Notes under the pieces: generated by a model
The model's input: only the letters and a program-made list of their open reading frames with translations
Databases searched by the model: none
Told to the model about the DNA's origin: nothing
In this document: positions 1-49,803 of the stretch, in pieces
Layout: every line of letters starts with the position of its first letter
Numbering within the stretch: the first letter of the stretch is position 1
Made by a program: the position numbers and the translations under genes
From: Bacteriovorax sp. BSW11_IV
GTDB taxonomy: Bacteria > Bdellovibrionota > Bacteriovoracia > Bacteriovoracales > Bacteriovoracaceae
Length of the DNA stretch: 49,803 nt
Direction of reading: 5' to 3'
Assembly: GCF_000447755.1 (NCBI RefSeq)
Contig: NZ_AUNE01000057.1
Span: 1-49,803, forward strand

Positions 1-429
1 GAGGCCCTTCGATTTTTTGCAGAATTAAAGGGTGAAAAAGTTTCTGATGAACAAGTTGCTCAAGCATTATCACAGCTATCAATTGAAGATTTGGCCCAAA
101 GAAAAGTGAAGTCACTGTCAAAAGGACAATTACAGCGAGTTGGACTTGCTTCGATGATTTTGACTAAGAATGATTTCTTTATATTTGATGAGCCATTTTC
201 TGGTCTAGACCCAATTGGTATCAAAGAAGCAAAAGAGCTCTTTATTTCACTTAAAAATAGTGGGGCAACAGTTATTGTGAACACACATATTCTCTCTGAG
301 ATGGAGAAGCTTTGCGATAAGGTTGTTCTTATTAATAAAGGTCAGATTTTATATTCTGGTGCCATTGAAGGTGAAGTTGCTGCCAAAGGGTTAGAGCAAT
401 TTTTTTATGATGCTGTGAAAGGAAACTAA
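1..429 (+). CDS. ABC transporter ATP-binding protein, C-terminal part (5' end outside window)
   Basis: The reading frame is open from base 1, so the start codon lies upstream of the window; about 142 residues are present. It shows the ABC signature (LSKGQLQR), a Walker B followed by the catalytic Glu and D-loop (FIFDEPFSGLDP) and the H-loop region (VNTHILSEME). The Walker A part is missing because it is upstream. The subunit would hydrolyse ATP on the cytoplasmic side to power the permease encoded 2 bases downstream. The short nucleotide-binding domain paired with an ABC-2 type permease is typical of NatA/NosF/drug-exporter-like systems. The substrate cannot be told from the sequence. Confidence 0.93.
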   Translation, partial: EALRFFAELKGEKVSDEQVAQALSQLSIEDLAQRKVKSLSKGQLQRVGLASMILTKNDFFIFDEPFSGLDPIGIKEAKELFISLKNSGATVIVNTHILSEMEKLCDKVVLINKGQILYSGAIEGEVAAKGLEQFFYDAVKGN

Positions 430-431
430 AA

Positions 432-1253
432 ATGAATTTTAGAAATATAAATTTGATTGCTACAAATACTTTTAGAAATGAACTTCGCAATAGAGGCTTC
501 ATTTTTATGGGTGTGATGACATTCTTAGTTATGACAGTTGGTTTCATTGTTATGGACTATGTTATGAAAGAGTTTGTTGATCCAGGGACATTCAAGCTTG
601 CGGGCAATACGGCACTTTATGTTTCCTATCGCTTTATCATGTTTTGGACTTTTTTAATTGGCCTAAATTTTGGTATTAACTGTATCAGAAATGATCTTTC
701 ATACGGAACATTATCATTGATTCTGTCTTTTCCTGTTAGTCGATTGGAGTATTTCCTTGGACGTATAGGTGGGGCGTTTATTATGTCAGTGATTTATTTT
801 TTAATGGCCTTTCTTTATTCAGTCATTGCTCTGACTATTATGAGTAAGGAAATCATCTTCCACATTAGCTTTCTTTATGCTTTTTTTATATCTGGACTAG
901 GTTTGTTGATGTGGATTGTAATGGCCTCTTTTATTTCAATCTACTTCTCGAGACTGACATCGTTTTTTATTATTTGTTTTACTTATTTAATCGTTTCTTC
1001 GAGTGATCAATACTTTTCTTCTATTCCAATGGGTGAGTGGTTTGCAACATTTTCACCTTTCAAGGTAATAGGTGTTGTCATCTATGCTTTATTTCCACAC
1101 CTTCAAAGTCTTTCTAATTTTGCTGGGGAAATACTTCAAGGTGAGGTGGTCGATTACGCTATGAATATGGCCCATGTTGGTCATGGTCTAATCACCGTAG
1201 GTTTGATTGTTTTTGTATACAATTTCTATTTTTCTAAAAAAGATATTAACTAG
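432..1253 (+). CDS. ABC-2 type transporter permease
   Basis: This 273-aa protein has about six hydrophobic segments (around residues 24-45, 70-85, 105-130, 140-175, 180-195, 245-265) and no soluble domain. It begins 2 bases after the ATPase stop codon, so the two form one exporter operon. The size and the N-terminal sequence leading into a first membrane span fit the NosY/ABC-2 permease superfamily. It would form the membrane channel of the exporter; substrate unknown. Its TAG stop shares a palindromic CTAG with the TAG stop of the converging DUF2914 gene, so the two genes overlap by 4 bases tail to tail. Confidence 0.88.
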   Translation: MNFRNINLIATNTFRNELRNRGFIFMGVMTFLVMTVGFIVMDYVMKEFVDPGTFKLAGNTALYVSYRFIMFWTFLIGLNFGINCIRNDLSYGTLSLILSFPVSRLEYFLGRIGGAFIMSVIYFLMAFLYSVIALTIMSKEIIFHISFLYAFFISGLGLLMWIVMASFISIYFSRLTSFFIICFTYLIVSSSDQYFSSIPMGEWFATFSPFKVIGVVIYALFPHLQSLSNFAGEILQGEVVDYAMNMAHVGHGLITVGLIVFVYNFYFSKKDIN

Positions 1254-2326
1254 CGCTCGATAAGGTGCCACTGTCGTTCTTCGTCAGTAGGTGCCTTCTT
1301 CGTTGAAAAGTAAGTCCGTCCAATTTCAAGTCCATCAGATGTTTCAATAAGTATTCGCCATTGGCCTTCAGTGTAATTACTTTTATAGGCGTAGCCTCTA
1401 AATCCTTCATCTCTTCCACCCTTAACCGTTAATGGAATTTTATCACTTGTTGTCCAATCGCCATTTACTTGGGTTTGCCATTTAGTATAAACAGTTTCTT
1501 GAAATCCAGAAGGAGCAAAAATTCGTAGAAAGACATAGATCTTATCATTTTCAATATAGGTGAACGTTGTCTCGCCAAAAGTTAGAAAATTGAAAAGGCC
1601 ATCTCTTTCTTTTAAAATATATGATTTTTCATCTTTATCTATATTATAAAAAATTCCAATTTCTTTAATGGCCAAAGGAACAGGTGGGATGATTTTTAAT
1701 AAATAGAAGATATTAAAAATAACAATTAAAGATGCCCATGATTTGAAGAAATTCTTAGATAAGTTACTTTCATCTGAATATTTTTTCACGAGAGTACTTA
1801 GCCCAAAACCAATTCCTAAACAAATGAGAGAAGATAGTAAAAAAATAAAAAAACCTGTAGAGCCAATGATTACCGGAAAAAGATAATTCAAAAAGCTTAG
1901 CGTACATAAGGCCAGTAGAAAGGATTTAAAGAGAGGACCTCTTTCTTTGGCCATTTTTGTTTCATTGAGAAAGAGAAATGCAACGATCACTAACATAAAA
2001 ATGAGAGAATTTGATAATGATGATGATTTAAAATAGAAAATACTGTATGCGCTGAGCAGTGATCCTAGAAAAAAGTGGAGGGCCTCATTGAGGTAAGGGC
2101 CAACTTTTTCCACTATGCGTATTTGTAGTTGTGTACCCAAGTAAATGACAATAAATGAGCTTAGAAATAAATAAATGAATTGAGATATCAGGTTGAGGCC
2201 ATCATCTATTCTTCCCAGAGTAAATAAGTCAAATACAAAACCTAAGACGAAGAATAATTCATTCTGAAATCGACGTGCCAATAGCACTTTTTCATGATTT
2301 TTTAGGCGATCTAATCCATCTTTCAT
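1250..2326 (-). CDS. DUF2914 domain membrane protein
   Basis: A 358-aa protein with a multi-span N-terminal part (about seven hydrophobic helices between residues 25 and 215) and a C-terminal soluble domain (about 250-350) rich in aromatic and charged residues (VYTKWQ, GRDEGFRGYAYKSN, GQWRILIETSDG, GRTYF) that matches DUF2914. Such domains occur in envelope proteins of Bdellovibrionota and other proteobacteria; the function is unknown. There is no ribosome binding site before the ATG; a weak -10-like TAGACT ends 6 nt before the start, so it may be leaderless. Converges with the ABC permease with overlapping stops. Confidence 0.8.
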   Translation of the reverse strand: MKDGLDRLKNHEKVLLARRFQNELFFVLGFVFDLFTLGRIDDGLNLISQFIYLFLSSFIVIYLGTQLQIRIVEKVGPYLNEALHFFLGSLLSAYSIFYFKSSSLSNSLIFMLVIVAFLFLNETKMAKERGPLFKSFLLALCTLSFLNYLFPVIIGSTGFFIFLLSSLICLGIGFGLSTLVKKYSDESNLSKNFFKSWASLIVIFNIFYLLKIIPPVPLAIKEIGIFYNIDKDEKSYILKERDGLFNFLTFGETTFTYIENDKIYVFLRIFAPSGFQETVYTKWQTQVNGDWTTSDKIPLTVKGGRDEGFRGYAYKSNYTEGQWRILIETSDGLEIGRTYFSTKKAPTDEERQWHLIER

Positions 2327-2420
2327 GTTTATAGTCTACTTTACTTTCCTGTAATTACTTCTATTTTTATTTTAAATGAGGAAAAAGGTTCTTAGGAGTT
2401 CATAACTATCTGAATTCTTG

Positions 2421-2426
2421 TATAAT
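2421..2426 (+). promoter_or_regulatory. -10 element of a candidate leaderless promoter
   Basis: A perfect TATAAT ends 5 nt before the GTG start of the HD-GYP-like gene. Transcription would begin at or within 3 nt of the start codon (GTG at 2432, ATG at 2435), and there is no Shine-Dalgarno sequence. No convincing -35 is seen. The leaderless reading is an inference. Confidence 0.5.
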
Positions 2427-2431
2427 TATAA

Positions 2432-3793
2432 GTGATGAATACTTTTATTTTGCTGGAAAAAAATCAGCGCGTTATTGATATTTTGAAACCGGCCTTGGCC
2501 AAAGAATTTAACGTCAATGTTGAAGTTGGCAGTAGTGCAGATGATGTTTCTCTTCTTCTTAAAAAAGAGAATCAATTTTCTATTGTTCTCGCTAGAAATA
2601 TTTTCGAAGATGTTAATGAGAAAATTGAATTTGCAAAACTGGCCTTCAATTGTCTCTATGATATTGAATCTGAAGTTCCACTAATAACTTTTGGTGATGT
2701 GGACTTCACTTATCAAAATTTAAAATCATTACCTGATAGATTTAAAGTTAACGATCTTTTTATGACAGTTAAGGAAGTGTTGAATCTATCGAGTAAGGAT
2801 ATGGAGAGTATTAAGACTCCTGATTTTGTACCAGTACCATTGAATAATTTCTATCTTATGACTAGTTGCTTTTGTGATGTTTATATTCGCATTCAAAAGG
2901 ATGGAAAAGATCACTATGTAAAAAGAATTAAGAGCGGTGATGTCTTTGATAAAGATGTTATTAAGAAATATGAAGATATGAAGCTCGAATCTTTTTATGT
3001 TCAAAAAGAAGATCATGAAGAATTTCTTGATCAACTCTTAGATCAATCGGTTCAAAAAGTTGTTGAAACAACAGAACGTGATGCCCATATTGAAGTGATT
3101 GCAGATTCTTACGGTATAAGTCAAAATTTGATTGATGATCTTGGTTTTTCTAAGCAGGTTGTAACCATGTCAAACGCGGCCATTGGAAGTATGATGAAAA
3201 ATATTTCTGATACTGGCTTTGGTGCGATGCTTAGAGATCTGCTAAAAAATAAAAACAGCTTTTCCTATAAAAGAAGTTATTTGATTTCACTTTTTTCTTA
3301 TCAAGTGATTCCTCGTATGGATTGGGGACAAAGTGAAAAACAGATTAATCAGAACTTCGAAAAAATGGTATTTGTTAGCTTCTTTCACGATATTTTACTA
3401 AAAGAAGAAACTCATTTAAAAATTATGTCTCAAAGTGATTTAAAGGATGCCGATCTTCCAGGTTTTCAACAAACACTTATTAATGAGCATGCTAATAAAG
3501 TATCTACGATGGTACAGAGATTTCCAAAGGCCCCTCCCGGAGCAGATGTTATTATTCGTCAACACCATGGGACATTAAACGGCGTAGGTTTTTCGGAAGG
3601 ACCATCAAATAATATTTCTCCAATGGCACTAGTTTTTGTTGTTATTGAAGATTTTGTGCATCAATTGTTAATGCAATTAGAGAGTGGGAAGATTAGTACA
3701 AGTGATCTTTTTGTAAGTCTAGAGGCCAAGTATAAGCTGGTGAATTATAAAAAAGTCGTTACAATTTTAAAAAGAATAGTAAAAGCAAGGTAG
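2432..3793 (+). CDS. Degenerate HD-GYP-type protein with N-terminal receiver-like domain
   Basis: A 453-aa protein in three parts. Residues 1-125 look like a response-regulator fold without a clear phosphoacceptor set. Residues 135-200 resemble the small module preceding HD-GYP domains (CDVYIRIQKDGK, VKRIKSGD, FYVQKEDHEEFL). Residues 235-450 look like an HD-GYP domain: HD at 319-320, His353, a paired His at 378-379, and GVGF at 384-387 where the family has GYGYP. In active enzymes, which hydrolyse cyclic-di-GMP, the HHE-DGxGYP loop is conserved; here it is HHGTLNGVGF, so catalysis is doubtful and a sensory or binding role is likely. The gene starts GTG or, three bases later, ATG; neither has a ribosome binding site. 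Confidence 0.68.
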   Translation: MMNTFILLEKNQRVIDILKPALAKEFNVNVEVGSSADDVSLLLKKENQFSIVLARNIFEDVNEKIEFAKLAFNCLYDIESEVPLITFGDVDFTYQNLKSLPDRFKVNDLFMTVKEVLNLSSKDMESIKTPDFVPVPLNNFYLMTSCFCDVYIRIQKDGKDHYVKRIKSGDVFDKDVIKKYEDMKLESFYVQKEDHEEFLDQLLDQSVQKVVETTERDAHIEVIADSYGISQNLIDDLGFSKQVVTMSNAAIGSMMKNISDTGFGAMLRDLLKNKNSFSYKRSYLISLFSYQVIPRMDWGQSEKQINQNFEKMVFVSFFHDILLKEETHLKIMSQSDLKDADLPGFQQTLINEHANKVSTMVQRFPKAPPGADVIIRQHHGTLNGVGFSEGPSNNISPMALVFVVIEDFVHQLLMQLESGKISTSDLFVSLEAKYKLVNYKKVVTILKRIVKAR

Positions 3794-3795
3794 GC

Positions 3796-4716
3796 CTAAT
3801 CGGCCCACCATGTTGATTCAAAACTTTTGTTTGCTATTTTTCTTTGCCCATAATAATTTGGGTGGAAACAATCAACCGCAATATCGTCGTCCGTAAACGT
3901 TTCTTCTTTCACGTTAGGTGCAAAGCGGATTCTATCTCCATAAACATCTCTAAGATCTGTAATTTTATTCGCTATAACTTCATGATAGCGTTCATAATAG
4001 TCGCGAACTTTATTAATTTGATCCTGATTTTTTGCTCTGGTAATTGCAGGACAAATAGGGAACTTTCTCCACAGATCAGCACATTTCTTTCTTGCGCCCC
4101 ATCGACTATCAAATAGGATTTCAGGCAGAAGATTAACGTTTGGAAATGCAGAAACAAGAATTTTGGTCTTGTCTGAGTTTTCCAATATTTCATCTAATAT
4201 TTTTGTCAAATGCTCTTCAAATTTTTCAGGCTCGGTAATGTTATCAGCACTACCTGTACATAAATCGTTCGCCCCAATCATTAAAGTCACATAATCTGGA
4301 TAATCTTGCTTTAAATTGTCCTGACTCCATTTTTTTAATCTTGGAAGTTCTTTTTGCCAAACGAGTCCAATTTTCGCCCCTGTGATTCCTGAATTGTAAT
4401 ACTTAATTTTTTTACCAGAAAGTTCTTCCAGTCTTCTTCTGTGACTCATTACTTTCTTACTTGAACCTGTTGTCCAACTGTAAATAGGCCTATCAAAACT
4501 GCCGTTTTGATCACGCACAGTTCTTAAATATGAACGCCAAAAGAAATTGGCCATGACCCATGGAAATATAGATCTTTGTCTTCTAAGCCCAGCATTTGCG
4601 GCCCTTGTGATTGAATCACCTAGAGCACCCATTGATTTTGGATATGCTTCTTTGTGTACTTCTTCGGCACTAACAAGCAGAGGAAAAAGCATTAATGCAG
4701 TAATGATCTTTTTCAT
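3796..4716 (-). CDS. Exported SGNH/GDSL hydrolase
   Basis: The start is set at the second ATG (4716) because AAGGA lies 6 nt before it; the ATG at 4722 directly abuts that site. The 306-aa product has a signal peptide (MKKIITALMLFPLLVSA). SGNH motifs are visible: block I GDSIT with nucleophile Ser35, a block III GAND sequence (MIGANDLC), and block V DCFHP with the catalytic Asp and His near the C-terminus. The family hydrolyses esters of lipids or acetylated polysaccharides; the substrate here is unknown. A periplasmic or secreted esterase would suit a predator that remodels prey envelopes, but that is inference. It ends 2 bases from the convergent HD-GYP-like gene. Confidence 0.87.
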   Translation of the reverse strand: MKKIITALMLFPLLVSAEEVHKEAYPKSMGALGDSITRAANAGLRRQRSIFPWVMANFFWRSYLRTVRDQNGSFDRPIYSWTTGSSKKVMSHRRRLEELSGKKIKYYNSGITGAKIGLVWQKELPRLKKWSQDNLKQDYPDYVTLMIGANDLCTGSADNITEPEKFEEHLTKILDEILENSDKTKILVSAFPNVNLLPEILFDSRWGARKKCADLWRKFPICPAITRAKNQDQINKVRDYYERYHEVIANKITDLRDVYGDRIRFAPNVKEETFTDDDIAVDCFHPNYYGQRKIANKSFESTWWAD

Positions 4717-4812
4717 ATACATTCCTTAGTTGGTAGATTGTATATGACTTGTCGATCATTTCTGCGAATCCTTTAATTTTGCAAATAATAGTGAAAGACT
4801 CAGATACTGTGT

Positions 4813-5559
4813 TTAGAATTGATAATAGATGGCACTAATTAGGTTAAATACCTTATCCGTTCTAACAGTTGGAGAGTTTTTTACAGGGGATCCTAATATT
4901 GTGTAGCCCATATTTGTGAAGATCTTCCAGTTGTCATTTAAAGAATATGTTGAAATGAAACCTAGGCGATAAGATAAGCTTGATCCTGGATTGTATTCAG
5001 CTCTTGTTGCTGTGACTTCACTTGGAAGTACTCCATAGTGGTAATCTGTATAGTTTTCGTCGTGATATATTACGGTAAAGGCGGGTCTAAAAAATATTGG
5101 TCCGGCCATAATTCTGTGGGCAATAGAAGCGGAGAAGATATCTCCATGACTTCTGCCTTGGACATCAGAAATATAATTAAAATCAAAAAATAAAACTGAA
5201 ACACCACCACCTGCAAACCAAGAGTCAAGTCGTCTTTCCATACCTGGACCATAGTAGCGCTCACCAAAGCGAGTCAATGTTAAATAGGGGCGTACCCATG
5301 GAGTCGGGGACCATAAAGAAACAGTAACAGCTGGGCCAGTTATTCTTACAGGGCCGATTTGTAGAGTTGCAAATGGGATTGGTCGGATAATTGTAGGCTT
5401 GTCGCTATCATCTTTTTGATTATCGAAACGGATATTTGTTTTAAGTGCAACACCGGCCCCTAAAGTGAAGTTTAAAAATTGTTTCTCACCTTGTTGTTGA
5501 GCAACAGCTTGAATACTTAAAAGAAAAAAGGCAGTGATTAGTGCGTTTCTTAACTTCAT
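4813..5559 (-). CDS. MipA/OmpV family outer-membrane beta-barrel protein
   Basis: A 248-aa protein with a cleavable signal peptide ending AVAQ, followed by alternating-hydrophobicity beta strands and a C-terminal aromatic residue (IYYQF), as in outer-membrane barrels. The segment YHYGVLPSEVTATRAEYNPG is characteristic of the MipA/OmpV family (scaffold or porin-like proteins). The start has no ribosome binding site; TTGAAA-16 bp-TATGAT ends 6 nt before the ATG, so the mRNA may be leaderless. It stands alone between the SGNH hydrolase and a small downstream-oriented ORF. Confidence 0.85.
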   Translation of the reverse strand: MKLRNALITAFFLLSIQAVAQQQGEKQFLNFTLGAGVALKTNIRFDNQKDDSDKPTIIRPIPFATLQIGPVRITGPAVTVSLWSPTPWVRPYLTLTRFGERYYGPGMERRLDSWFAGGGVSVLFFDFNYISDVQGRSHGDIFSASIAHRIMAGPIFFRPAFTVIYHDENYTDYHYGVLPSEVTATRAEYNPGSSLSYRLGFISTYSLNDNWKIFTNMGYTILGSPVKNSPTVRTDKVFNLISAIYYQF

Positions 5560-5565
5560 CTAAAG

Positions 5566-5593
5566 ATCATAACATTAATTTAGAAGATTTCAA
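5566..5593 (-). promoter_or_regulatory. Candidate leaderless promoter of the MipA/OmpV gene
   Basis: On the minus strand TTGAAA (5593-5588), a 16-bp spacer and TATGAT (5571-5566) form a good sigma-70-like promoter. The -10 ends 6 nt before the ATG at 5559, leaving no room for a ribosome binding site. It overlaps the end of the small 51-aa ORF. Confidence 0.5.
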
Positions 5594-5745
5594 TGAGACA
5601 AATGCTCGAGTTCGATATGCCTATCGCACTCGCATTCCAATATATGACATTCATCTTTTAGGAGGTGAAATCTTTTAATAATTGCGAAGAAGATCGCACT
5701 AATTATATCAACACAAAGATAGATTGTTTTTAGTATGATTTGCAT
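5590..5745 (-). CDS. Small membrane-anchored Cys/His-rich protein, 51 aa
   Basis: An ORF of 51 codons with a near-perfect Shine-Dalgarno (GGGAGG, 4 nt before the ATG). The first about 24 residues are hydrophobic (ILKTIYLCVDIISAIFFAII) and should form one membrane helix; the tail is rich in Cys, His and acidic residues (CHILECECDRHIELEH). Upstream at 5775-5780 is a TATAAT on the same strand, placed to give a leader of about 20 nt. The spaced Cys/His residues could bind a metal, which is inference. It lies downstream of the YeeE/YedE sulfur transport genes and in the same direction, but probably with its own promoter. I do not recognise a family. Confidence 0.55.
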   Translation of the reverse strand: MQIILKTIYLCVDIISAIFFAIIKRFHLLKDECHILECECDRHIELEHLSH

Positions 5746-5774
5746 CAATCCTCCCTAAATGAAGATGCCACTTC

Positions 5775-5780
5775 ATTATA
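5775..5780 (-). promoter_or_regulatory. -10 element for the 51-aa ORF
   Basis: TATAAT on the minus strand. Predicted start point near 5768 gives a leader of about 22 nt containing GGGAGG. The -35 region is unclear (TTGATT occurs but 21 bp away). Confidence 0.4.
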
Positions 5781-5845
5781 GACAGGATTGATGGATTGAA
5801 TAATCAAGTCTTGTTTAAGATTGTGTTAAATAAATCCTGACAAAA

Positions 5846-6253
5846 CTAGTCGACAAGTTTTTCCGTGATAATCATTGAAACCACCATAATGGCGACAAAG
5901 AGAATCATCTGCACATTGCCTGTAAAGATATTGGCAATGGCCGGTCCTGGACAAAGACCGGCAAGACCCCAACCAATTCCAAAAAGAGCAGAGCCAATAA
6001 CTAATCTTGACGTAATATCTTTAGCTGTTGGTAATGCAAAGTTTTGTTCACAAACAGGAGCTTTTCTCTTAAGAATAAATCTAAAAGTAACTACTGTGAT
6101 GACGAGTGCTCCACCCATTACAAAGGCAAGAGACGGGTCCCAAGTTCTCGTGACATCTAAAAATCCTAATACTTTTTTAGGGTCCATCATTCCCGAAAGA
6201 CCAAGACCCAATGAAAAAAGAATCCCACTAATTAAGGCCATAAAGTTTTTCAT
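5846..6253 (-). CDS. Half-size YeeE/YedE family transporter (DUF6691-type)
   Basis: A 135-aa membrane protein with about four helices. It has the paired family motifs LGLSGMMDPKKVLGFLD near the N-terminus and GWGLAGLCPGPA near residue 95-110, the latter carrying the Cys that in YeeE/TsuA proteins lies in the sulfur-substrate path. It follows the other half-size subunit by 1 base and has its own GGGAG site. The pair together equals one full-length YeeE/YedE transporter, known in E. coli for thiosulfate uptake. Given the SqrR-like repressor at the head of the operon, the pair probably moves sulfane-sulfur compounds across the inner membrane. Confidence 0.88.
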   Translation of the reverse strand: MKNFMALISGILFSLGLGLSGMMDPKKVLGFLDVTRTWDPSLAFVMGGALVITVVTFRFILKRKAPVCEQNFALPTAKDITSRLVIGSALFGIGWGLAGLCPGPAIANIFTGNVQMILFVAIMVVSMIITEKLVD

Positions 6254-6254
6254 C

Positions 6255-6677
6255 TTAAGCTCCCATCACAAATACAGTTAACATTCCAAAGGCCATAAAA
6301 GTAATTGTGGCGACAATTGATCGCTTAGAAAAACGACTTAAACCACAGATACCATGACCGCTTGTGCAACCACTACCAAGAGTTGTTCCCACACCAACAA
6401 AGAGTGCGGCCGCAATGAGTTTAAAAGTATCAAACTCATAAACTTTTGCTGTTAGTTCTGGTTTTAAGAAAGATATTAATAATCCACCTAAAACCATGCC
6501 TCCGATAAAAAAAGATCGCCAAGATCGATCTTGCTTTTTACCAGTCAAAAGACCGCGGACAATTCCACTAATTCCTGCGATTTTTCCAAGAAATAAGAGA
6601 AAGAGTGTTGTTGCTAATCCAATTACAATTCCTCCACTAAGGGAGAGTAGGGGCGTAAATTCTGAACTTATAGTCAT
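6255..6677 (-). CDS. Half-size YeeE/YedE family transporter
   Basis: A 140-aa membrane protein with about four helices and the motif GSGCTSGHGICGLSRFSKRS near residues 101-120, the hallmark of YeeE/YedE (sulfur transport) proteins with conserved cysteines. It is preceded by GAGGATAT-ATG and lies 10 bases after the ArsR-type regulator and 1 base before the second half-transporter. It probably works as a heterodimer with the downstream subunit in moving thiosulfate or a related sulfur species; the substrate is inferred from the family. Confidence 0.9.
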   Translation of the reverse strand: MTISSEFTPLLSLSGGIVIGLATTLFLLFLGKIAGISGIVRGLLTGKKQDRSWRSFFIGGMVLGGLLISFLKPELTAKVYEFDTFKLIAAALFVGVGTTLGSGCTSGHGICGLSRFSKRSIVATITFMAFGMLTVFVMGA

Positions 6678-6687
6678 ATATCCTCAC

Positions 6688-6990
6688 TTATGAACAGAAA
6701 ATTTTATACATACTTTTCATGAGACTTTTTATTTGTGGAGACGACAATTCATAATAGACATATTTTCCATCACGCGTTTTCGTCAAAATATTTTCTTTTT
6801 CTAAGGCCTTTAAATATTGGGACATTTGTGATTGAGAACAATCGCATAAGCTTTCAAGTTCTCCAACCGTTTTAGCTTCTTCTGCTAAGAAACAAACAAT
6901 TCTTAGTCTTAGGGGGTGGGAGAGAAGCTTTAGTAAATTTGCAACTTCTTCAGATTTTTCAACAATGTTTTCAATATTTAGTCCTTTCAT
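6688..6990 (-). CDS. ArsR-family repressor, SqrR/BigR-like sulfur sensor
   Basis: A 100-aa winged-helix repressor: SHPLRLRIVCFL (helix 2-3), the recognition region CDCSQSQMSQYLKALEKENI and a beta-wing TRDGKYVYYEL. Cys33 and Cys99 are separated by 66 residues, the same separation as the two reactive cysteines of SqrR (Cys41/Cys107 in Rhodobacter, from memory), which sense persulfide; no metal-binding ELCVCDL motif of classic ArsR is present. It heads an operon with two sulfur transporters, fitting a persulfide-responsive role. The ATG has no ribosome binding site; TATAAT ends 8 nt upstream inside a palindromic AT-rich stretch that may be its own operator. Confidence 0.85.
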   Translation of the reverse strand: MKGLNIENIVEKSEEVANLLKLLSHPLRLRIVCFLAEEAKTVGELESLCDCSQSQMSQYLKALEKENILTKTRDGKYVYYELSSPQIKSLMKSMYKIFCS

Positions 6991-6995
6991 ATAAA

Positions 6996-7017
6996 CATAT
7001 TATAATATTTTAATATG
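6996..7017 (-). promoter_or_regulatory. Promoter/operator of the SqrR-like repressor
   Basis: ATATTATAATAT (6997-7008) is a perfect 12-bp palindrome containing TATAAT on the minus strand (7004-6999). Outer arms CATATT (6996-7001) and AATATG (7012-7017) form a second inverted repeat. AT-rich palindromes over the -10 are typical of BigR/SqrR-type operators; binding here is inferred. The -10 lies 8 nt from the ATG. Confidence 0.5.
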
Positions 7018-7030
7018 AAAAGCTATAAAA

Positions 7031-7052
7031 AAAGAGCGGCGAAGCGCTCTTT
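7031..7052 (-). terminator. Intrinsic terminator after hpf
   Basis: Stem AAAGAGCG/CGCTCTTT with a 6-nt loop. Read on the minus strand it is followed by a run of seven T, just beyond the stop codon of the ribosome hibernation factor. Confidence 0.85.
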
Positions 7053-7060
7053 TAGTGTTA

Positions 7061-7330
7061 CTAATGTAAGTGTTGGATTTGATTAGATATTTTTGAGATA
7101 ACGAGATCTAAACTCTTGTATAAATCATCAGAACTTGCTTTGGCGATAAAGTCATTTTTCTTATCATGGATTTTTAGTTCAGCAATTTGATCACTATTTT
7201 CTACCCAACAAACCCAATTCACTTCAGCATTTGATGTTAAATACTTTTTCAGTTTTTCAGATTTCTGTCTAATCTTCTCGTCAAGAGCAGGAGTGTGTTC
7301 AATATTTCTAAAAGAGATTGTGCATTTCAT
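7061..7330 (-). CDS. hpf: Short HPF/RaiA-type ribosome hibernation factor
   Basis: An 89-aa protein with the beta-alpha-beta-beta-beta-alpha pattern of HPF/YfiA: ISFRNIEHTPALDEKIRQK at the start and ASSDDLYKSLDLVISKISNQ at the end. The length fits short HPF (about 95 aa), without the dimerising C-terminal domain of long HPF. It would bind the 30S decoding centre and inactivate ribosomes under stress. A strong GGAGGATATGAA precedes the ATG and a terminator follows. The divergent intergenic region with the thiolase gene holds a clear FNR-like palindrome at 7409-7422, so oxygen-linked control is possible. Confidence 0.8.
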   Translation of the reverse strand: MKCTISFRNIEHTPALDEKIRQKSEKLKKYLTSNAEVNWVCWVENSDQIAELKIHDKKNDFIAKASSDDLYKSLDLVISKISNQIQHLH

Positions 7331-7408
7331 TTCATATCCTCCATGTGATTTGCACAGTCAGTTTACACTACAAAATAATAAGATCACTAGGTAATTTCAT
7401 CTTAATAA

Positions 7409-7422
7409 TTGATATATATCAG
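7409..7422. promoter_or_regulatory. FNR-like box between hpf and the thiolase gene
   Basis: TTGAT-ATAT-ATCAG matches nine of ten positions of the FNR consensus TTGAT-N4-ATCAA. TATTAT boxes lie on both sides (7453-7458 plus, 7380-7375 minus). Neither places the box at exactly -41.5, so which gene it controls is open. Confidence 0.5.
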
Positions 7423-7489
7423 TTCCCTCTTTCTTTAATAAAAGTCACGGCCTATTATATAAGCAGTTTCATTAACTTAAGGAGATTAT

Positions 7490-8761
7490 ATGACTAGAAA
7501 AGTCTGCATTATTGATTCTGCACGCACGCCGTTTTGTCGTTCGGGATCAAATTATATGAAAGTTTCAAATTTACAACTTGTTTCTCACGCAGTGAAAGAG
7601 TTAGTAAAAAAGTTGAATTTAACTGACAAAGAAGTCGGAGAGCTTGCCATTGGTGCAGTTTCAAAACACGCTGCTGACTTTGGTCTTGCAAGAGAATGTG
7701 TGGTAGAAAGTGGTCTTTCTCTAAAAACTCCAGCTTATGATATTCAAAAAGCATGTGGAACTTCACTAGAAGCTGCAATCAATATTGGTAATAAAATTGC
7801 GCTTGGACAAATTGATTGTGGAATTGCCGGTGGAGTTGATACAAATAGTGATATCCCAGTAGAATTCTCTCAAAAATTTTCTGATCGTATGGCCCGTATG
7901 AATTATGCAAGATCTACAGGGGATAAGCTTAAGGCGCTAAAAGGTTTTTCATTCAAAGAACTTCTTCCAAAATTTCCTGCAGTAAAAGAACCAAGAACAG
8001 GACTTTCTATGGGTGAGTCTTGTGAAATTATGGCCAAGACTTGGAATGTTACGCGTGAAGAACAAGATGAGTTGGCGGCAATTTCTCACAAGAATGCCGC
8101 AGCTGCTTATGAAGCTGGTTTCTATGACAATATGGTTTATGAATATAAAGGCGTAAAAGTTGATAATATTTTAAGAAAAGAAACGACAGTTGAAAAATTA
8201 GCGAAATTAAAACCGGCCTTCGATAAAACGTCTGGACAAGGGACATTAACAGCAGGGAATTCAACGCCACTTACAGATGGTGCAAGTTGTGTCTTCCTTT
8301 GCTCAGAAGAATATGCCAAAGAGCACAACCTTACAGTTCTTGCTTATTTAACTTTTGCCCAGTCTGCTGCAGTTGATTATATCAACGACGAGGGTCTTCT
8401 TATGGCACCGGCCTATGCCGTTCCAAAACTTTTGAAACAAGCGGGAATTACTCTTCAAGATTTTGATTACTATGAAATTCATGAGGCCTTTGCTGCTCAA
8501 GTTCTTTGTACACTTAAAGCATGGGAGTCAGAGGAATTTTGCAAATCTAAACTTGGCCTAGATAAAGCGCTAGGATCAATCGATCGTAATAAAATGAATG
8601 TAAAGGGTGGCTCTCTTGCTCTTGGACACCCTTTTGCTGCGACGGGTTCAAGGATTCTTGGAGGAATTGCAAAACTTTTAAATGAAAAAGGTAGTGGTCG
8701 TGCACTTATTTCGATCTGTACTGCAGGTGGTATGGGCGTGACGGCAATTGTTGAAAAGTAG
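7490..8761 (+). CDS. fadI: Acetyl-CoA acyltransferase (thiolase), FadI-like
   Basis: A 423-aa thiolase. The nucleophile Cys89 sits in KACGTSLEA, the second catalytic region is HEAFAAQ near residue 330, the GHPFAATG motif is near 380, and the acid/base Cys is in SICTAGGMG near the end. The middle (STPLTDGAS, NVKGGSLALGHPFA pattern) resembles FadI, the beta subunit of the anaerobic fatty-acid oxidation complex, more than short biosynthetic thiolases. It cleaves 3-ketoacyl-CoA to acetyl-CoA. No fadJ lies next to it in the window. A strong AAGGAG precedes the ATG. FadI is the best guess; another degradative thiolase is possible. Confidence 0.85.
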   Translation: MTRKVCIIDSARTPFCRSGSNYMKVSNLQLVSHAVKELVKKLNLTDKEVGELAIGAVSKHAADFGLARECVVESGLSLKTPAYDIQKACGTSLEAAINIGNKIALGQIDCGIAGGVDTNSDIPVEFSQKFSDRMARMNYARSTGDKLKALKGFSFKELLPKFPAVKEPRTGLSMGESCEIMAKTWNVTREEQDELAAISHKNAAAAYEAGFYDNMVYEYKGVKVDNILRKETTVEKLAKLKPAFDKTSGQGTLTAGNSTPLTDGASCVFLCSEEYAKEHNLTVLAYLTFAQSAAVDYINDEGLLMAPAYAVPKLLKQAGITLQDFDYYEIHEAFAAQVLCTLKAWESEEFCKSKLGLDKALGSIDRNKMNVKGGSLALGHPFAATGSRILGGIAKLLNEKGSGRALISICTAGGMGVTAIVEK

Positions 8762-8779
8762 TGTAGAAAATTCTAAAAT
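8751..8779 (+). promoter_or_regulatory. Candidate leaderless promoter of recQ
   Basis: TTGAAA (8751-8756), a 17-bp spacer and TAAAAT (8774-8779) make a near-consensus promoter inside the last codons of the thiolase gene. The -10 ends 5 nt before the GTG start at 8785 and no Shine-Dalgarno is visible. Confidence 0.55.
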
Positions 8780-8784
8780 GAGAT

Positions 8785-10620
8785 GTGACAACAATTAATA
8801 GTGAACACATCTCATACAAGGCCCATGAAATTTTACGTGAAGTTTTTGGTTTACAAAAATTTCGCTCGGGCCAAGAACAAATAGTCTCTCACGCCATTGG
8901 TGGGGGAGACTCTCTTGTTTTAATGCCTACGGGGGGAGGGAAATCCCTTTGTTTCCAAATCCCTTCAGTTGCAAGAAGCGGTGTCGGCGTTGTCATTTCT
9001 CCATTAATTTCTCTTATGCAAGACCAAGTTGAGGCCTTAAATGAAATGGGGCTTGAAGCACGATTTTTAAACTCTACACTTTCATTCAAAGAAGTTTTAG
9101 AAGTTGAAAGAGAATTTGTTAGCGGTAATATTGATTTTCTCTATATTTCCCCTGAACGTTTACAAAATGAACGAACACTTGAGTTATTAAGAAGAGGGAA
9201 GATATCTCTTTTTGCCGTAGATGAGGCCCATTGTGTGTCTAAGTGGGGCCATGATTTTCGTCCTGATTATTTGAAGCTTTCAATATTAAAAAAAGAATTT
9301 CCAAATGTTCCGCTCATGGCACTGACGGCAACAGCAGATAAAAATACACAAAAAGAAATTGTAAAGTCCCTTGGTCTTCACAAGGCCTCTATTTTCTCAT
9401 CATCTTTTGATCGTCCCAATATTCAAATCCTGTTAGAAAAACGAAGTGATTGGAAAAATCAACTCCTCGATTTTCTAGATGGTTTTGATGGTGATGAAAC
9501 GGGTATAATTTATTGTTTATCGCGAAAAAAAGTTGAAGAAGTTGCGGACTTTCTCAATGATCAGGGCCTTAGTGCTTATCCTTATCATGCTGGGCTGTCT
9601 CAAAATTTAAGATCTCGCTATCAAGAAAAGTTCACCAATGATGAAGGTGTCATTATGGTTGCGACTATTGCCTTTGGAATGGGGATTAACAGACCAGATG
9701 TTCGTTTTGTTTGTCATTTGGATATGCCAAAAAGTGTTGAATCTTATTACCAAGAAATTGGACGTGCGGGTCGTGATGGTCTACCTGCAATGGCCTATCT
9801 CACTTATTCCACTGCAGATGCTGTTACTTTGCGAATGATGGTACGTAAGAATCGCATGCCAAAGGAAATTGAAAAAATAAATAATGAGCAAATTGATTCT
9901 ATGCTTGGACTTTGTCAGACAACTTTTTGTCGCAGGCAAGTTATCTTGGGCCACTTTGATGAACTGGCCCCAGAATTTTGTGGTAATTGTGATATTTGTG
10001 CTGGCTCACTTGATGGTGAAGAAATTTTTAATGGCACTGAATATGTCGTGATATTACTTACTGAAATTTATGATCAAAAATCTGGAATTTCTGCGGATGC
10101 GCTGCTCAGTTTCCTGGCCAATAAATATCAAATTCATCCCGACGAAAAAAGAAATTATAGTGGCTGGAGTTATGTTCTTCGCTTAACTAGGGCCTCTGGA
10201 CTTGTTAGGGCCGATTATGAAAATGGACATAAATTGAAAATAACTCAGATGTCTTTGCCATATATTAAGGGAGAAGAACAATTTCGTTTTATTCATGATC
10301 CCTTTAGTGAGGCGGCAGGAACCACAAGTAAAAAGGCGGATAAATTTGTTCGTCAAACAAAATCAAAGACCAAGAAAATTAAGCGTAAACGTGCTCAAGT
10401 TGGTGAACGTGCCTTATTTGATGAATTAAAAGATCTGCGTGCAAAAATTGCAAAGAAAAGACGAATGGCCGCTTACAAAGTTTTTCATGATGCTACTTTG
10501 ATTGAAATGGTTGAGAGAAGGCCACAAACAGATCGTGAGTTTCTAGAACTCAATGGCGTAGGGCCAGTCAAACTCAAGAAATATGGTGCCATGTTCATGG
10601 ATATTATCCAGTCACATTAA
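8785..10620 (+). CDS. recQ: ATP-dependent DNA helicase RecQ
   Basis: A 611-aa RecQ with the full bacterial layout. The helicase core has Walker [13 protein letters not shown] (about 47-58), DEAH box [17 protein letters not shown] (about 144-160), motif III LTATAD, and motif [12 protein letters not shown]. Four zinc-binding cysteines (C-FC...FCGNCDIC) follow at about 375-410, then a winged-helix RQC region and a C-terminal HRDC domain (about 530-608, [12 protein letters not shown]). It unwinds DNA 3'-5' in recombination and fork repair. It starts at GTG without a ribosome binding site, with a near-consensus promoter ending 5 nt upstream. GGCC occurs 16 times across the gene and its immediate upstream bases. 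Confidence 0.97.
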
Positions 10621-10621
10621 G

Positions 10622-10651
10622 TTTACATTCTGTTTCAAAACTTTTTATAAT
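10622..10651 (+). promoter_or_regulatory. Promoter of the beta-helix protein gene
   Basis: TTTACA (10622-10627), 18-bp spacer, TATAAT (10646-10651). The start point near 10658 gives a leader of about 22 nt that carries GGAGG. Confidence 0.55.
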
Positions 10652-10679
10652 TTATAAAACATTATCACGGAGGATTCCC

Positions 10680-11123
10680 ATGAAGTATTTCATAGCATCA
10701 TGCTTTTTCTTATTATCGTTTGCTCTTAAGGCAGCTCCTTGCAATGGTCAAAGTGGAGAGTATTTTATTAATGCTAATGGTGAACGTGGTGGCTTTGTTG
10801 CTGATACGGCGATGGTTGAGTCAACTGTTTATCTTGGTGAGAATGTACAAATTTGTGATAATGCAATGGTATTAGATAAGGCCCAGATTACTGGCAATGC
10901 CATCATCAGTGGAAGTGCTAGAGTCTATGATCGTGCAAAAGTTTTTGGTGAAGCTCGCGTTTATGACAATGCTGAGGTTTATGATACAGCGATGGTTTGG
11001 GATAATGCTGAGGCCTATGGAAATGCTAGAATTTTTGGTTTTGCTGGCCTAAAAGGAAATGTAAAAGTTTACGGTGTGGCCAAAATGTTTGATGCGACTT
11101 ATTCAAGCGGCCGCTATTTCTAA
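10680..11123 (+). CDS. Secreted left-handed beta-helix (hexapeptide-like repeat) protein
   Basis: A 147-aa protein with a signal peptide (cleavage after about LKAAP) and then about ten short repeats of the type xA-x-V-x-G/D-x-A (ITGNAIISGSARVYDRAKVFG, VYDNAEVYDTAMVWDNAEAYG). Such repeats fold into a left-handed parallel beta-helix, as in YdcK-type and acetyltransferase domains. No catalytic His or CoA-binding region is visible, so it is more likely structural or ligand-binding than an enzyme. It has a good GGAGG site, its own promoter and a downstream terminator, so it is a single-gene unit. Confidence 0.78.
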   Translation: MKYFIASCFFLLSFALKAAPCNGQSGEYFINANGERGGFVADTAMVESTVYLGENVQICDNAMVLDKAQITGNAIISGSARVYDRAKVFGEARVYDNAEVYDTAMVWDNAEAYGNARIFGFAGLKGNVKVYGVAKMFDATYSSGRYF

Positions 11124-11126
11124 TAA

Positions 11127-11150
11127 AAAAGGCCCAGACTTTGGGCCTCA
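11127..11150. terminator. Bidirectional intrinsic terminator
   Basis: Stem AGGCCCA/TGGGCCT (11130-11136 with 11142-11148) and a 5-nt loop. The plus strand is followed by a T-rich stretch; the minus strand by six T. It ends both the beta-helix gene and the small Cys-rich gene, whose stop codon overlaps the stem. Confidence 0.85.
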
Positions 11151-11237
11151 TTCTTTTTCTTGTTCTTTTTTTTCTTCTGGTTTTTTGTACCATGGACAGT
11201 CTGGACATCCCGTTTGACAACAATCTTCTTCTTTCAT
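11148..11237 (-). CDS. 29-aa Cys-rich protein, DUF5522-like
   Basis: An ORF of 29 codons starting 1 base after the stop of the haem-binding-domain gene, with AAGGAT inside the end of that gene as ribosome binding site. The product begins MKEEDCCQTGCPDCPWY and ends in a Lys/Glu-rich tail. The CC-x3-C-x2-CPW arrangement resembles the small DUF5522 family, whose four cysteines probably bind a metal. The stop codon is embedded in a strong bidirectional terminator, which supports a real operon end. Function unknown; translational coupling suggests it works with the upstream haem protein. Confidence 0.65.
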   Translation of the reverse strand: MKEEDCCQTGCPDCPWYKKPEEKKEQEKE

Positions 11238-11238
11238 T

Positions 11239-11718
11239 TTAATCCTTAAGCCTTTTCATTGCGCTCTCAATCCATGAGTTTATTATTTCAATTTCTTTTT
11301 CAGAAAGCTTAGCGCTTGGATGGAGATATTGATAACTCTTTGGTGGCATTCTAAATTCATTGATACTTTTTTTTATATAGGTCAGGTCACTCTGTGGGGT
11401 GCCATGGCCAACAAATGGGAAATCGTTAGTAAAATCGATATGTGAAAGCGCATCAGAGATGTCTTTATCGATCATATCTTTAATGTAGGGTAGATTGTAG
11501 TACCAAGGGTAATTCGTTTTTTGGGAGTGGCAATCAAAACAACTTCTCGCAAAGATAGGTTTGATTTGGCCTTTATACTCTTCACCTAGATTAATTATTA
11601 GAGAATTATCGTTCTTCTCTTTTTGTTTTTTAGTTTCGAGCTCATCGTGTTTTTCACTACCATGGGAAAATATATTTCCAGAATAGATGGCCATGAGAAT
11701 AATTAATGCTTTTTTCAT
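11239..11718 (-). CDS. Exported haem-binding-domain protein (Haem_bd type)
   Basis: A 159-aa protein with a signal peptide (MKKALIILMAIYSGNIFS), a charged linker, then a CxxCH haem site (SCFDCHSQKTNYPWYYNLP) and a C-terminal region FRMPPKSYQYLHPSAKLSEKE. The sequence around CxxCH and the following aromatic residues is typical of the Haem_bd family of periplasmic monohaem proteins. Its Met in FRMPP could be the sixth ligand. Between it and the upstream gene is a perfect 12-bp inverted repeat immediately before the ATG. No clear ribosome binding site is seen. Downstream it is coupled to the 29-aa Cys-rich gene. Confidence 0.82.
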   Translation of the reverse strand: MKKALIILMAIYSGNIFSHGSEKHDELETKKQKEKNDNSLIINLGEEYKGQIKPIFARSCFDCHSQKTNYPWYYNLPYIKDMIDKDISDALSHIDFTNDFPFVGHGTPQSDLTYIKKSINEFRMPPKSYQYLHPSAKLSEKEIEIINSWIESAMKRLKD

Positions 11719-11722
11719 GATT

Positions 11723-11749
11723 AAAACATACCCCCATGGGGTATGTTTT
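11723..11749. repeat. Perfect 12-bp inverted repeat, CsoR/CstR-like operator or hairpin
   Basis: Arms AAAACATACCCC and GGGGTATGTTTT separated by 3 nt, ending 5 nt before the ATG of the haem-protein gene. The core TACCCC...GGGGTA resembles operators of CsoR/RcnR-family repressors. On the minus strand it contains TATGTT, 6 nt from the ATG, so it could cover the -10. As RNA it would be a hairpin with no good T-run. Confidence 0.6.
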
Positions 11750-11766
11750 GAAAAGAGAATTTTTAC

Positions 11767-12168
11767 TTAGTTAGAATATTCTTTAAGTTTTTCAGTCAGC
11801 CAAGGTCCAAGCTCTTTTTTACCTTCAGCGGTTATTATGTAGTAGGGCTCGCCTGTTGTTGATGATTTAGAGGCAATCTTTTCAATAAATTCTGATGCCT
11901 TTATTTCTTTTTTCGGCCCAAAAAATAAAAACATACTTGTGGCCTTTTGGAGCTTGAATGCCAAATGGCCCTTGGCTTCACTGGCCTTATGTGTTGACCC
12001 GTTTCTTTCAAAAGTGGCCCCTGATTTTTCAATGCTATTGAGAAGGTATTCAATTTTTTTCGTCTCAATATCTTCAGAGGCAAATGTTGTTGGCATACAT
12101 AGACCGACTAAAATAGTCGCAAATAGGGAAATAAAGTTGAATTTACTTAATAAAGTGAACATTTTCAT
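11767..12168 (-). CDS. Exported DUF5329 family protein
   Basis: The start is placed at the ATG at 12168 (133 aa), because TATACT ends 6 nt before it and the longer form from 12186 has no start signal and spoils the signal peptide. The mature part has the DUF5329 pattern: KIEYLLNSIEKSGATFERNG, SEAKGHLAFKL, FIEKIASKSSTTGEPYYI and a terminal WLTEKLKEY. The family is small, periplasmic and of unknown function. It is divergent from the lipoprotein gene, with overlapping -10 boxes. Confidence 0.78.
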   Translation of the reverse strand: MKMFTLLSKFNFISLFATILVGLCMPTTFASEDIETKKIEYLLNSIEKSGATFERNGSTHKASEAKGHLAFKLQKATSMFLFFGPKKEIKASEFIEKIASKSSTTGEPYYIITAEGKKELGPWLTEKLKEYSN

Positions 12169-12174
12169 TTCTAG

Positions 12175-12182
12175 AGTATAAT
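12175..12182. promoter_or_regulatory. Overlapping divergent -10 boxes, both leaderless
   Basis: AGTATAAT holds TATAAT on the plus strand (12177-12182), 7 nt before the GTG at 12190, and TATACT on the minus strand (12180-12175), 6 nt before the ATG at 12168. Polymerase could occupy only one at a time. Confidence 0.5.
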
Positions 12183-12189
12183 ACATTTT

Positions 12190-12783
12190 GTGACAGTCGC
12201 TAAAAAAATCATTCCATTACTTTTCTGCCTTTTATCGGCCTCATGCTCGCTACTAAATAGTGCTAGTGTCAATTTAAAGTATACAGTTTCAGAAGCTGAA
12301 ATTGATGGAGTGAAGTACCAAAATAGAGAGCGATTAAGTGATGGCTCCATTTCAATTCGCAATATCCAGCACCCTAGACGCTATGGTCGCTGGAATATGA
12401 ATTTGCGTTTAACGCCTTCTATTCATTACGATAAAACAACATTTGTAACAAATGAACTTTGTCCAAACGAAAGTGGGGTCATGGTAGATTGCGCGGATAT
12501 TAAACTTCGGCGTTTATCTATTCTTGGAAATTTAAAGCTAACCACTCATACTCCAATTGGTGCCTTTGTACTCACAGGGGGATTTGGTGGGGCCTTAAAA
12601 AATATGACGACACTGGGGGGAATGGATTCAACGACTACTACAGAGATTAGAAAAATTGACTTCGCCTGGGTAGCGTTTATATCAAAGAGGTTTTATATCT
12701 TAATGGGGCCTCGGTACTACAAAGAACAATTCGAACAATATACCTTTGCTATTCGTTTAGGTTATATGTGGGGTCGAATTTAA
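12190..12783 (+). CDS. Lipoprotein with beta-barrel-like sequence, unknown function
   Basis: A 197-aa product with a lipobox (LLSASC, Cys19) after a hydrophobic signal. The rest has alternating-hydrophobicity strands, conserved-looking aromatics and a last segment YTFAIRLGYMWGRI like an outer-membrane barrel strand. I do not recognise a family. Translation starts at GTG with no ribosome binding site; TATAAT ends 7 nt upstream. The last 27 bases overlap the convergent cobB gene. Confidence 0.65.
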   Translation: MTVAKKIIPLLFCLLSASCSLLNSASVNLKYTVSEAEIDGVKYQNRERLSDGSISIRNIQHPRRYGRWNMNLRLTPSIHYDKTTFVTNELCPNESGVMVDCADIKLRRLSILGNLKLTTHTPIGAFVLTGGFGGALKNMTTLGGMDSTTTTEIRKIDFAWVAFISKRFYILMGPRYYKEQFEQYTFAIRLGYMWGRI

Positions 12784-13491
12784 GAGTTCTTCGACATATT
12801 TTGGCACAGTTTGTGATGCAGGGCCGACTATATGTTGGTGAAAGCTATCGCTAACTTGAGTGTCATTGAGATTAAATTCTAACGTATGCGCCCCATTTTC
12901 TCGGGCCAAATCAACGAGCATGGCCGCAGGATAAACGACACCTGAAGTTCCGATGGCAATGAAAAGATCGCATTGGGCCGTATGATGATAAATTTCATCC
13001 ATTGAAAATGGAGTTTCTCCAAACCAAACAATATGTGGTCTGAGGTTTCCTTCTTTTAAGCAACAAGGGCATGCTCTGTGCGCAGAGATATTTTCTTTTA
13101 TTTCGAAGACTTTTTTAGACTCTATGCAACGCATTTTTGTAAGCTCACCATGCATATGAAGAACCTGAGGGGAACCTGCGCGCTCATGAAGATTGTCAAC
13201 ATTCTGAGTAATAAGAAAAATTTCAGAGTTTGGCAGCTCTCTTTGAAGTCTCGCTACGGCCAAATGTGCTTCGTTCGGTGCCACTTCAGAGCTTAGGAGT
13301 TGTTTTCTTCTCATGTTGTAAAAACGGTGGACAAGTTCAGGGTCTCTTTCAAAGCCCTGAGGTGAGGCGACTTCTAAAATATTATGATCTTCCCAAAGTC
13401 CATTTTGGTCTCTGAAGGTCTTAATTCCTGATTCGGCAGATATTCCAGCTCCAGTCAAGATCACAATTTTTTTATTTTTATTATCGCTCAT
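12757..13491 (-). CDS. cobB: NAD-dependent protein deacylase, sirtuin CobB (class III type)
   Basis: A 244-aa sirtuin: NAD-binding GAGISAESGIKTFR (14-27), TQNVDNLHERAG (95-106), catalytic His114 in HMHGE, zinc region with MRC and ACPCC, and RPHIVWFGE. Tyr58 and Arg61 form the YxxR pair of class III sirtuins (as SIRT5 Tyr102/Arg105), which accept succinyl- or other acidic acyl-lysines, so desuccinylase activity is expected besides deacetylation. The ATG has no ribosome binding site; TATGAT ends 6 nt upstream. The 3' end overlaps the convergent lipoprotein gene by 27 bases. Confidence 0.95.
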   Translation of the reverse strand: MSDNKNKKIVILTGAGISAESGIKTFRDQNGLWEDHNILEVASPQGFERDPELVHRFYNMRRKQLLSSEVAPNEAHLAVARLQRELPNSEIFLITQNVDNLHERAGSPQVLHMHGELTKMRCIESKKVFEIKENISAHRACPCCLKEGNLRPHIVWFGETPFSMDEIYHHTAQCDLFIAIGTSGVVYPAAMLVDLARENGAHTLEFNLNDTQVSDSFHQHIVGPASQTVPKYVEELLNSTPHIT

Positions 13492-13497
13492 AAAACC

Positions 13498-13503
13498 ATC
13501 ATA
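13498..13503 (-). promoter_or_regulatory. -10 element of candidate leaderless cobB promoter
   Basis: TATGAT on the minus strand ends 6 nt before the cobB ATG (13491). No Shine-Dalgarno lies between; the -35 is unclear. Confidence 0.4.
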
Positions 13504-13594
13504 TCAGTATATTTATTCTTCGGAAAAAAAAATTTGACCTTTTGTTTTTTGTCCTTAAACTCGTAGCTCTAATTGGCAAAGATCGTAAGGGATT

Positions 13595-14758
13595 ATGAAT
13601 AAAAATAAGGCCATAGGAATTCAAAAATCACAAGTAATCAGCGCGGCAAGTGAAGAGATGATTCAACTTGATCTGCTAAGTTTTATTTCTGATAAAATTG
13701 TTCCAACAGACATTACCGAAAGAAAAAGACGCACTCGTTTTGTTACGGGTCGTGAAAAGCAAGCAAAGGCCTTAGGTAAAGGTCATCGCTACTACGGTCA
13801 CGTCGATAAAAATAAAACTTTTGACACATTTTGCTTGGGGGAATCCAATAAGGCAGCGCTTGAAGCAACTAAGCGCTTTCTAGGACAAGAAAAATGTGAC
13901 TTTGGTGTGATTTATCTCATGGCAATGAGTGGCCTGGGTAAATCACACCTTCTTCATGCCGCGGCCAATGAGCTGATGGAGATGGGGAAGTCTTTTTATA
14001 TAACTTCACCTTCAATGCTTCAGGATTTAAAAGATCCATTTAATGAATTGAAAATGTATGATTTTCTTCTTATCGACGATATGGAAGAAATCGCACAGTT
14101 GGCCTATTTGCAACAAGAGTTTTGTCGACTTTTTGATTACGCAAAGATGGGTCGCATTAAAATTATTGTCACTGGTGCCGTACTACCTAGAAACTTGTCG
14201 TTTTGTGATGACCGTTTTAAAGGAAAGTTATCTGGTGCGCTAATACATAAAATATGCAAAATGAATTCTGATCTGGCCTTCTCAATTGTTGAAGCAAAAT
14301 GCCAGAGTATGAACTTAAATTTAGCTCAAACAGCAAAAGATTTAGTTGCCCATAGTTTCGATTTCAATGTTTACGGACTTGAAAGTGCTCTTTATAAATT
14401 AAAAAGCTATAGCGATATCTATAAAAAAGAAATCGATCTTGAGATTGCACTTCACGAACTAAAGAGTCTAGGCCGTGTTCTTGATAGAGACGATAATTGC
14501 CAGAAAATTATTGGACGTGTTGCAAGCTATTTCCATGTCGACAAGGACGATATTCTCTCTCCAGTGAGAAGAAAAGAAGTGGTTTATGCTCGCCATATGG
14601 CCATGTTCATCCTTAAAGAGAAAAATGGTCTGAATATAATGAGGATTGCGGATTTATTTGGTCGTGATCATAGTTCTATCATATATGGTATTTCTCGTAT
14701 GAAGCTCGAGATCGAAAAAGATCCCGAGCTATCAAAGATTGTCCATAATCTTATCTGA
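13595..14758 (+). CDS. DnaA-like AAA+ protein (paralogue lacking domain I)
   Basis: A 387-aa protein with DnaA domains III and IV. AAA+ part: FDTFCLGESNKAAL (about 76-89), P-loop AMSGLGKSHLLHA (110-122, first Gly replaced by Ala), Walker B FLLIDD (157-162). Domain IV, about 300-387, keeps the DnaA signature GRDHSSIIYGISRMK (356-370) and the conserved Arg in YARHMAMFIL. Domain I, which recruits helicase, is absent, and the N-terminus is a basic stretch. The box VII arginine finger position is Lys211 and the sensor II Arg is Tyr260, so ATP-driven oligomerisation is doubtful while DnaA-box binding looks intact. AAGGGA precedes the ATG. Neighbours are not replication genes, so I take it as a paralogue, not the main dnaA. 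Confidence 0.85.
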   Translation: MNKNKAIGIQKSQVISAASEEMIQLDLLSFISDKIVPTDITERKRRTRFVTGREKQAKALGKGHRYYGHVDKNKTFDTFCLGESNKAALEATKRFLGQEKCDFGVIYLMAMSGLGKSHLLHAAANELMEMGKSFYITSPSMLQDLKDPFNELKMYDFLLIDDMEEIAQLAYLQQEFCRLFDYAKMGRIKIIVTGAVLPRNLSFCDDRFKGKLSGALIHKICKMNSDLAFSIVEAKCQSMNLNLAQTAKDLVAHSFDFNVYGLESALYKLKSYSDIYKKEIDLEIALHELKSLGRVLDRDDNCQKIIGRVASYFHVDKDDILSPVRRKEVVYARHMAMFILKEKNGLNIMRIADLFGRDHSSIIYGISRMKLEIEKDPELSKIVHNLI

Positions 14759-16600
14759 TTAAATTCTACTTCTTTCTGATTGAAAGTTTAGAGGTTGTTT
14801 AACATCAACAATCCCACCACCTTTTGGTACAGGGAAGTCGATCATATTAAGAACTTGGGCCATACAATTTACACCCTTATTCGAGAATTTTGCCCCTTTA
14901 GAAATGATATCGATATTTGATACTTTTCCATTTCCATTGATTCTAAATTTTAAATCTACAACACCTTTGATTAAATCTTGTTTAGCATCAAGTTCATTTT
15001 GGTAGCAGTAATGAAACTGTGGCAAGTATTCACGTAGTATTTTTCTTAAAAGTTCTGGGTCAATAGAGCCTAGAACAATCGTTTTTGGAGCTTGGTAGGC
15101 GGTATTGATCCCTTTCTTTGAGGCCATTCCTCTTAGACCTTCAGATGAAGAGTCACTTCCAACTGAGTTACTTCCTAAACTGGCTGTTCCGTTTGAAAGA
15201 TTTGTTTTGAAGTTGTTATTTGAATTAGCACTTGCTGAGCTTGGTAGCGTTGCGGCCAAGCTTCTGGCGCTAGAATCACTTGATTCTTGTGATTCATTAA
15301 ATTTCATATCAACTTTTTTGTTAAGAAACTTTGTAAGTCCTTTTGTAACTTTGAATTCAAACTTTTTCTCAACAGGTTTTGCTTGTGCTTTTGGTGCTGC
15401 CTGGGCCACTTTTTGAGGTTCACTCTTAGCTTTTTTAGTCTCTTGTTTTTGAACCTGTTGTTTAGCTGCGGCCATCTTTGGCTGTTTCTCAGAAATATCT
15501 TGTTTCTGAACACCTTGATCTTGATCCACCTTTGAAACTTCTTGCGAGGCCTTATCCGTGACTTCTGGCCCTTTTAATACAGTTTGCTTGAAGATAACGA
15601 TTCTTTTTTCTTCTGGTTTTGGAGGTTCTGGTAATCTTACAAAAAGTAATAATAACATTACTGAAAGCATGGCCCCAAAAACTGTTCCCGATTGCTTATA
15701 GAAGTTTTTGTCAGCATCAAATAATGGCCCCATTTTCAGTGTTGGTGGGTGAGATGAAATGCGAGTGAAAATTTGCACAGTTCCTTTTGTGTAAATTTGA
15801 AATTCATCTAATCTTGTGCTGTGAAATCCTGCTAAATCACTAAAGTGAAGATTCTTACCGTTAATTGTGGCCAATTGAACTTTCTCATCATGAGAAAAAA
15901 GAGGGCAGTTCACACTATTTCCAGAACTTTCTTTCCCTGAAAGATAAATTTCCTTATTTTTAATACTCACATAGTCCATTGCAAGTACTACACCCATTGA
16001 AGTAATCGTTACTTCTAAAGACTCCCCTGATTTTCCAATTACGATGTCGTGGGAATTCTTGTGGTTTGACTCATCATAGTCAATAAATTCCTTTTCGTAT
16101 TGATACTCAGAAAGAGTGTGAACGTTTGATGGTGTAAAGTGATCTTGATCGAAAACAATGTCACAGTACTCGCCATCAATGACTTCGAGCCCTTCTTTTG
16201 GTGGAACTGGAGGAAGATCCGTCATGGAATCTTTAATGAATTTTGTAATTTTGTCATCAAGCACGACAAAAGGTGTTTGTTCAAGATAAACTTCCTCCAA
16301 CAGAAACTTTTTATCAGCAATTTCTAAAACATCTCCTGGAAGTACAAAACCTTGGGTGACTCTTTCACCATTTAAATAAAGTCCATTTTTACTACCAAGG
16401 TCTTGCACGTTTAGCCCATCTTCTTCCACGTGAAAAAGAGCGTGATAGTGTGAAGTGAATGTATCTTCAATGATAAAGTCACAACCATGACCACTACCAA
16501 CGATGGCCTTATCTCTGTCCATGAGAAAGTTGAGATATTCAGAACCATCAATATATTGAACGAGACGTAGGAATTTCTTTTCTTCTGATTTATTCATCAT
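14759..16600 (-). CDS. FHA domain - transmembrane - AgmX/PglI C-terminal domain protein (GltG-like)
   Basis: A 613-aa inner-membrane protein. Residues 10-110 are an FHA domain (IVGSGHGCDFII, HYHALFHVEEDGLNVQDLGSKNGLYLNGE), a phospho-Thr binder facing the cytoplasm. A second FHA-like or beta-rich region spans about 190-305. One membrane helix lies near 325-347 followed by a PEPPKPEEKR segment like TonB, a long Lys/Gln/Ala-rich periplasmic linker (380-500), and a C-terminal AgmX/PglI domain (about 515-605: LLRKILREYLPQFHYCYQNEL, VVDLKFRINGNGKVSNI). This is the layout of Myxococcus GltG/GltJ, which connect the motor to the outer membrane. It is the last gene of the ten-gene block; AAGGAT precedes the ATG. 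Confidence 0.87.
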   Translation of the reverse strand: MMNKSEEKKFLRLVQYIDGSEYLNFLMDRDKAIVGSGHGCDFIIEDTFTSHYHALFHVEEDGLNVQDLGSKNGLYLNGERVTQGFVLPGDVLEIADKKFLLEEVYLEQTPFVVLDDKITKFIKDSMTDLPPVPPKEGLEVIDGEYCDIVFDQDHFTPSNVHTLSEYQYEKEFIDYDESNHKNSHDIVIGKSGESLEVTITSMGVVLAMDYVSIKNKEIYLSGKESSGNSVNCPLFSHDEKVQLATINGKNLHFSDLAGFHSTRLDEFQIYTKGTVQIFTRISSHPPTLKMGPLFDADKNFYKQSGTVFGAMLSVMLLLLFVRLPEPPKPEEKRIVIFKQTVLKGPEVTDKASQEVSKVDQDQGVQKQDISEKQPKMAAAKQQVQKQETKKAKSEPQKVAQAAPKAQAKPVEKKFEFKVTKGLTKFLNKKVDMKFNESQESSDSSARSLAATLPSSASANSNNNFKTNLSNGTASLGSNSVGSDSSSEGLRGMASKKGINTAYQAPKTIVLGSIDPELLRKILREYLPQFHYCYQNELDAKQDLIKGVVDLKFRINGNGKVSNIDIISKGAKFSNKGVNCMAQVLNMIDFPVPKGGGIVDVKQPLNFQSERSRI

Positions 16601-16616
16601 AACTTATCCTTTTTTT

Positions 16617-17462
16617 CTATTTCGCTGCGATCGTCTTCAAATGTTCTTCAACCATCTTTTGAAGGCTTCTGCTCATTTGGCGAATTCCAGAAATAAAAGG
16701 AACGTCCTGATCCTTTAATACTATTTTTGCTTCATCAAATCTTTTTGCTCCAATTAAGGCCAATGAATAGTAAAGAGCGATATCTTCACGCTTTCTATTC
16801 ACTGATGGGATTTGTTCGAAATATTGAATCCCTTTAATATATTGACCTTCAAGGGCAAATGTAATTCCAATAGAACTCAGTAGATCAATGTCGTTTGGTG
16901 CTACTTTTAGTAGAGGGATTAAGTAAGACTTCGCTTCTGATAGCAAATTGTACTGAAGATAGAGTAATCCTAAATTGTACTGAGTACTATAAAGGGTTGG
17001 AGATAGTTTAAGGACTTCTTTGTACAAAATTTCAGCTTCAGTAAAATGTTCAATCTTATGAAAAATTAGCGCCTTGTTATGAAGAAGTTTAATCTTCAAG
17101 GATTCATTATTTTTAACTGTGAGTAGACCTCTGTCGACAGAGAGTAAGGCCTCATCATAGTTTTTTGCTAAGATATGACAAACTGTACGAATATTCCAAA
17201 CTTGATCATCTTTAGAAAGTTTTGTGTAATTGTCATTGATAATACCAAGACCAACTTTACTTTCTTTTTGGTGACATTTAAGTAATGCTCTTGTAATTAA
17301 ATCGCGATCTGATTCAAGCATAACTTCTATTTTTTCATCTGATAACTTCCAAAGACCATCTTTATGGAACACAGACTCTTTGTTTGTACTTGTATAAATT
17401 CTTAGTGGAGAATTTGCACAAGAAGTAAAAATAAGAAATAGAAGGGTTTGTAGTACTTTCAT
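16617..17462 (-). CDS. TPR lipoprotein of the Glt-like cluster
   Basis: The start at 17462 is chosen because AAGGAG lies 9 nt upstream and the product then begins with a lipoprotein signal (MKVLQTLLFLIFTSC, Cys15); its ATG overlaps the TAA of the preceding gene by one base. The 281-aa protein carries about five tetratricopeptide-like helix pairs (for example LHNKALIFHKIEHFTEAEILYKE and YNLGLLYLQYNLLSEAKSYL), giving a protein-binding scaffold on the periplasmic face of a membrane. It resembles Myxococcus GltE/AglT in type (TPR lipoprotein next to a larger TPR protein), which is an inference from architecture. Confidence 0.8.
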   Translation of the reverse strand: MKVLQTLLFLIFTSCANSPLRIYTSTNKESVFHKDGLWKLSDEKIEVMLESDRDLITRALLKCHQKESKVGLGIINDNYTKLSKDDQVWNIRTVCHILAKNYDEALLSVDRGLLTVKNNESLKIKLLHNKALIFHKIEHFTEAEILYKEVLKLSPTLYSTQYNLGLLYLQYNLLSEAKSYLIPLLKVAPNDIDLLSSIGITFALEGQYIKGIQYFEQIPSVNRKREDIALYYSLALIGAKRFDEAKIVLKDQDVPFISGIRQMSRSLQKMVEEHLKTIAAK

Positions 17463-20290
17463 TATTTTTCTCCTTTTGCTAACTCTTCCCAAGGCATGTC
17501 GATTGCACCAGCTAGGTGGTGAGAGTAAATAGGGAATTTAGAAAATTCGATTTCATTTTGAAGCTTCGAATTAGCAAAGTTGTGGAAATCAAGAGGTTTA
17601 CGTTCATCCAAAGTTTTTTCGATATTAAAAGAGACTTTTTGACTCTTTTGACCAAGTTTCTTTTGGATCTTTGCAATTTCACTAACAACCATTTTGATTT
17701 CTTCTTCTTTAAGATTTGGAAAGTTTAGTGCTGTTAGTTTTGCATTTTCGTTGGCAAATTTCTTCTGAAAGTTAATATTGAACTCTAGGGCCATTGAAGG
17801 TGATAGAGTCTTCATATAAGCAGTATTTTCATTAAAGAACTTATCCAATGATGCAAGTGAGGTTTCAAGCCAGTTATTGAATATATCTTCTTTAAACTCA
17901 CGATTATTCCATGCTTGGATTGTGAATGCTTGTACATTTTGTTTACTTAGTTCAAATTCATTCATCTTCTTTTGAAAAACTGTGATTTTTTCTCTTTGAA
18001 TACTATTTGTTAAAGGCATTACTTTTGACAAAAGAGGGTTGTCGTAGTTATCAATCGCAAATGTCACTAGATCATTGATAAATGGAGCTAGTTCTACTAG
18101 ATGATTTAACTTATTTTTTTGATAAAAAGTGATAAAAGCATCTTTATCAAATAGGTAGAGATTTCTAGCAATAAATACAATTGATTCAGATCTCATTTTT
18201 GCTGAAACACCACATTTTTCACCCATATCAACTAATTTAGCTGTTAGATGTGTTTTCTTATTAAAATAGAGCGCTGTCGTTGTTTGGAAGTAAGCATCAT
18301 CAAGGCCTTTACCTATTTTGCAGAATTTTCTCATATACCAAAGACCAAGTTTTTGGGCCTTGATATATTCTTCTCTGTCATAAAAGGCCTTAACTAATGA
18401 AATATAGTTATTTTCACGCTCTTTGATCTCTTTCATTGTTAAAAGTGGCATTGAATTAGAGTTCCATGCCCATGTTGAGTTCGTGTCATTGAGTTTGATT
18501 TTCATGATGGCCAGGTTGTGTGCAGAAATCCCGCGAAGAACTTTTGGAAGAGTTTCATCTTTGTAGATTTTTGCATAACCTTCTTCAGCGTCTTTAAATA
18601 GACCATTCTTTTGATTTGTATCGTATTGCTTAAACAACAACTCCCCAAGTGCCATTGTAACTTTGTTTCTGTACTCCATTTGAAGTGAGAATTGACCAGC
18701 ATTAATTTTATTAACATGTAAAGTTAGATCATTAATTTGATTTCTCTTAAATAGATTATCTAAAAGATTTTTATACAACTCTTTTTGAGTCCCAAGGTCT
18801 TTGTTAATATTCTTGTTGTATGTTACAAGAGTATCAAATGCCTTAGCTGTTTCATTGTTATCAAGAAAAATACGGAATAGATCTTTGTAAATGATCGGAG
18901 CTTCTTCTGATTTTGGAAAATCTACAATATAGCTTGAATATACAAAGATAAGATTGTTTTCTTTTACCTTCTTTGTAAATTGACCTTCTGAAATTGTCGC
19001 TAGAATCGAATTATATAGTTTTTTCTTAAAATCATCGATTCCCATTTCTTTTTTAGAGAATTCAAGTGATGAAAGGTAATTCTTAAGTGCTTTGTCGAAC
19101 ATCGCAAGACCGAAGAATGTTTCACCTTCTAAGAATTCGTATTTGTAATTAAGAGTTGGGTTGATCAGAGCTAGTTCATCAAAGATATTTACAATACTTG
19201 TTAGGTTAGCTTCGCTGTACTTTTCAATACCGTCTTTTGATACAGTTGCTTGTAAGAAACCAACTCTTTGAGTTAATAGATCAATAATATTCTTCTTTTG
19301 ATCCTCATTTAGTTTTTCTCTTTTTGCAACCAGGTCATGTCCTAGTCCTTCGAATTTGTCGAAAATCTTTGCTTCAAGATAAAAGTTGAAAAGATCAACT
19401 TCTACAATAATTTGTTCTTTATCAAGTTTTTGTTCCAAAAAGTGCTTAATTGCAAAATTATAAGTAAAAAGAGCATCGTCAACACCATTATGAGTGTTTG
19501 CTCTTCTTGCTAATTTTGTAAAATAGTCTGGTTCTTTAGGCGCCGCTTTGGCGTAGAATTCAGCACCTTCAGCAACTCTTTTTCCCTTCACAAAAAACGA
19601 AGCTGCACTATCAAGTATTTGACCGGTAACATCAACGAATCTTTTATCATTTGACAGTTCATATGACTTCACAAGAGCAGTAATTGCCTCATCAAATCTT
19701 TTCTCTAAGAGTAAGCACCATGCATAGTTATAGAAGTTTTTAGATGTCCATTCATCGGCCATATTGTTGATAACATATGTGTAATGGAAGATCGCTTTCT
19801 TATATTTCTTTCCGTTATAGTAATGTTCTGCAAGTGCTACGTGAATTTTGTATAAAAGGTCACCTTTTTCTTTTGATAAAGAAAGAGCTTTTTCAAGATA
19901 GAATGCACTTTTCTTTTCCTGACCAAGATCACGTGCATTCATTCCTATTGTATAATAGATATTAGGGATACCAACAAAGTAAGGATTTTTACTAATTAAG
20001 TACTTTGCTTCTTTTTCAATTTTTGCCGCTCTTAGTTTTGTTTTAGCATAGTAGTCTTTTGATCTTTTTCCCGTTTTTAAAACTCTCGCATTTTCATCTT
20101 CTCTGATGATAGCAAGCTTTTCCGACTCAATTTCAAGGAGACGGTAACGAAGTCCTGTATCAAGACGACCAAGCGACTTTATCGTTTTTTCTTCTTTTAG
20201 TAGGAGATTCCAAATTCTCTTAGTTTTTTCATCCAGTGAAAAGCTACTAACACAAAAAATCAATAGTAGTGTAGTTGTTATGCTTTTCAT
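17462..20290 (-). CDS. Large periplasmic TPR protein (GltD/AgmU-like)
   Basis: A 942-aa exported protein with a signal peptide (MKSITTTLLLIFCVSSFS) and an almost entirely alpha-helical body of tetratricopeptide-like repeats (for example ALAEHYYNGKKYKKAIFHYTYVI and FNYAWCLLLEKRFDEAITAL in residues 150-215). No catalytic motif is visible. Size, location and repeats match the periplasmic scaffold GltD/AgmU of the Myxococcus gliding machine. It begins 8 bases after the second ExbD gene and overlaps the TPR lipoprotein start by one base, so translation of this part of the operon is coupled. Confidence 0.8.
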   Translation of the reverse strand: MKSITTTLLLIFCVSSFSLDEKTKRIWNLLLKEEKTIKSLGRLDTGLRYRLLEIESEKLAIIREDENARVLKTGKRSKDYYAKTKLRAAKIEKEAKYLISKNPYFVGIPNIYYTIGMNARDLGQEKKSAFYLEKALSLSKEKGDLLYKIHVALAEHYYNGKKYKKAIFHYTYVINNMADEWTSKNFYNYAWCLLLEKRFDEAITALVKSYELSNDKRFVDVTGQILDSAASFFVKGKRVAEGAEFYAKAAPKEPDYFTKLARRANTHNGVDDALFTYNFAIKHFLEQKLDKEQIIVEVDLFNFYLEAKIFDKFEGLGHDLVAKREKLNEDQKKNIIDLLTQRVGFLQATVSKDGIEKYSEANLTSIVNIFDELALINPTLNYKYEFLEGETFFGLAMFDKALKNYLSSLEFSKKEMGIDDFKKKLYNSILATISEGQFTKKVKENNLIFVYSSYIVDFPKSEEAPIIYKDLFRIFLDNNETAKAFDTLVTYNKNINKDLGTQKELYKNLLDNLFKRNQINDLTLHVNKINAGQFSLQMEYRNKVTMALGELLFKQYDTNQKNGLFKDAEEGYAKIYKDETLPKVLRGISAHNLAIMKIKLNDTNSTWAWNSNSMPLLTMKEIKERENNYISLVKAFYDREEYIKAQKLGLWYMRKFCKIGKGLDDAYFQTTTALYFNKKTHLTAKLVDMGEKCGVSAKMRSESIVFIARNLYLFDKDAFITFYQKNKLNHLVELAPFINDLVTFAIDNYDNPLLSKVMPLTNSIQREKITVFQKKMNEFELSKQNVQAFTIQAWNNREFKEDIFNNWLETSLASLDKFFNENTAYMKTLSPSMALEFNINFQKKFANENAKLTALNFPNLKEEEIKMVVSEIAKIQKKLGQKSQKVSFNIEKTLDERKPLDFHNFANSKLQNEIEFSKFPIYSHHLAGAIDMPWEELAKGEK

Positions 20291-20298
20291 AAATACTC

Positions 20299-20823
20299 TT
20301 AGTTTGCCTTAGATTGAACGATGAAGCTAAACTTGTGGTAACCTGACGTGGCAGCCACTTGCATAACTTTATCCAACGTTTCATAAGGTAGTTCCTCATG
20401 TAATACGATGTTCACTCTCTCTAAGTTTTCTTCTTTTTTGGCCAATAGCTCTTTACCTAGAATATTCGAAGTGTCTCCACCTTTTATTTGAGCAATTTCT
20501 CTTTTGCTATCTTCTGATAATTTCGCTAGCTTTGAGCTTAAAATACCTCTCCAATTTCCTTCAGAGACGATATTTGTGGCCATCTCGTTGTTAATAAAAA
20601 CATTGTTCTTCTTATCGACTTGTAAAATAAGAGTTTTCACACCAAGTTCTTTTGAATTTGATCTTGCAAGACTTAGATCCTTTACAAGATCAAGCTTTAA
20701 ATCACTTGGATTATAATTTTTAAGTAGGAATACTAGTAATATAACAAGAATATCTAAGAGTGATGTAATATCAATCTCTGCTTCGGCCATTTTCTTGTTA
20801 AATTTCTTTTTACTCTTTCTCAT
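20299..20823 (-). CDS. ExbD/TolR-type motor protein (second copy, AglS-like)
   Basis: A 174-aa protein with one N-terminal membrane helix preceded by a Lys-rich cytoplasmic tail. Asp24 lies in DITSLLDILVILLVFLL, the position of the proton-carrying Asp of ExbD/TolR/MotB. The periplasmic part ends like TolR (YETLDKVMQVAATSGYHKFSFIV). With the other ExbD and the ExbB it would form an inner-membrane proton-driven motor, as AglR-AglQ-AglS do in Myxococcus. It is 14 bases from the preceding ExbD gene. Confidence 0.88.
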   Translation of the reverse strand: MRKSKKKFNKKMAEAEIDITSLLDILVILLVFLLKNYNPSDLKLDLVKDLSLARSNSKELGVKTLILQVDKKNNVFINNEMATNIVSEGNWRGILSSKLAKLSEDSKREIAQIKGGDTSNILGKELLAKKEENLERVNIVLHEELPYETLDKVMQVAATSGYHKFSFIVQSKAN

Positions 20824-20837
20824 AATTATTGCCTCAA

Positions 20838-21305
20838 TTAATTTGATTCAAAAATGACATTTTCAAAGAGCTCTTTGGCCATACCATTTTCAGCAATAAT
20901 CCATTTGCTATGATCTACAACCTTGATAATCTGAGCATATTTAACGGTTTTTGCCGGTTTAATTATGATCGTTTTCTCATCAGGGTGTTTCTCTTTAATT
21001 TTTCCTAACGTCTGTCCTAGTTCTTCCAGTGATTTATCGTCTTCAGCAATTTTGATTGTTTTAACCACTTTTTCGTCTAAACCTGTAATGACATCGATAT
21101 TATTCTTAGTCACTTTAAGTGTTAAATTCAATGGTGGCTTATCATCTTTCTTTTCAGACACATCTTTCACTAATGGTCTGTCTGTTCTGATTTCATGGAT
21201 TTCAACGAACTGGGCAGACATAAGAAGGAAGAAAATGAAAATGAATACCGCATCAAGGATGGGAATCAAGTTCAATTTTTCGGCCTTCTTCATTTGTCTT
21301 TTCAT
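20838..21305 (-). CDS. ExbD/TolR-type motor protein (first copy, AglQ-like)
   Basis: The start is taken at ATG 21305 (155 aa), with GGGG 5 nt upstream; the 5 extra codons of a GTG-type upstream start add nothing conserved. The membrane helix holds the proton-path Asp18 (LNLIPILDAVFIFIFFLLMS), followed by a TolR-like periplasmic domain. Two different ExbD proteins beside one ExbB is the subunit make-up of the Agl gliding motor and also of some Tol-like systems. The neighbouring TPR, FHA and VWA genes favour the Agl/Glt reading. Confidence 0.87.
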   Translation of the reverse strand: MKRQMKKAEKLNLIPILDAVFIFIFFLLMSAQFVEIHEIRTDRPLVKDVSEKKDDKPPLNLTLKVTKNNIDVITGLDEKVVKTIKIAEDDKSLEELGQTLGKIKEKHPDEKTIIIKPAKTVKYAQIIKVVDHSKWIIAENGMAKELFENVIFESN

Positions 21306-21326
21306 ATTTACCCCGCCCAAAAACTC

Positions 21327-21995
21327 TTAAGATGCTTTTTTCTGAGTACCAAGAAGATCTACGATCTTGATTGAATACTGTTCCATATCATTAAGAATCT
21401 TTTCACCCTTACTAGTTAAAAAAGAGTGAATAACAAGGATACTAATCGCTGAAATAAGACCAAGTGCTGTTGTATTCATGGCCTTCGAAATCCCTAGTGC
21501 AAGTAGTTTTGCTTTCATTGACGGATCTGCACCAGCAACCGCAGCAAATGATTCGATTAGACCTTGAATCGTACCTAGAAGACCTATTAGGGTTGATACG
21601 TTTGCCGCTAAAGATAAATAGTTCATTCTTTTTTCTACTTTTGGGGCCATTTCCATAATTGTGGCATCGATAGCATCACGAATTTGGTCTTTATCCTGGT
21701 TTGCTCTTTTAAGTCCTGATCTAAGAACTTGTGGTAGTAGGGCATTAGAGTTTGAACATACTTGAATGGCCTCTTTCACGTTATTACTTAGAACATTTTT
21801 CTTAATTAATCCCATTAACTTATTTCCATCTAGATCATATGAAATAAGGCTTTTTAGTCTTTCTACTGCTACAGCAATACCTAATGCCCATACTACAAAA
21901 ATGATCCACATGAATATTCCACCCTCATCCATAAAAAGGGCAAGGGATTGTAAGAATGATTTATCTGTTGCGACTTGTGCAATTTCGTTTTCCAT
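21327..21995 (-). CDS. ExbB/TolQ/MotA-type proton channel protein (AglR-like)
   Basis: A 222-aa inner-membrane protein with three helices (about 27-48, 120-142, 165-188) and the family-typical sequence NVSTLIGLLGTIQGLIESFAAV plus the TTALGLISAISILVIHSFL helix. The cytoplasmic stretch between the first two helices ends with the MAPKVEKRMNYLSLAA region. It would form the proton channel with the ExbD proteins encoded 22 bases downstream and pass force to envelope partners. Confidence 0.93.
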   Translation of the reverse strand: MENEIAQVATDKSFLQSLALFMDEGGIFMWIIFVVWALGIAVAVERLKSLISYDLDGNKLMGLIKKNVLSNNVKEAIQVCSNSNALLPQVLRSGLKRANQDKDQIRDAIDATIMEMAPKVEKRMNYLSLAANVSTLIGLLGTIQGLIESFAAVAGADPSMKAKLLALGISKAMNTTALGLISAISILVIHSFLTSKGEKILNDMEQYSIKIVDLLGTQKKAS

Positions 21996-22008
21996 ACTTC
22001 TTCTCCTT

Positions 22009-22263
22009 CTATCTTAGATAGTAAACATCCCTGTCTTGTTCATCTTTATATGTTGTTCTTAAATAAAGCTTTCTCGAAAATCTCACTCTTTCTCTTTCTT
22101 GCACTGAGAGATCTCCCGGTGCTAGAAGATTTCCTTTAATTTCTAAGTTTCCTAAGTCAATCTCATCATATTTTTTATATTTAATGATGACGTTGTCTTT
22201 AGCTTCAACGAGGGCAATTTTAAAAGTGACGAATAAAATTGCTGCAATTAGTGCGTATTTCAT
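22009..22263 (-). CDS. Small exported protein of the Glt-like cluster
   Basis: An 84-aa product with a signal peptide or N-terminal anchor (MKYALIAAILFVTFKIALVEA) and a short charged mature part (about 63 aa) ending in RDVYYLR. I recognise no domain. It lies between a TPR gene (3 bases upstream) and the ExbB gene (13 bases downstream), so it is within the operon; its place and size are reminiscent of the small periplasmic GltF of Myxococcus, but that match is not established here. Confidence 0.7.
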   Translation of the reverse strand: MKYALIAAILFVTFKIALVEAKDNVIIKYKKYDEIDLGNLEIKGNLLAPGDLSVQERERVRFSRKLYLRTTYKDEQDRDVYYLR

Positions 22264-22266
22264 TTT

Positions 22267-23700
22267 TTACCTTCTTACTCTTGTGACTTTTTGTAACTTA
22301 CAGTTAGATTCAAGTCCAAATGAGTAGTCTCCAAGTTCGTCTGCCCAAAATGACCCTTGGAATGTCCAGAAATGTTGTAATTCATTTCTTTTTATATTCT
22401 TCTCACTACCTCTTGTTCTTTCTTTTGCTAATGATTGCCCCTTATAAAGAAGATCTTTTTTGTTACTTATAACTTCAAGTGATACGTTAAAGAGCTCATA
22501 GCTAAATCTGTGTACTTCATTTATAAAATCAAACATTTCTTTTTTGATGAAGTGGTTGATTTTTCTTCTCTTCCAGTTGATTACGGCCGACATTCTTTCA
22601 TCTAATTCTTTTGAAAAGGCATCTTGCTTTAGTTTTTTGATAGCCATTTCTTCAAGAATTGATCTTTTTAAGTTAATAAGATCAAGTGAATAACGAATTC
22701 TTTTACGTACTTGAGTCACAAGGTTTCTAATGTACGGATTCATTTCTTCTTTTTCTTTTAGTTCACCGAGTGTTAATTTTAAAAAGTAAGTATCCGAATT
22801 TTTATTTGCAGCTAATATCTTTTTAAGTTCATTGGTTTGTTCGCGGTAGTATGAATCATATTTATCCACAACAACACCAGCATCATCATAAAGACACATT
22901 TTTAAATAACTCAAGGCGCTCAAATATTCTGCTTCTGGAAAGAAGTAGCTTGATAGGAGAGGGGCCTTGTAAGTTACGAGAAGTCCTAAAACTCTGTTGT
23001 AGTCTTCTAGGTAAAAATGAGACCAGGCCATTTCCATAAGTGTGTATGGCCATGTGTAGGATGTCTTTGGGATCTCATGGTAAAGTGAGATCGCCTTTTG
23101 GTAACTTTTTTCTTGAAAGTAATTTCTAGCACGATTGATCAAACATTTTTCTGCGATAATTGTGTAGTATCTTTCTAGCTTTTCTTTTTTATTATCTTTT
23201 GCAAGATCTTTAGCAAGGATTTCACATCTTTCTAGAGATTTATTACCTTCAGTCATATTGTTCATTGCACTTTGAGCAATTCCTCTTGTTAAAATTGCCT
23301 CAGGTGCAAATTTATGATTTTCAGGAAATGGAGCGAGTAAATGAACCACTTCTTTAAATCTATTGGCCTTAAATAGTCTTTCTGAAGCAACGAATTTAAG
23401 GGCCCAACTTTGTTGTGCCATTAATCTCTCTGCTTTAACTGAATCGAATACTTCATGTCCTGTTTTAATAACAAGTGTATCTACCCATTCAGTTAATTCT
23501 TCTGGAATATTATTTCCAGCTTCAATGTACTCTCTCAAAAAAGTTGCACTTGCTAAGTAATACTTAGATTGAAAGAGCTCTTTGAATATTTTCAAATTCT
23601 TTTCAACTGATTGATCTTGGATATAAATCATTTTTGCTTTGTTGTACGAAGCAAATGATTGTGAACCCATGATGAAAAGAAATGTTAACAATACTTTCAC
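22267..23700 (-). CDS. Exported TPR-like protein of the Glt-like cluster
   Basis: A 477-aa protein with a signal peptide (MKVLLTFLFIMGSQSFAS) and helical repeats (AERLMAQQSWALKFVASERLFKANRFKEVV; residues 90-300 have several TPR-like pairs such as MEMAWSHFYLEDYNRVLGLL). The C-terminal third is charged and predicted helical or coiled coil. The last residues CKLQKVTRVRR are basic. It follows the outer-membrane protein gene by 14 bases. The role is likely as a periplasmic scaffold of the same machine. Confidence 0.75.
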   Translation of the reverse strand: MKVLLTFLFIMGSQSFASYNKAKMIYIQDQSVEKNLKIFKELFQSKYYLASATFLREYIEAGNNIPEELTEWVDTLVIKTGHEVFDSVKAERLMAQQSWALKFVASERLFKANRFKEVVHLLAPFPENHKFAPEAILTRGIAQSAMNNMTEGNKSLERCEILAKDLAKDNKKEKLERYYTIIAEKCLINRARNYFQEKSYQKAISLYHEIPKTSYTWPYTLMEMAWSHFYLEDYNRVLGLLVTYKAPLLSSYFFPEAEYLSALSYLKMCLYDDAGVVVDKYDSYYREQTNELKKILAANKNSDTYFLKLTLGELKEKEEMNPYIRNLVTQVRKRIRYSLDLINLKRSILEEMAIKKLKQDAFSKELDERMSAVINWKRRKINHFIKKEMFDFINEVHRFSYELFNVSLEVISNKKDLLYKGQSLAKERTRGSEKNIKRNELQHFWTFQGSFWADELGDYSFGLESNCKLQKVTRVRR

Positions 23701-23714
23701 ACTTTCCGCCTTAA

Positions 23715-24431
23715 TTAGAATGAGAAACCAATTGAAAATACGATATCTGATTGATTACGCCACTTCTGTGTTGCTTCACGACCATTGACGATAGGTCCTT
23801 TTGCTCTATAGAAGTCTTTTGAGTAATCAATGTTGATATGTAATCCCTTTTTTAAGTGAAATCTCACTCCTGTTTTTGCTGATGGACCTACATAATTTTC
23901 TTTTTTAAATTCTGAAGGTCTATTTGGATCAGCAACTGTTTCAGCATTACTTTCAGTGTTGATTAGTGATAAACCACCTGAGAAATGCCAATCAAAGTAG
24001 AAAATTTTATTAAAAGTATTAATCTTCCCGTAGAAAGGTGACCATGTTACATACAAAGAAGTTGTAGATAATGGTTTTCTTATAAACGGTTCAGTTTGGT
24101 TAATTTGTCTAATATTTTTTACAGCATCATTGTCACTGTTTGAGTACAACTTATAATCGATTTCTAGGGCCCATTCTTCATTTAGAAAGTGCCCAATCTT
24201 CGCTTGCCCACCAATAGTATCTTGATATTCATTAGATAAATGAGAGAGGAACCCCAACTCCATGTAAGTGGTTCCTCTCTTAGGATATGCCTTATTTTGT
24301 AAGACATATACCGACTTGTCGGGGTCGAGCCAAAGAAACTTATACAGGTCTTTTTCTTCAGCTCTGGCCTCGCCAATAACCATGGCATTTATTATGGTGA
24401 GAAGAAGGAAGGTCGATAAAAGCTTGCTCAT
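23715..24431 (-). CDS. Outer-membrane beta-barrel protein of the Glt-like cluster
   Basis: A 238-aa protein with a signal peptide (ending GEARA) and beta-barrel-type strands: alternating hydrophobic residues, GGLSLINT, GPSAKTGVRFHL, and a last strand DIVFSIGFSF ending in Phe, as expected for BAM recognition. It starts 2 bases after the stop of the VWA lipoprotein gene. Myxococcus Glt machines contain several such barrels (GltA, GltB, GltH); the match is by architecture and position only. Confidence 0.78.
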   Translation of the reverse strand: MSKLLSTFLLLTIINAMVIGEARAEEKDLYKFLWLDPDKSVYVLQNKAYPKRGTTYMELGFLSHLSNEYQDTIGGQAKIGHFLNEEWALEIDYKLYSNSDNDAVKNIRQINQTEPFIRKPLSTTSLYVTWSPFYGKINTFNKIFYFDWHFSGGLSLINTESNAETVADPNRPSEFKKENYVGPSAKTGVRFHLKKGLHINIDYSKDFYRAKGPIVNGREATQKWRNQSDIVFSIGFSF

Positions 24432-24433
24432 GG

Positions 24434-25852
24434 TTAGTTGTCCTTTAATACTTTATACTCAATCTCAATATTCGATCCTGGAGCTGGTACATATCCTTCA
24501 AGGAAAGACACGGCACCACTTTGCGCATCAAGTTCATAACCTGATGTAACTAGTTCTCCATTTACTTTTACTTTAATGTCTTGTGTTGCAGGAACACGTG
24601 CTAGTGCAAATTTCGAAAGAAGGTCTACGATTTTCCCACCCATGTCTCCAAGGATAGTGTAGAAGTCATCTTCGATATCTGCTGACATACCACCTGTTTT
24701 TTCAGAGGCCTCAACGTAGCGTAGACCTAGAGATTCATTACTTCTGTTTTTCTCTTTAGTTACGATACTGTAAATTTTTACTTTACCTTCATCCTTTTTA
24801 AGACTTCTATAGAATGACAGGTATTCATCTACTGACTTAGAAGATTGGTCTTCTTCATCACTTAAGTAAACGATTACAAGGTATGCATCATCTCTCAAGA
24901 ATTTTTTATTTGAAGGAAGCTCATACTTTTTGAAAAATGATTCTGAAGTATGTAGACCTTTTTCGTATCCACTTCCTTTAATTCCAACATTTACACATCT
25001 TTCGAAGTCACGTAAGAATTTAGTTTCATCTTTTTTAGCTGATTGTGAGTCTAGTAATTTATCATTACAAACCCATTTCCCGTTTTGACGAGAAGTCGCA
25101 TCTGTAGTTGTGATTCCCATTTGGAAATCAACATCTTTTTGGATGAAATCGCTAATAAAAGAGTTGAAATTACGTCCCAGACTCGCTTGTTCATCTGCCA
25201 TAGAACCTGAATCATCGATAACCCATAAGATATCAACTTTGTTTTGTTCTTCTACATTTTGAACGAATCTGTCTGTAAGCGTTTTGTACTCAACAGTTGG
25301 TGTTGTTGGGTTTTCTTCGCCTTCATCTGGATCAGTTTCAGAACCACCATCAGTACCACCATTGCTGCCTCCATCGTCACCATTAGAGCCATTGTCTCCA
25401 ATCGATCCGTTGCCACCGTTAGAACCACTGTCACCAATTGAACCACCGTCGCCGTTAGTACCACCGTTGCCGTTTGTACTACCATCGCCGTTTGTTCCAC
25501 CGTCACCGTTAGAACTACCGTCGCCATTAGAGCCACCATCACCATTTGAACTACCATCGCCGTTAGTCCCACCGCTACCGTTTGTACTACCGTCTCCGTT
25601 AGTTCCACCATCTCCGTTGATACTACCGTCACCGTTAGTACCACCGTTATCAATTGTGCCATTGTCTCCAGTTGAACCATTAGTTTCCGGCACATCAATG
25701 TTTCCATTGTCTGTTGGAAGATTTACTGATGGTTTTTCAACAGCAGCACCATTTAAAATTTCTTTTTCATAAAACTCTTGTTGATTACAAGAAGCTAATA
25801 CAAAAGTGGCACATAGGCCTAAGACAAGAGAGTTTACTTTATTGCCGTTCAT
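24434..25852 (-). CDS. VWA-domain lipoprotein with Gly/Asn/Asp repeat (CglB-like)
   Basis: A 472-aa lipoprotein (lipobox VLASC, Cys22). Residues 58-175 are a low-complexity stretch of near-repeats NGDGGTNGDGS. A von Willebrand A domain follows (about 203-400) with an intact MIDAS DDSGS (213-217), the Thr site GITTTDA and the Asp site LSDEEDQSS, so a metal-dependent adhesive surface is expected. The C-terminal 60 residues are beta-rich. In Myxococcus the VWA lipoprotein CglB is the gliding adhesin. This is the first gene of the block, with GAGGA ahead of its ATG and a 347-bp upstream region. Confidence 0.87.
   Translation of the reverse strand: MNGNKVNSLVLGLCATFVLASCNQQEFYEKEILNGAAVEKPSVNLPTDNGNIDVPETNGSTGDNGTIDNGGTNGDGSINGDGGTNGDGSTNGSGGTNGDGSSNGDGGSNGDGSSNGDGGTNGDGSTNGNGGTNGDGGSIGDSGSNGGNGSIGDNGSNGDDGGSNGGTDGGSETDPDEGEENPTTPTVEYKTLTDRFVQNVEEQNKVDILWVIDDSGSMADEQASLGRNFNSFISDFIQKDVDFQMGITTTDATSRQNGKWVCNDKLLDSQSAKKDETKFLRDFERCVNVGIKGSGYEKGLHTSESFFKKYELPSNKKFLRDDAYLVIVYLSDEEDQSSKSVDEYLSFYRSLKKDEGKVKIYSIVTKEKNRSNESLGLRYVEASEKTGGMSADIEDDFYTILGDMGGKIVDLLSKFALARVPATQDIKVKVNGELVTSGYELDAQSGAVSFLEGYVPAPGSNIEIEYKVLKDN
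25328..25681 (-). repeat. In-frame repeat coding the NGDGG(T/S) tract
   Basis: About 350 bp of tandem degenerate units, mostly 9 or 18 bp, encode the Gly/Asn/Asp/Ser/Thr tract of the VWA lipoprotein. Copy number is probably variable by slippage or recombination. It causes long spurious Pro-rich ORFs on the plus strand. Confidence 0.85.
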
Positions 25853-26199
25853 GAGGATCTTCCTCTTTACGCGGCTTGGTGAAATTTAATTCACACTTTC
25901 CGGCAACTCTCAGATTTTGTGAACGACGGACGTACAATTACCACTTACGGACAACAACAAAATCAGAGCAGTTTGAAATCCTTTTCTACTTCAAGGCAAG
26001 ATTAGCAAATCTGTAATTTAAGTAAACGAATTGGCAAAATTGTTTTTTAAAAATCTCTAACAATCTTTTTATTTTTCGCTAGTTAAATACCCTAAAATGT
26101 CAGGTAATTGTGAATTTGTTTAGAGAGGGGGTGTTTTTAATTTCCGCCCAAATGCAGTGGCACAGCTTTGTAACTGCCTAATATGAGCAATGAAATTTC
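25853..26199. other. 347-bp intergenic region upstream of the Glt-like block
   Basis: AT-rich and without any ORF of use on either strand. On the minus strand it must hold the promoter of the ten-gene block, but I find no near-consensus -35/-10 pair. It ends in GAGGA before the VWA gene. A short inverted repeat GTGAA/TTCAC lies at about 25879-25895. No riboswitch fold was recognised. Confidence 0.5.
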
Positions 26200-26856
26200 C
26201 TATGAAAGATGCTCTTTCAGGATGTTTTTGACAGTTCTTAAGTATTCAGGGTCTAGGCGATGATTATTTTCGATGATGTAACTTTGGCCTTTAGTACCTC
26301 TGGAAACGAGTTCTTCCATACGTTTAATGGCCTTTTCAAAATCGACAATGGTATCTAAACTTCCATTTATCGTATAAATCTCAAAATTCAGTTTTTTCTC
26401 AAGAAGCTCTACACGTGATGAGGACGCCACGCAGATTATCGCTTTGGTCTGTGCTAATTTGTTAGCAACAAATGGACTAAGGTATCCACCTTGTGAGTAG
26501 CCAACAATAATGACTTCGCTATTTTTTGGTATGTATTTTTCAACGCCATCAACAACGGCCTTCGCAGCTGTTTCGTATTCAATAAAGAATTGATCTTTTT
26601 TTACATCATAGAAAAACCAAGAGTAGCCCTCTAGGAATTCACCTTTTGATCGAACGGGAGAAGGAAAGGGAGCATTGGGAGAAATGATTAAATCGTCTTC
26701 ATGGGCAATTGATTTGAAAAAATCCAACATGAATTTTCCAGTTAAAGAAAAACCATGCAACAGGAGATAGACTCTCTTTGGATTCTTTTCATTCCCATGA
26801 AGTTGTATTTTCATAGGGATTTCCATTGTTATTTTTTGATCAATTTCTCTACTCAT
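26200..26856 (-). CDS. Alpha/beta hydrolase (carboxylesterase/phospholipase-like)
   Basis: The start is at 26856, where ATGA overlaps the stop of the preceding gene; the longer form from 26883 lies inside that gene. The 218-aa product has the oxyanion region LLLHGFSLTG, nucleophile elbow GYSQGG, an Asp in NGSLDTIVDF and a late His in NNHRLDP, giving a Ser-Asp-His triad. The size matches the short carboxylesterase/dienelactone-hydrolase-like group (about 220 aa). No signal peptide, so cytoplasmic. Substrate unknown. Coupling to a lipid-kinase-like gene hints at lipid metabolism, which is inference. Confidence 0.83.
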   Translation of the reverse strand: MSREIDQKITMEIPMKIQLHGNEKNPKRVYLLLHGFSLTGKFMLDFFKSIAHEDDLIISPNAPFPSPVRSKGEFLEGYSWFFYDVKKDQFFIEYETAAKAVVDGVEKYIPKNSEVIIVGYSQGGYLSPFVANKLAQTKAIICVASSSRVELLEKKLNFEIYTINGSLDTIVDFEKAIKRMEELVSRGTKGQSYIIENNHRLDPEYLRTVKNILKEHLS

Positions 26857-27494
26857 ATAACAAATAGTGCAGAGGCAATCCAAGTTGCTATTGCTGTGAA
26901 AATAGGAATTGTTAAATTATCATCTAGCTTGATAGGTAGCATCTCAAAAACGGTCACACAAAATGATACAGCAAAGGCCACAAATAATACTGTGATAGGG
27001 CCATTGTTGAACTCTTCGCTATAGACGGCACAAATAATTATAAAACATGAAATGAAAAAGGCGGCAGAACCTTCAAGAGACTTGTGGGGGACTATTTTTG
27101 TTCGCCCATACTTAATTCCCACAATTGCTGATAAAGGATCAGAGATGGCCAAGGTGTAAATCGCAATTAGTGATACGGCCTTAGGAAAAGTAAGGATTGT
27201 AAGAAGCATACCCATAACAAAGGGAACGCTGGCAGATTCTTTTAGTTGTTCTTCTGCTCTTAAAAAGTAGTGAGTTACTTTTGCAAATTGACCACTATAT
27301 TCTGGGTAATTCAATCGAACTTGTTCAAAGATATAAAGTAAAGAGGCGCAGATACCTAGAATATAAACGGCCTGATTATGTGTCAGAAAAAGGGCATATA
27401 TTGTCCCACACGATACACCCATCGTAAGGTGAAACATGCGTCTTGGCAGATGGAGGTCGCTTCTTGTGGCAACTACTTTTTTTCCTTCATCCAT
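26853..27494 (-). CDS. Dolichol/phytol kinase-like integral membrane protein
   Basis: A 213-aa membrane protein with about six helices. It shows the order of motifs of the SEC59/VTE5/dolichol kinase family: SDPLSAIVGIKYGR, HKSLEGSAAFF and KLDDNLTIPI, in which Asp and Glu bind nucleotide and metal. Family members phosphorylate isoprenoid alcohols (CTP-dependent) or act as CDP-diglyceride synthases. The bacterial substrate is unknown. It overlaps the hydrolase gene by 4 bases and follows the antiporter gene by 1 base, so the three form one operon; AGGAAA precedes the ATG. Confidence 0.82.
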   Translation of the reverse strand: MDEGKKVVATRSDLHLPRRMFHLTMGVSCGTIYALFLTHNQAVYILGICASLLYIFEQVRLNYPEYSGQFAKVTHYFLRAEEQLKESASVPFVMGMLLTILTFPKAVSLIAIYTLAISDPLSAIVGIKYGRTKIVPHKSLEGSAAFFISCFIIICAVYSEEFNNGPITVLFVAFAVSFCVTVFEMLPIKLDDNLTIPIFTAIATWIASALFVI

Positions 27495-27495
27495 T

Positions 27496-29235
27496 TTAAT
27501 TTCCTATGAGTTTAGGGTCTTTTTTCATTTTATCAATATGGAGTAATAAGTCTTTATAGTAAAGGATTCCGAGAAACTTTTTCGTCGCATTATGAATAAC
27601 AGGTAAGCGAGAGGCCTTCTCATTTTCAAAGGCCTGAAGGGCCTCATTGAAGGTTGTATTATCGTTCAATGCGAAAGTTTCCTTTACAAGTGTTTCGGCC
27701 AAAATAAAACTTGTGTTTTCTTCATTCAAATAGCTTTTTAAAACATCAATACTAATGAGCCCTATAAAGCGTTGGTCATCATCGACGACTGGATAGAAGT
27801 TATAGTTTTGATCGACGTATTTCTTTACTGTTTGGAGAGGAGCATTTTTTTTGATGGCCACGACATCTGTGGCCACAAGAGATTTTATGGTATTGAATGT
27901 TTCTTCTTTTTGCGCCTGTGTAATCAAACCCGTGTTTGTAAGAAGATTTTTAATGAGTCCACGTACTGAAATACTTGTTTTAAGAGTTTGTTTATTGTCT
28001 CCTGTATTTTCTGGAATAGCTTCTTTTGCCTCAAACAGTGATTTCCTTAATAGAAGGGGACCAATGATTTCAAAAACAAAGATTGATGTCATAATTATGA
28101 GAACAATTGAATTTGCCGTTTTCTCTTCTCTTGGCGCCAGTGCTGTTACAATGGCAATGGCCGCCCCTGCATGGGAGAGTACACTTGTTCCAACATATTT
28201 TCCTATATTCAATTCTTTCAAGGCTATTTTATTACTTAATCTTGCTGAAATTTGTACTGCAAGTACTCTTGCAATAATGTAGCTGACTCCAATGATTCCC
28301 ATCTGCGGGATTTGTTCTTGTAAATGAATATGGGCACCAGCAATTACGAAAAAAAGCGCATAAATGGATAGTCCCATATTTTGGAAAGAAGCATGTATCT
28401 TTTGGCCAACATTACTTGTGTTTACGAGAGTGAATCCAAGAGTTAAAGAAATCAGTAGGGGGTCAAATTTTAGAAAATGCGCCAAGCTTTGACCAAAGAC
28501 AATGGCAGTCACAATTACAAAAAAGATATCACCAAAGTTGTTTTCTTTTCTTTCCCAATAGCTAATAGCAATTCCCATGATTACACCAGAAATTAGTGAC
28601 CCAAAGATACTCCAAACAACAGATATAAATTGCAACCAAAGATCATTCCCAGTACTTGCCCAAAGGCCCGAAGCTTCAAGTATAAATGTGAGGACCTTTG
28701 CTCCAATGATGGCCATGAAGGTTCCAATGGCCAGGTAGGACATAATAATCTCTGTTACAGGCCCTTTGGCATTAAATTCTTTCATCACTAACAGTGTTGT
28801 CGGAGGTGCTGCTTCAATTGAGATGACTGAGAGAAATACGCCTATAATAAGTCTATCAACAAGCGCCAAGCTTGGAACGAATGAACTTAATAAAAAGAAG
28901 AAGATAAAGACAAAGAAGAAAACAAGGTGGGCCATAAGCACTGTATAGGTCAGTCTATGGCGATCTATTTTTGCAACTAAATCTTTATTAAATGCTCCAC
29001 CAATATTGAATAAAATCATCCCCAGTGCGGCCTCTGAGAAGATATTCAACGAGGAGACCATTTCTTCTTTTATAAGATTGAGACCAGTTGGGCCTAAGAG
29101 TAGGCCAATAAGTATGAAAACAGATACTTTTGGAATATGAAATTGCTTTGCAAAATTTCTACCGACGAGACACAGAAAAAGTGCCACACCTAATGCTGGA
29201 ACAATTAAGTCAAGTTGCCTGGGAGTTACTGTCAT
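27496..29235 (-). CDS. CPA2-family cation:proton antiporter with CBS domains
   Basis: A 579-aa protein with about 12 membrane helices in residues 8-400 (VLSHAGAAIAIVTAL, GVFLSVISIEAAPPTTL, both in family-typical places) and a C-terminal pair of CBS domains (about 445-575: VVAIKKNAPLQTVKKYVDQ, FYPVVDDDQRFIGLISID, ASRLPVIHNATKKFLGILY). CBS pairs usually bind adenine nucleotides and gate transport. It would exchange Na+ or K+ for protons in the inner membrane. AAGG precedes the ATG. First gene of a three-gene operon. Confidence 0.88.
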   Translation of the reverse strand: MTVTPRQLDLIVPALGVALFLCLVGRNFAKQFHIPKVSVFILIGLLLGPTGLNLIKEEMVSSLNIFSEAALGMILFNIGGAFNKDLVAKIDRHRLTYTVLMAHLVFFFVFIFFFLLSSFVPSLALVDRLIIGVFLSVISIEAAPPTTLLVMKEFNAKGPVTEIIMSYLAIGTFMAIIGAKVLTFILEASGLWASTGNDLWLQFISVVWSIFGSLISGVIMGIAISYWERKENNFGDIFFVIVTAIVFGQSLAHFLKFDPLLISLTLGFTLVNTSNVGQKIHASFQNMGLSIYALFFVIAGAHIHLQEQIPQMGIIGVSYIIARVLAVQISARLSNKIALKELNIGKYVGTSVLSHAGAAIAIVTALAPREEKTANSIVLIIMTSIFVFEIIGPLLLRKSLFEAKEAIPENTGDNKQTLKTSISVRGLIKNLLTNTGLITQAQKEETFNTIKSLVATDVVAIKKNAPLQTVKKYVDQNYNFYPVVDDDQRFIGLISIDVLKSYLNEENTSFILAETLVKETFALNDNTTFNEALQAFENEKASRLPVIHNATKKFLGILYYKDLLLHIDKMKKDPKLIGN

Positions 29236-29348
29236 GTTTTCACCTTGGTTGCCATTATTTTACCAAAAATGCCCTGTGAGTCATCTTTTTTATACTCATT
29301 TCATGTGAAGTTCATTAGACTTAACTTGATCAATACATTGGGGAATTC

Positions 29349-29822
29349 ATGAAAAAGAAAATCTTTTTTTACTTACTCATTCTTGTCGTTATTTTCGTGG
29401 GACTAGGATACGGCGTTCTTCATTATCCTATCTCTAGTGGAATGCGCTCAGGTAAGATTGTCGAGCTTAAGAGAAAAGGTTATCTATTCAAAACTTACGA
29501 AGGGATCCTTGATCTTGGTAGTGGTGAAAATTTGACTTGGGAATTTTCAATTCATGATGATGAGCTAGGAAATCAGGTTGAATCCATGTCTGGAAAATAT
29601 GTCTCAGTAGAGTATAGAGAGATTTTATTCAAATTCTTTTATAATACTAAATTCGATATTCTTAGTGCAAAGATTGTTAACCCCGTAGGTGATGATAATC
29701 AGGGCCTATGTCGTTTGGTAAGTATCATTAGTCAAAATGGGTCCGTTGTGCGTTTTTTGCGACCACTTATCGAAAAAGAAGATCCTGAGCTTTTGCGCTT
29801 AATGCGCGATTGCCCGAAGTAA
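29349..29822 (+). CDS. Single-pass membrane protein, unknown function
   Basis: A 157-aa protein with one N-terminal helix (residues 5-22) and a beta-rich exported part (RSGKIVELKRKGYLFKTYEG, VSVEYRE). Similar proteins with a GxRxGxIVxLxxKG-like start are widespread and often wrongly labelled 6-phosphogluconate dehydrogenase; the function is not known. GGGGAA precedes the ATG. It is followed by a palindromic, T-rich stretch that may terminate transcription. Confidence 0.72.
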   Translation: MKKKIFFYLLILVVIFVGLGYGVLHYPISSGMRSGKIVELKRKGYLFKTYEGILDLGSGENLTWEFSIHDDELGNQVESMSGKYVSVEYREILFKFFYNTKFDILSAKIVNPVGDDNQGLCRLVSIISQNGSVVRFLRPLIEKEDPELLRLMRDCPK

Positions 29823-29856
29823 TTATTCAAAATTGGCGTTTTTTGTTGGCGTGAAT

Positions 29857-29874
29857 TCTTTAAGTACTTAAAGA
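29857..29874. repeat. Perfect 18-bp palindrome, possible weak terminator
   Basis: TCTTTAAGTACTTAAAGA, followed on the plus strand by TTCGTTTTAATTTTTT. Located 35 bp past the stop of the preceding gene. The stem has only two G-C pairs, so termination would be weak; it could instead be an operator. Confidence 0.4.
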
Positions 29875-29974
29875 TTCGTTTTAATTTTTTCTTATTTCTT
29901 TGAATTTGATCCTACTCTTCAGATAGAGATAATAGGCAAGGATCTAAAAGGGGAAGAATATAAGAGGGTTGTCT

Positions 29975-30625
29975 ATGACAAAAAAACCAGTTAATGTTTT
30001 TTTAAGTTTTTACACTAAGAATCTTCATCGTTATTTATCAAAACTACCTGCTTTTAGTCTTTTTGACATAGAAGCATTTAATCTACTCGAAAAATTCTCT
30101 GCACGTGATTGCGAACTTTGGGTTCATACAAATATAGAATTTCTCTCTGGCCTCGAATGTCTGGCCGTTGCCATTTCGCTAGGACGAAAAAATGACTTTT
30201 CTCAGATTGAAAATACTAAAAAAATTTCTAAGTATTTTTACAATTGTATTGTTCAAAATGAACATAAAAAAGATAAGCAAGATCAGATCTACTTGGCCTA
30301 TTTAGGCCTTTCTATTTGCCATTTTGAAAGCTCTCTTGAGTCGGGAGATATTTCAAAACAAAGAAAAGAATTAAAAATTGCAGAACATTATTTACACGAA
30401 GCTTCTTTATATTTTGATGCAAAAGAAATTACGGATTTATACCACACACTTTATCAAGCGGCCCTAGGAGAGGTTGAGAAGGCCATATGGCACATAAGCC
30501 GTGCATCAAAAGTTACGAGTGCTCCACGTGCTTATTATGAAGTTTTAGAATTTGCCTATAATAAATTGAAAATGAAAAATGTCGCTCTTTTCTATCGCAA
30601 TAGAATTGAGCGCCTCGTGGCCTAA
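29975..30625 (+). CDS. Helical protein of unknown function
   Basis: The start is placed at ATG 29975 (216 aa), 7 nt after AAGAGGG; an in-frame TTG at 29969 is too close to that site. The product is all-helical and soluble with TPR-like pairs (KQDQIYLAYLGLSICHFES, YHTLYQAALGEVEKAIWHI) and no signal peptide. I do not recognise a family. It ends 1 base before the stop of the convergent thioredoxin gene. Confidence 0.65.
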   Translation: MTKKPVNVFLSFYTKNLHRYLSKLPAFSLFDIEAFNLLEKFSARDCELWVHTNIEFLSGLECLAVAISLGRKNDFSQIENTKKISKYFYNCIVQNEHKKDKQDQIYLAYLGLSICHFESSLESGDISKQRKELKIAEHYLHEASLYFDAKEITDLYHTLYQAALGEVEKAIWHISRASKVTSAPRAYYEVLEFAYNKLKMKNVALFYRNRIERLVA

Positions 30626-30626
30626 A

Positions 30627-31058
30627 TCATAGGAAAATAAATAAAGATGCAAAAAGAGCAATAAGTACAAGAACAATAAGTTCGAATGTATAACTCTTTT
30701 TTTGATCGCTAGTTTTAAATGATCCATGAGTTCTGAAATGTGGATCATTGATATTATCTATTAGGTATTGAATATCACGATACGGCGTAATTCCATGGAA
30801 ACTATAGAGAATCTCTCTGTCCTCACAAATATGAATCGTTGGAACTGCCCTGATTCCAAAGTGAGAAGCAAGCTCTGGTTCTTCATCGGTATCAACTTCA
30901 AAAACCATGAAATGAGGATTTTCAGTTCTGACTTTGTCGAGAACTGGCGCCATTGTATTACATGGTCCACATGTTGTTGAACCAAATTTTATGGCAAAGG
31001 GTTTTCGTTGGGAGCTTATTTGAGCATCAAAATTTTCTAGAGTTAATTTAGTATCCAT
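30627..31058 (-). CDS. Thioredoxin-fold protein with C-terminal membrane anchor
   Basis: A 143-aa protein with a thioredoxin domain (residues 1-105): redox site CGPC (30-33), the cis-Pro loop AVPTIHI, and no signal peptide. Residues 122-143 form one hydrophobic helix at the very end, so the domain is tail-anchored with the active site on the cytoplasmic face. It starts 1 base after the desaturase stop codon and has no ribosome binding site of its own, so it is translationally coupled. A role in reducing or protecting the desaturase system is an inference. Confidence 0.86.
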   Translation of the reverse strand: MDTKLTLENFDAQISSQRKPFAIKFGSTTCGPCNTMAPVLDKVRTENPHFMVFEVDTDEEPELASHFGIRAVPTIHICEDREILYSFHGITPYRDIQYLIDNINDPHFRTHGSFKTSDQKKSYTFELIVLVLIALFASLFIFL

Positions 31059-31059
31059 A

Positions 31060-32007
31060 TTACGCGTGACTTCTCTTTTTTCTTACAATTCTCATGTATA
31101 AATCAATATTCTTATTAAAGATAAAGTCAAAAAGAACTTTTGTCCATGATGTATGATAGTAGAGGTCGTTGTAGTACTCAGGTGCAATAGCACGAACCTT
31201 TGGTAAGTAGACCCATGGTATTTTTAAGAAATCATGGTGTTCATTATGGTAGCCAATATTAAAGCTAAGTTTATTTAAAGGTCCATAGTAGCTGTAGGTC
31301 TCTTGTCCTTCTTTGTATGTGTAGTGTTCTTGTATCCATCTTGCACCAACAGGATGAAGACCAACACTGAAGAAGGTCGAAATTAGAATGTAATAAAGCG
31401 CCATGGGTCCAATCATTAGATAAATCAGAATATTAAAAGCAATGACGATGACAATATTTAAAAACACCCAGCCATCAAAAAGTTTCGTGTTTTTAAGTTT
31501 CATAGGCCTTACTGCCTCAATGAACATAAAAAGGAGATACCAAATAACTTTACGCCACCAAATATTTTTAACGAGCTTGGCCTCAAAATGAAAAGCAAGA
31601 TCGGCATCATAATCAAGTTCATTTAAATTGGAATGATGAACAAGATGGAATGTTCTAAAACCAATAGCACTTGGAAATCCTTGTGCTAAATTGCATACGA
31701 TACCAATGACTTTATTTGCGGTATTTCCCTTGAAAATTGCATTGTGACAGGCCTCGTGAATCATGACAAAAAGAGCGTGGTTTGCAATAGCGCCAACAAT
31801 AAATGCGAAACTAAGCATGACCCAAATACTTTTATCATTAACATAATAAGCAATGGTAATCTGCCCTAAGGTGATAAGAATGATATAAAGAGCAGAAAGA
31901 GGGTATGGCCGAATGAGGTCCCTAATATGCGGGTACTTTTTTAATATGGCCTTTGAACGAATGCCATGGGGGTTACTTTCTGTTGTGTAAGTAAAGTCAT
32001 GTCTCAT
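31060..32007 (-). CDS. Membrane fatty-acid/sphingolipid desaturase, DEGS1-like
   Basis: A 315-aa di-iron membrane desaturase with three His boxes: HEACH (84-88), HLVHH (121-125) and HNEHH (254-258), and four to six membrane helices. Beyond the boxes it matches sphingolipid delta-4 (dihydroceramide) desaturases: an N-terminal DF-x-YTTESNPH...ILKKYPHIRDLIRP segment, GLHPVGARWIQEHY, ETYSYYGPLNKLSFNIGYHN, and APEYYNDLYYHTSWTKVL near the end, all recognisable in human DEGS1. Bacteriovorax stolpii is reported to contain sphingophosphonolipids, so ceramide desaturation is a reasonable hypothesis. GGAGATAAC precedes the ATG. The thioredoxin gene follows by 1 base; the amidoligase gene precedes by 43 bases. 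Confidence 0.88.
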   Translation of the reverse strand: MRHDFTYTTESNPHGIRSKAILKKYPHIRDLIRPYPLSALYIILITLGQITIAYYVNDKSIWVMLSFAFIVGAIANHALFVMIHEACHNAIFKGNTANKVIGIVCNLAQGFPSAIGFRTFHLVHHSNLNELDYDADLAFHFEAKLVKNIWWRKVIWYLLFMFIEAVRPMKLKNTKLFDGWVFLNIVIVIAFNILIYLMIGPMALYYILISTFFSVGLHPVGARWIQEHYTYKEGQETYSYYGPLNKLSFNIGYHNEHHDFLKIPWVYLPKVRAIAPEYYNDLYYHTSWTKVLFDFIFNKNIDLYMRIVRKKRSHA

Positions 32008-32050
32008 GTTATCTCCAACATGAAAATCATAACTTGTTATTTGCTCTTTG

Positions 32051-33046
32051 TCATTGTTCTGAAATTAACGCAAAGAGTGATTGTAAGTAGGGATCGCCCT
32101 CACTATCAATTTCATTATCATGAAGTCCTGAATAGAACTTTACTTGCTCTGGGTCCATTCTAAGGCGCGCATACTTATAAACTTCAGTGATTTTTTGCGA
32201 CAATTCTTCATCGGCAGCAAGTATTGTATCAAAGACTCTTAAGGTAAAATTAATATCTTTTAACTGCTCATTTAGATCGAGAGAACTATTGAACACACGA
32301 AGTTCAAGTGTGCCAATTTCTTCTTTATAGCGAATAATACTTTTTGGGAAAAAGACTTTTAAATCTGTTTCGCTTACAAGATTTTTCGATTGATAATTTT
32401 CTAAATTATCAATTGGCGCCACCATACTCATCGCATCGATTTGCATTCTAGATGGTTTCATTTTAAAGGCACTCTTCACTGTTTGTGAGTTGAGATAGAA
32501 GAATTTCATCACTGTTTTTAATTGGCCTATTGTTAAATTCGGAACACCATAGTGCAGATGAATACCGCCGAGCTCATCTTCTGTTTTTAAAATATTAGCG
32601 TGTTTCAATTGCTGTAGTGTAGAGGTATACAAAAGAACATCTTCTTCACTTGTCATGACGGGGGAAGTGATCTCAATGCCTTTTCCAGACTTCGTGTTAT
32701 TTAGTGAGACATCATCTAAAACAGTTAAACTTCTTTCCCTATTATTTTGAGTGAAGACTACTTTGTAAGCTGATTCTTCTTCTGTATCTTTAACAACAAT
32801 GGCATCTAAACCTGAGTTTCTATAAAGGTCTTTGATGATGATTGCGATATCGAAATTTGATAGTCCTTCGCTAACCGTACCCTCAAACTCCATTCCAAGA
32901 GTTTGGCCTGGTTTAAATGTGAGAACTTTGGTCATTTGTTCAGTTTCTTTGAAGACCTTACTAATAAGGGTAAAGCACTCATTGGCAAATGTGAGCGAAT
33001 TAAACGAGAGCGCGAGAATGAAGAGCAGGGATTTAATTATTTTCAT
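32051..33046 (-). CDS. Exported amidoligase-family protein
   Basis: The start is placed at ATG 33046 (331 aa), giving a clean signal peptide (MKIIKSLLFILALSFNSLTFA); the TTG three codons earlier has no support. The mature part has motifs of the putative amidoligase family (COOH-NH2 ligase): GMEFEG (51-56), EITSP (125-129) and GIHLHYG (161-167), which in the family bind Mg-ATP and substrate. Cytoplasmic members are thought to form amide bonds in peptide tags or cell-wall material. An ATP-dependent enzyme with a signal peptide is unusual. There is no ribosome binding site; TAAAAT ends 8 nt before the ATG. Confidence 0.72.
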   Translation of the reverse strand: MKIIKSLLFILALSFNSLTFANECFTLISKVFKETEQMTKVLTFKPGQTLGMEFEGTVSEGLSNFDIAIIIKDLYRNSGLDAIVVKDTEEESAYKVVFTQNNRERSLTVLDDVSLNNTKSGKGIEITSPVMTSEEDVLLYTSTLQQLKHANILKTEDELGGIHLHYGVPNLTIGQLKTVMKFFYLNSQTVKSAFKMKPSRMQIDAMSMVAPIDNLENYQSKNLVSETDLKVFFPKSIIRYKEEIGTLELRVFNSSLDLNEQLKDINFTLRVFDTILAADEELSQKITEVYKYARLRMDPEQVKFYSGLHDNEIDSEGDPYLQSLFALISEQ

Positions 33047-33054
33047 TTCAGGCA

Positions 33055-33060
33055 ATTTTA
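33055..33060 (-). promoter_or_regulatory. -10 element before the amidoligase gene
   Basis: TAAAAT on the minus strand, 8 nt before the ATG at 33046, with no Shine-Dalgarno in between and no clear -35. Another possible leaderless start. Confidence 0.3.
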
Positions 33061-33166
33061 TTAGATTTCTTAAGAGAGCGCCCCTTGGCGTGAAATAAAT
33101 ACGTGGACCGTCTAGTCATTGTGCAGTGCTAAGTGATTGAAATTCTGGATGAAAATCCACAGGAAA

Positions 33167-33208
33167 ATGATGCAGATCATGTCATTTTTAATATTTACGG
33201 CCTATAAT
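33167..33208 (+). promoter_or_regulatory. FNR-dependent class II promoter of the first usp gene
   Basis: ATGAT-GCAG-ATCAT (33167-33180), a perfect palindrome matching eight of ten FNR consensus positions, is centred at 33173.5. TATAAT (33203-33208) predicts a start point at 33215, which puts the box at exactly -41.5, the class II activator position. Confidence 0.65.
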
Positions 33209-33238
33209 CACAATGTATTTAACACCAGTGAGGTTTTT

Positions 33239-33676
33239 ATGAGTTTTAAAAAGGTTATGATTGCAGTGGATTTTGATAAAAAGGCCCTGCCGCTTCTATC
33301 TAAAATAAGCAAACTTTCTCTTCCAACAGATACTGAAATTCATTTAGTTCATGTTGTTGAAATGAGTTTGGCCGAGCACTTTGTACCTTCTCTTCGTCCT
33401 TCAGCTGATGAGATTTCACAAATTGAAAAAAATGTACAAGATGAGTTAGCTAAACTTCAAAAAGATATCGGATTGGGTGATTTCAAAAACGTTAAGCTTA
33501 AATGTATGATCTCTCCAAATGCAAAGCAAGATTTCCTACAGTACTCTGAGGATAAGGGTGTTGAATTGATTGTTGCTGCTGCTAAAGAAAGAGAAGGTCT
33601 TAAGGGTGTATTCGAAGGATCATTTACTAGTTTTTTGAATAAATTTTCGGCCGCAAATCTTCTGACTTTGAGATAA
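33239..33676 (+). CDS. Universal stress protein (UspA family)
   Basis: The start is at 33239 (145 aa), with GAGG 7 nt upstream; a longer in-frame start at 33137 would include the promoter and is rejected. The product is one Usp domain: KKVMIAVDFDKKALPLL at the start, ELIVAAAKEREGLKGVFEGSFT at the end. The usual ATP-binding G-x2-G-x9-G(S/T) motif is partly kept (KEREGLKGVFEGSFTS), so nucleotide binding is uncertain. The FNR-like promoter indicates expression when oxygen is low. A bidirectional terminator follows. Confidence 0.88.
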   Translation: MSFKKVMIAVDFDKKALPLLSKISKLSLPTDTEIHLVHVVEMSLAEHFVPSLRPSADEISQIEKNVQDELAKLQKDIGLGDFKNVKLKCMISPNAKQDFLQYSEDKGVELIVAAAKEREGLKGVFEGSFTSFLNKFSAANLLTLR

Positions 33677-33679
33677 TAA

Positions 33680-33711
33680 AAAAATGGCCACTTTATAGTG
33701 GCCTTTTTTTT
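33680..33711. terminator. Bidirectional terminator between usp and the cco operon
   Basis: Stem GGCCACT/AGTGGCC (33686-33692 and 33697-33703), loop TTAT, with eight T after it on the plus strand and seven T on the minus strand. It ends both converging units and so marks the 3' end of the cco operon. Confidence 0.92.
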
Positions 33712-33829
33712 ACCAAAATTTCCAAGTTAGAAAAAATAGTAGTGCAGGAAAGATGATGATTACAGTTACTAATAATGCATCAAACATAAAACCATCGAGA
33801 TCACGTTCTTCTTTTTTCTTTTCACTCAT
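33710..33829 (-). CDS. 39-aa single-pass membrane protein at the end of the cco operon
   Basis: A 39-codon ORF with AGGA 7 nt before its ATG; that site overlaps the stop codon of the TauE/SafE gene. The product has a Lys/Glu/Asp-rich head (MSEKKKEERDLDG) and one membrane helix (FDALLVTVIIIFPALLFFL) ending in TWKFW. Its stop codon lies at the foot of the operon terminator. It resembles in layout the small accessory subunits of haem-copper oxidases (CcoQ, CcoH-like, CydX-like) but matches none I know. I infer a small subunit or assembly factor of the cbb3 oxidase. Confidence 0.6.
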   Translation of the reverse strand: MSEKKKEERDLDGFMFDALLVTVIIIFPALLFFLTWKFW

Positions 33830-33837
33830 GTTCAATC

Positions 33838-34539
33838 CTAATGGCAACTATGCACTTGATAGAGGGCATAGACACGATATGAAATAGTCATAAGTCCTAT
33901 GCAAATTAATAAAATGGCGCCAGCTTTTGGCATTTTCTGTAGCATTGGAGAAATTAATTTTTTAAATAGGGTTGGTGCTACGCCCATGGCCGGCAATGTA
34001 CCTAACCAGAAAAAGAACATCATCAAAACACTCAGAAGAGGGTTTTGAAGGGCACTCAAGCTAATCACCACACCATATAAAAGACCACAAGGTAGCATGA
34101 TTGAAAGAAGACCCACTGTGAATGATTTGGCAGAATATTGATCTTTGAAAACAACCATGGCCTTTTTCCATAAACTTCTGTGAGTTGATTCTACAAAATT
34201 CGGCAATTTGACATGGGCCGATTTTCCTCTAAGGGATTGTAGTCCAAAGAAAATCAGAATAGTTCCAATCATCAAGGCCGGAACAATAGATAAGGCCCCT
34301 GTGCTTAAGCGCAGTCGTAAAAACTCACCAATGAATCCGCCAAGTAGAGCAAGAAGAGAATAACCCCCAAGGCGTCCTAACTGATAAGTGAAAACACTTT
34401 TTTTAGTTGGGGCACATGCTGTGACTAGGCCACCACACATACCCACACAGTGAACGGAGCCCCCAAGCCCTGCAAGTAGGGCAACCCATGGGAGAAGATA
34501 GATCGATGTTGTAGCAATGCTATTTGAGAGGTCCTGCAA
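33838..34539 (-). CDS. TauE/SafE (COG2836)-type membrane protein of the cco cluster
   Basis: The start is set at TTG 34539 (233 aa), exactly 6 nt after a full AAGGAGG; the longer TTG at 34557 lies upstream of that site. The product has about six membrane helices, with GSVHCVGMCGG in the first pair, typical of the SafE/DsbD_2-like proteins that accompany cbb3 oxidase genes and are thought to handle copper or thiol delivery in assembly. The two cysteines of CVGMC are probably metal or redox ligands. The start overlaps the end of ccoG by about 20 bases. Confidence 0.85.
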   Translation of the reverse strand: MQDLSNSIATTSIYLLPWVALLAGLGGSVHCVGMCGGLVTACAPTKKSVFTYQLGRLGGYSLLALLGGFIGEFLRLRLSTGALSIVPALMIGTILIFFGLQSLRGKSAHVKLPNFVESTHRSLWKKAMVVFKDQYSAKSFTVGLLSIMLPCGLLYGVVISLSALQNPLLSVLMMFFFWLGTLPAMGVAPTLFKKLISPMLQKMPKAGAILLICIGLMTISYRVYALYQVHSCH

Positions 34540-35935
34540 GCTTAACCTCCTTTTCAAGTACTACATTATTTGAATTAGTATCAAAAAATTCAATGATTAT
34601 TGATTTAGAACCATTTGTTAAAACAGAAGGTTCAAATTTGAAGAAGACATTCGTTTTAAAATACGCCTTATCCACAGTTACAGGATTTCTTGGCATAACG
34701 ATAGTGATCTTATCTTCAAGTGACTTGTCTTTAAATCTTAAGCTGATGTTGTAATTTGTTAACGATTCATTTTCCATGTTAACTTTGTAGTGGTTAACGA
34801 CTTCAATAGAACCATCACTTTTTACAGCTTCACTAAAAGTTGTGTTAGACCCACGCACTAGTGTTGCTCTAAATTCTTGCGAAAGTTTTAGAGAGAAGAT
34901 GAATGTAACGAAAATACCAATCATTGCTGCTAAGTAAATGAGGTTGCGTGGACGCAAGTATTTTGTTGGTTTTCCCTCAAGGTTTGATTGAGTGTCGTAG
35001 CGGATAAGTCCGCGTGGGCTACCAACGTGATCCATTATTTCATCACAAGCATCAATACAATTTGTACAAGCAATACATTCAAGTTGAACACCACGTCTAA
35101 TGTCAATTCCTGTTGGACAGGCCTTAACACATGCATAACAATTAATACAGGCCCCGTGCTCGTCTTTTTTCATACCTGGCTGACGACGAGGTTCACCACG
35201 TTTTTCATCATAAATAATGGCCTTAGAGTGTTCATCCATCATAACTGATTGGATTCTGCCATAAGGACAAGCAATGATACAAAATTGTTCTCTAAACCAT
35301 CCAAAATCAAGAAGGAATAGGAGAGTGATTAGACACATGAAAATAAAGAGTGTCATATGTTCAGTAGGAGGACCCATTGTGATCCAAAATAATTTTCTGG
35401 CCCCTACAAAATATCCTAAGAATGAGTGTGTAATATGAAGGGAAACAATTAGGAAAAGAACCCATTTAATAGATTTTTTCCAGAGTTTTTCAAATGACAT
35501 TGGAGCTGCAGACAACTTTTGTCTTTGTCTGGCATTCCCTTCGATGAAGCTCTCAATTTTTCTGTAAATAGTATCGATGAATACAGTTTGCGGGCAGGCC
35601 CAACCACACCATACTCGACCCCAGATACTAGTGATAAATCCAATTGTGAAAACAAAGCCCAAGAAGACAAAGATAAGTAGTGGGGCATTGTGGGCAAGGA
35701 ATGTATTTCCAAAGAAAGTGAATTCTCTTCCTGGTATATCGAGGAGAATTGATTGTTTCCCCCCGATATTAATCCATGGCAGTACCATATAGAGGAAGAT
35801 TAAAAACCAGTAAAAAACAGTTCTGCGATTTCTCCATACACCTTTTACATCTTCAGGGTGTATATAAACCCTCTCTCCGTGTTCTCCAGTCGTTGCAAGT
35901 CTGGATTCGTGTAGTTCAAATTTATTACTGGCCAT
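34520..35935 (-). CDS. ccoG: Cytochrome c oxidase accessory protein CcoG (FixG)
   Basis: A 471-aa membrane protein: helices in the first third, then a ferredoxin-type pair of [4Fe-4S] sites (CINCYACVKACPTGIDIR and CIACTNCIDACDE, about 255-300), preceded by RVWCGWACPQ and the FCIIACPYGR segment, and a C-terminal beta-domain after another helix. CcoG reduces Cu(II) for copper insertion into the cbb3 oxidase. It lies 32 bases after ccoP and overlaps the TauE/SafE gene. Length fits the family (about 470-480). Confidence 0.95.
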   Translation of the reverse strand: MASNKFELHESRLATTGEHGERVYIHPEDVKGVWRNRRTVFYWFLIFLYMVLPWINIGGKQSILLDIPGREFTFFGNTFLAHNAPLLIFVFLGFVFTIGFITSIWGRVWCGWACPQTVFIDTIYRKIESFIEGNARQRQKLSAAPMSFEKLWKKSIKWVLFLIVSLHITHSFLGYFVGARKLFWITMGPPTEHMTLFIFMCLITLLFLLDFGWFREQFCIIACPYGRIQSVMMDEHSKAIIYDEKRGEPRRQPGMKKDEHGACINCYACVKACPTGIDIRRGVQLECIACTNCIDACDEIMDHVGSPRGLIRYDTQSNLEGKPTKYLRPRNLIYLAAMIGIFVTFIFSLKLSQEFRATLVRGSNTTFSEAVKSDGSIEVVNHYKVNMENESLTNYNISLRFKDKSLEDKITIVMPRNPVTVDKAYFKTNVFFKFEPSVLTNGSKSIIIEFFDTNSNNVVLEKEVKLAGPLK

Positions 35936-35967
35936 TTTTAATCTTCCCTTTTTTTTGGCTTTAACTT

Positions 35968-36570
35968 CTACTCGTGTTCTATATTTTCACCTTGTGGTTC
36001 TTTGGCCTTAGGAGGAGTAGACCCCTTAAGTGAAATAACATATGCCATGGCAGCGTACATATCTTCTTTCGAAAGAACCTCTCCCCAGGCAGGCATACCA
36101 TTTTCTTCAACACCTTTGTTGATTACTGGGTAAATCTCTTCTGGAGTTCTGTCTTTAGCATTGATCCAGAATTTATCTGTTAAGTTTGGACCAATATCAC
36201 CACCTCCGCCTTCAGCGTGGCATGATAGACAGTTTTCTTCATAAACTGTTGCACCTAGCTTCACACCATCATTGTTTGATAGCCAAGTCTTGTAGTCTTC
36301 CACATCAAAAACTCCAAGAAGTTTGGCCTGTTCAGCTTTAATGACACTTAGTTTATCCATATCTTTTACATAAGTTGCTCTTAATCCATCTCCACCAGCA
36401 ATGTGGTAGTACATGAAATAAGGAATACTAAAAACGATTGAGATGATCCAAATACCAACCCACCAGCTTGGTAGGGGGTGGTTTAGTTCATGGATACCAT
36501 CGTAATCGTGGTCAAGAACCAGATGTTTTTCATCTTCAAGAAGATGAAGATCTTTTTTGCTGTCACTCAT
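35968..36570 (-). CDS. ccoP: cbb3 oxidase subunit III CcoP, short single-haem form
   Basis: A 200-aa protein. The N-terminal DGIHELNHPLPSWW is the CcoP signature, followed by one membrane helix (about 37-56) and a cytochrome c domain with a single CLSCH (114-118) and axial Met in GMPAWGE. Classical CcoP is about 300 aa with two haems; here the first haem domain is missing. Electron entry to CcoO would then use one haem less. It follows ccoQ by 4 bases. Confidence 0.93.
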   Translation of the reverse strand: MSDSKKDLHLLEDEKHLVLDHDYDGIHELNHPLPSWWVGIWIISIVFSIPYFMYYHIAGGDGLRATYVKDMDKLSVIKAEQAKLLGVFDVEDYKTWLSNNDGVKLGATVYEENCLSCHAEGGGGDIGPNLTDKFWINAKDRTPEEIYPVINKGVEENGMPAWGEVLSKEDMYAAMAYVISLKGSTPPKAKEPQGENIEHE

Positions 36571-36574
36571 AAAA

Positions 36575-36763
36575 CTATGCTCCCTTGCTACTTACTTTTT
36601 CAGTTTTTCCATCTTCTAAAGGTAAAGCCTGGGCCTCGGAGTAAATCTCAGAGCTTCCTTTTCTAAGAGTCCAGAAGAGGGCGCCTAAAAAGACGCCAAA
36701 GAAAAGAAAGAGTCCAAGTGTTGGCCAGATGGCCCCGATATTTCCCATTATTTCCTTAAACAT
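36575..36763 (-). CDS. ccoQ: cbb3 oxidase subunit CcoQ (FixQ)
   Basis: A 62-aa protein with one membrane helix (GLFLFFGVFLGALFWTL) and a polar tail rich in Glu and Lys (SEIYSEAQALPLEDGKTEKV), as in CcoQ. It sits between ccoNO (2 bases upstream) and ccoP (4 bases downstream), the canonical place. CcoQ stabilises the complex. Confidence 0.88.
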   Translation of the reverse strand: MFKEIMGNIGAIWPTLGLFLFFGVFLGALFWTLRKGSSEIYSEAQALPLEDGKTEKVSSKGA

Positions 36764-36765
36764 AA

Positions 36766-38925
36766 TTACTCCTTAGCAACGCTGTCGTCTTTTTTCTGTG
36801 CAGAATCAACACCAAGACGTTGGAGATAAGCAATCAATGCTACGATTTCTTTATTCTCAACACTCATATCAACACCAGATGCTGACAGGTCTTTTGCGAT
36901 AACATTGGCCTGTTTCATTGCGTTTTCAGCAGCGTTGTTAATTTCTTCTTCAGAGTAAGGAACACCTAGGGCCTTCATTACTTTAAGTTTACGAGTCAGA
37001 GTGTCGTACTGAGTTTTATTAGCTACTAACCATGGGTAGTTAGGCATAATTGAGCCAGCAGTTACGTCGCGCGGATTAATCATGTGACGGTAGTGCCACA
37101 TATTATTATATTTTCCACCTACGCGAGCTAAATCTGGACCAATTCTTCTTGAACCCCACTGGAATGGACGGTCGTAAACTGAATCAGCTGCTTCAGATGG
37201 TTTACCATAACGTAGATATTCTTCAGGAGTTGGACGAATATGTTGTGAGTGACATACATAACATCCTTCTTTGATATAAATATCACGACCAGCAATTTCT
37301 AGAGAAGTGTATGGTTTAATGTCAGGATTCGCCTCAACAAACTTGTTAGAAACAAGTGAAGGGATAATCTCTACAGCACCACCAACAAGAATTGCAAGTG
37401 TAGTTAGGATTGTGAAAAGAACTGGTAGTCCTTCTAGTTTTCTGTGAGCTGTTGCATTTGGCTCTTCTGCGTGATTTGCAACAGGAGCTAAATAAACATC
37501 TTCTTCTACATTTTTAGGTGCATTCTTGATTGTCTTATAAAGGTTATAAACCATGATAAAGAAACCAAGTAGAACAAATGTACCACCGATCGCTCTTACC
37601 CAGTACATAGGAACAATTCTGATAACTGTTTCAATGAAATTCGGGTAAACTAGCTTTCCTGTCTCATCAATTGCACGCCACATAAGACCTTGAGTGATCC
37701 CTGCAACCCACATTGACATCATATAAAGAAGAAGACCGATTGTTGCTGACCAAAATTGCATATTGGCAAGTTTGTTCGAGTAAAGTTCAGTCTTGTACAT
37801 TTTTGGAACTAGGTAATAAAGCATACCGGCGATCATCATATAGTTCCAACCGATAGTTCCTGCGTGAACGTGTCCAACAATCCAGTCTGTGAAGTGACCA
37901 AGATAGTTTACTGATTTAACAGATAGAAGCGGACCTTCAAAAGTTGCCATCCCGTAGAAAGTTACAGAAGTAGCAAAGAATTTAAGAACTGGATCTTTTC
38001 TAACTTTATCCCAAACTCCACGAAGAGTTAGAAGACCGTTGATCATACCACCCCAAGAAGGCATCCAAAGCATTACAGAGAAAACCATCCCTGTTGTTTG
38101 AACCCATTCAGGCACTGCTGAGTATAATAAGTGGTGAGGTCCGGCCCAGATATAGATGAATACTAGTGACCAAAAGTGGATGATAGATAGTCTATATGAA
38201 TATACTGGTCTATTGGCCGCTTTTGGAATGAAGTAATACATAATTCCAAGAAATGGAGTTGTTAGGAAAAAGGCTACTGCGTTGTGACCATACCACCACT
38301 GAACTAGAGCATCTTGAACACCAGCATAAACTGGGTAAGATTGCATAAAGTCTACTGGAAGTGAAATTGAGTTCACAATGTGTAGAACAGCTACTGTAAC
38401 GATAGTTGCAATGTAGAACCAAAGAGCAACATAAATATGCTTCTCTCTTCTCTTAAGCACTGTTCCTAGAAAGTTTGCACCAAAGGCAACCCATACTAGA
38501 GCAATCGCTACGTCAATTGGCCAGATTAGTTCGGCATACTCTTTACCTTGAGTGAAACCCAATGGAAGTGTAAGCGCTGCGGCCACGATAATTAATTGCC
38601 ATCCCCAAAAATGGAAACGACCAAGGATGTGACTCCAAAGACGTGCTTTACATAGTCTTTGAGTCGAGTAGTAAATACCAGCAAAGATCGCGTTCCCAAC
38701 AAAGGCGAAAATTGCGGCGTTTGTGTGCAGTGGGCGAAGTCGACCGAATGTCGTCCACGGCAAGTCGAGGTTCAGTTTCCAGTACGCTAATTGAAAAGCA
38801 ATAGTTACACCAAGAAGTAGTGCAACGATTCCCCACAATACAGTCGCACCTAGAAACATTTTAACAAGGGAGTCATCGTAAGAGAATTTCTCCATCTTTG
38901 TTTGTTCTAAGGCATCAGTACTCAT
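36766..38925 (-). CDS. ccoNO: cbb3 oxidase CcoN-CcoO fusion (subunits I and II)
   Basis: A 719-aa fusion. Residues 1-480 are CcoN: 12 helices, with the low-spin haem ligand in RLRPLHTNAAIF, the copper ligands in WWYGHNAV and GPHHLLYSAVP, and the high-spin haem His in DWIVGHVHAGTIGW. From about residue 505 it continues as CcoO: a membrane helix (PVLFTILTTLAILVGGAVEIIP), a monohaem domain with CYVCHSQHIRP, and MP-x-YPW. CcoN and CcoO are separate genes in most proteobacteria. Reduces oxygen to water with high affinity. Start overlaps ccoS by ATGA. Confidence 0.96.
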   Translation of the reverse strand: MSTDALEQTKMEKFSYDDSLVKMFLGATVLWGIVALLLGVTIAFQLAYWKLNLDLPWTTFGRLRPLHTNAAIFAFVGNAIFAGIYYSTQRLCKARLWSHILGRFHFWGWQLIIVAAALTLPLGFTQGKEYAELIWPIDVAIALVWVAFGANFLGTVLKRREKHIYVALWFYIATIVTVAVLHIVNSISLPVDFMQSYPVYAGVQDALVQWWYGHNAVAFFLTTPFLGIMYYFIPKAANRPVYSYRLSIIHFWSLVFIYIWAGPHHLLYSAVPEWVQTTGMVFSVMLWMPSWGGMINGLLTLRGVWDKVRKDPVLKFFATSVTFYGMATFEGPLLSVKSVNYLGHFTDWIVGHVHAGTIGWNYMMIAGMLYYLVPKMYKTELYSNKLANMQFWSATIGLLLYMMSMWVAGITQGLMWRAIDETGKLVYPNFIETVIRIVPMYWVRAIGGTFVLLGFFIMVYNLYKTIKNAPKNVEEDVYLAPVANHAEEPNATAHRKLEGLPVLFTILTTLAILVGGAVEIIPSLVSNKFVEANPDIKPYTSLEIAGRDIYIKEGCYVCHSQHIRPTPEEYLRYGKPSEAADSVYDRPFQWGSRRIGPDLARVGGKYNNMWHYRHMINPRDVTAGSIMPNYPWLVANKTQYDTLTRKLKVMKALGVPYSEEEINNAAENAMKQANVIAKDLSASGVDMSVENKEIVALIAYLQRLGVDSAQKKDDSVAKE

Positions 38926-39116
38926 AGATCTTCCTTTTTGCGGTTAACTGATTTTACGTTCTTATTAACAACTAACTTTTTATCTTCTAACAACATTCTG
39001 TGAGCAGGAGTTTCAAGGTCATCATACTGTCCTTCTTTGGTCGCCCAAACAAACATCCCTATGAAAACACACCCTAAGATTAATGCAATTGGGAGCAATA
39101 AATATATGATCTCCAT
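38922..39116 (-). CDS. ccoS: cbb3 oxidase maturation protein CcoS
   Basis: A 64-aa protein: one helix (IIYLLLPIALILGCVFIGMFVWA) followed by TKEGQYDDLETPAHRMLLED, the conserved CcoS tail. It is needed for cofactor insertion. ATG overlaps the ccoI stop by one base, and its own stop overlaps the ccoNO start by four bases. Confidence 0.92.
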   Translation of the reverse strand: MEIIYLLLPIALILGCVFIGMFVWATKEGQYDDLETPAHRMLLEDKKLVVNKNVKSVNRKKEDL

Positions 39117-41518
39117 CAGTTCTCTCCACCCATTTTTCTCATCTTTCTAGTTGCAATTAATGTCGATATTAATACCGTCACGGAACTCGCTGGCATAAAG
39201 ATCGCCGCCCATAGTGGAGTGACGTAACCAAATACCGCAGCGTAAGCTCCGATTAAGTTGTACAACAATGAAAAGAAGAGATTTCTGTGTACTAGTTTAA
39301 TGGTCTCTTTCGAAAGTTCAACAAGATTAACAACAGGTTTTAGTCCAGAAATCGTAAGATAGGCTTCCGCCGCTCTAAGGCTCACTGTAACGCTTCCTTT
39401 TACAGCAATTCCAAGATCTGCACGACTGATGGCCAAGGCATCATTTGCTCCATCACCAATCATTATTGTTGAATCCAATGAATTAATGAGTTCGGCCTTT
39501 TTTTCTGGAGTCATATTACTTAGAGCATTATCGTGCGAAAGTGATAATTCTTGGGCCACATAGGCCACAACATCTTGATTGTCACCTGAGGCCATAATTG
39601 TTCTTAGACCCATTTTTTGAAGGGCAGTTAATGAAGCCTTAGCATCTTCTCTGAGAGTATCTCTTAGGATAAAATGGCCAATGAGTTCATCATTTTCATA
39701 CAGACCTATTTGGGTGAAAACTTTTTGGTTACTGTTGCGATCTTCATCTTTGATTGTGCAAACTTCGTATTTAAAGCCGTTTACTTGACCTACAACGCCT
39801 TTTCCTAATTGTTCTTTGAAATCATCAAAAGCGATTTCTACGAGATTGTATTGACCTTCCAAATAGCGGCACAGGGCCTGGGCAATGGGATGGTGGGATT
39901 TCTTTTCAAGAGAGTGAACAATACTGGCCCTCTTCTGAGAGAGTTCTTTGGCATCAATCACTTCAAATTGACCATGAGTCAAAGTCCCTGTTTTATCTAT
40001 AACGAGGTTGTTCAAATGCGACATGCTCTCTAGAATTGCTTCGTTTTTAACAATTACCCCAAGCTTTGTGGCCTTAGAAAGTGATCTTGTCATGGCCAAA
40101 GGAGTGGCTAGTCCTAGGGCACAAGGGCAACTGATAATAATTAGAGCAAGAGCACGATTAAAGCCCGTAGTCAGCTCACCTGCAATGGCAAAATAGACAA
40201 GTACTGCAATGGCAAGGACTAGTACGATTCCAACAAAGTACTTAGTAAGTAAATCGACTTTTGTCACGATAGGGGCACGCTCATTGCGAGATTTTTCTAC
40301 ATTATTAAGAATTTCTCCCATACGAGTTTCATTGCCCATTTTTTCGACTTTTATCAGAAGGGGGTGCTCTTGATTTACAGAGCCTGAGTAGACTTTATGT
40401 GAAATATTGGCCTTTACGGGGTGGGACTCACCAGTTAAGACAGATGTGTTGATATAGCTAGAGCCTTCAATAATTTCTCCATCAACACAGAATGTTTCAC
40501 CAGGCATAATTTTTAGAATGTCGCCTTTTTTAATATACTTGGCATGAATAGTTTCAAATTCACCGCTTTCTTTTTTTCTAAGGACATTAGTGCTTTGAAA
40601 AAAGTGTGAAAGTCCATCAGATGACAAACCACTCTCAGATGCTTTTTTCATAAAATAGCGTGAAAGGAGCATTAGAAATACAAGAGTATTGATGAGATCA
40701 AAATATACTTTTCCCGAGCCAATAATGAGGTGATAAACACTTGCAACAAATGCAACCCACAAGGCAAATGCAATGGGGACATCAATTGATAAGAGTTTAC
40801 GTTTTAAAGAGTGGATTGTTCCTTTATAAAATGGAGATGCACTATAAAACATCACAGGGATAGTAAAAATAAAGGCAATATATTCGAAAGATTTTGCGAA
40901 AAGTCCATCTGCACCAGCATATAAGCCTACTGAGTAGAGCATCGTGTTCCCTGCACACGCTCCTGCAATCCCAATTTTTAATAGATTTGTTCTTTCTTCT
41001 TTTTGTTTTAGTTTTTCGACTTCTTCACCTTTTTTTAGTGGGTGAGGAGTATAGCCAAAACGTGAAATTTCACTGGCCACTTGAGAGAGTTTAACTTTGT
41101 CGCTTACAACAAAGTCGGCAACACTTTTTCCTAGATCGAGTCGGGCCTTATTTACTCCATCAATAAATTCTGGTGTTTTTTCTACGAGCCAAAGACAGGC
41201 CAAGCAGTGAACTCCTTCTAGGTAGAAAGAAGCACTGACTTGGCCATTTTCATTTTTACAAAAATCTTTTTGAAATTCCGGATCATCTAAGTAAGTAAAC
41301 TTATCATCTACTTCTTTGACCGGAGATGAGCGTTTTTTAGAATCAGAATTATCTTTTATTTCATAATACTCTTCTAATCCTTTTTCGTTCAAAAGATTAT
41401 ACACGGCCTTGCACCCATTACAGCAAAATGGTGTGCCTCGCTCGGAATCTTCAACATTGAAGATAGGGTTAGCAGTCAATTCATCACAGTGAGTACAGTG
41501 AATTTTTTGCAAGGCCAT
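39116..41518 (-). CDS. ccoI: Copper-transporting P-type ATPase CcoI (FixI)
   Basis: The start is placed at ATG 41518 (800 aa), with GGAAA upstream; the TTG four codons earlier is less likely. Domains: an N-terminal Cys-rich module (HCTHCDE, FCCNGCKAVY), a heavy-metal site CLAC in EGVHCLACLWLVE, eight helices, translocation motif SCPCALGLATP (CPC), phosphorylation DKTGTLTHG, and the hinge GDGANDALA. The CPC motif and cluster position identify CcoI, which exports Cu(I) to the periplasm for the Cu_B centre of the cbb3 oxidase. First cco gene after usp. Confidence 0.95.
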   Translation of the reverse strand: MALQKIHCTHCDELTANPIFNVEDSERGTPFCCNGCKAVYNLLNEKGLEEYYEIKDNSDSKKRSSPVKEVDDKFTYLDDPEFQKDFCKNENGQVSASFYLEGVHCLACLWLVEKTPEFIDGVNKARLDLGKSVADFVVSDKVKLSQVASEISRFGYTPHPLKKGEEVEKLKQKEERTNLLKIGIAGACAGNTMLYSVGLYAGADGLFAKSFEYIAFIFTIPVMFYSASPFYKGTIHSLKRKLLSIDVPIAFALWVAFVASVYHLIIGSGKVYFDLINTLVFLMLLSRYFMKKASESGLSSDGLSHFFQSTNVLRKKESGEFETIHAKYIKKGDILKIMPGETFCVDGEIIEGSSYINTSVLTGESHPVKANISHKVYSGSVNQEHPLLIKVEKMGNETRMGEILNNVEKSRNERAPIVTKVDLLTKYFVGIVLVLAIAVLVYFAIAGELTTGFNRALALIIISCPCALGLATPLAMTRSLSKATKLGVIVKNEAILESMSHLNNLVIDKTGTLTHGQFEVIDAKELSQKRASIVHSLEKKSHHPIAQALCRYLEGQYNLVEIAFDDFKEQLGKGVVGQVNGFKYEVCTIKDEDRNSNQKVFTQIGLYENDELIGHFILRDTLREDAKASLTALQKMGLRTIMASGDNQDVVAYVAQELSLSHDNALSNMTPEKKAELINSLDSTIMIGDGANDALAISRADLGIAVKGSVTVSLRAAEAYLTISGLKPVVNLVELSKETIKLVHRNLFFSLLYNLIGAYAAVFGYVTPLWAAIFMPASSVTVLISTLIATRKMRKMGGEN

Positions 41519-41530
41519 TGTCTTTTCCAA

Positions 41531-41980
41531 TTACTTCTCCACAGGTCTTAGAACGTGAATGTCACATGGAGAATATTTTAGTAAATGTTCTGCGAAAGAG
41601 CTTGAGAAAAGTCCTTCGATTCCATGTTTTCCTCTTGTCGCAACAACGACAAGATCGGCCTTTTCTTCTTTTAAATATTCTCTAATTTTTTCTTTTGGAG
41701 AGTGAGAGAAAAAGCACTTGAAGTCAGCATTTTTAAACTGAGTTTCAGTACAAACTTCTTTTGCAACATTTTTCAAAATAGCTTCAGTTGATTTTTCAAT
41801 TTCAGGGTAAGTATCTTCTGTTGGAAAAATATAGGGAGAAAAGTCTGAAGTATAAATTTGAATTTCAAAGCAATGTACGAAATGGAGTTTCGCATCTTTT
41901 AAGAGATCATTTCCTTTTAATAGTTTTAATAAATTTAAACTGTCATCGTTCAAAGAGGCACAGATTACAATGTTTTTCAT
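41531..41980 (-). CDS. Universal stress protein, first gene of the cco operon
   Basis: A 149-aa Usp domain: NIVICASLNDDSLNLLKLL at the start and DLVVVATRGKHGIEGLFSSSFAEHLLKYSPCDIHVLRP at the end; the latter keeps the ATP-binding G-x2-G-x9 pattern (GKHGIEGLFSSS). It is the promoter-proximal gene of the usp-ccoI-S-NO-Q-P-G-TauE-39aa operon, 12 bases before ccoI. The upstream FNR-like class II promoter indicates low-oxygen induction. It is a paralogue of the usp gene at 33239. Confidence 0.9.
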   Translation of the reverse strand: MKNIVICASLNDDSLNLLKLLKGNDLLKDAKLHFVHCFEIQIYTSDFSPYIFPTEDTYPEIEKSTEAILKNVAKEVCTETQFKNADFKCFFSHSPKEKIREYLKEEKADLVVVATRGKHGIEGLFSSSFAEHLLKYSPCDIHVLRPVEK

Positions 41981-42011
41981 GGCACATTCCTTTGTTAATA
42001 AATATGTGTTT

Positions 42012-42053
42012 ATTTTAGAATTTCGGGAGTCGAAAAAACATGACTTAGATCAA
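42012..42053 (-). promoter_or_regulatory. FNR-dependent class II promoter of the usp-cco operon
   Basis: Minus strand TTGAT-CTAA-GTCAT (42053-42040; eight of ten FNR positions) centred at 42046.5, then TAAAAT (42017-42012). The predicted start point 42005 places the box at exactly -41.5. The leader is about 25 nt with AAAGGA before the ATG at 41980. Confidence 0.65.
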
Positions 42054-42082
42054 TTTTCTCAGAGATATTGGTTAAGAAGCTC

Positions 42083-42457
42083 TTAAGATATCATTAATTT
42101 CTTAAAGAGGTCTCCTACGTCTTCAGTGTCATGTTCGTGGATAAACTCAAGAATAGTCGACTTGTCTAGGAAGCAAACTTTAGTATTTGGAAGAATCTGA
42201 GCGCTATACTGTGCAGGTGAATTTGTCATAAGCTCGTGAACACCTAGCAATGTTCCTTTGCTTAGAACTGATTTAACTTTTTTATTTTTTAGAAGTTGAA
42301 TGTGACCCTCTAGTAAGAGATATCCTACAACTGGAATCTGGCCTTCATAGTAGAGGTTCGATTGAAGAGGGTAGGTATGAACATCCGCATGTGATGAAAT
42401 TTCATCAACGGTGTTTTTATCAAGGGTAAGAACATTTCCATTTTCAAGCTTTCTCAT
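42083..42457 (-). CDS. Stand-alone cyclic-nucleotide-binding-domain protein
   Basis: A 124-aa protein that is only a CRP-type effector beta-barrel (NLYYEGQIPVVGYLLLEGHIQLL, VKSVLSKGTLLGVHELM, AQILPNTKVCFLDKSTIL) with no helix-turn-helix. It could be a sensor or antagonist without DNA binding, for example pairing with the FNR-like regulator encoded 73 bases upstream. No Shine-Dalgarno is clear; TAAATT ends 6 nt before the ATG, and an FNR-like half-palindrome lies at 42492-42505. Confidence 0.75.
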   Translation of the reverse strand: MRKLENGNVLTLDKNTVDEISSHADVHTYPLQSNLYYEGQIPVVGYLLLEGHIQLLKNKKVKSVLSKGTLLGVHELMTNSPAQYSAQILPNTKVCFLDKSTILEFIHEHDTEDVGDLFKKLMIS

Positions 42458-42491
42458 GCTTTCAATTTAATGGAAATGTTCTAATACAAAT

Positions 42492-42505
42492 ATGATCTAA
42501 GTAAG
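42492..42505 (-). promoter_or_regulatory. Degenerate FNR-like site before the cNMP-domain gene
   Basis: Minus strand CTTAC-TTAG-ATCAT. It shares ACTTAGATCA with the usp-cco box. Centred 41.5 bp before the ATG at 42457, with TAAATT in between. Only one good half-site, so weak evidence. Confidence 0.35.
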
Positions 42506-42530
42506 CTTTTTTAAAATTTTTTCTTAGATA

Positions 42531-43247
42531 TTAGTAGTTGAGATTGGCCCATTCGATAAGCTTTTCTTCGTCTGAAATGATAATAGTTTTACCATCTTGT
42601 TCAATCATTTGCTCATCTTTGAACTCTGAAATAAAGCGAATGAGAGTCTCGTTGGCCGTTCCGATCATTGTGGCCATTTCTTCACGAGTTAGTTTGATAT
42701 CTAGCTTAAAGCGTCCACCACCAAGATCGATGCCATGGCTTTCTTTAAGAAGAAGGAGAAGTTCGGCCAGTCTTTCACGAACATTTTTTTGGTGTAGTGA
42801 AGTTAACTTTGATTCAGCAGCACCCATGTCTCGGCTTAGTTTGTTGATGACGTTTAAAGCAACTGAAGGCTTATCTTGAATGACTTTAAGAATATACTTC
42901 TTGTCGATAAAGCAAACTCTACTGTCTTCTAAAGCAGTCGCAGTTGCAGTGTAGTATTCATTTGTGAAAAGACTTCTGTGCCCAAGCACATCTCCGCCCG
43001 TAACAATACGAACGATTGATTCTTTTCCATCAGGTCCTGTTTTTGTGACTTTGATATTCCCACTACTGATGCAATAAAGACCAAATGGGTGGTTACCTTG
43101 CACGAAGAGAGTTTGTCCTTTTTTATAAAGGTTCGTTACTTTGTGCTCTGAAATATCTTGAAGTTCCATATTCTCAAGATCACAGAAGATCCCCTCTCCA
43201 CGAGAAGGACAATTTTGACAAGCATTACTCTCTCTAGAATGTTTCAT
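42531..43247 (-). CDS. FNR-like Crp/Fnr-family regulator
   Basis: A 238-aa regulator: an N-terminal Cys cluster (Cys10, Cys13, Cys22), a cNMP-type barrel (about 30-140) with Cys112 placed like Cys122 of E. coli FNR, a dimerisation helix, and a C-terminal winged helix with TREEMATMIGTANETLIR. Four such cysteines suggest a [4Fe-4S] oxygen sensor, though the gap between the second and third Cys is 8 residues against 5 in E. coli. The recognition helix keeps Glu and Arg as ETLIR. It is the obvious candidate to act on the FNR-like boxes upstream of usp, cco and hpf. Confidence 0.87.
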   Translation of the reverse strand: MKHSRESNACQNCPSRGEGIFCDLENMELQDISEHKVTNLYKKGQTLFVQGNHPFGLYCISSGNIKVTKTGPDGKESIVRIVTGGDVLGHRSLFTNEYYTATATALEDSRVCFIDKKYILKVIQDKPSVALNVINKLSRDMGAAESKLTSLHQKNVRERLAELLLLLKESHGIDLGGGRFKLDIKLTREEMATMIGTANETLIRFISEFKDEQMIEQDGKTIIISDEEKLIEWANLNY

Positions 43248-43315
43248 ACTCTTTTGTTCCTAAATATAAGGGCAATTGGCCCAAGATATTCTAAATTTTA
43301 CGTACTATCAATGTA

Positions 43316-43349
43316 ACATAGGTCATTGAATAAAACATGACCTATGTCA
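43316..43349. repeat. Inverted repeat upstream of the FNR-like gene
   Basis: Arms ACATAGGTCAT (43316-43326) and ATGACCTATGT (43337-43347), 11 bp each and 10 bp apart. A nested palindrome TGAC-CTAT-GTCA spans 43338-43349. Likely operator for autoregulation; may also be a hairpin. Confidence 0.55.
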
Positions 43350-43444
43350 CCTTCTTATGAAGATTATTATAATTATTAAGATTTCTCTATGATATTCGGA
43401 CTCATTCGCAAAGAAAATGGGTCAAAACTAATTTTTGAGAAATT

Positions 43445-43750
43445 CTATTGGCAGTTCACTTTAGTTCTTATAGTGAGAATGGGATCTGCATGATCAGAGA
43501 GAATTGATATCGACTGCGATCCTAATGACTCAAGCTGCATAGTTTTTTTCTTAACGAGTTTATGACCAAGGACTGTCGTTACCCTCAATTGAATTTCGCA
43601 CTGGACTTCTTTTTCCACTAAATTTTCGATAATGCATTGGGCACTTAGGGCCAGTTGTTCGCAAGAGAGTTTAACTTTATGCGAATTCCAAAAAGCTAAG
43701 GATTGTGAAGCGTAGATCATTGCTACGGCCGCAAGAGTTGAAAGTTTCAT
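43445..43750 (-). CDS. Small exported protein, unknown function
   Basis: The start is at ATG 43750 (101 aa), with CAGGAAAC just upstream; the longer form from 43789 adds 13 residues before the signal peptide. The signal peptide is MKLSTLAAVAMIYASQSLAF. The mature part has four cysteines in a beta-rich 80-residue domain (LSCEQLALSAQCIIENLVEKEVQCEI and a terminal KVNCQ), probably two disulfides. I recognise no family. Confidence 0.68.
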   Translation of the reverse strand: MKLSTLAAVAMIYASQSLAFWNSHKVKLSCEQLALSAQCIIENLVEKEVQCEIQLRVTTVLGHKLVKKKTMQLESLGSQSISILSDHADPILTIRTKVNCQ

Positions 43751-43928
43751 GAATTGTTTCCTGTTTGTGTTGTGCGGGGTATTTATCATTGCTGCACCGT
43801 GAAGTAAATGAATCTTGTGTGTGTTTTTAAGTGTTTGAAATTACTTTAGGGTTGTCATTTCAAAAAATGACCCCATTTTATTACCTAGTAAAAAGTGATA
43901 AATAATCGGTTTCTGCAAAAGGGATATA

Positions 43929-45650
43929 ATGAATAAGAAAGCATTAAATGTTATTGAAAATATACTCGCTGAGTCTAAGGCGTATACCTCTATTGAGCTA
44001 ATCGAGAATGCGCTTACGACAGGTCAAGATCTGAAGCACTTTCCTTTACAGCCTCTGTATCTTGTTATGAAGGGACTTCCCCTCGATAAAGTTTCAACGA
44101 GTTTATCTCTACTCTCAAGTGAGCAGCGCAAAGTCTTTTGCGACATCGATCTGTGGCAAAAAGATGATATCGATCTTGCACACTTTCCCCAATGGGTTGT
44201 GGCGCACGCGCTTAGTGAAGATGATGAGATTCGTTTTGAATTCGCAAAAAGCATGGAGTTTGGACTTTTTCTAAAGGCAAGGTTCAATGTTTGGACTTTT
44301 GATACTGAAGACCCTCAATATCCTGATCACGATAATTACTTTTTAACTGAAGATAATCTTCTATTGTTTGAATTTGATGATGAGTGCACTTATGTAAATG
44401 AAGTGAGAAAACTCGTACGCGACCTTTATACTGATTATGGAGTAGAGAAGGCCTATGCGCATCTTCTGAAATTTATTTCAGAAGATTATCTTGTATTGCA
44501 AGAAGAAGAGTACAACTTCAAAAAACAATTTCTCATTGATTATGGTTTTGTCGATTACTACGATGCTCTAGAAGTTGAAAACGCCTTTCCAAGCTATTCT
44601 CACATTGAACATTACGTAAAATCAAAAAAATCATTTACTGGTGAAGTTGACTCAGTTGCAAAAGAGCAAACTCTTCACAGCACTTCAATTGTGGCCTTTG
44701 AAAAAGGTATGGAGAGCTTACAAAGTGAGCTTAATAAAGTTGTTTCAGATAAGAGATTTCAATTTTTACACTTCAACTTTGTAAAACTAGTGAATGCTAC
44801 GACAACTCTTGATAATGCTCTCAAAAATGGTTCTGTGGCCATGTCAAAGGTTGGAACTAAAACTCGCAATAAGATTCTTCTTGGATTTTCTTATCTTCAA
44901 GACTTTGCCAAGCCTAATGGCCTTTTAAGTGTTTCAGGTGAAGAGTCTTTATTTGATTATTTTGAATTCACAGATATCTATAAAATTGGTAATTCACTTC
45001 AATCTCTTGTCCTAAAAGAAATTAAAAAGTCCCTTCATAGAAATAATCTTGAAAACGATAATGAAAATTTCGTTGGACCATTTTTTTCTGATTTCCTTGA
45101 CAATACTTTTGGGGAACAAATTCTTTTTTCAAAATACGGAAGAAATGAAAAACCTGTGGCCCTAACAACTTATGATAGTTTTGATAAATGGCATCATACG
45201 GCAAAGTTATTCTGCGCAATGGCACCTTTTATCTCCAAATTTAATGAGGCCTTCAAAATTCTCGTAAACGAAGGGAAGTTATCAGATGGGTTCTATCTAA
45301 ATTACACTGTTGATAGTATCGACTTTGAGGCCGTGATTATTTCAAGTTTTGCAAATCACCTTTTAGGTACTTACGAAAAAACTTCAGGTCAAAAAATGGG
45401 GCTGACTATTGATGAATTCAAAAAATTTGTTAATGAAGTTATCTCTAAAGAAGGTGAGCTGATGCTTACTGATAAGCTTGGGCAGACTATAGTGACTTTC
45501 TCAAAAACATATGGCCTTGATACTGTTGAGGGATTTGATCTTTATCTAAAAGATATCCTTAAGGATCACTTAGAGGGCTATGATTATCATGAACTTGACC
45601 AAAATGAGTACCGTCACGTAGGTGGTCCAATTATATTGAATGTCCTTTAA
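43929..45650 (+). CDS. Large protein of unknown function, probably DUF6178
   Basis: A 573-aa soluble protein without signal peptide or membrane helix. The order of motifs (LPLDKVSTSLSLLSSEQRKVFCDIDLWQKDD, FLTEDNLLLFEFDD, DYGVEKAYAHLL) is what I associate with DUF6178 proteins of deltaproteobacteria-type bacteria, whose role is unknown. AAGGGA precedes the ATG. It is followed after 37 bases by a glycine-zipper lipoprotein gene whose start is inside a long inverted repeat. The DUF assignment is from memory and uncertain; that it is a real gene is clear. Confidence 0.72.
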   Translation: MNKKALNVIENILAESKAYTSIELIENALTTGQDLKHFPLQPLYLVMKGLPLDKVSTSLSLLSSEQRKVFCDIDLWQKDDIDLAHFPQWVVAHALSEDDEIRFEFAKSMEFGLFLKARFNVWTFDTEDPQYPDHDNYFLTEDNLLLFEFDDECTYVNEVRKLVRDLYTDYGVEKAYAHLLKFISEDYLVLQEEEYNFKKQFLIDYGFVDYYDALEVENAFPSYSHIEHYVKSKKSFTGEVDSVAKEQTLHSTSIVAFEKGMESLQSELNKVVSDKRFQFLHFNFVKLVNATTTLDNALKNGSVAMSKVGTKTRNKILLGFSYLQDFAKPNGLLSVSGEESLFDYFEFTDIYKIGNSLQSLVLKEIKKSLHRNNLENDNENFVGPFFSDFLDNTFGEQILFSKYGRNEKPVALTTYDSFDKWHHTAKLFCAMAPFISKFNEAFKILVNEGKLSDGFYLNYTVDSIDFEAVIISSFANHLLGTYEKTSGQKMGLTIDEFKKFVNEVISKEGELMLTDKLGQTIVTFSKTYGLDTVEGFDLYLKDILKDHLEGYDYHELDQNEYRHVGGPIILNVL

Positions 45651-45652
45651 GA

Positions 45653-45681
45653 TTGATTAAAATTCAAAGTGTCATCATAAT
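45653..45681 (+). promoter_or_regulatory. Candidate leaderless promoter of the glycine-zipper lipoprotein
   Basis: TTGATT (45653-45658), 17-bp spacer, CATAAT (45676-45681), ending 6 nt before the ATG at 45688. No Shine-Dalgarno is evident. The -10 lies in the left arm of a 19-bp inverted repeat. Confidence 0.4.
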
Positions 45682-45718
45682 AAAAGAATGAAAAAACTTC
45701 TTTTATTGATGACACTTT
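45666..45718 (+). repeat. 19-bp inverted repeat with the start codon in the loop
   Basis: Left arm 45666-45686 (AAAGTGTCATCA-TA-ATAAAAG) pairs with 45700-45718 (CTTTTAT-TGATGACACTTT) over 19 bp with a 2-nt bulge. The 13-nt loop carries the ATG (45688-45690) of the lipoprotein gene. It may act as a terminator for the upstream gene, as a translational switch, or as an operator. Confidence 0.75.
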
Positions 45719-46080
45719 TCCATTTGAGTGGCTGTTCTTCAAAACCAGTGCTCTATCCAAATGCACGCTACAAGGCCATGGGCAAAGAGAGTGCGAATCA
45801 GCAAATTGAAAATTGTATGAAAGAAGGAGATGACTTTATGGAATCCCCTAAAGCTAAAAAGATTTTAGGAACTGCTTCCAAAGGAGCTGCTGTTGGAGGC
45901 GCCGTTGGTGTCGTTTCTGGGATTATTAGGGGAGATTGGTTAGAAGGTTTATTAAGTGGTGCTGCCATTGGTGGTGCAGCTGGTGCTGCTTCTGGAGCTG
46001 TGGCCCCTGATCGTCTAAAACAGGCCTATGTGAATAGGTGTTTAAGAGAAAAAGGGCTAGATGTTATTGGATGGGACTAA
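45688..46080 (+). CDS. Glycine-zipper lipoprotein
   Basis: A 130-aa lipoprotein (MKKLLLLMTLFHLSGC, Cys16). Residues 60-110 are a glycine zipper (GAAVGGAVGVVSGIIRG and LLSGAAIGGAAGAASGAVAP), as in envelope proteins that pack Gly/Ala helices in membranes. The rest is polar with Cys43 and Cys118, maybe a disulfide. The family is widespread with unclear function. The start lies in the loop of an inverted repeat and lacks a ribosome binding site. Confidence 0.8.
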   Translation: MKKLLLLMTLFHLSGCSSKPVLYPNARYKAMGKESANQQIENCMKEGDDFMESPKAKKILGTASKGAAVGGAVGVVSGIIRGDWLEGLLSGAAIGGAAGAASGAVAPDRLKQAYVNRCLREKGLDVIGWD

Positions 46081-46082
46081 TA

Positions 46083-46469
46083 TTATTTTTTTAGCCCAAA
46101 CCCGTGCTTGAAAAGTAGAGATAAATTTTGGATAAGATTTGAGTCTGTTTCCATCATGGCAAGTACGAGTTTATTTTTTAAGTGAAAGCGATGCTCCACT
46201 TCCTTTTCTACCATCTTATCACTTTGATCATGTTTAATTTTATTGGGGGCCTTGACTGCATAAAAGCGATCAATTCTTTTTTGTCTTTCTACTTCAAATT
46301 CGAGAAAGTTGAAAATCTCATGGTCTTCGCCAAGTTTGTCGCTTTCTCTTTTTCTTTTTTTCTCTTCGACTTTTTCATTTTCATCAAGAATGAGATCCAT
46401 TACATCTTCAAAGCCTTTGAGTTCTGCCATTTTGTCTGAATCAAGTCTTTTAACAACTTTTTTATTCAT
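46083..46469 (-). CDS. Charged helical protein of unknown function
   Basis: A 128-aa protein, highly charged (ENEKVEEKKRKRESDKLGED) and probably coiled or disordered in the middle, with a hydrophobic helical end (LVLAMMETDSNLIQNLSLLFKHGF). No signal peptide. It overlaps the preceding gene by ATGA, so the two are co-translated. I recognise no family. It ends 2 bases from the convergent lipoprotein gene. Confidence 0.6.
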   Translation of the reverse strand: MNKKVVKRLDSDKMAELKGFEDVMDLILDENEKVEEKKRKRESDKLGEDHEIFNFLEFEVERQKRIDRFYAVKAPNKIKHDQSDKMVEKEVEHRFHLKNKLVLAMMETDSNLIQNLSLLFKHGFGLKK

Positions 46470-46960
46470 TTTCTTTTCTCTTTTTCGAGGTTCTTTAACA
46501 TCTTTTCATAGTAGAGATTTTCTTTTACCAGATCTCTTAATGCCCTTTGATTATTTACGGCGATATTGAGATCATTTGTTATGTCTTCAATATTGTGATT
46601 ACTCACTCTTTTTGCAAGAATCGTACTTTTTTGAAGCAGTGAAATTTCTTTATTTTTTAGGCGATTACTTTTGATCTTAAAGTGATTGGGTAATTGCTCT
46701 TCATCAGAGAAAATTGAAAAAGGGCTCATGATAATATCATGTTCCGTAATGATGTATATTGGATAAGGAAAGTGTGGGTCTACTCGCAGGGCACTTAAGG
46801 CCTTTGAGAGTTGATCTACAATCTTAGTCGCTTCATTATAAGTTTTTCTATCGAGCTTGATGAATAAAGGACCTGTCCCCACTTTCTTTTTTAGTTGAGC
46901 TATAAGGTCAGTTAGTTCAAATTTTTCAATTTTCAGTTCTTCTATACTTGGTACTTTCAT
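46466..46960 (-). CDS. Protein of unknown function, coupled to the downstream gene
   Basis: A 164-aa soluble protein with Lys-rich N-terminus and a C-terminal helix ending KNLEKEKRK. No domain recognised; a short DPHFPYPIYIITEHDIIMSP strand region is the only conserved-looking part. TATAAT ends exactly 6 nt before the ATG, with TTGGTG 17 bp further up and no Shine-Dalgarno, so it is a good leaderless candidate. The stop overlaps the next start by four bases. Confidence 0.62.
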   Translation of the reverse strand: MKVPSIEELKIEKFELTDLIAQLKKKVGTGPLFIKLDRKTYNEATKIVDQLSKALSALRVDPHFPYPIYIITEHDIIMSPFSIFSDEEQLPNHFKIKSNRLKNKEISLLQKSTILAKRVSNHNIEDITNDLNIAVNNQRALRDLVKENLYYEKMLKNLEKEKRK

Positions 46961-46966
46961 AGCTTA

Positions 46967-46995
46967 ATTATAATACGATTTTCCTGTAGCACCAA
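46967..46995 (-). promoter_or_regulatory. Candidate leaderless promoter of the 164-aa gene
   Basis: Minus strand TTGGTG (46995-46990), 17-bp spacer, perfect TATAAT (46972-46967), then 6 nt to the ATG at 46960. The clearest leaderless arrangement of the window. Confidence 0.6.
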
Positions 46996-47063
46996 TTCTA
47001 TCTACTTGTTCCTAGTGGCGAAATTCATTAAAATTAAAGAAGTTTTAAAAACCAAGGACAGTC

Positions 47064-47753
47064 GTGATATCTTATCCGTTTATAAATTTACCCGATGAAT
47101 TTAGTTATCTTTTAAAGCTAAATTTTCAAATGTCACAAAAAGACTTGGGAATAGTTCAAAAGTTTTTTTATGACAGACCAGGACTCTTGGCCCTTGCAAA
47201 GAGAATGAGTGGTAAAGATGATAATCAATTTATTTTAGAGCGTGAGATTAAGGCCCAAGGATGGAAAGTCTATATTTCAAAACTTGCTTCAATGTATATA
47301 GAAAGAGCTCTTAGGGGAGAGTATCCGCTTAATGGTGATGTTAAGTTAACTGGAGAAATTCAAGCTTTTGAAGATCATTTAAGCAGCTTTTTTATAGCTG
47401 GTCATGGTCGTGCTTTCTTGCTGGGGTTTTATTATAAAATGTGGAGTATTGAGGCCGCGAGATCACATATTTCGATGAATGGTAATGCTCTTACTAATTT
47501 AGATGAAACATTGGTTTTAATTAAAAAGGTGCGCTCACGCGTACTACAAATAGATTATTTATTCATTACATTGCAACATCTGATTTCATTTATCGGATCA
47601 GACAAACTTGGGTTTCTTCTCGATCAAGGTCATGATCTCATCGAGATTTACACACATTTAGAACTTAATCAAAGAAAGAATCTGGTAGACAGTTTATTGT
47701 CTTATAGTTCTTCAATTAACGAAGTGGATTTTCTATCTCCACTTAATGTATGA
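47064..47753 (+). CDS. Unknown protein encoded just before a CpaF-type ATPase
   Basis: A 229-aa soluble helical protein, starting at GTG with AAGGA upstream. No signal peptide, no domain recognised. It ends 6 bases before the ATPase gene and is surely co-transcribed with it, so it may be a partner or regulator of the ATPase. Confidence 0.65.
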   Translation: MISYPFINLPDEFSYLLKLNFQMSQKDLGIVQKFFYDRPGLLALAKRMSGKDDNQFILEREIKAQGWKVYISKLASMYIERALRGEYPLNGDVKLTGEIQAFEDHLSSFFIAGHGRAFLLGFYYKMWSIEAARSHISMNGNALTNLDETLVLIKKVRSRVLQIDYLFITLQHLISFIGSDKLGFLLDQGHDLIEIYTHLELNQRKNLVDSLLSYSSSINEVDFLSPLNV

Positions 47754-47759
47754 GGCATT

Positions 47760-48794
47760 ATGGAAGCGCAAAACTCTGTGTGGCAGTTGGTTAAAGATTT
47801 AGAAAATAAAAAAGGAATCACAGAGATTGTCATCAACGGACCCTCTACTGTTTTTGTCGAAAGAGCAGGGCAGTTTATTCAATTAAATGTTCGCTTAACC
47901 AAGAAAGACATGTACGACTTCATTGACGAAGTCGCAAGATTTAACAAAAGACAATGCAATCAAGACAATCCTATTCTCGATGGAAACCTACCTGATGGAA
48001 GTAGGATAAATGCCATTGTTGAACCTTTTAGCTATGGTGCTCCTGCGATTTCTATTAGAAAGTATTTAAAGCATATCGCTTCATTTCAAAATGATCCCAA
48101 TGTTTTTGGCCTAGGTCCAAAATGGGTTGAGTTTATGAAGGCCATTATTTCTTCAAAAATGAATCTTCTTATCTCTGGAGGAACAGGGGTTGGAAAGACA
48201 ACATTTATGAATCTTCTTCTGGGTGAGTTGAATACGGCCGAGCGTGTGGTAACAATTGAAGATACATTAGAGTTATCGATTAATAGGCCTAATGTTGTCC
48301 GTTTAGAAGCGGGCTCAAGAGTCGGCTCTTCTGCTAATATCTCCACACGAGATCTCGTTAAAAACACTTTGAGAATGCGCCCTGATCGCGTCATTATCGG
48401 AGAGGTTCGCGGTGGCGAATTATTCGATCTTATGCAGGCCATGAATACTGGTCACGACGGTTCTATGACTTCTATTCACGCAAGCTCTCCTGCTGAATGC
48501 TTTCAACGAGTAGAAACACTATTTCTAATGGCCGGATTTGAAGTTCCTATTCCCGTAATCAGAAGACAGCTTGTTAGCGCAGTTGATTTTGTTATTCAGC
48601 TTACTCGTGATCGCGAAGGCAATCGAGTTGTTGGCGAAATTAGAGAAATCACTGGGATGGAAGGAGAAAATATCACAAGCCAAGTCATAGGACGCTACGA
48701 AGATGGTAAGCTTGCGATGACAGGACTTTCTCCTCAGAAAATGGACAGACTCCATAAAGCTGGTGGTCTGCCCTTAGCATTTTTTAGTAATTAA
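47760..48794 (+). CDS. CpaF/TadA-type secretion ATPase
   Basis: A 344-aa ATPase of the type II/IV secretion superfamily: N-terminal [18 protein letters not shown]-loop [13 protein letters not shown] (about 138-150), Asp-box IEDTLEL, Walker [13 protein letters not shown], and His-box [12 protein letters not shown]. CpaF/TadA members drive Flp pilus assembly; no other tad/cpa gene (tadB, tadC, secretin, pilin) is in view, so it may serve a solitary machine or one coded elsewhere. GAGG precedes the ATG. The last 4 bases overlap the deoC stop. Confidence 0.9.
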
Positions 48795-49456
48795 TAAGAG
48801 CTATTAGAGACGAGACCATTCATAATGGCCACACCACTACTTGTTCCAAGACGTGTGGCCCCAACACTGATCATCTGTTGAGCGTCATTTAGTGAACGAA
48901 CTCCACCAGAGGCCTTTACTTCAATGTGACGACTCACACTTTCTTTCATCAGCTTTACATCTTCTACAGTTGCTCCACCTGTTGAGAAGCCTGTTGATGT
49001 TTTAACAAAATGGGCACCAGCTTTTTCACTTAACTGGCACGCTTTGACAATTTCTTCTTTTGTTAAAAGGCAAGTTTCAAAAATAACTTTAACTGTTTTT
49101 CCCTCGGCGGCCTTTGTAACGGCCAAAATATCGTTGAAGACTAACTCATCAAGTCCTTCTTTCAATGCACCAATATTGATGACCATATCAATTTCATCGG
49201 CCCCATCTTTTATGGCCTCAGTTGTTTCAAATGCTTTTACTGAAGAGGTATTGGCGCCGAGAGGAAAACCAATTACTGTACAGACCATAACCGTTGAGCC
49301 TTGAAGTTGTTCTTTTGCTAGCTTGACCTGTCCTGGGTTGATACAAACAGAGGCAAAGTCATATTTTTTTGCTTCTTCGCATAATTTAATAATTTGCTCT
49401 GTCGAAGCTTCCGGTTTTAAAAGAGTATGGTCGATCATTTTATTAATTTGTTGCAT
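48791..49456 (-). CDS. deoC: Deoxyribose-phosphate aldolase
   Basis: A 221-aa TIM-barrel class I aldolase: DHTLLKPEA at the start, [19 protein letters not shown] with its Lys, the Schiff-base Lys in [15 protein letters not shown], and [10 protein letters not shown]. It splits deoxyribose-5-phosphate into acetaldehyde and glyceraldehyde-3-phosphate in the salvage of DNA, useful to a predator feeding on prey nucleic acid. GGAGGAAC precedes the ATG. It overlaps the cpaF-like gene by four bases tail to tail. Confidence 0.96.
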
Positions 49457-49540
49457 TGTTCCTCCAACTGCCTAAAACCATATCAAAGTTCAAATTTTGT
49501 GAAAAGGGCCATTTAGTGATAGCTTAATGAAAGAGGTTTC

Positions 49541-49803
49541 ATGCAAAAATTAAAGTGGTTTAACCGACCGTTATTTATTCTTATTCTTACTATTGTGGCC
49601 CTTGGAGTTAGTTACTATCTTTATCTTGATAGTTATCTACGTTTTCAAGATGCCATGACTCAGTTTGTCCTTAAATATAAGTTGGAGGATAAGCACCCCA
49701 TCGATACAAATTCATGGGTTATTATTTTAACACTTTCTATTTTGTTGGCCCTTATTATTGTCGGGATGTCGGTTATTTATGTTTATTATCAGAAGATGAT
49801 TCA
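49541..49803 (+). CDS. Probable sensor histidine kinase, N-terminal part (3' end outside window)
   Basis: An ORF starting at ATG 49541 with AGAGG upstream and open to the end of the window (87 residues). It has two membrane helices (FILILTIVALGVSYYLYL and SWVIILTLSILLALIIVGMSVIYVYY) with a short outside loop between them, and ends YYQKMI. This layout and the YYQKMI lead-in are typical of small sensor kinases in which a DHp domain follows, but no kinase motif is in view. Confidence 0.5.
   Translation, partial: MQKLKWFNRPLFILILTIVALGVSYYLYLDSYLRFQDAMTQFVLKYKLEDKHPIDTNSWVIILTLSILLALIIVGMSVIYVYYQKMI

Follow-up and report, generated by a model that had tools for sequence, protein, structure and literature searches.

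The window (the whole 49,803-nucleotide stretch of Bacteriovorax sp. BSW11_IV DNA that was analyzed) was found to possess a block of ten minus-strand ORFs, running from position 25852 down to 14759 (Table 1). The host organism belongs to the class Bacteriovoracia, whose members are predators. All ten ORFs were recovered by an ORF check in the order given in a preliminary description of this DNA, and the tight packing claimed there was borne out, with gaps of 2–16 bp and a single overlap of 31 bp, between the genes for GltD and GltE, which shrinks to 1 bp if GltE begins at the ATG at 17462 and not at the listed TTG. For ExbD-1 the ATG at 21305 is a more probable start than the TTG at 21320. In one-letter form the block reads V-O-C-F-R-Q-S-D-E-G. 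Promoter and terminator scans gave results at or below chance. MglA/MglB-like genes were also found, adjoining recR.

Table 1. Features of the Glt/Agl-type block, in block order.
Feature	Coordinates	Strand	Basis
VWA/MIDAS surface lipoprotein, 472 aa	24434..25852	-	lipobox, MIDAS residues, adhesin profile, fold search
Linker-coding tandem repeats, 18/36-bp units	about 25376..25647	-	repeat scan; disordered in model
Outer-membrane beta-barrel, OMP_myx_plus family, GltA/GltB-like, 238 aa	23715..24431	-	TIGR04565
GltC homolog, periplasmic TPR protein, 477 aa	22267..23700	-	NF033756
CglF/GltF-like small exported protein, 84 aa	22009..22263	-	NF033764 (weak), alignment, second-set homolog
AglR/ExbB/TolQ-type motor protein, 222 aa	21327..21995	-	PF01618; TolQ/ExbB structures
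ExbD-1, AglQ position, 160 aa	20838..21320	-	PF02472
ExbD-2, AglS position, 174 aa	20299..20823	-	PF02472
GltD-position periplasmic TPR protein, 942 aa	17462..20290	-	second-set homolog
GltE-like TPR lipoprotein, 291 aa, likely ATG start 17462	16617..17492	-	second-set homolog; NCBIfam GltE in relatives
GltG homolog, 613 aa	14759..16600	-	NCBIfam GltG, FHA, TonB-like C-terminal domain

Glt, motor and adhesin homologies

Glt homology, as opposed to a Tol-like composition, was identified by profile searches for the barrel (TIGR04565, OMP_myx_plus; 113.5 bits with a cut-off of 60), GltC (NF033756; 97.5 bits) and GltG (NCBIfam; 92 bits, with 33/33 relatives matching); an absence of any such homology was looked for and not observed. 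Of the Glt scores, only those of OMP_myx_plus and the myxo_SS_tail domain reach the curated equivalog cut-offs, and the proteins are therefore regarded as homologs and not as curated Myxococcus orthologs. GltC homologs were found in 122 of the 129 genomes of the class and in 320 of the 339 of the phylum. The best Pfam match of GltC, Carbam_trans_N at 18.8 bits, is under its cut-off and was judged to be due to chance.

The 84-aa protein matches the CglF/GltF model weakly (NF033764; 22.6 bits vs. a cut-off of 90), as do six of 21 relatives, and carries the motif DLGxLxIKGxxxAPGD in alignments. The genome has a second Glt set (locus L010), in which the homolog of this protein lies between GltE and GltG, which is the GltF position. 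This second set has the Myxococcus order D-E-F-G and includes a homolog of the 942-aa TPR protein (23% identity over 721 aa, E 5e-42). The NCBIfam GltD model found no match among 22 relatives of that protein, while the GltE model matched 10 of 20 relatives of the smaller TPR protein, the window protein itself scoring 12.9 bits, outside the 0.01 threshold. The two TPR proteins are predicted to be GltD and GltE from their place in the gene order and their paralogs.

The ExbB protein matches PF01618 (94 bits) and TolQ/ExbB structures, and the two ExbD proteins match PF02472 (55 bits for ExbD-1 and 52 bits for ExbD-2). As originally described, both ExbDs keep the membrane Asp, which aligns within LIPILDAVF and ITSLLDIL, and one ExbB with two unlike ExbDs of this kind corresponds to the AglR-AglQ-AglS arrangement.

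GltG was found to consist of an FHA domain (residues 8–106), a second beta domain (190–283), a single transmembrane helix (298–320), a disordered region (337–510) and a TonB-like/myxo_SS_tail C-terminal domain (513–607). Structure search of the model confirmed the FHA fold (Z 16.3) and, for the whole model, returned FHA domains only, so the C-terminal domain was examined by profile. This profile matched 14 sequences in the PDB, all of them TonB (best E 8.5e-5). Because this GltG domain had no PDB matches other than TonB C-terminal domains, the block most likely acts as a TonB-like force transducer. In Myxococcus, AglR contacts GltG, which is TonB-like (PMC3858216, PMC5349195).

The first gene of the block encodes a MIDAS/VWA lipoprotein belonging to the same adhesin family as Bd1483 and Bd0875. 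Its layout comprises a signal peptide, the lipobox LASC, a conserved EFYEK motif, a Gly/Asn/Asp/Ser-rich linker predicted to be disordered (pLDDT < 50), a MIDAS domain and a small C-terminal beta domain. It thus shows the features of MIDAS adhesins, namely a lipobox, DxSxS/T/D residues and a VWA domain flanked by a small beta domain. The lipobox Cys22 and residues D213, S215, S217, T249, T250 and D332 are invariant in an alignment of 31 relatives. The MIDASAdhsBdello model matches 31/31 of these relatives and the CglD model 27/31, with no match to CglB reported, which does not support the earlier equation of the protein with CglB. As its MIDASAdhsBdello score of 66.9 bits falls far below the equivalog cut-off of 700, the window protein is taken as a family member and not as the Bd0875 ortholog. 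An integrin I domain was matched by fold search of the model (Z 17.2); such domains came from the fold search only, the VWA alignment giving no match at E 0.001 when searched against PDB sequences, and a Pfam search of the window protein did not recognize the VWA domain. In other sampled families, a GltC gene is found no more than 15 kb away from 20 of 33 VWA relatives. In the VWA tree the window group has as its sister a group of Bdellovibrionia MIDAS lipoproteins (support 0.99). The ten genes stand as first listed, with the labels refined for the 84-aa protein (now CglF/GltF-like), the 477-aa TPR protein (GltC) and the VWA protein (Bdellovibrio MIDAS-adhesin family).

Conservation and related gene sets

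A synteny check found the gene block to be nearly unchanged throughout the class Bacteriovoracia. Of 80 named loci found independently, 45 have the full ten-gene order, contig ends cutting most of the others, and because the identical order recurs in this way the block lies far beyond chance. The description of the single unit as an unusual fusion is not upheld, because single clusters are also formed by the Bdellovibrio sets and by the ancestral core (PMC3169522; loci compared here).

The second Glt set of the genome has homologs of nine of the ten genes, being without the VWA gene, and its motor genes are convergent whereas those of the window set are internal. In trees (midpoint rooting, no Myxococcus outgroup) the window set pairs with this second set, which is of its own class and has no VWA gene, and not with the Bd1473-1483-like sets, and the three Bdellovibrionia set types lie apart. 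Orthology of the window set with Bd1473-1483 was expected but was not borne out by these midpoint-rooted trees, the two Bacteriovoracia sets being sisters.

Sets of this kind are already known in Bdellovibrio. Bd1473-1483 (with aglR as Bd1481, aglQ as Bd1480 and the MIDAS lipoprotein as Bd1483) resembles the window set in uniting a VWA/MIDAS lipoprotein, ExbB, two ExbDs, TPR, CglF, GltG, a barrel and GltC in a single cluster, and its VWA protein falls in the group sister to that of the window. However, sets like it (L092, L095, and L116, equated with Bd1473-1483 by gene order and map position) have the order VWA-x-R-Q-S-TPR-F-G-O-C, have lost the membrane Asp from ExbD-1 and encode a VWA protein without the long linker. 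Insertions in Bd1481 and Bd1483 gave a similar defect in biofilm predation, with thick biofilm being poorly cleared (PMC2277423). A polar effect of the Bd1483 transposon on aglR is possible. Bd0828-0838 shares with the window set an expanded Glt core with AglRQS, but its likely counterparts here (L091, L117, and L119) have two barrels, no VWA gene and the order O-O-C-D-E-F-G-R-Q-S.

The Agl-Glt system of Myxococcus xanthus has in common with the window GltC, GltD/E/F/G, barrels, AglRQS and a VWA surface lipoprotein (CglB there). It differs in that its genes are split over the G1, G2, and M1 clusters with CglB in another cluster, in having two barrels instead of one, and in possessing GltH, GltI, GltJ, and GltK, which are essential in Myxococcus. 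The composition of the Myxococcus gliding machine, as claimed for the block, was accordingly found in part, the Glt homologs being present and none of GltH, GltI, GltJ or GltK being named among the ten genes. These four are absent from Bdellovibrio (PMC3169522). With TonB-ExbB-ExbD and TolA-TolQ-TolR the block shares the channel proteins and the GltG C-terminal domain, but it differs from them in its two unlike ExbDs, the FHA domain, the dedicated outer-membrane module, the adhesin and a GltG transmembrane helix which does not contain Ser-x3-His.

Proposed machine and alternative readings

The ten genes probably encode a single Glt/Agl machine which spans the envelope, is driven by protons and has a surface adhesin of its own. 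Its AglRQS-type ExbB-ExbD-ExbD channel would turn proton flow into motion of GltG, a putative TonB/TolA-like transducer with a cytoplasmic FHA domain, one membrane helix and a long flexible arm, and this arm would cross the wall and deliver the TonB-type C-terminal domain to an outer-membrane module of the barrel, GltC, GltF and the TPR proteins GltD and GltE. The VWA/MIDAS lipoprotein, carried or exposed by this module and perhaps in direct contact with the Glt complex, would grip a solid, biofilm or prey, and force on the outer membrane would thereby be turned into traction, the machine presumably serving gliding or movement on prey. In favor of this reading are also the similar biofilm-predation defects of the Bd1481 and Bd1483 insertion mutants, the surface induction of bd1480 (PMC9140294) and the MglA/MglB-like genes. 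Against it stand the normal invasion by a bd1483 deletion mutant of Bdellovibrio (PMC11003981), the possible polarity of the Bd1483 transposon, the choice of Bd0828-0838, whose likely counterparts here lack a VWA gene, as the best gliding candidate (PMC3169522), the failure to identify GltH, GltI, GltJ or GltK in the block, and the pairing of the window set in trees with a second set without VWA. How Bdellovibrio glides, with which motor, adhesin and force path, was named a major open challenge in a 2026 review (PMC13104615), and the block provides candidates for a gliding motor, adhesin and force path in one operon. No experiment on a Glt set in Bacteriovoracia was found in the literature.

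A tentative alternative, considered rather unlikely, is that the set serves to grip or invade prey. The MIDAS adhesin would hold on to the prey cell and the motor would draw the predator along it or inside, without a general role in gliding, which would instead be driven by the VWA-less second set. The MIDAS adhesin Bd0875 is found at the predator-prey junction and helps entry (PMC11003981), which would suit this reading, as would the sister position of the window VWA group to the Bdellovibrionia lipoproteins and the abolition of attachment by an insertion in the AglS protein Bd0838 (PMC6561027). The second set also resembles sets of the Bd0828-0838 type in having no VWA gene. However, Bd1483, likewise a MIDAS protein encoded in a Glt set, can be deleted in Bdellovibrio with invasion remaining normal (PMC11003981), and bd1480 is induced on plain surfaces without prey (PMC9140294).

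The retention of the adhesin in the operon class-wide with its MIDAS residues kept, and the lowered biofilm predation of the Bd1481 and Bd1483 insertion mutants, argue against a role of the set in moving or anchoring a polymer at the surface, comparable to that of Nfs in Myxococcus sporulation, or in Tol-Pal-like envelope maintenance, with the VWA protein as a polymer binder and not a traction adhesin. Such a role is judged improbable, although the paralogous Nfs set is powered by AglRQS during assembly of the spore coat (PMC3858216), bacteria not known to glide also have core sets (PMC3169522) and the GltG C-terminal domain is TonB-like. A plain TonB/Tol cluster for nutrient uptake or transport, unrelated to Glt, might be suggested by the best named matches of ExbB and the ExbDs, which are TolQ, TolR and ExbD, but is very improbable; it is contradicted by the GltG, GltC and OMP_myx_plus matches and the GltF-like protein, the paralogous set has the Myxococcus gene order, and no TonB-dependent receptor was found among the ten genes.

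Motor replacement in one genus

What is new here is the replacement of the motor in one Bacteriovorax-like genus. No AglR-type ExbB was found in five genomes of this genus, and both of its Glt sets run on ExbB/ExbD and a GltG without FHA, the swapped ExbB having only about 20% identity to that of the window. A TonB-type Ser-x3-His motif is present in the transmembrane helix of 11/11 swapped GltGs compared with 2/115 others, while the GltGs of both sets keep their set-specific C-terminal domains. There is about an even chance that the MIDAS adhesin serves one Bacteriovoracia Glt machine as a hard-wired surface foot and that the motor is an exchangeable cartridge, this genus having swapped AglRQS and the FHA-GltG for ExbB/ExbD and a TonB-type GltG in both Glt sets with the outer-membrane module and adhesin kept. 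If so, the swap amounts to a natural experiment indicating that Glt machines use TonB-style force transfer via the GltG C-terminal domain, for which the FHA and two-ExbD arrangement would be dispensable. A force path via the TonB-like GltG end would require the swapped machine to remain functional in the absence of AglRQS-type stators and of control by FHA, and the genus thus offers a test of the mechanism.

The present organism should give clearer results in deletion tests than Bdellovibrio, because its genome has one close member of the MIDAS adhesin family (the other match having an E of 2.5e-10) and two Glt sets. In Bdellovibrio there are at least four Glt sets, and the VWA relatives number seven to ten.

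Gene identities in the ten-gene block

The block was found to comprise ten ORFs with the order and sizes given in the preliminary description, in a genome of 3.65 Mb. The order is abbreviated here as V-O-C-F-R-Q-S-D-E-G (V, VWA lipoprotein; O, barrel; R-Q-S, AglR/AglQ/AglS-type ExbB-ExbD-ExbD; the others, GltC to GltG). Intergenic gaps are 2–16 bp, and the sole overlap shrinks to 1 bp with the likelier ATG of the TPR lipoprotein gene. Convergent with gltG, with zero gap between the two stop codons, lies a gene for a DnaA-like protein of 387 aa that has ATPase and helix-turn-helix domains.

Coordinates of the Glt features and neighboring genes
Feature	Sequence	Position	Strand
Ten-gene block	window	25852 to 14759	minus
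Likelier TPR lipoprotein start (ATG)	window	17462	minus
DnaA-like gene	window	13595-14758	plus
Second Glt set (L010)	G000 (source genome), contig C29	16139-26746	
TonB-like domain lipoprotein (L244)	G003, contig C3	1044-1439	

Pfam matches in the block were to FHA, TPR, ExbD (two) and MotA_ExbB. Two NCBIfam models scored above their cut-offs, OMP_myx_plus (113.5 bits) and the AgmX/PglI C-terminal domain (57.2 bits); the block also matched GltC (97.5 bits), GltG (92.2 bits), the Bdellovibrio MIDAS adhesin (66.9 bits) and CglF (22.6 bits), for which GltF is an alternative name (PMC4488436). Relatives of each protein were also scanned singly against family models. All 33 FHA protein relatives matched GltG (GltJ, 15/33; tonB_Cterm, 10/33), and all 31 VWA protein relatives matched the MIDAS adhesin (CglD, 27/31); GltE was matched by 10 of 20 TPR lipoprotein relatives and CglF by 6 of 21 relatives of the small exported protein.

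The ten-gene layout was confirmed, and the preliminary reading of it was supported in part, with Glt homology upheld by the GltG, GltC and OMP_myx_plus matches. The 942-aa TPR protein gave no match when the GltD model was scanned. This protein has a homologue (23% over 721 aa, E 5e-42) in a second Glt set of the same genome, where it lies in the order GltC-GltD-GltE-GltF-GltG. It was named GltD because this position agrees with the Myxococcus G1 order gltD-gltE-gltF-gltG (PMC3169522).

Distribution of Glt set types

Of 129 genomes in the class Bacteriovoracia, 122 have a GltC homologue, as do 320 of 339 sampled across the phylum. Searching with an alignment of GltC retrieved relatives named as Bacteriovoracaceae, Bacteriovoracia, Bacteriovorax and Halobacteriovorax (H. 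marinus among them); these place the source organism in class Bacteriovoracia, and from them it is presumably a predator. The synteny check recovered the complete block order in 45 of the best 80 named loci; of the others, most are cut by contig ends, ten have a motor-swap order, three a second-type set and three barrel-GltC-GltF alone. As far as our tools show, the fixed inclusion of an adhesin in the operon throughout the class is new within the open-access literature; the Glt set as a kind has been known since 2011.

A VWA gene is missing from the class's second set (L010, L081, L084 and others), whose motor genes, where seen, converge on GltG. In the source genome it reads barrel-GltC-GltD-GltE-GltF-GltG with convergent ExbD-ExbD-ExbB. 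In midpoint-rooted trees built without a Myxococcus outgroup, the two sets of the class group together, separate from the three Bdellovibrionia set types.

Six loci (L065, L080, L094, L174, L175, L208) carry barrel-GltC-GltF modules with motor genes absent nearby, as if the outer-membrane module could be driven by a motor encoded elsewhere. Loci L097-L099, L101 and L102, from other families of the phylum, have a barrel-C-D-F-G set with the motor not adjacent, several with one or two proteins of ~900–1000 aa encoded just upstream.

GltG, the VWA adhesin and Bdellovibrio counterparts

GltG was modeled with an FHA domain (8-106), a second beta domain (190-283), a membrane helix (298-320), a disordered arm (337-510) and a C-terminal domain of predicted order helix-helix-strand-strand-helix-strand. 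Against PDB, a profile of this last domain from all set types matched fourteen sequences, all TonB (best E 8.5e-5). Myxococcus GltG and GltJ were earlier proposed to be TonB/TolA-like, and GltG to bind AglR (PMC5349195; PMC3858216). Of 33 relatives, 23 have Ser in place of the phosphopeptide Arg of the FHA domain (region of residues 32-56 in the window GltG); the classical phosphothreonine reading is therefore doubtful, and the domain may be without phosphopeptide binding.

In the VWA protein the lipobox Cys22 is invariant, as are Asp213, Ser215, Ser217, Thr249, Thr250 and Asp332, which is consistent with a complete MIDAS. The predicted structure has a disordered linker (25-170) and a confident domain (~185-470) aligning with integrin I domains (best Z 17.2, 2.8 A over 185 residues), although fold alone does not establish function. 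It is the only close family member in its genome (next match E 2.5e-10); other families sampled have several per genome, 20 of 33 within 15 kb of a GltC gene. The class VWA proteins are sister to a group including the VWA gene of sets resembling Bdellovibrio Bd1473-1483 (joint group support 0.99).

Bd1473-1483 is among four known tonB/agl operons of Bdellovibrio (PMC2797640). Insertions in Bd1481 (aglR) and Bd1483 gave poorer clearing of thick biofilm with halo formation unreduced (PMC2277423), bd1480 is surface-induced in a Bd0367/cGAMP-dependent manner (PMC9140294), invasion is normal on Bd1483 deletion (PMC11003981), and a Bd0838 (AglS) insertion abolishes attachment (PMC6561027). L092, L095 and L116 were likened to Bd1473-1483 by gene order, the first two also roughly by map position, and not from a named HD100 record. 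On the basis of this literature and the matching loci, the window block would be a traction machine with an adhesive foot, acting on surfaces or prey. L092, L095, L108 and L116, all Bd1473-1483-like, have a lopsided ExbD pair, with the membrane Asp lost from the first (LAPLLAVM or LAPMLAMM) and retained in the second. By eye, from sequence and position, an MglA-like GTPase gene and an MglB-like gene lie beside recR in the source genome (L261, contig C59), resembling the arrangement described for Bacteriovorax marinus (PMC3983030).

Motor replacement in genus g3

In genus g3, whose records are named Bacteriovorax sp. or Bacteriovoracaceae, the genes read V-O-C-F-D-E-ExbB-ExbD-GltG, with a single ExbD, an ExbB only ~20% identical to that of the window and a GltG without the FHA half. 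Ser-x3-His occurs in the membrane helix of 11/11 swapped GltGs versus 2/115 others, a spacing of four that we take to equal TonB S16/H20. In TonB and TolA, the Ser and His of that helix belong to the SHLS motif that binds the motor (PMC12204202). AglR-type ExbB was absent from the five g3 genomes searched, where the best match reached 32% identity across most of the protein length; each of four genomes from three other genera has two, at 55-84% identity.

A second ExbD and TonB-type GltG are located elsewhere in g3 genomes. Genome by genome, the C-terminal domain of this GltG is nearer that of the second set (37-51%) than the window's (34-42%), and that of the GltG adjoining the VWA set is nearer the window's (61-67%) than the second set's (38-47%). 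Both Glt sets were therefore re-engined throughout the genus, each keeping its own C-terminal domain, with the AglRQS/FHA-GltG motor giving way to ExbB/ExbD and a TonB-type GltG. In the tree of Glt proteins g3 nests within the clade of window-type sets, so the swap is derived; as far as could be traced in the open-access literature, it is new.

Swap loci are L053, L054, L147-L149, L155-L159 and L163, with second copies at L243, L244, L248, L250 and L251. Directly downstream of the TonB-type GltG in L244, a 131-aa lipoprotein consists of the GltG C-terminal (TonB-like) domain alone.

Follow-up and report, generated by a model that had tools for sequence, protein, structure and literature searches.

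We describe a bacterial member of the DEGS family, encoded in a 49,803-nucleotide stretch of DNA from Bacteriovorax sp. BSW11_IV (the window, contig C57) and probably acting as a dihydroceramide (N-acylsphinganine) delta-4 desaturase, with its substrate, regiochemistry, and metal content predicted from sequence. DEGS genes cluster with serine palmitoyltransferase (SPT) genes in two bacterial phyla; the double bond that marks eukaryotic ceramide is thus probably also made by bacteria themselves. A sequence-only reading of the window had placed the gene at 31060-32007; the coordinates proved exact, and the gene lies on the minus strand, with an ATG start and an intact frame (Table 1).

By its sequence, the protein belongs to the DEGS family and keeps the metal-ligand boxes intact. 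In the Pfam search, PF08557 (Lipid_DES) scored 41 bits (curated cutoff, 23), and a search of the whole genome gave 44.8 bits at the same site; PF00487 (FA_desaturase) follows C-terminally with 98 bits (cutoff, 29.7). Chance does not explain these matches; PF08557 matches only this gene in the BSW11_IV genome and nothing in 14 control genomes. Human DEGS1/DES1, the eukaryotic sphingolipid delta-4 desaturase that converts dihydroceramide to ceramide, shares this pair of domains, the length (about 315 to 323 aa), and the three His boxes, and a BLASTP comparison with DEGS1 (323 aa; an approximate sequence) yielded 40% identity over 315 aligned positions, with few gaps and an E value of about 1e-76. 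The proposed DEGS1-type match along the whole length is thus borne out, as are the motifs quoted with it, the His boxes included. Motif GLHPVGARWIQEHY occupies residues 216-229, PEYYNDLYYHTSWTKVL lies near the C terminus, and both ETYSYYGPLN and GYHNEHHDF are present.

Table 1. Features of the desaturase gene and its two neighbors in the window
Feature	Position	Strand	Evidence or remark
Thioredoxin with C-terminal hydrophobic tail	30627..31058	-	PF00085, 68 bits; starts 1 base past the desaturase stop
DEGS-type membrane di-iron desaturase (predicted)	31060..32007	-	315 aa; Pfam domains and DEGS1 alignment
His box 3, HNEHH, residues 254-258	31234..31248	-	H254, N255, E256, H257, and H258 invariant in 23 bacterial relatives
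His box 2, HLVHH, residues 121-125	31633..31647	-	H121, H124, and H125 kept in all 23 relatives
His box 1, HEACH, residues 84-88	31744..31758	-	H84 and H88 unchanged across the 23 bacterial relatives
Lipid_DES domain (PF08557), residues 2-36, marks the N terminus of sphingolipid delta-4 desaturases	31900..32004	-	Pfam
Amidoligase_2 protein, signal-peptide-like N terminus	32051..33055	-	PF12224, 41.7 bits; 43 bases upstream of the desaturase

It is highly improbable that the protein is an ordinary glycerolipid acyl-lipid desaturase merely resembling DEGS. PF00487 is common to all such enzymes, and the NCBIfam matches of the protein include no DEGS model; the top-scoring ones, for carotenoid hydroxylase/ketolase and acyl desaturase, reach no more than 35 bits, far under cutoff. 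However, the Lipid_DES domain argues against such an enzyme, as do the three separate PF00487 desaturases of the same genome, of ordinary fatty-acid type by eye, and a sharp gap in scores. When a family profile made from 23 bacterial relatives was run over 129 Bacteriovoracales genomes, the scores fell into two classes, about 187 to 527 bits for DEGS proteins (fragments included) and at most 60.5 bits for every other desaturase. In the tree, the desaturase groups with its Bacteriovoracales relatives, and the family consists mostly of a Bdellovibrionota-Pseudomonadota group and a Bacteroidota-KSB1-Calditrichota group. DEGS1 and all the bacterial members fall on one side of the outgroup, a split supported at 83/78 in a tree with very long outgroup branches and a single eukaryotic sequence. 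Its outgroup was made of closer desaturases, and the root is still weak; an earlier tree, for which desaturases of the genome itself served as outgroup, had branch lengths at the limit and a meaningless root. We regard the bit-score gap as stronger evidence for a separate DEGS family than the tree. The sequence-only reading had named grouping with ordinary acyl-lipid desaturases as an outcome that would refute it; the family is instead discrete by score gap, and DEGS1 aligns end to end.

The occurrence of DEGS follows that of SPT. Among the 129 Bacteriovoracales genomes, 43 carry DEGS (41 by PF08557 and 2 more as fragments found by the profile) and 71 carry SPT. SPT is present in 41 of the 43 genomes with DEGS versus 30 of the 86 without it (Fisher p=5e-12); counted by genus, which is the cautious count given that these tests correct for relatedness only in part, the figures are 20/20 versus 13/28 (p=3e-5). 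Both exceptions are 84%-complete assemblies, one without SPT (G031) and one with a short SPT fragment only (G011). DEGS is found in 9 of 85 Nevskiales (Gammaproteobacteria) genomes. Each of these 9 also carries SPT, versus 36 of the 85 overall (p=2e-4). In contrast, Bacteriovoracales genomes with other, weaker desaturase matches show no association with SPT (odds ratio, 1.0), a difference hard to reconcile with an ordinary acyl-lipid desaturase.

In some genomes the two genes are also physically linked. In one Bacteriovoracales genome (G069), SPT, GNAT, Scs7-like hydroxylase, and DEGS genes are contiguous within about 4 kb, with the hydroxylase on the opposite strand, and in genus g16, DEGS and SPT lie about 4.5 to 6 kb apart. 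Eight of the nine DEGS-bearing Nevskiales have an AMP-ligase, an SDR, SPT, usually one more gene, and DEGS in series on one strand; in two of the eight, DEGS directly follows SPT. This placement within SPT gene clusters further weakens the case for a glycerolipid enzyme. Co-occurrence and operon-like linkage to SPT in two phyla go beyond what the sequence-only reading had proposed. The Nevskiales gene that separates SPT from DEGS (e.g., L079 4796-6070) matches no Pfam family at E 0.01 and by eye resembles CDP-glycerol-type transferases; it may add a head group.

In BSW11_IV itself, the desaturase and SPT genes lie on different contigs (C57 and C39, respectively). The best family of the SPT is NF047600, the Bacteroidota SPT model, at 507 bits (curated cutoff, 640). 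Since all Bacteriovoracales SPTs score below that cutoff, it was dropped as a criterion, and the bimodal score distribution was used; an SPT call in this order thus means the upper side of a score gap, 435 to 515 bits versus at most 377. Against the PDB, the BSW11_IV protein scored 397 bits to Sphingobacterium-type SPT and no more than 296 bits to the next class, so that it is closer to SPT than to KBL, BioF, ALAS, or CFAT. It is the single TIGR01825 match in the genome, in which we found no second AONS-family gene.

The presence of a sphingoid base pathway, on which the sequence-only reading had made its proposal depend, is seen on contig C39. The gene order there is SPT, GNAT-like protein, extended SDR, and Ceramidase-like membrane protein, with a PAP2 phosphatase and an FA_hydroxylase on the other strand. 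The FA_hydroxylase matches the yeast ceramide fatty acid hydroxylase Scs7 with 99 bits, and the presence of SPT and such a hydroxylase in the genome is a further likeness to the DEGS1/DES1 system. The GNAT protein is a putative N-acyltransferase. NDUFA9 is an extended-SDR-type protein. Caulobacter CerR has homology to NDUFA9 (PMC11087976), and the C39 extended SDR is CerR-like by protein type, with a presumed role to match. Compared with the Caulobacter spt/cerR/bcerS genes (PMC11087976), the bacterial DEGS clusters likewise have SPT beside a CerR-like extended SDR, in Nevskiales together with an AMP-ligase. They differ in the added DEGS gene and, in Bacteriovoracales, in a putative acyltransferase that is a GNAT-like protein. 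The Ceramidase-like membrane protein (L083 14620-15282), which adjoins the SPT cluster, reaches 25.7 bits with PF05875, under the cutoff of 32.5. Near the cluster lies a gene for a 3,798-aa protein (L083 586-11982) with a lipoprotein-signal-like N terminus and, by eye, repeated domains.

A second set of genes, on contig C48 (L139 3160-7305), comprises a PEP mutase (TIGR02320, 399 bits; cutoff, 320), a CDP-alcohol phosphatidyltransferase, a nucleotidyltransferase, and a TauD-family dioxygenase. By their predicted functions they likely form a phosphonolipid head-group cluster, in which the dioxygenase could hydroxylate aminoethylphosphonate. The PEP mutase apparently continues into a nucleotidyltransferase that the contig end truncates. 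In Bacteriovorax stolpii, of the same lineage, an SPT has been studied and a phosphonosphingolipid is known (PMC6148460, PMC5648825). The literature searched, with few subscription papers, contained no long-chain base structure for that species. That a true sphingolipid desaturase is plausible in this lineage, as suggested beforehand, is supported by family, gene content, and genomic association alike. Unlike DEGS1/DES1, the BSW11_IV enzyme has a bacterial host, and its expected substrate is a bacterial dihydroceramide, probably given a phosphonate head group.

The AlphaFold2 model of the desaturase has a mean pLDDT of 82, with low confidence at residues 219-222 and 227-234. VIA-align returned Z scores of 17.4 to 8xks_K (one chain of a chloroplast motor complex), 15.4 to the alkane monooxygenase AlkB (8f6t), and 6.2 to SCD1; the model thus predicts the fold shared by membrane di-iron desaturases and hydroxylases. 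From this fold and the invariant box histidines, the protein is read as a putative di-iron enzyme that uses O2 to oxidize the sphinganine backbone. Searches of PDB sequences, with the single sequence and with a profile, gave no match, so there is no solved DEGS to anchor the comparison. The bacterial enzymes described here offer candidates for solving a DEGS structure, none of their relatives being in the PDB searched.

In the mechanism that we propose, a polytopic membrane protein would hold a di-iron center in its three histidine boxes and, using O2 and two electrons, would take hydrogens off C4 and C5 of the sphinganine backbone, leaving a 4,5-trans double bond. The substrate would be supplied by SPT (3-ketosphinganine), the GNAT-type N-acyltransferase, the CerR-like reductase, and the Scs7-like fatty acid 2-hydroxylase, and the PEP-mutase cluster would then provide the product's phosphonate head group. 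Eukaryotic DEGS takes its electrons from cytochrome b5. No PF00173 cytochrome b5 domain was matched in the BSW11_IV genome (98% complete), in contrast to the DEGS1/DES1 setting, and another electron donor thus probably serves the desaturase.

Family membership makes delta-4 desaturation the most likely outcome of this chemistry. Human DEGS2 is bifunctional, desaturating at delta-4 and hydroxylating C4, and it has the same family and His boxes as the bacterial protein. The desaturase might accordingly work chiefly as a C4-hydroxylase, or do both as DEGS2 does, in which case 4-hydroxysphinganine (phytosphingosine-type) bases would be made in place of, or in addition to, unsaturated ones. Fold and His boxes would be the same in either case, no residue examined decides between the outcomes, and identity to DEGS1 is just 40% or so. 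The full-length match, GYHNEHHDF and ETYSYYGPLN included, was measured against DEGS1 and does not separate the two outcomes. Hydroxylation is the chief rival reading, and we hold it to be a rather unlikely main or joint activity. In the literature searched, we found neither an enzyme assay nor a lipid analysis of any bacterial DEGS member.

The DEGS family is widespread in bacteria, well beyond the Bacteriovorax lineage. GTDB representatives contain at least 539 relatives, and the best 80 of these are nearly full length, with 46 to 63% identity, and come from Bacteriovoracales, Bacteroidota, KSB1, Calditrichota, Ignavibacteriota, Methylomirabilota, and Alpha- and Gammaproteobacteria. Among 47 DEGS-bearing genomes outside Bacteriovoracales, 25 have a strong SPT match and 3 an SPT of another type or one cut by a contig end. 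Seventeen, all Bacteroidota, have no SPT match and instead a match at 276 to 300 bits, where cysteate fatty acyltransferases score; two have neither. For one of the 17, the protein scored 558 bits as a cysteate fatty acyltransferase versus 226 as SPT, and three more are 64 to 86% identical to it. The loci of these four confirmed cysteate fatty acyltransferases are L143 8436-9695, L144 5253-6545, L145 1625-2902, and L151 5016-6278. Since many DEGS-bearing Bacteroidota have this enzyme in place of SPT, substrates may vary across the family, and gene content in that phylum suggests that part of it may act on sulfonolipids.

Such variation could mean that the family accepts any sphingoid-like lipid, among them N-acyl-capnine sulfonolipids and 3-ketoceramide, and that in BSW11_IV the enzyme acts ahead of the C3 reduction or uses a different base. 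Besides the 17 Bacteroidota genomes, the order of the pathway speaks for this, as acylation is believed to precede reduction when bacteria make ceramide (PMC11087976). However, SPT being the only AONS-family gene found in BSW11_IV, no sulfonolipid route is seen there, and we consider this reading very unlikely.

A bacterial dihydroceramide delta-4 desaturase would bear on the origin of the eukaryotic enzyme. The DEGS of one Bacteriovoracales genome (G120, L121 6157-7212) is 49% identical to human DEGS1 (approximate sequence) and at most 47% identical to any full-length member of its own phylum, and in the tree the two form a clade (100/100) among the bacterial members. Its neighbors look bacterial. 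On these sequence relationships, a transfer to or from eukaryotes is possible, and because the root is weak, with very long outgroup branches, the direction of descent is not readable from the tree. One may speculate, with considerable doubt, that delta-4 ceramide desaturation is an old bacterial invention in SPT clusters of more than one phylum, that eukaryotic DEGS descended from it, and that the G120 protein is a relative of the donor's. Viruses were considered as a source of eukaryote-type sequences and set aside: no viral relative was confirmed in IMG/VR, and a viral fold search led to other desaturases only.

CarF/PEDS1, the bacterial orthologue of the human plasmalogen desaturase (as cited in PMC10191378), shows by precedent that a human lipid desaturase can have an orthologue in bacteria, although lipid and enzyme are different there. 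The literature searched, with few subscription papers, held no desaturase named in a bacterial sphingolipid pathway and no paper on bacterial DEGS, a weak sign of novelty. If bacteria make this double bond, a mixed sample may contain unsaturated sphingoid bases that no eukaryote made, and it becomes possible to test where eukaryotic DEGS came from and whether the family has a part in sulfonolipids.

The sequence-only reading had also set the gene between an exported amidoligase and a membrane thioredoxin, and the domains, the signal-like N terminus, and the hydrophobic tail agree with this (Table 1). The three genes (30627-33055, minus strand) are likely cotranscribed; a shared function is not indicated. 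Their order is kept in a congener (G002, L118) and is absent beside DEGS in the other genera examined. Confined to the genus, the context says little on function, and since DEGS neighbors differ outside it, we dropped a reading of function from the amidoligase and thioredoxin. Elsewhere in the family, one DEGS frame (L160, G048 C253:482-1416) is split over two overlapping frames, either an assembly error or a decaying copy.
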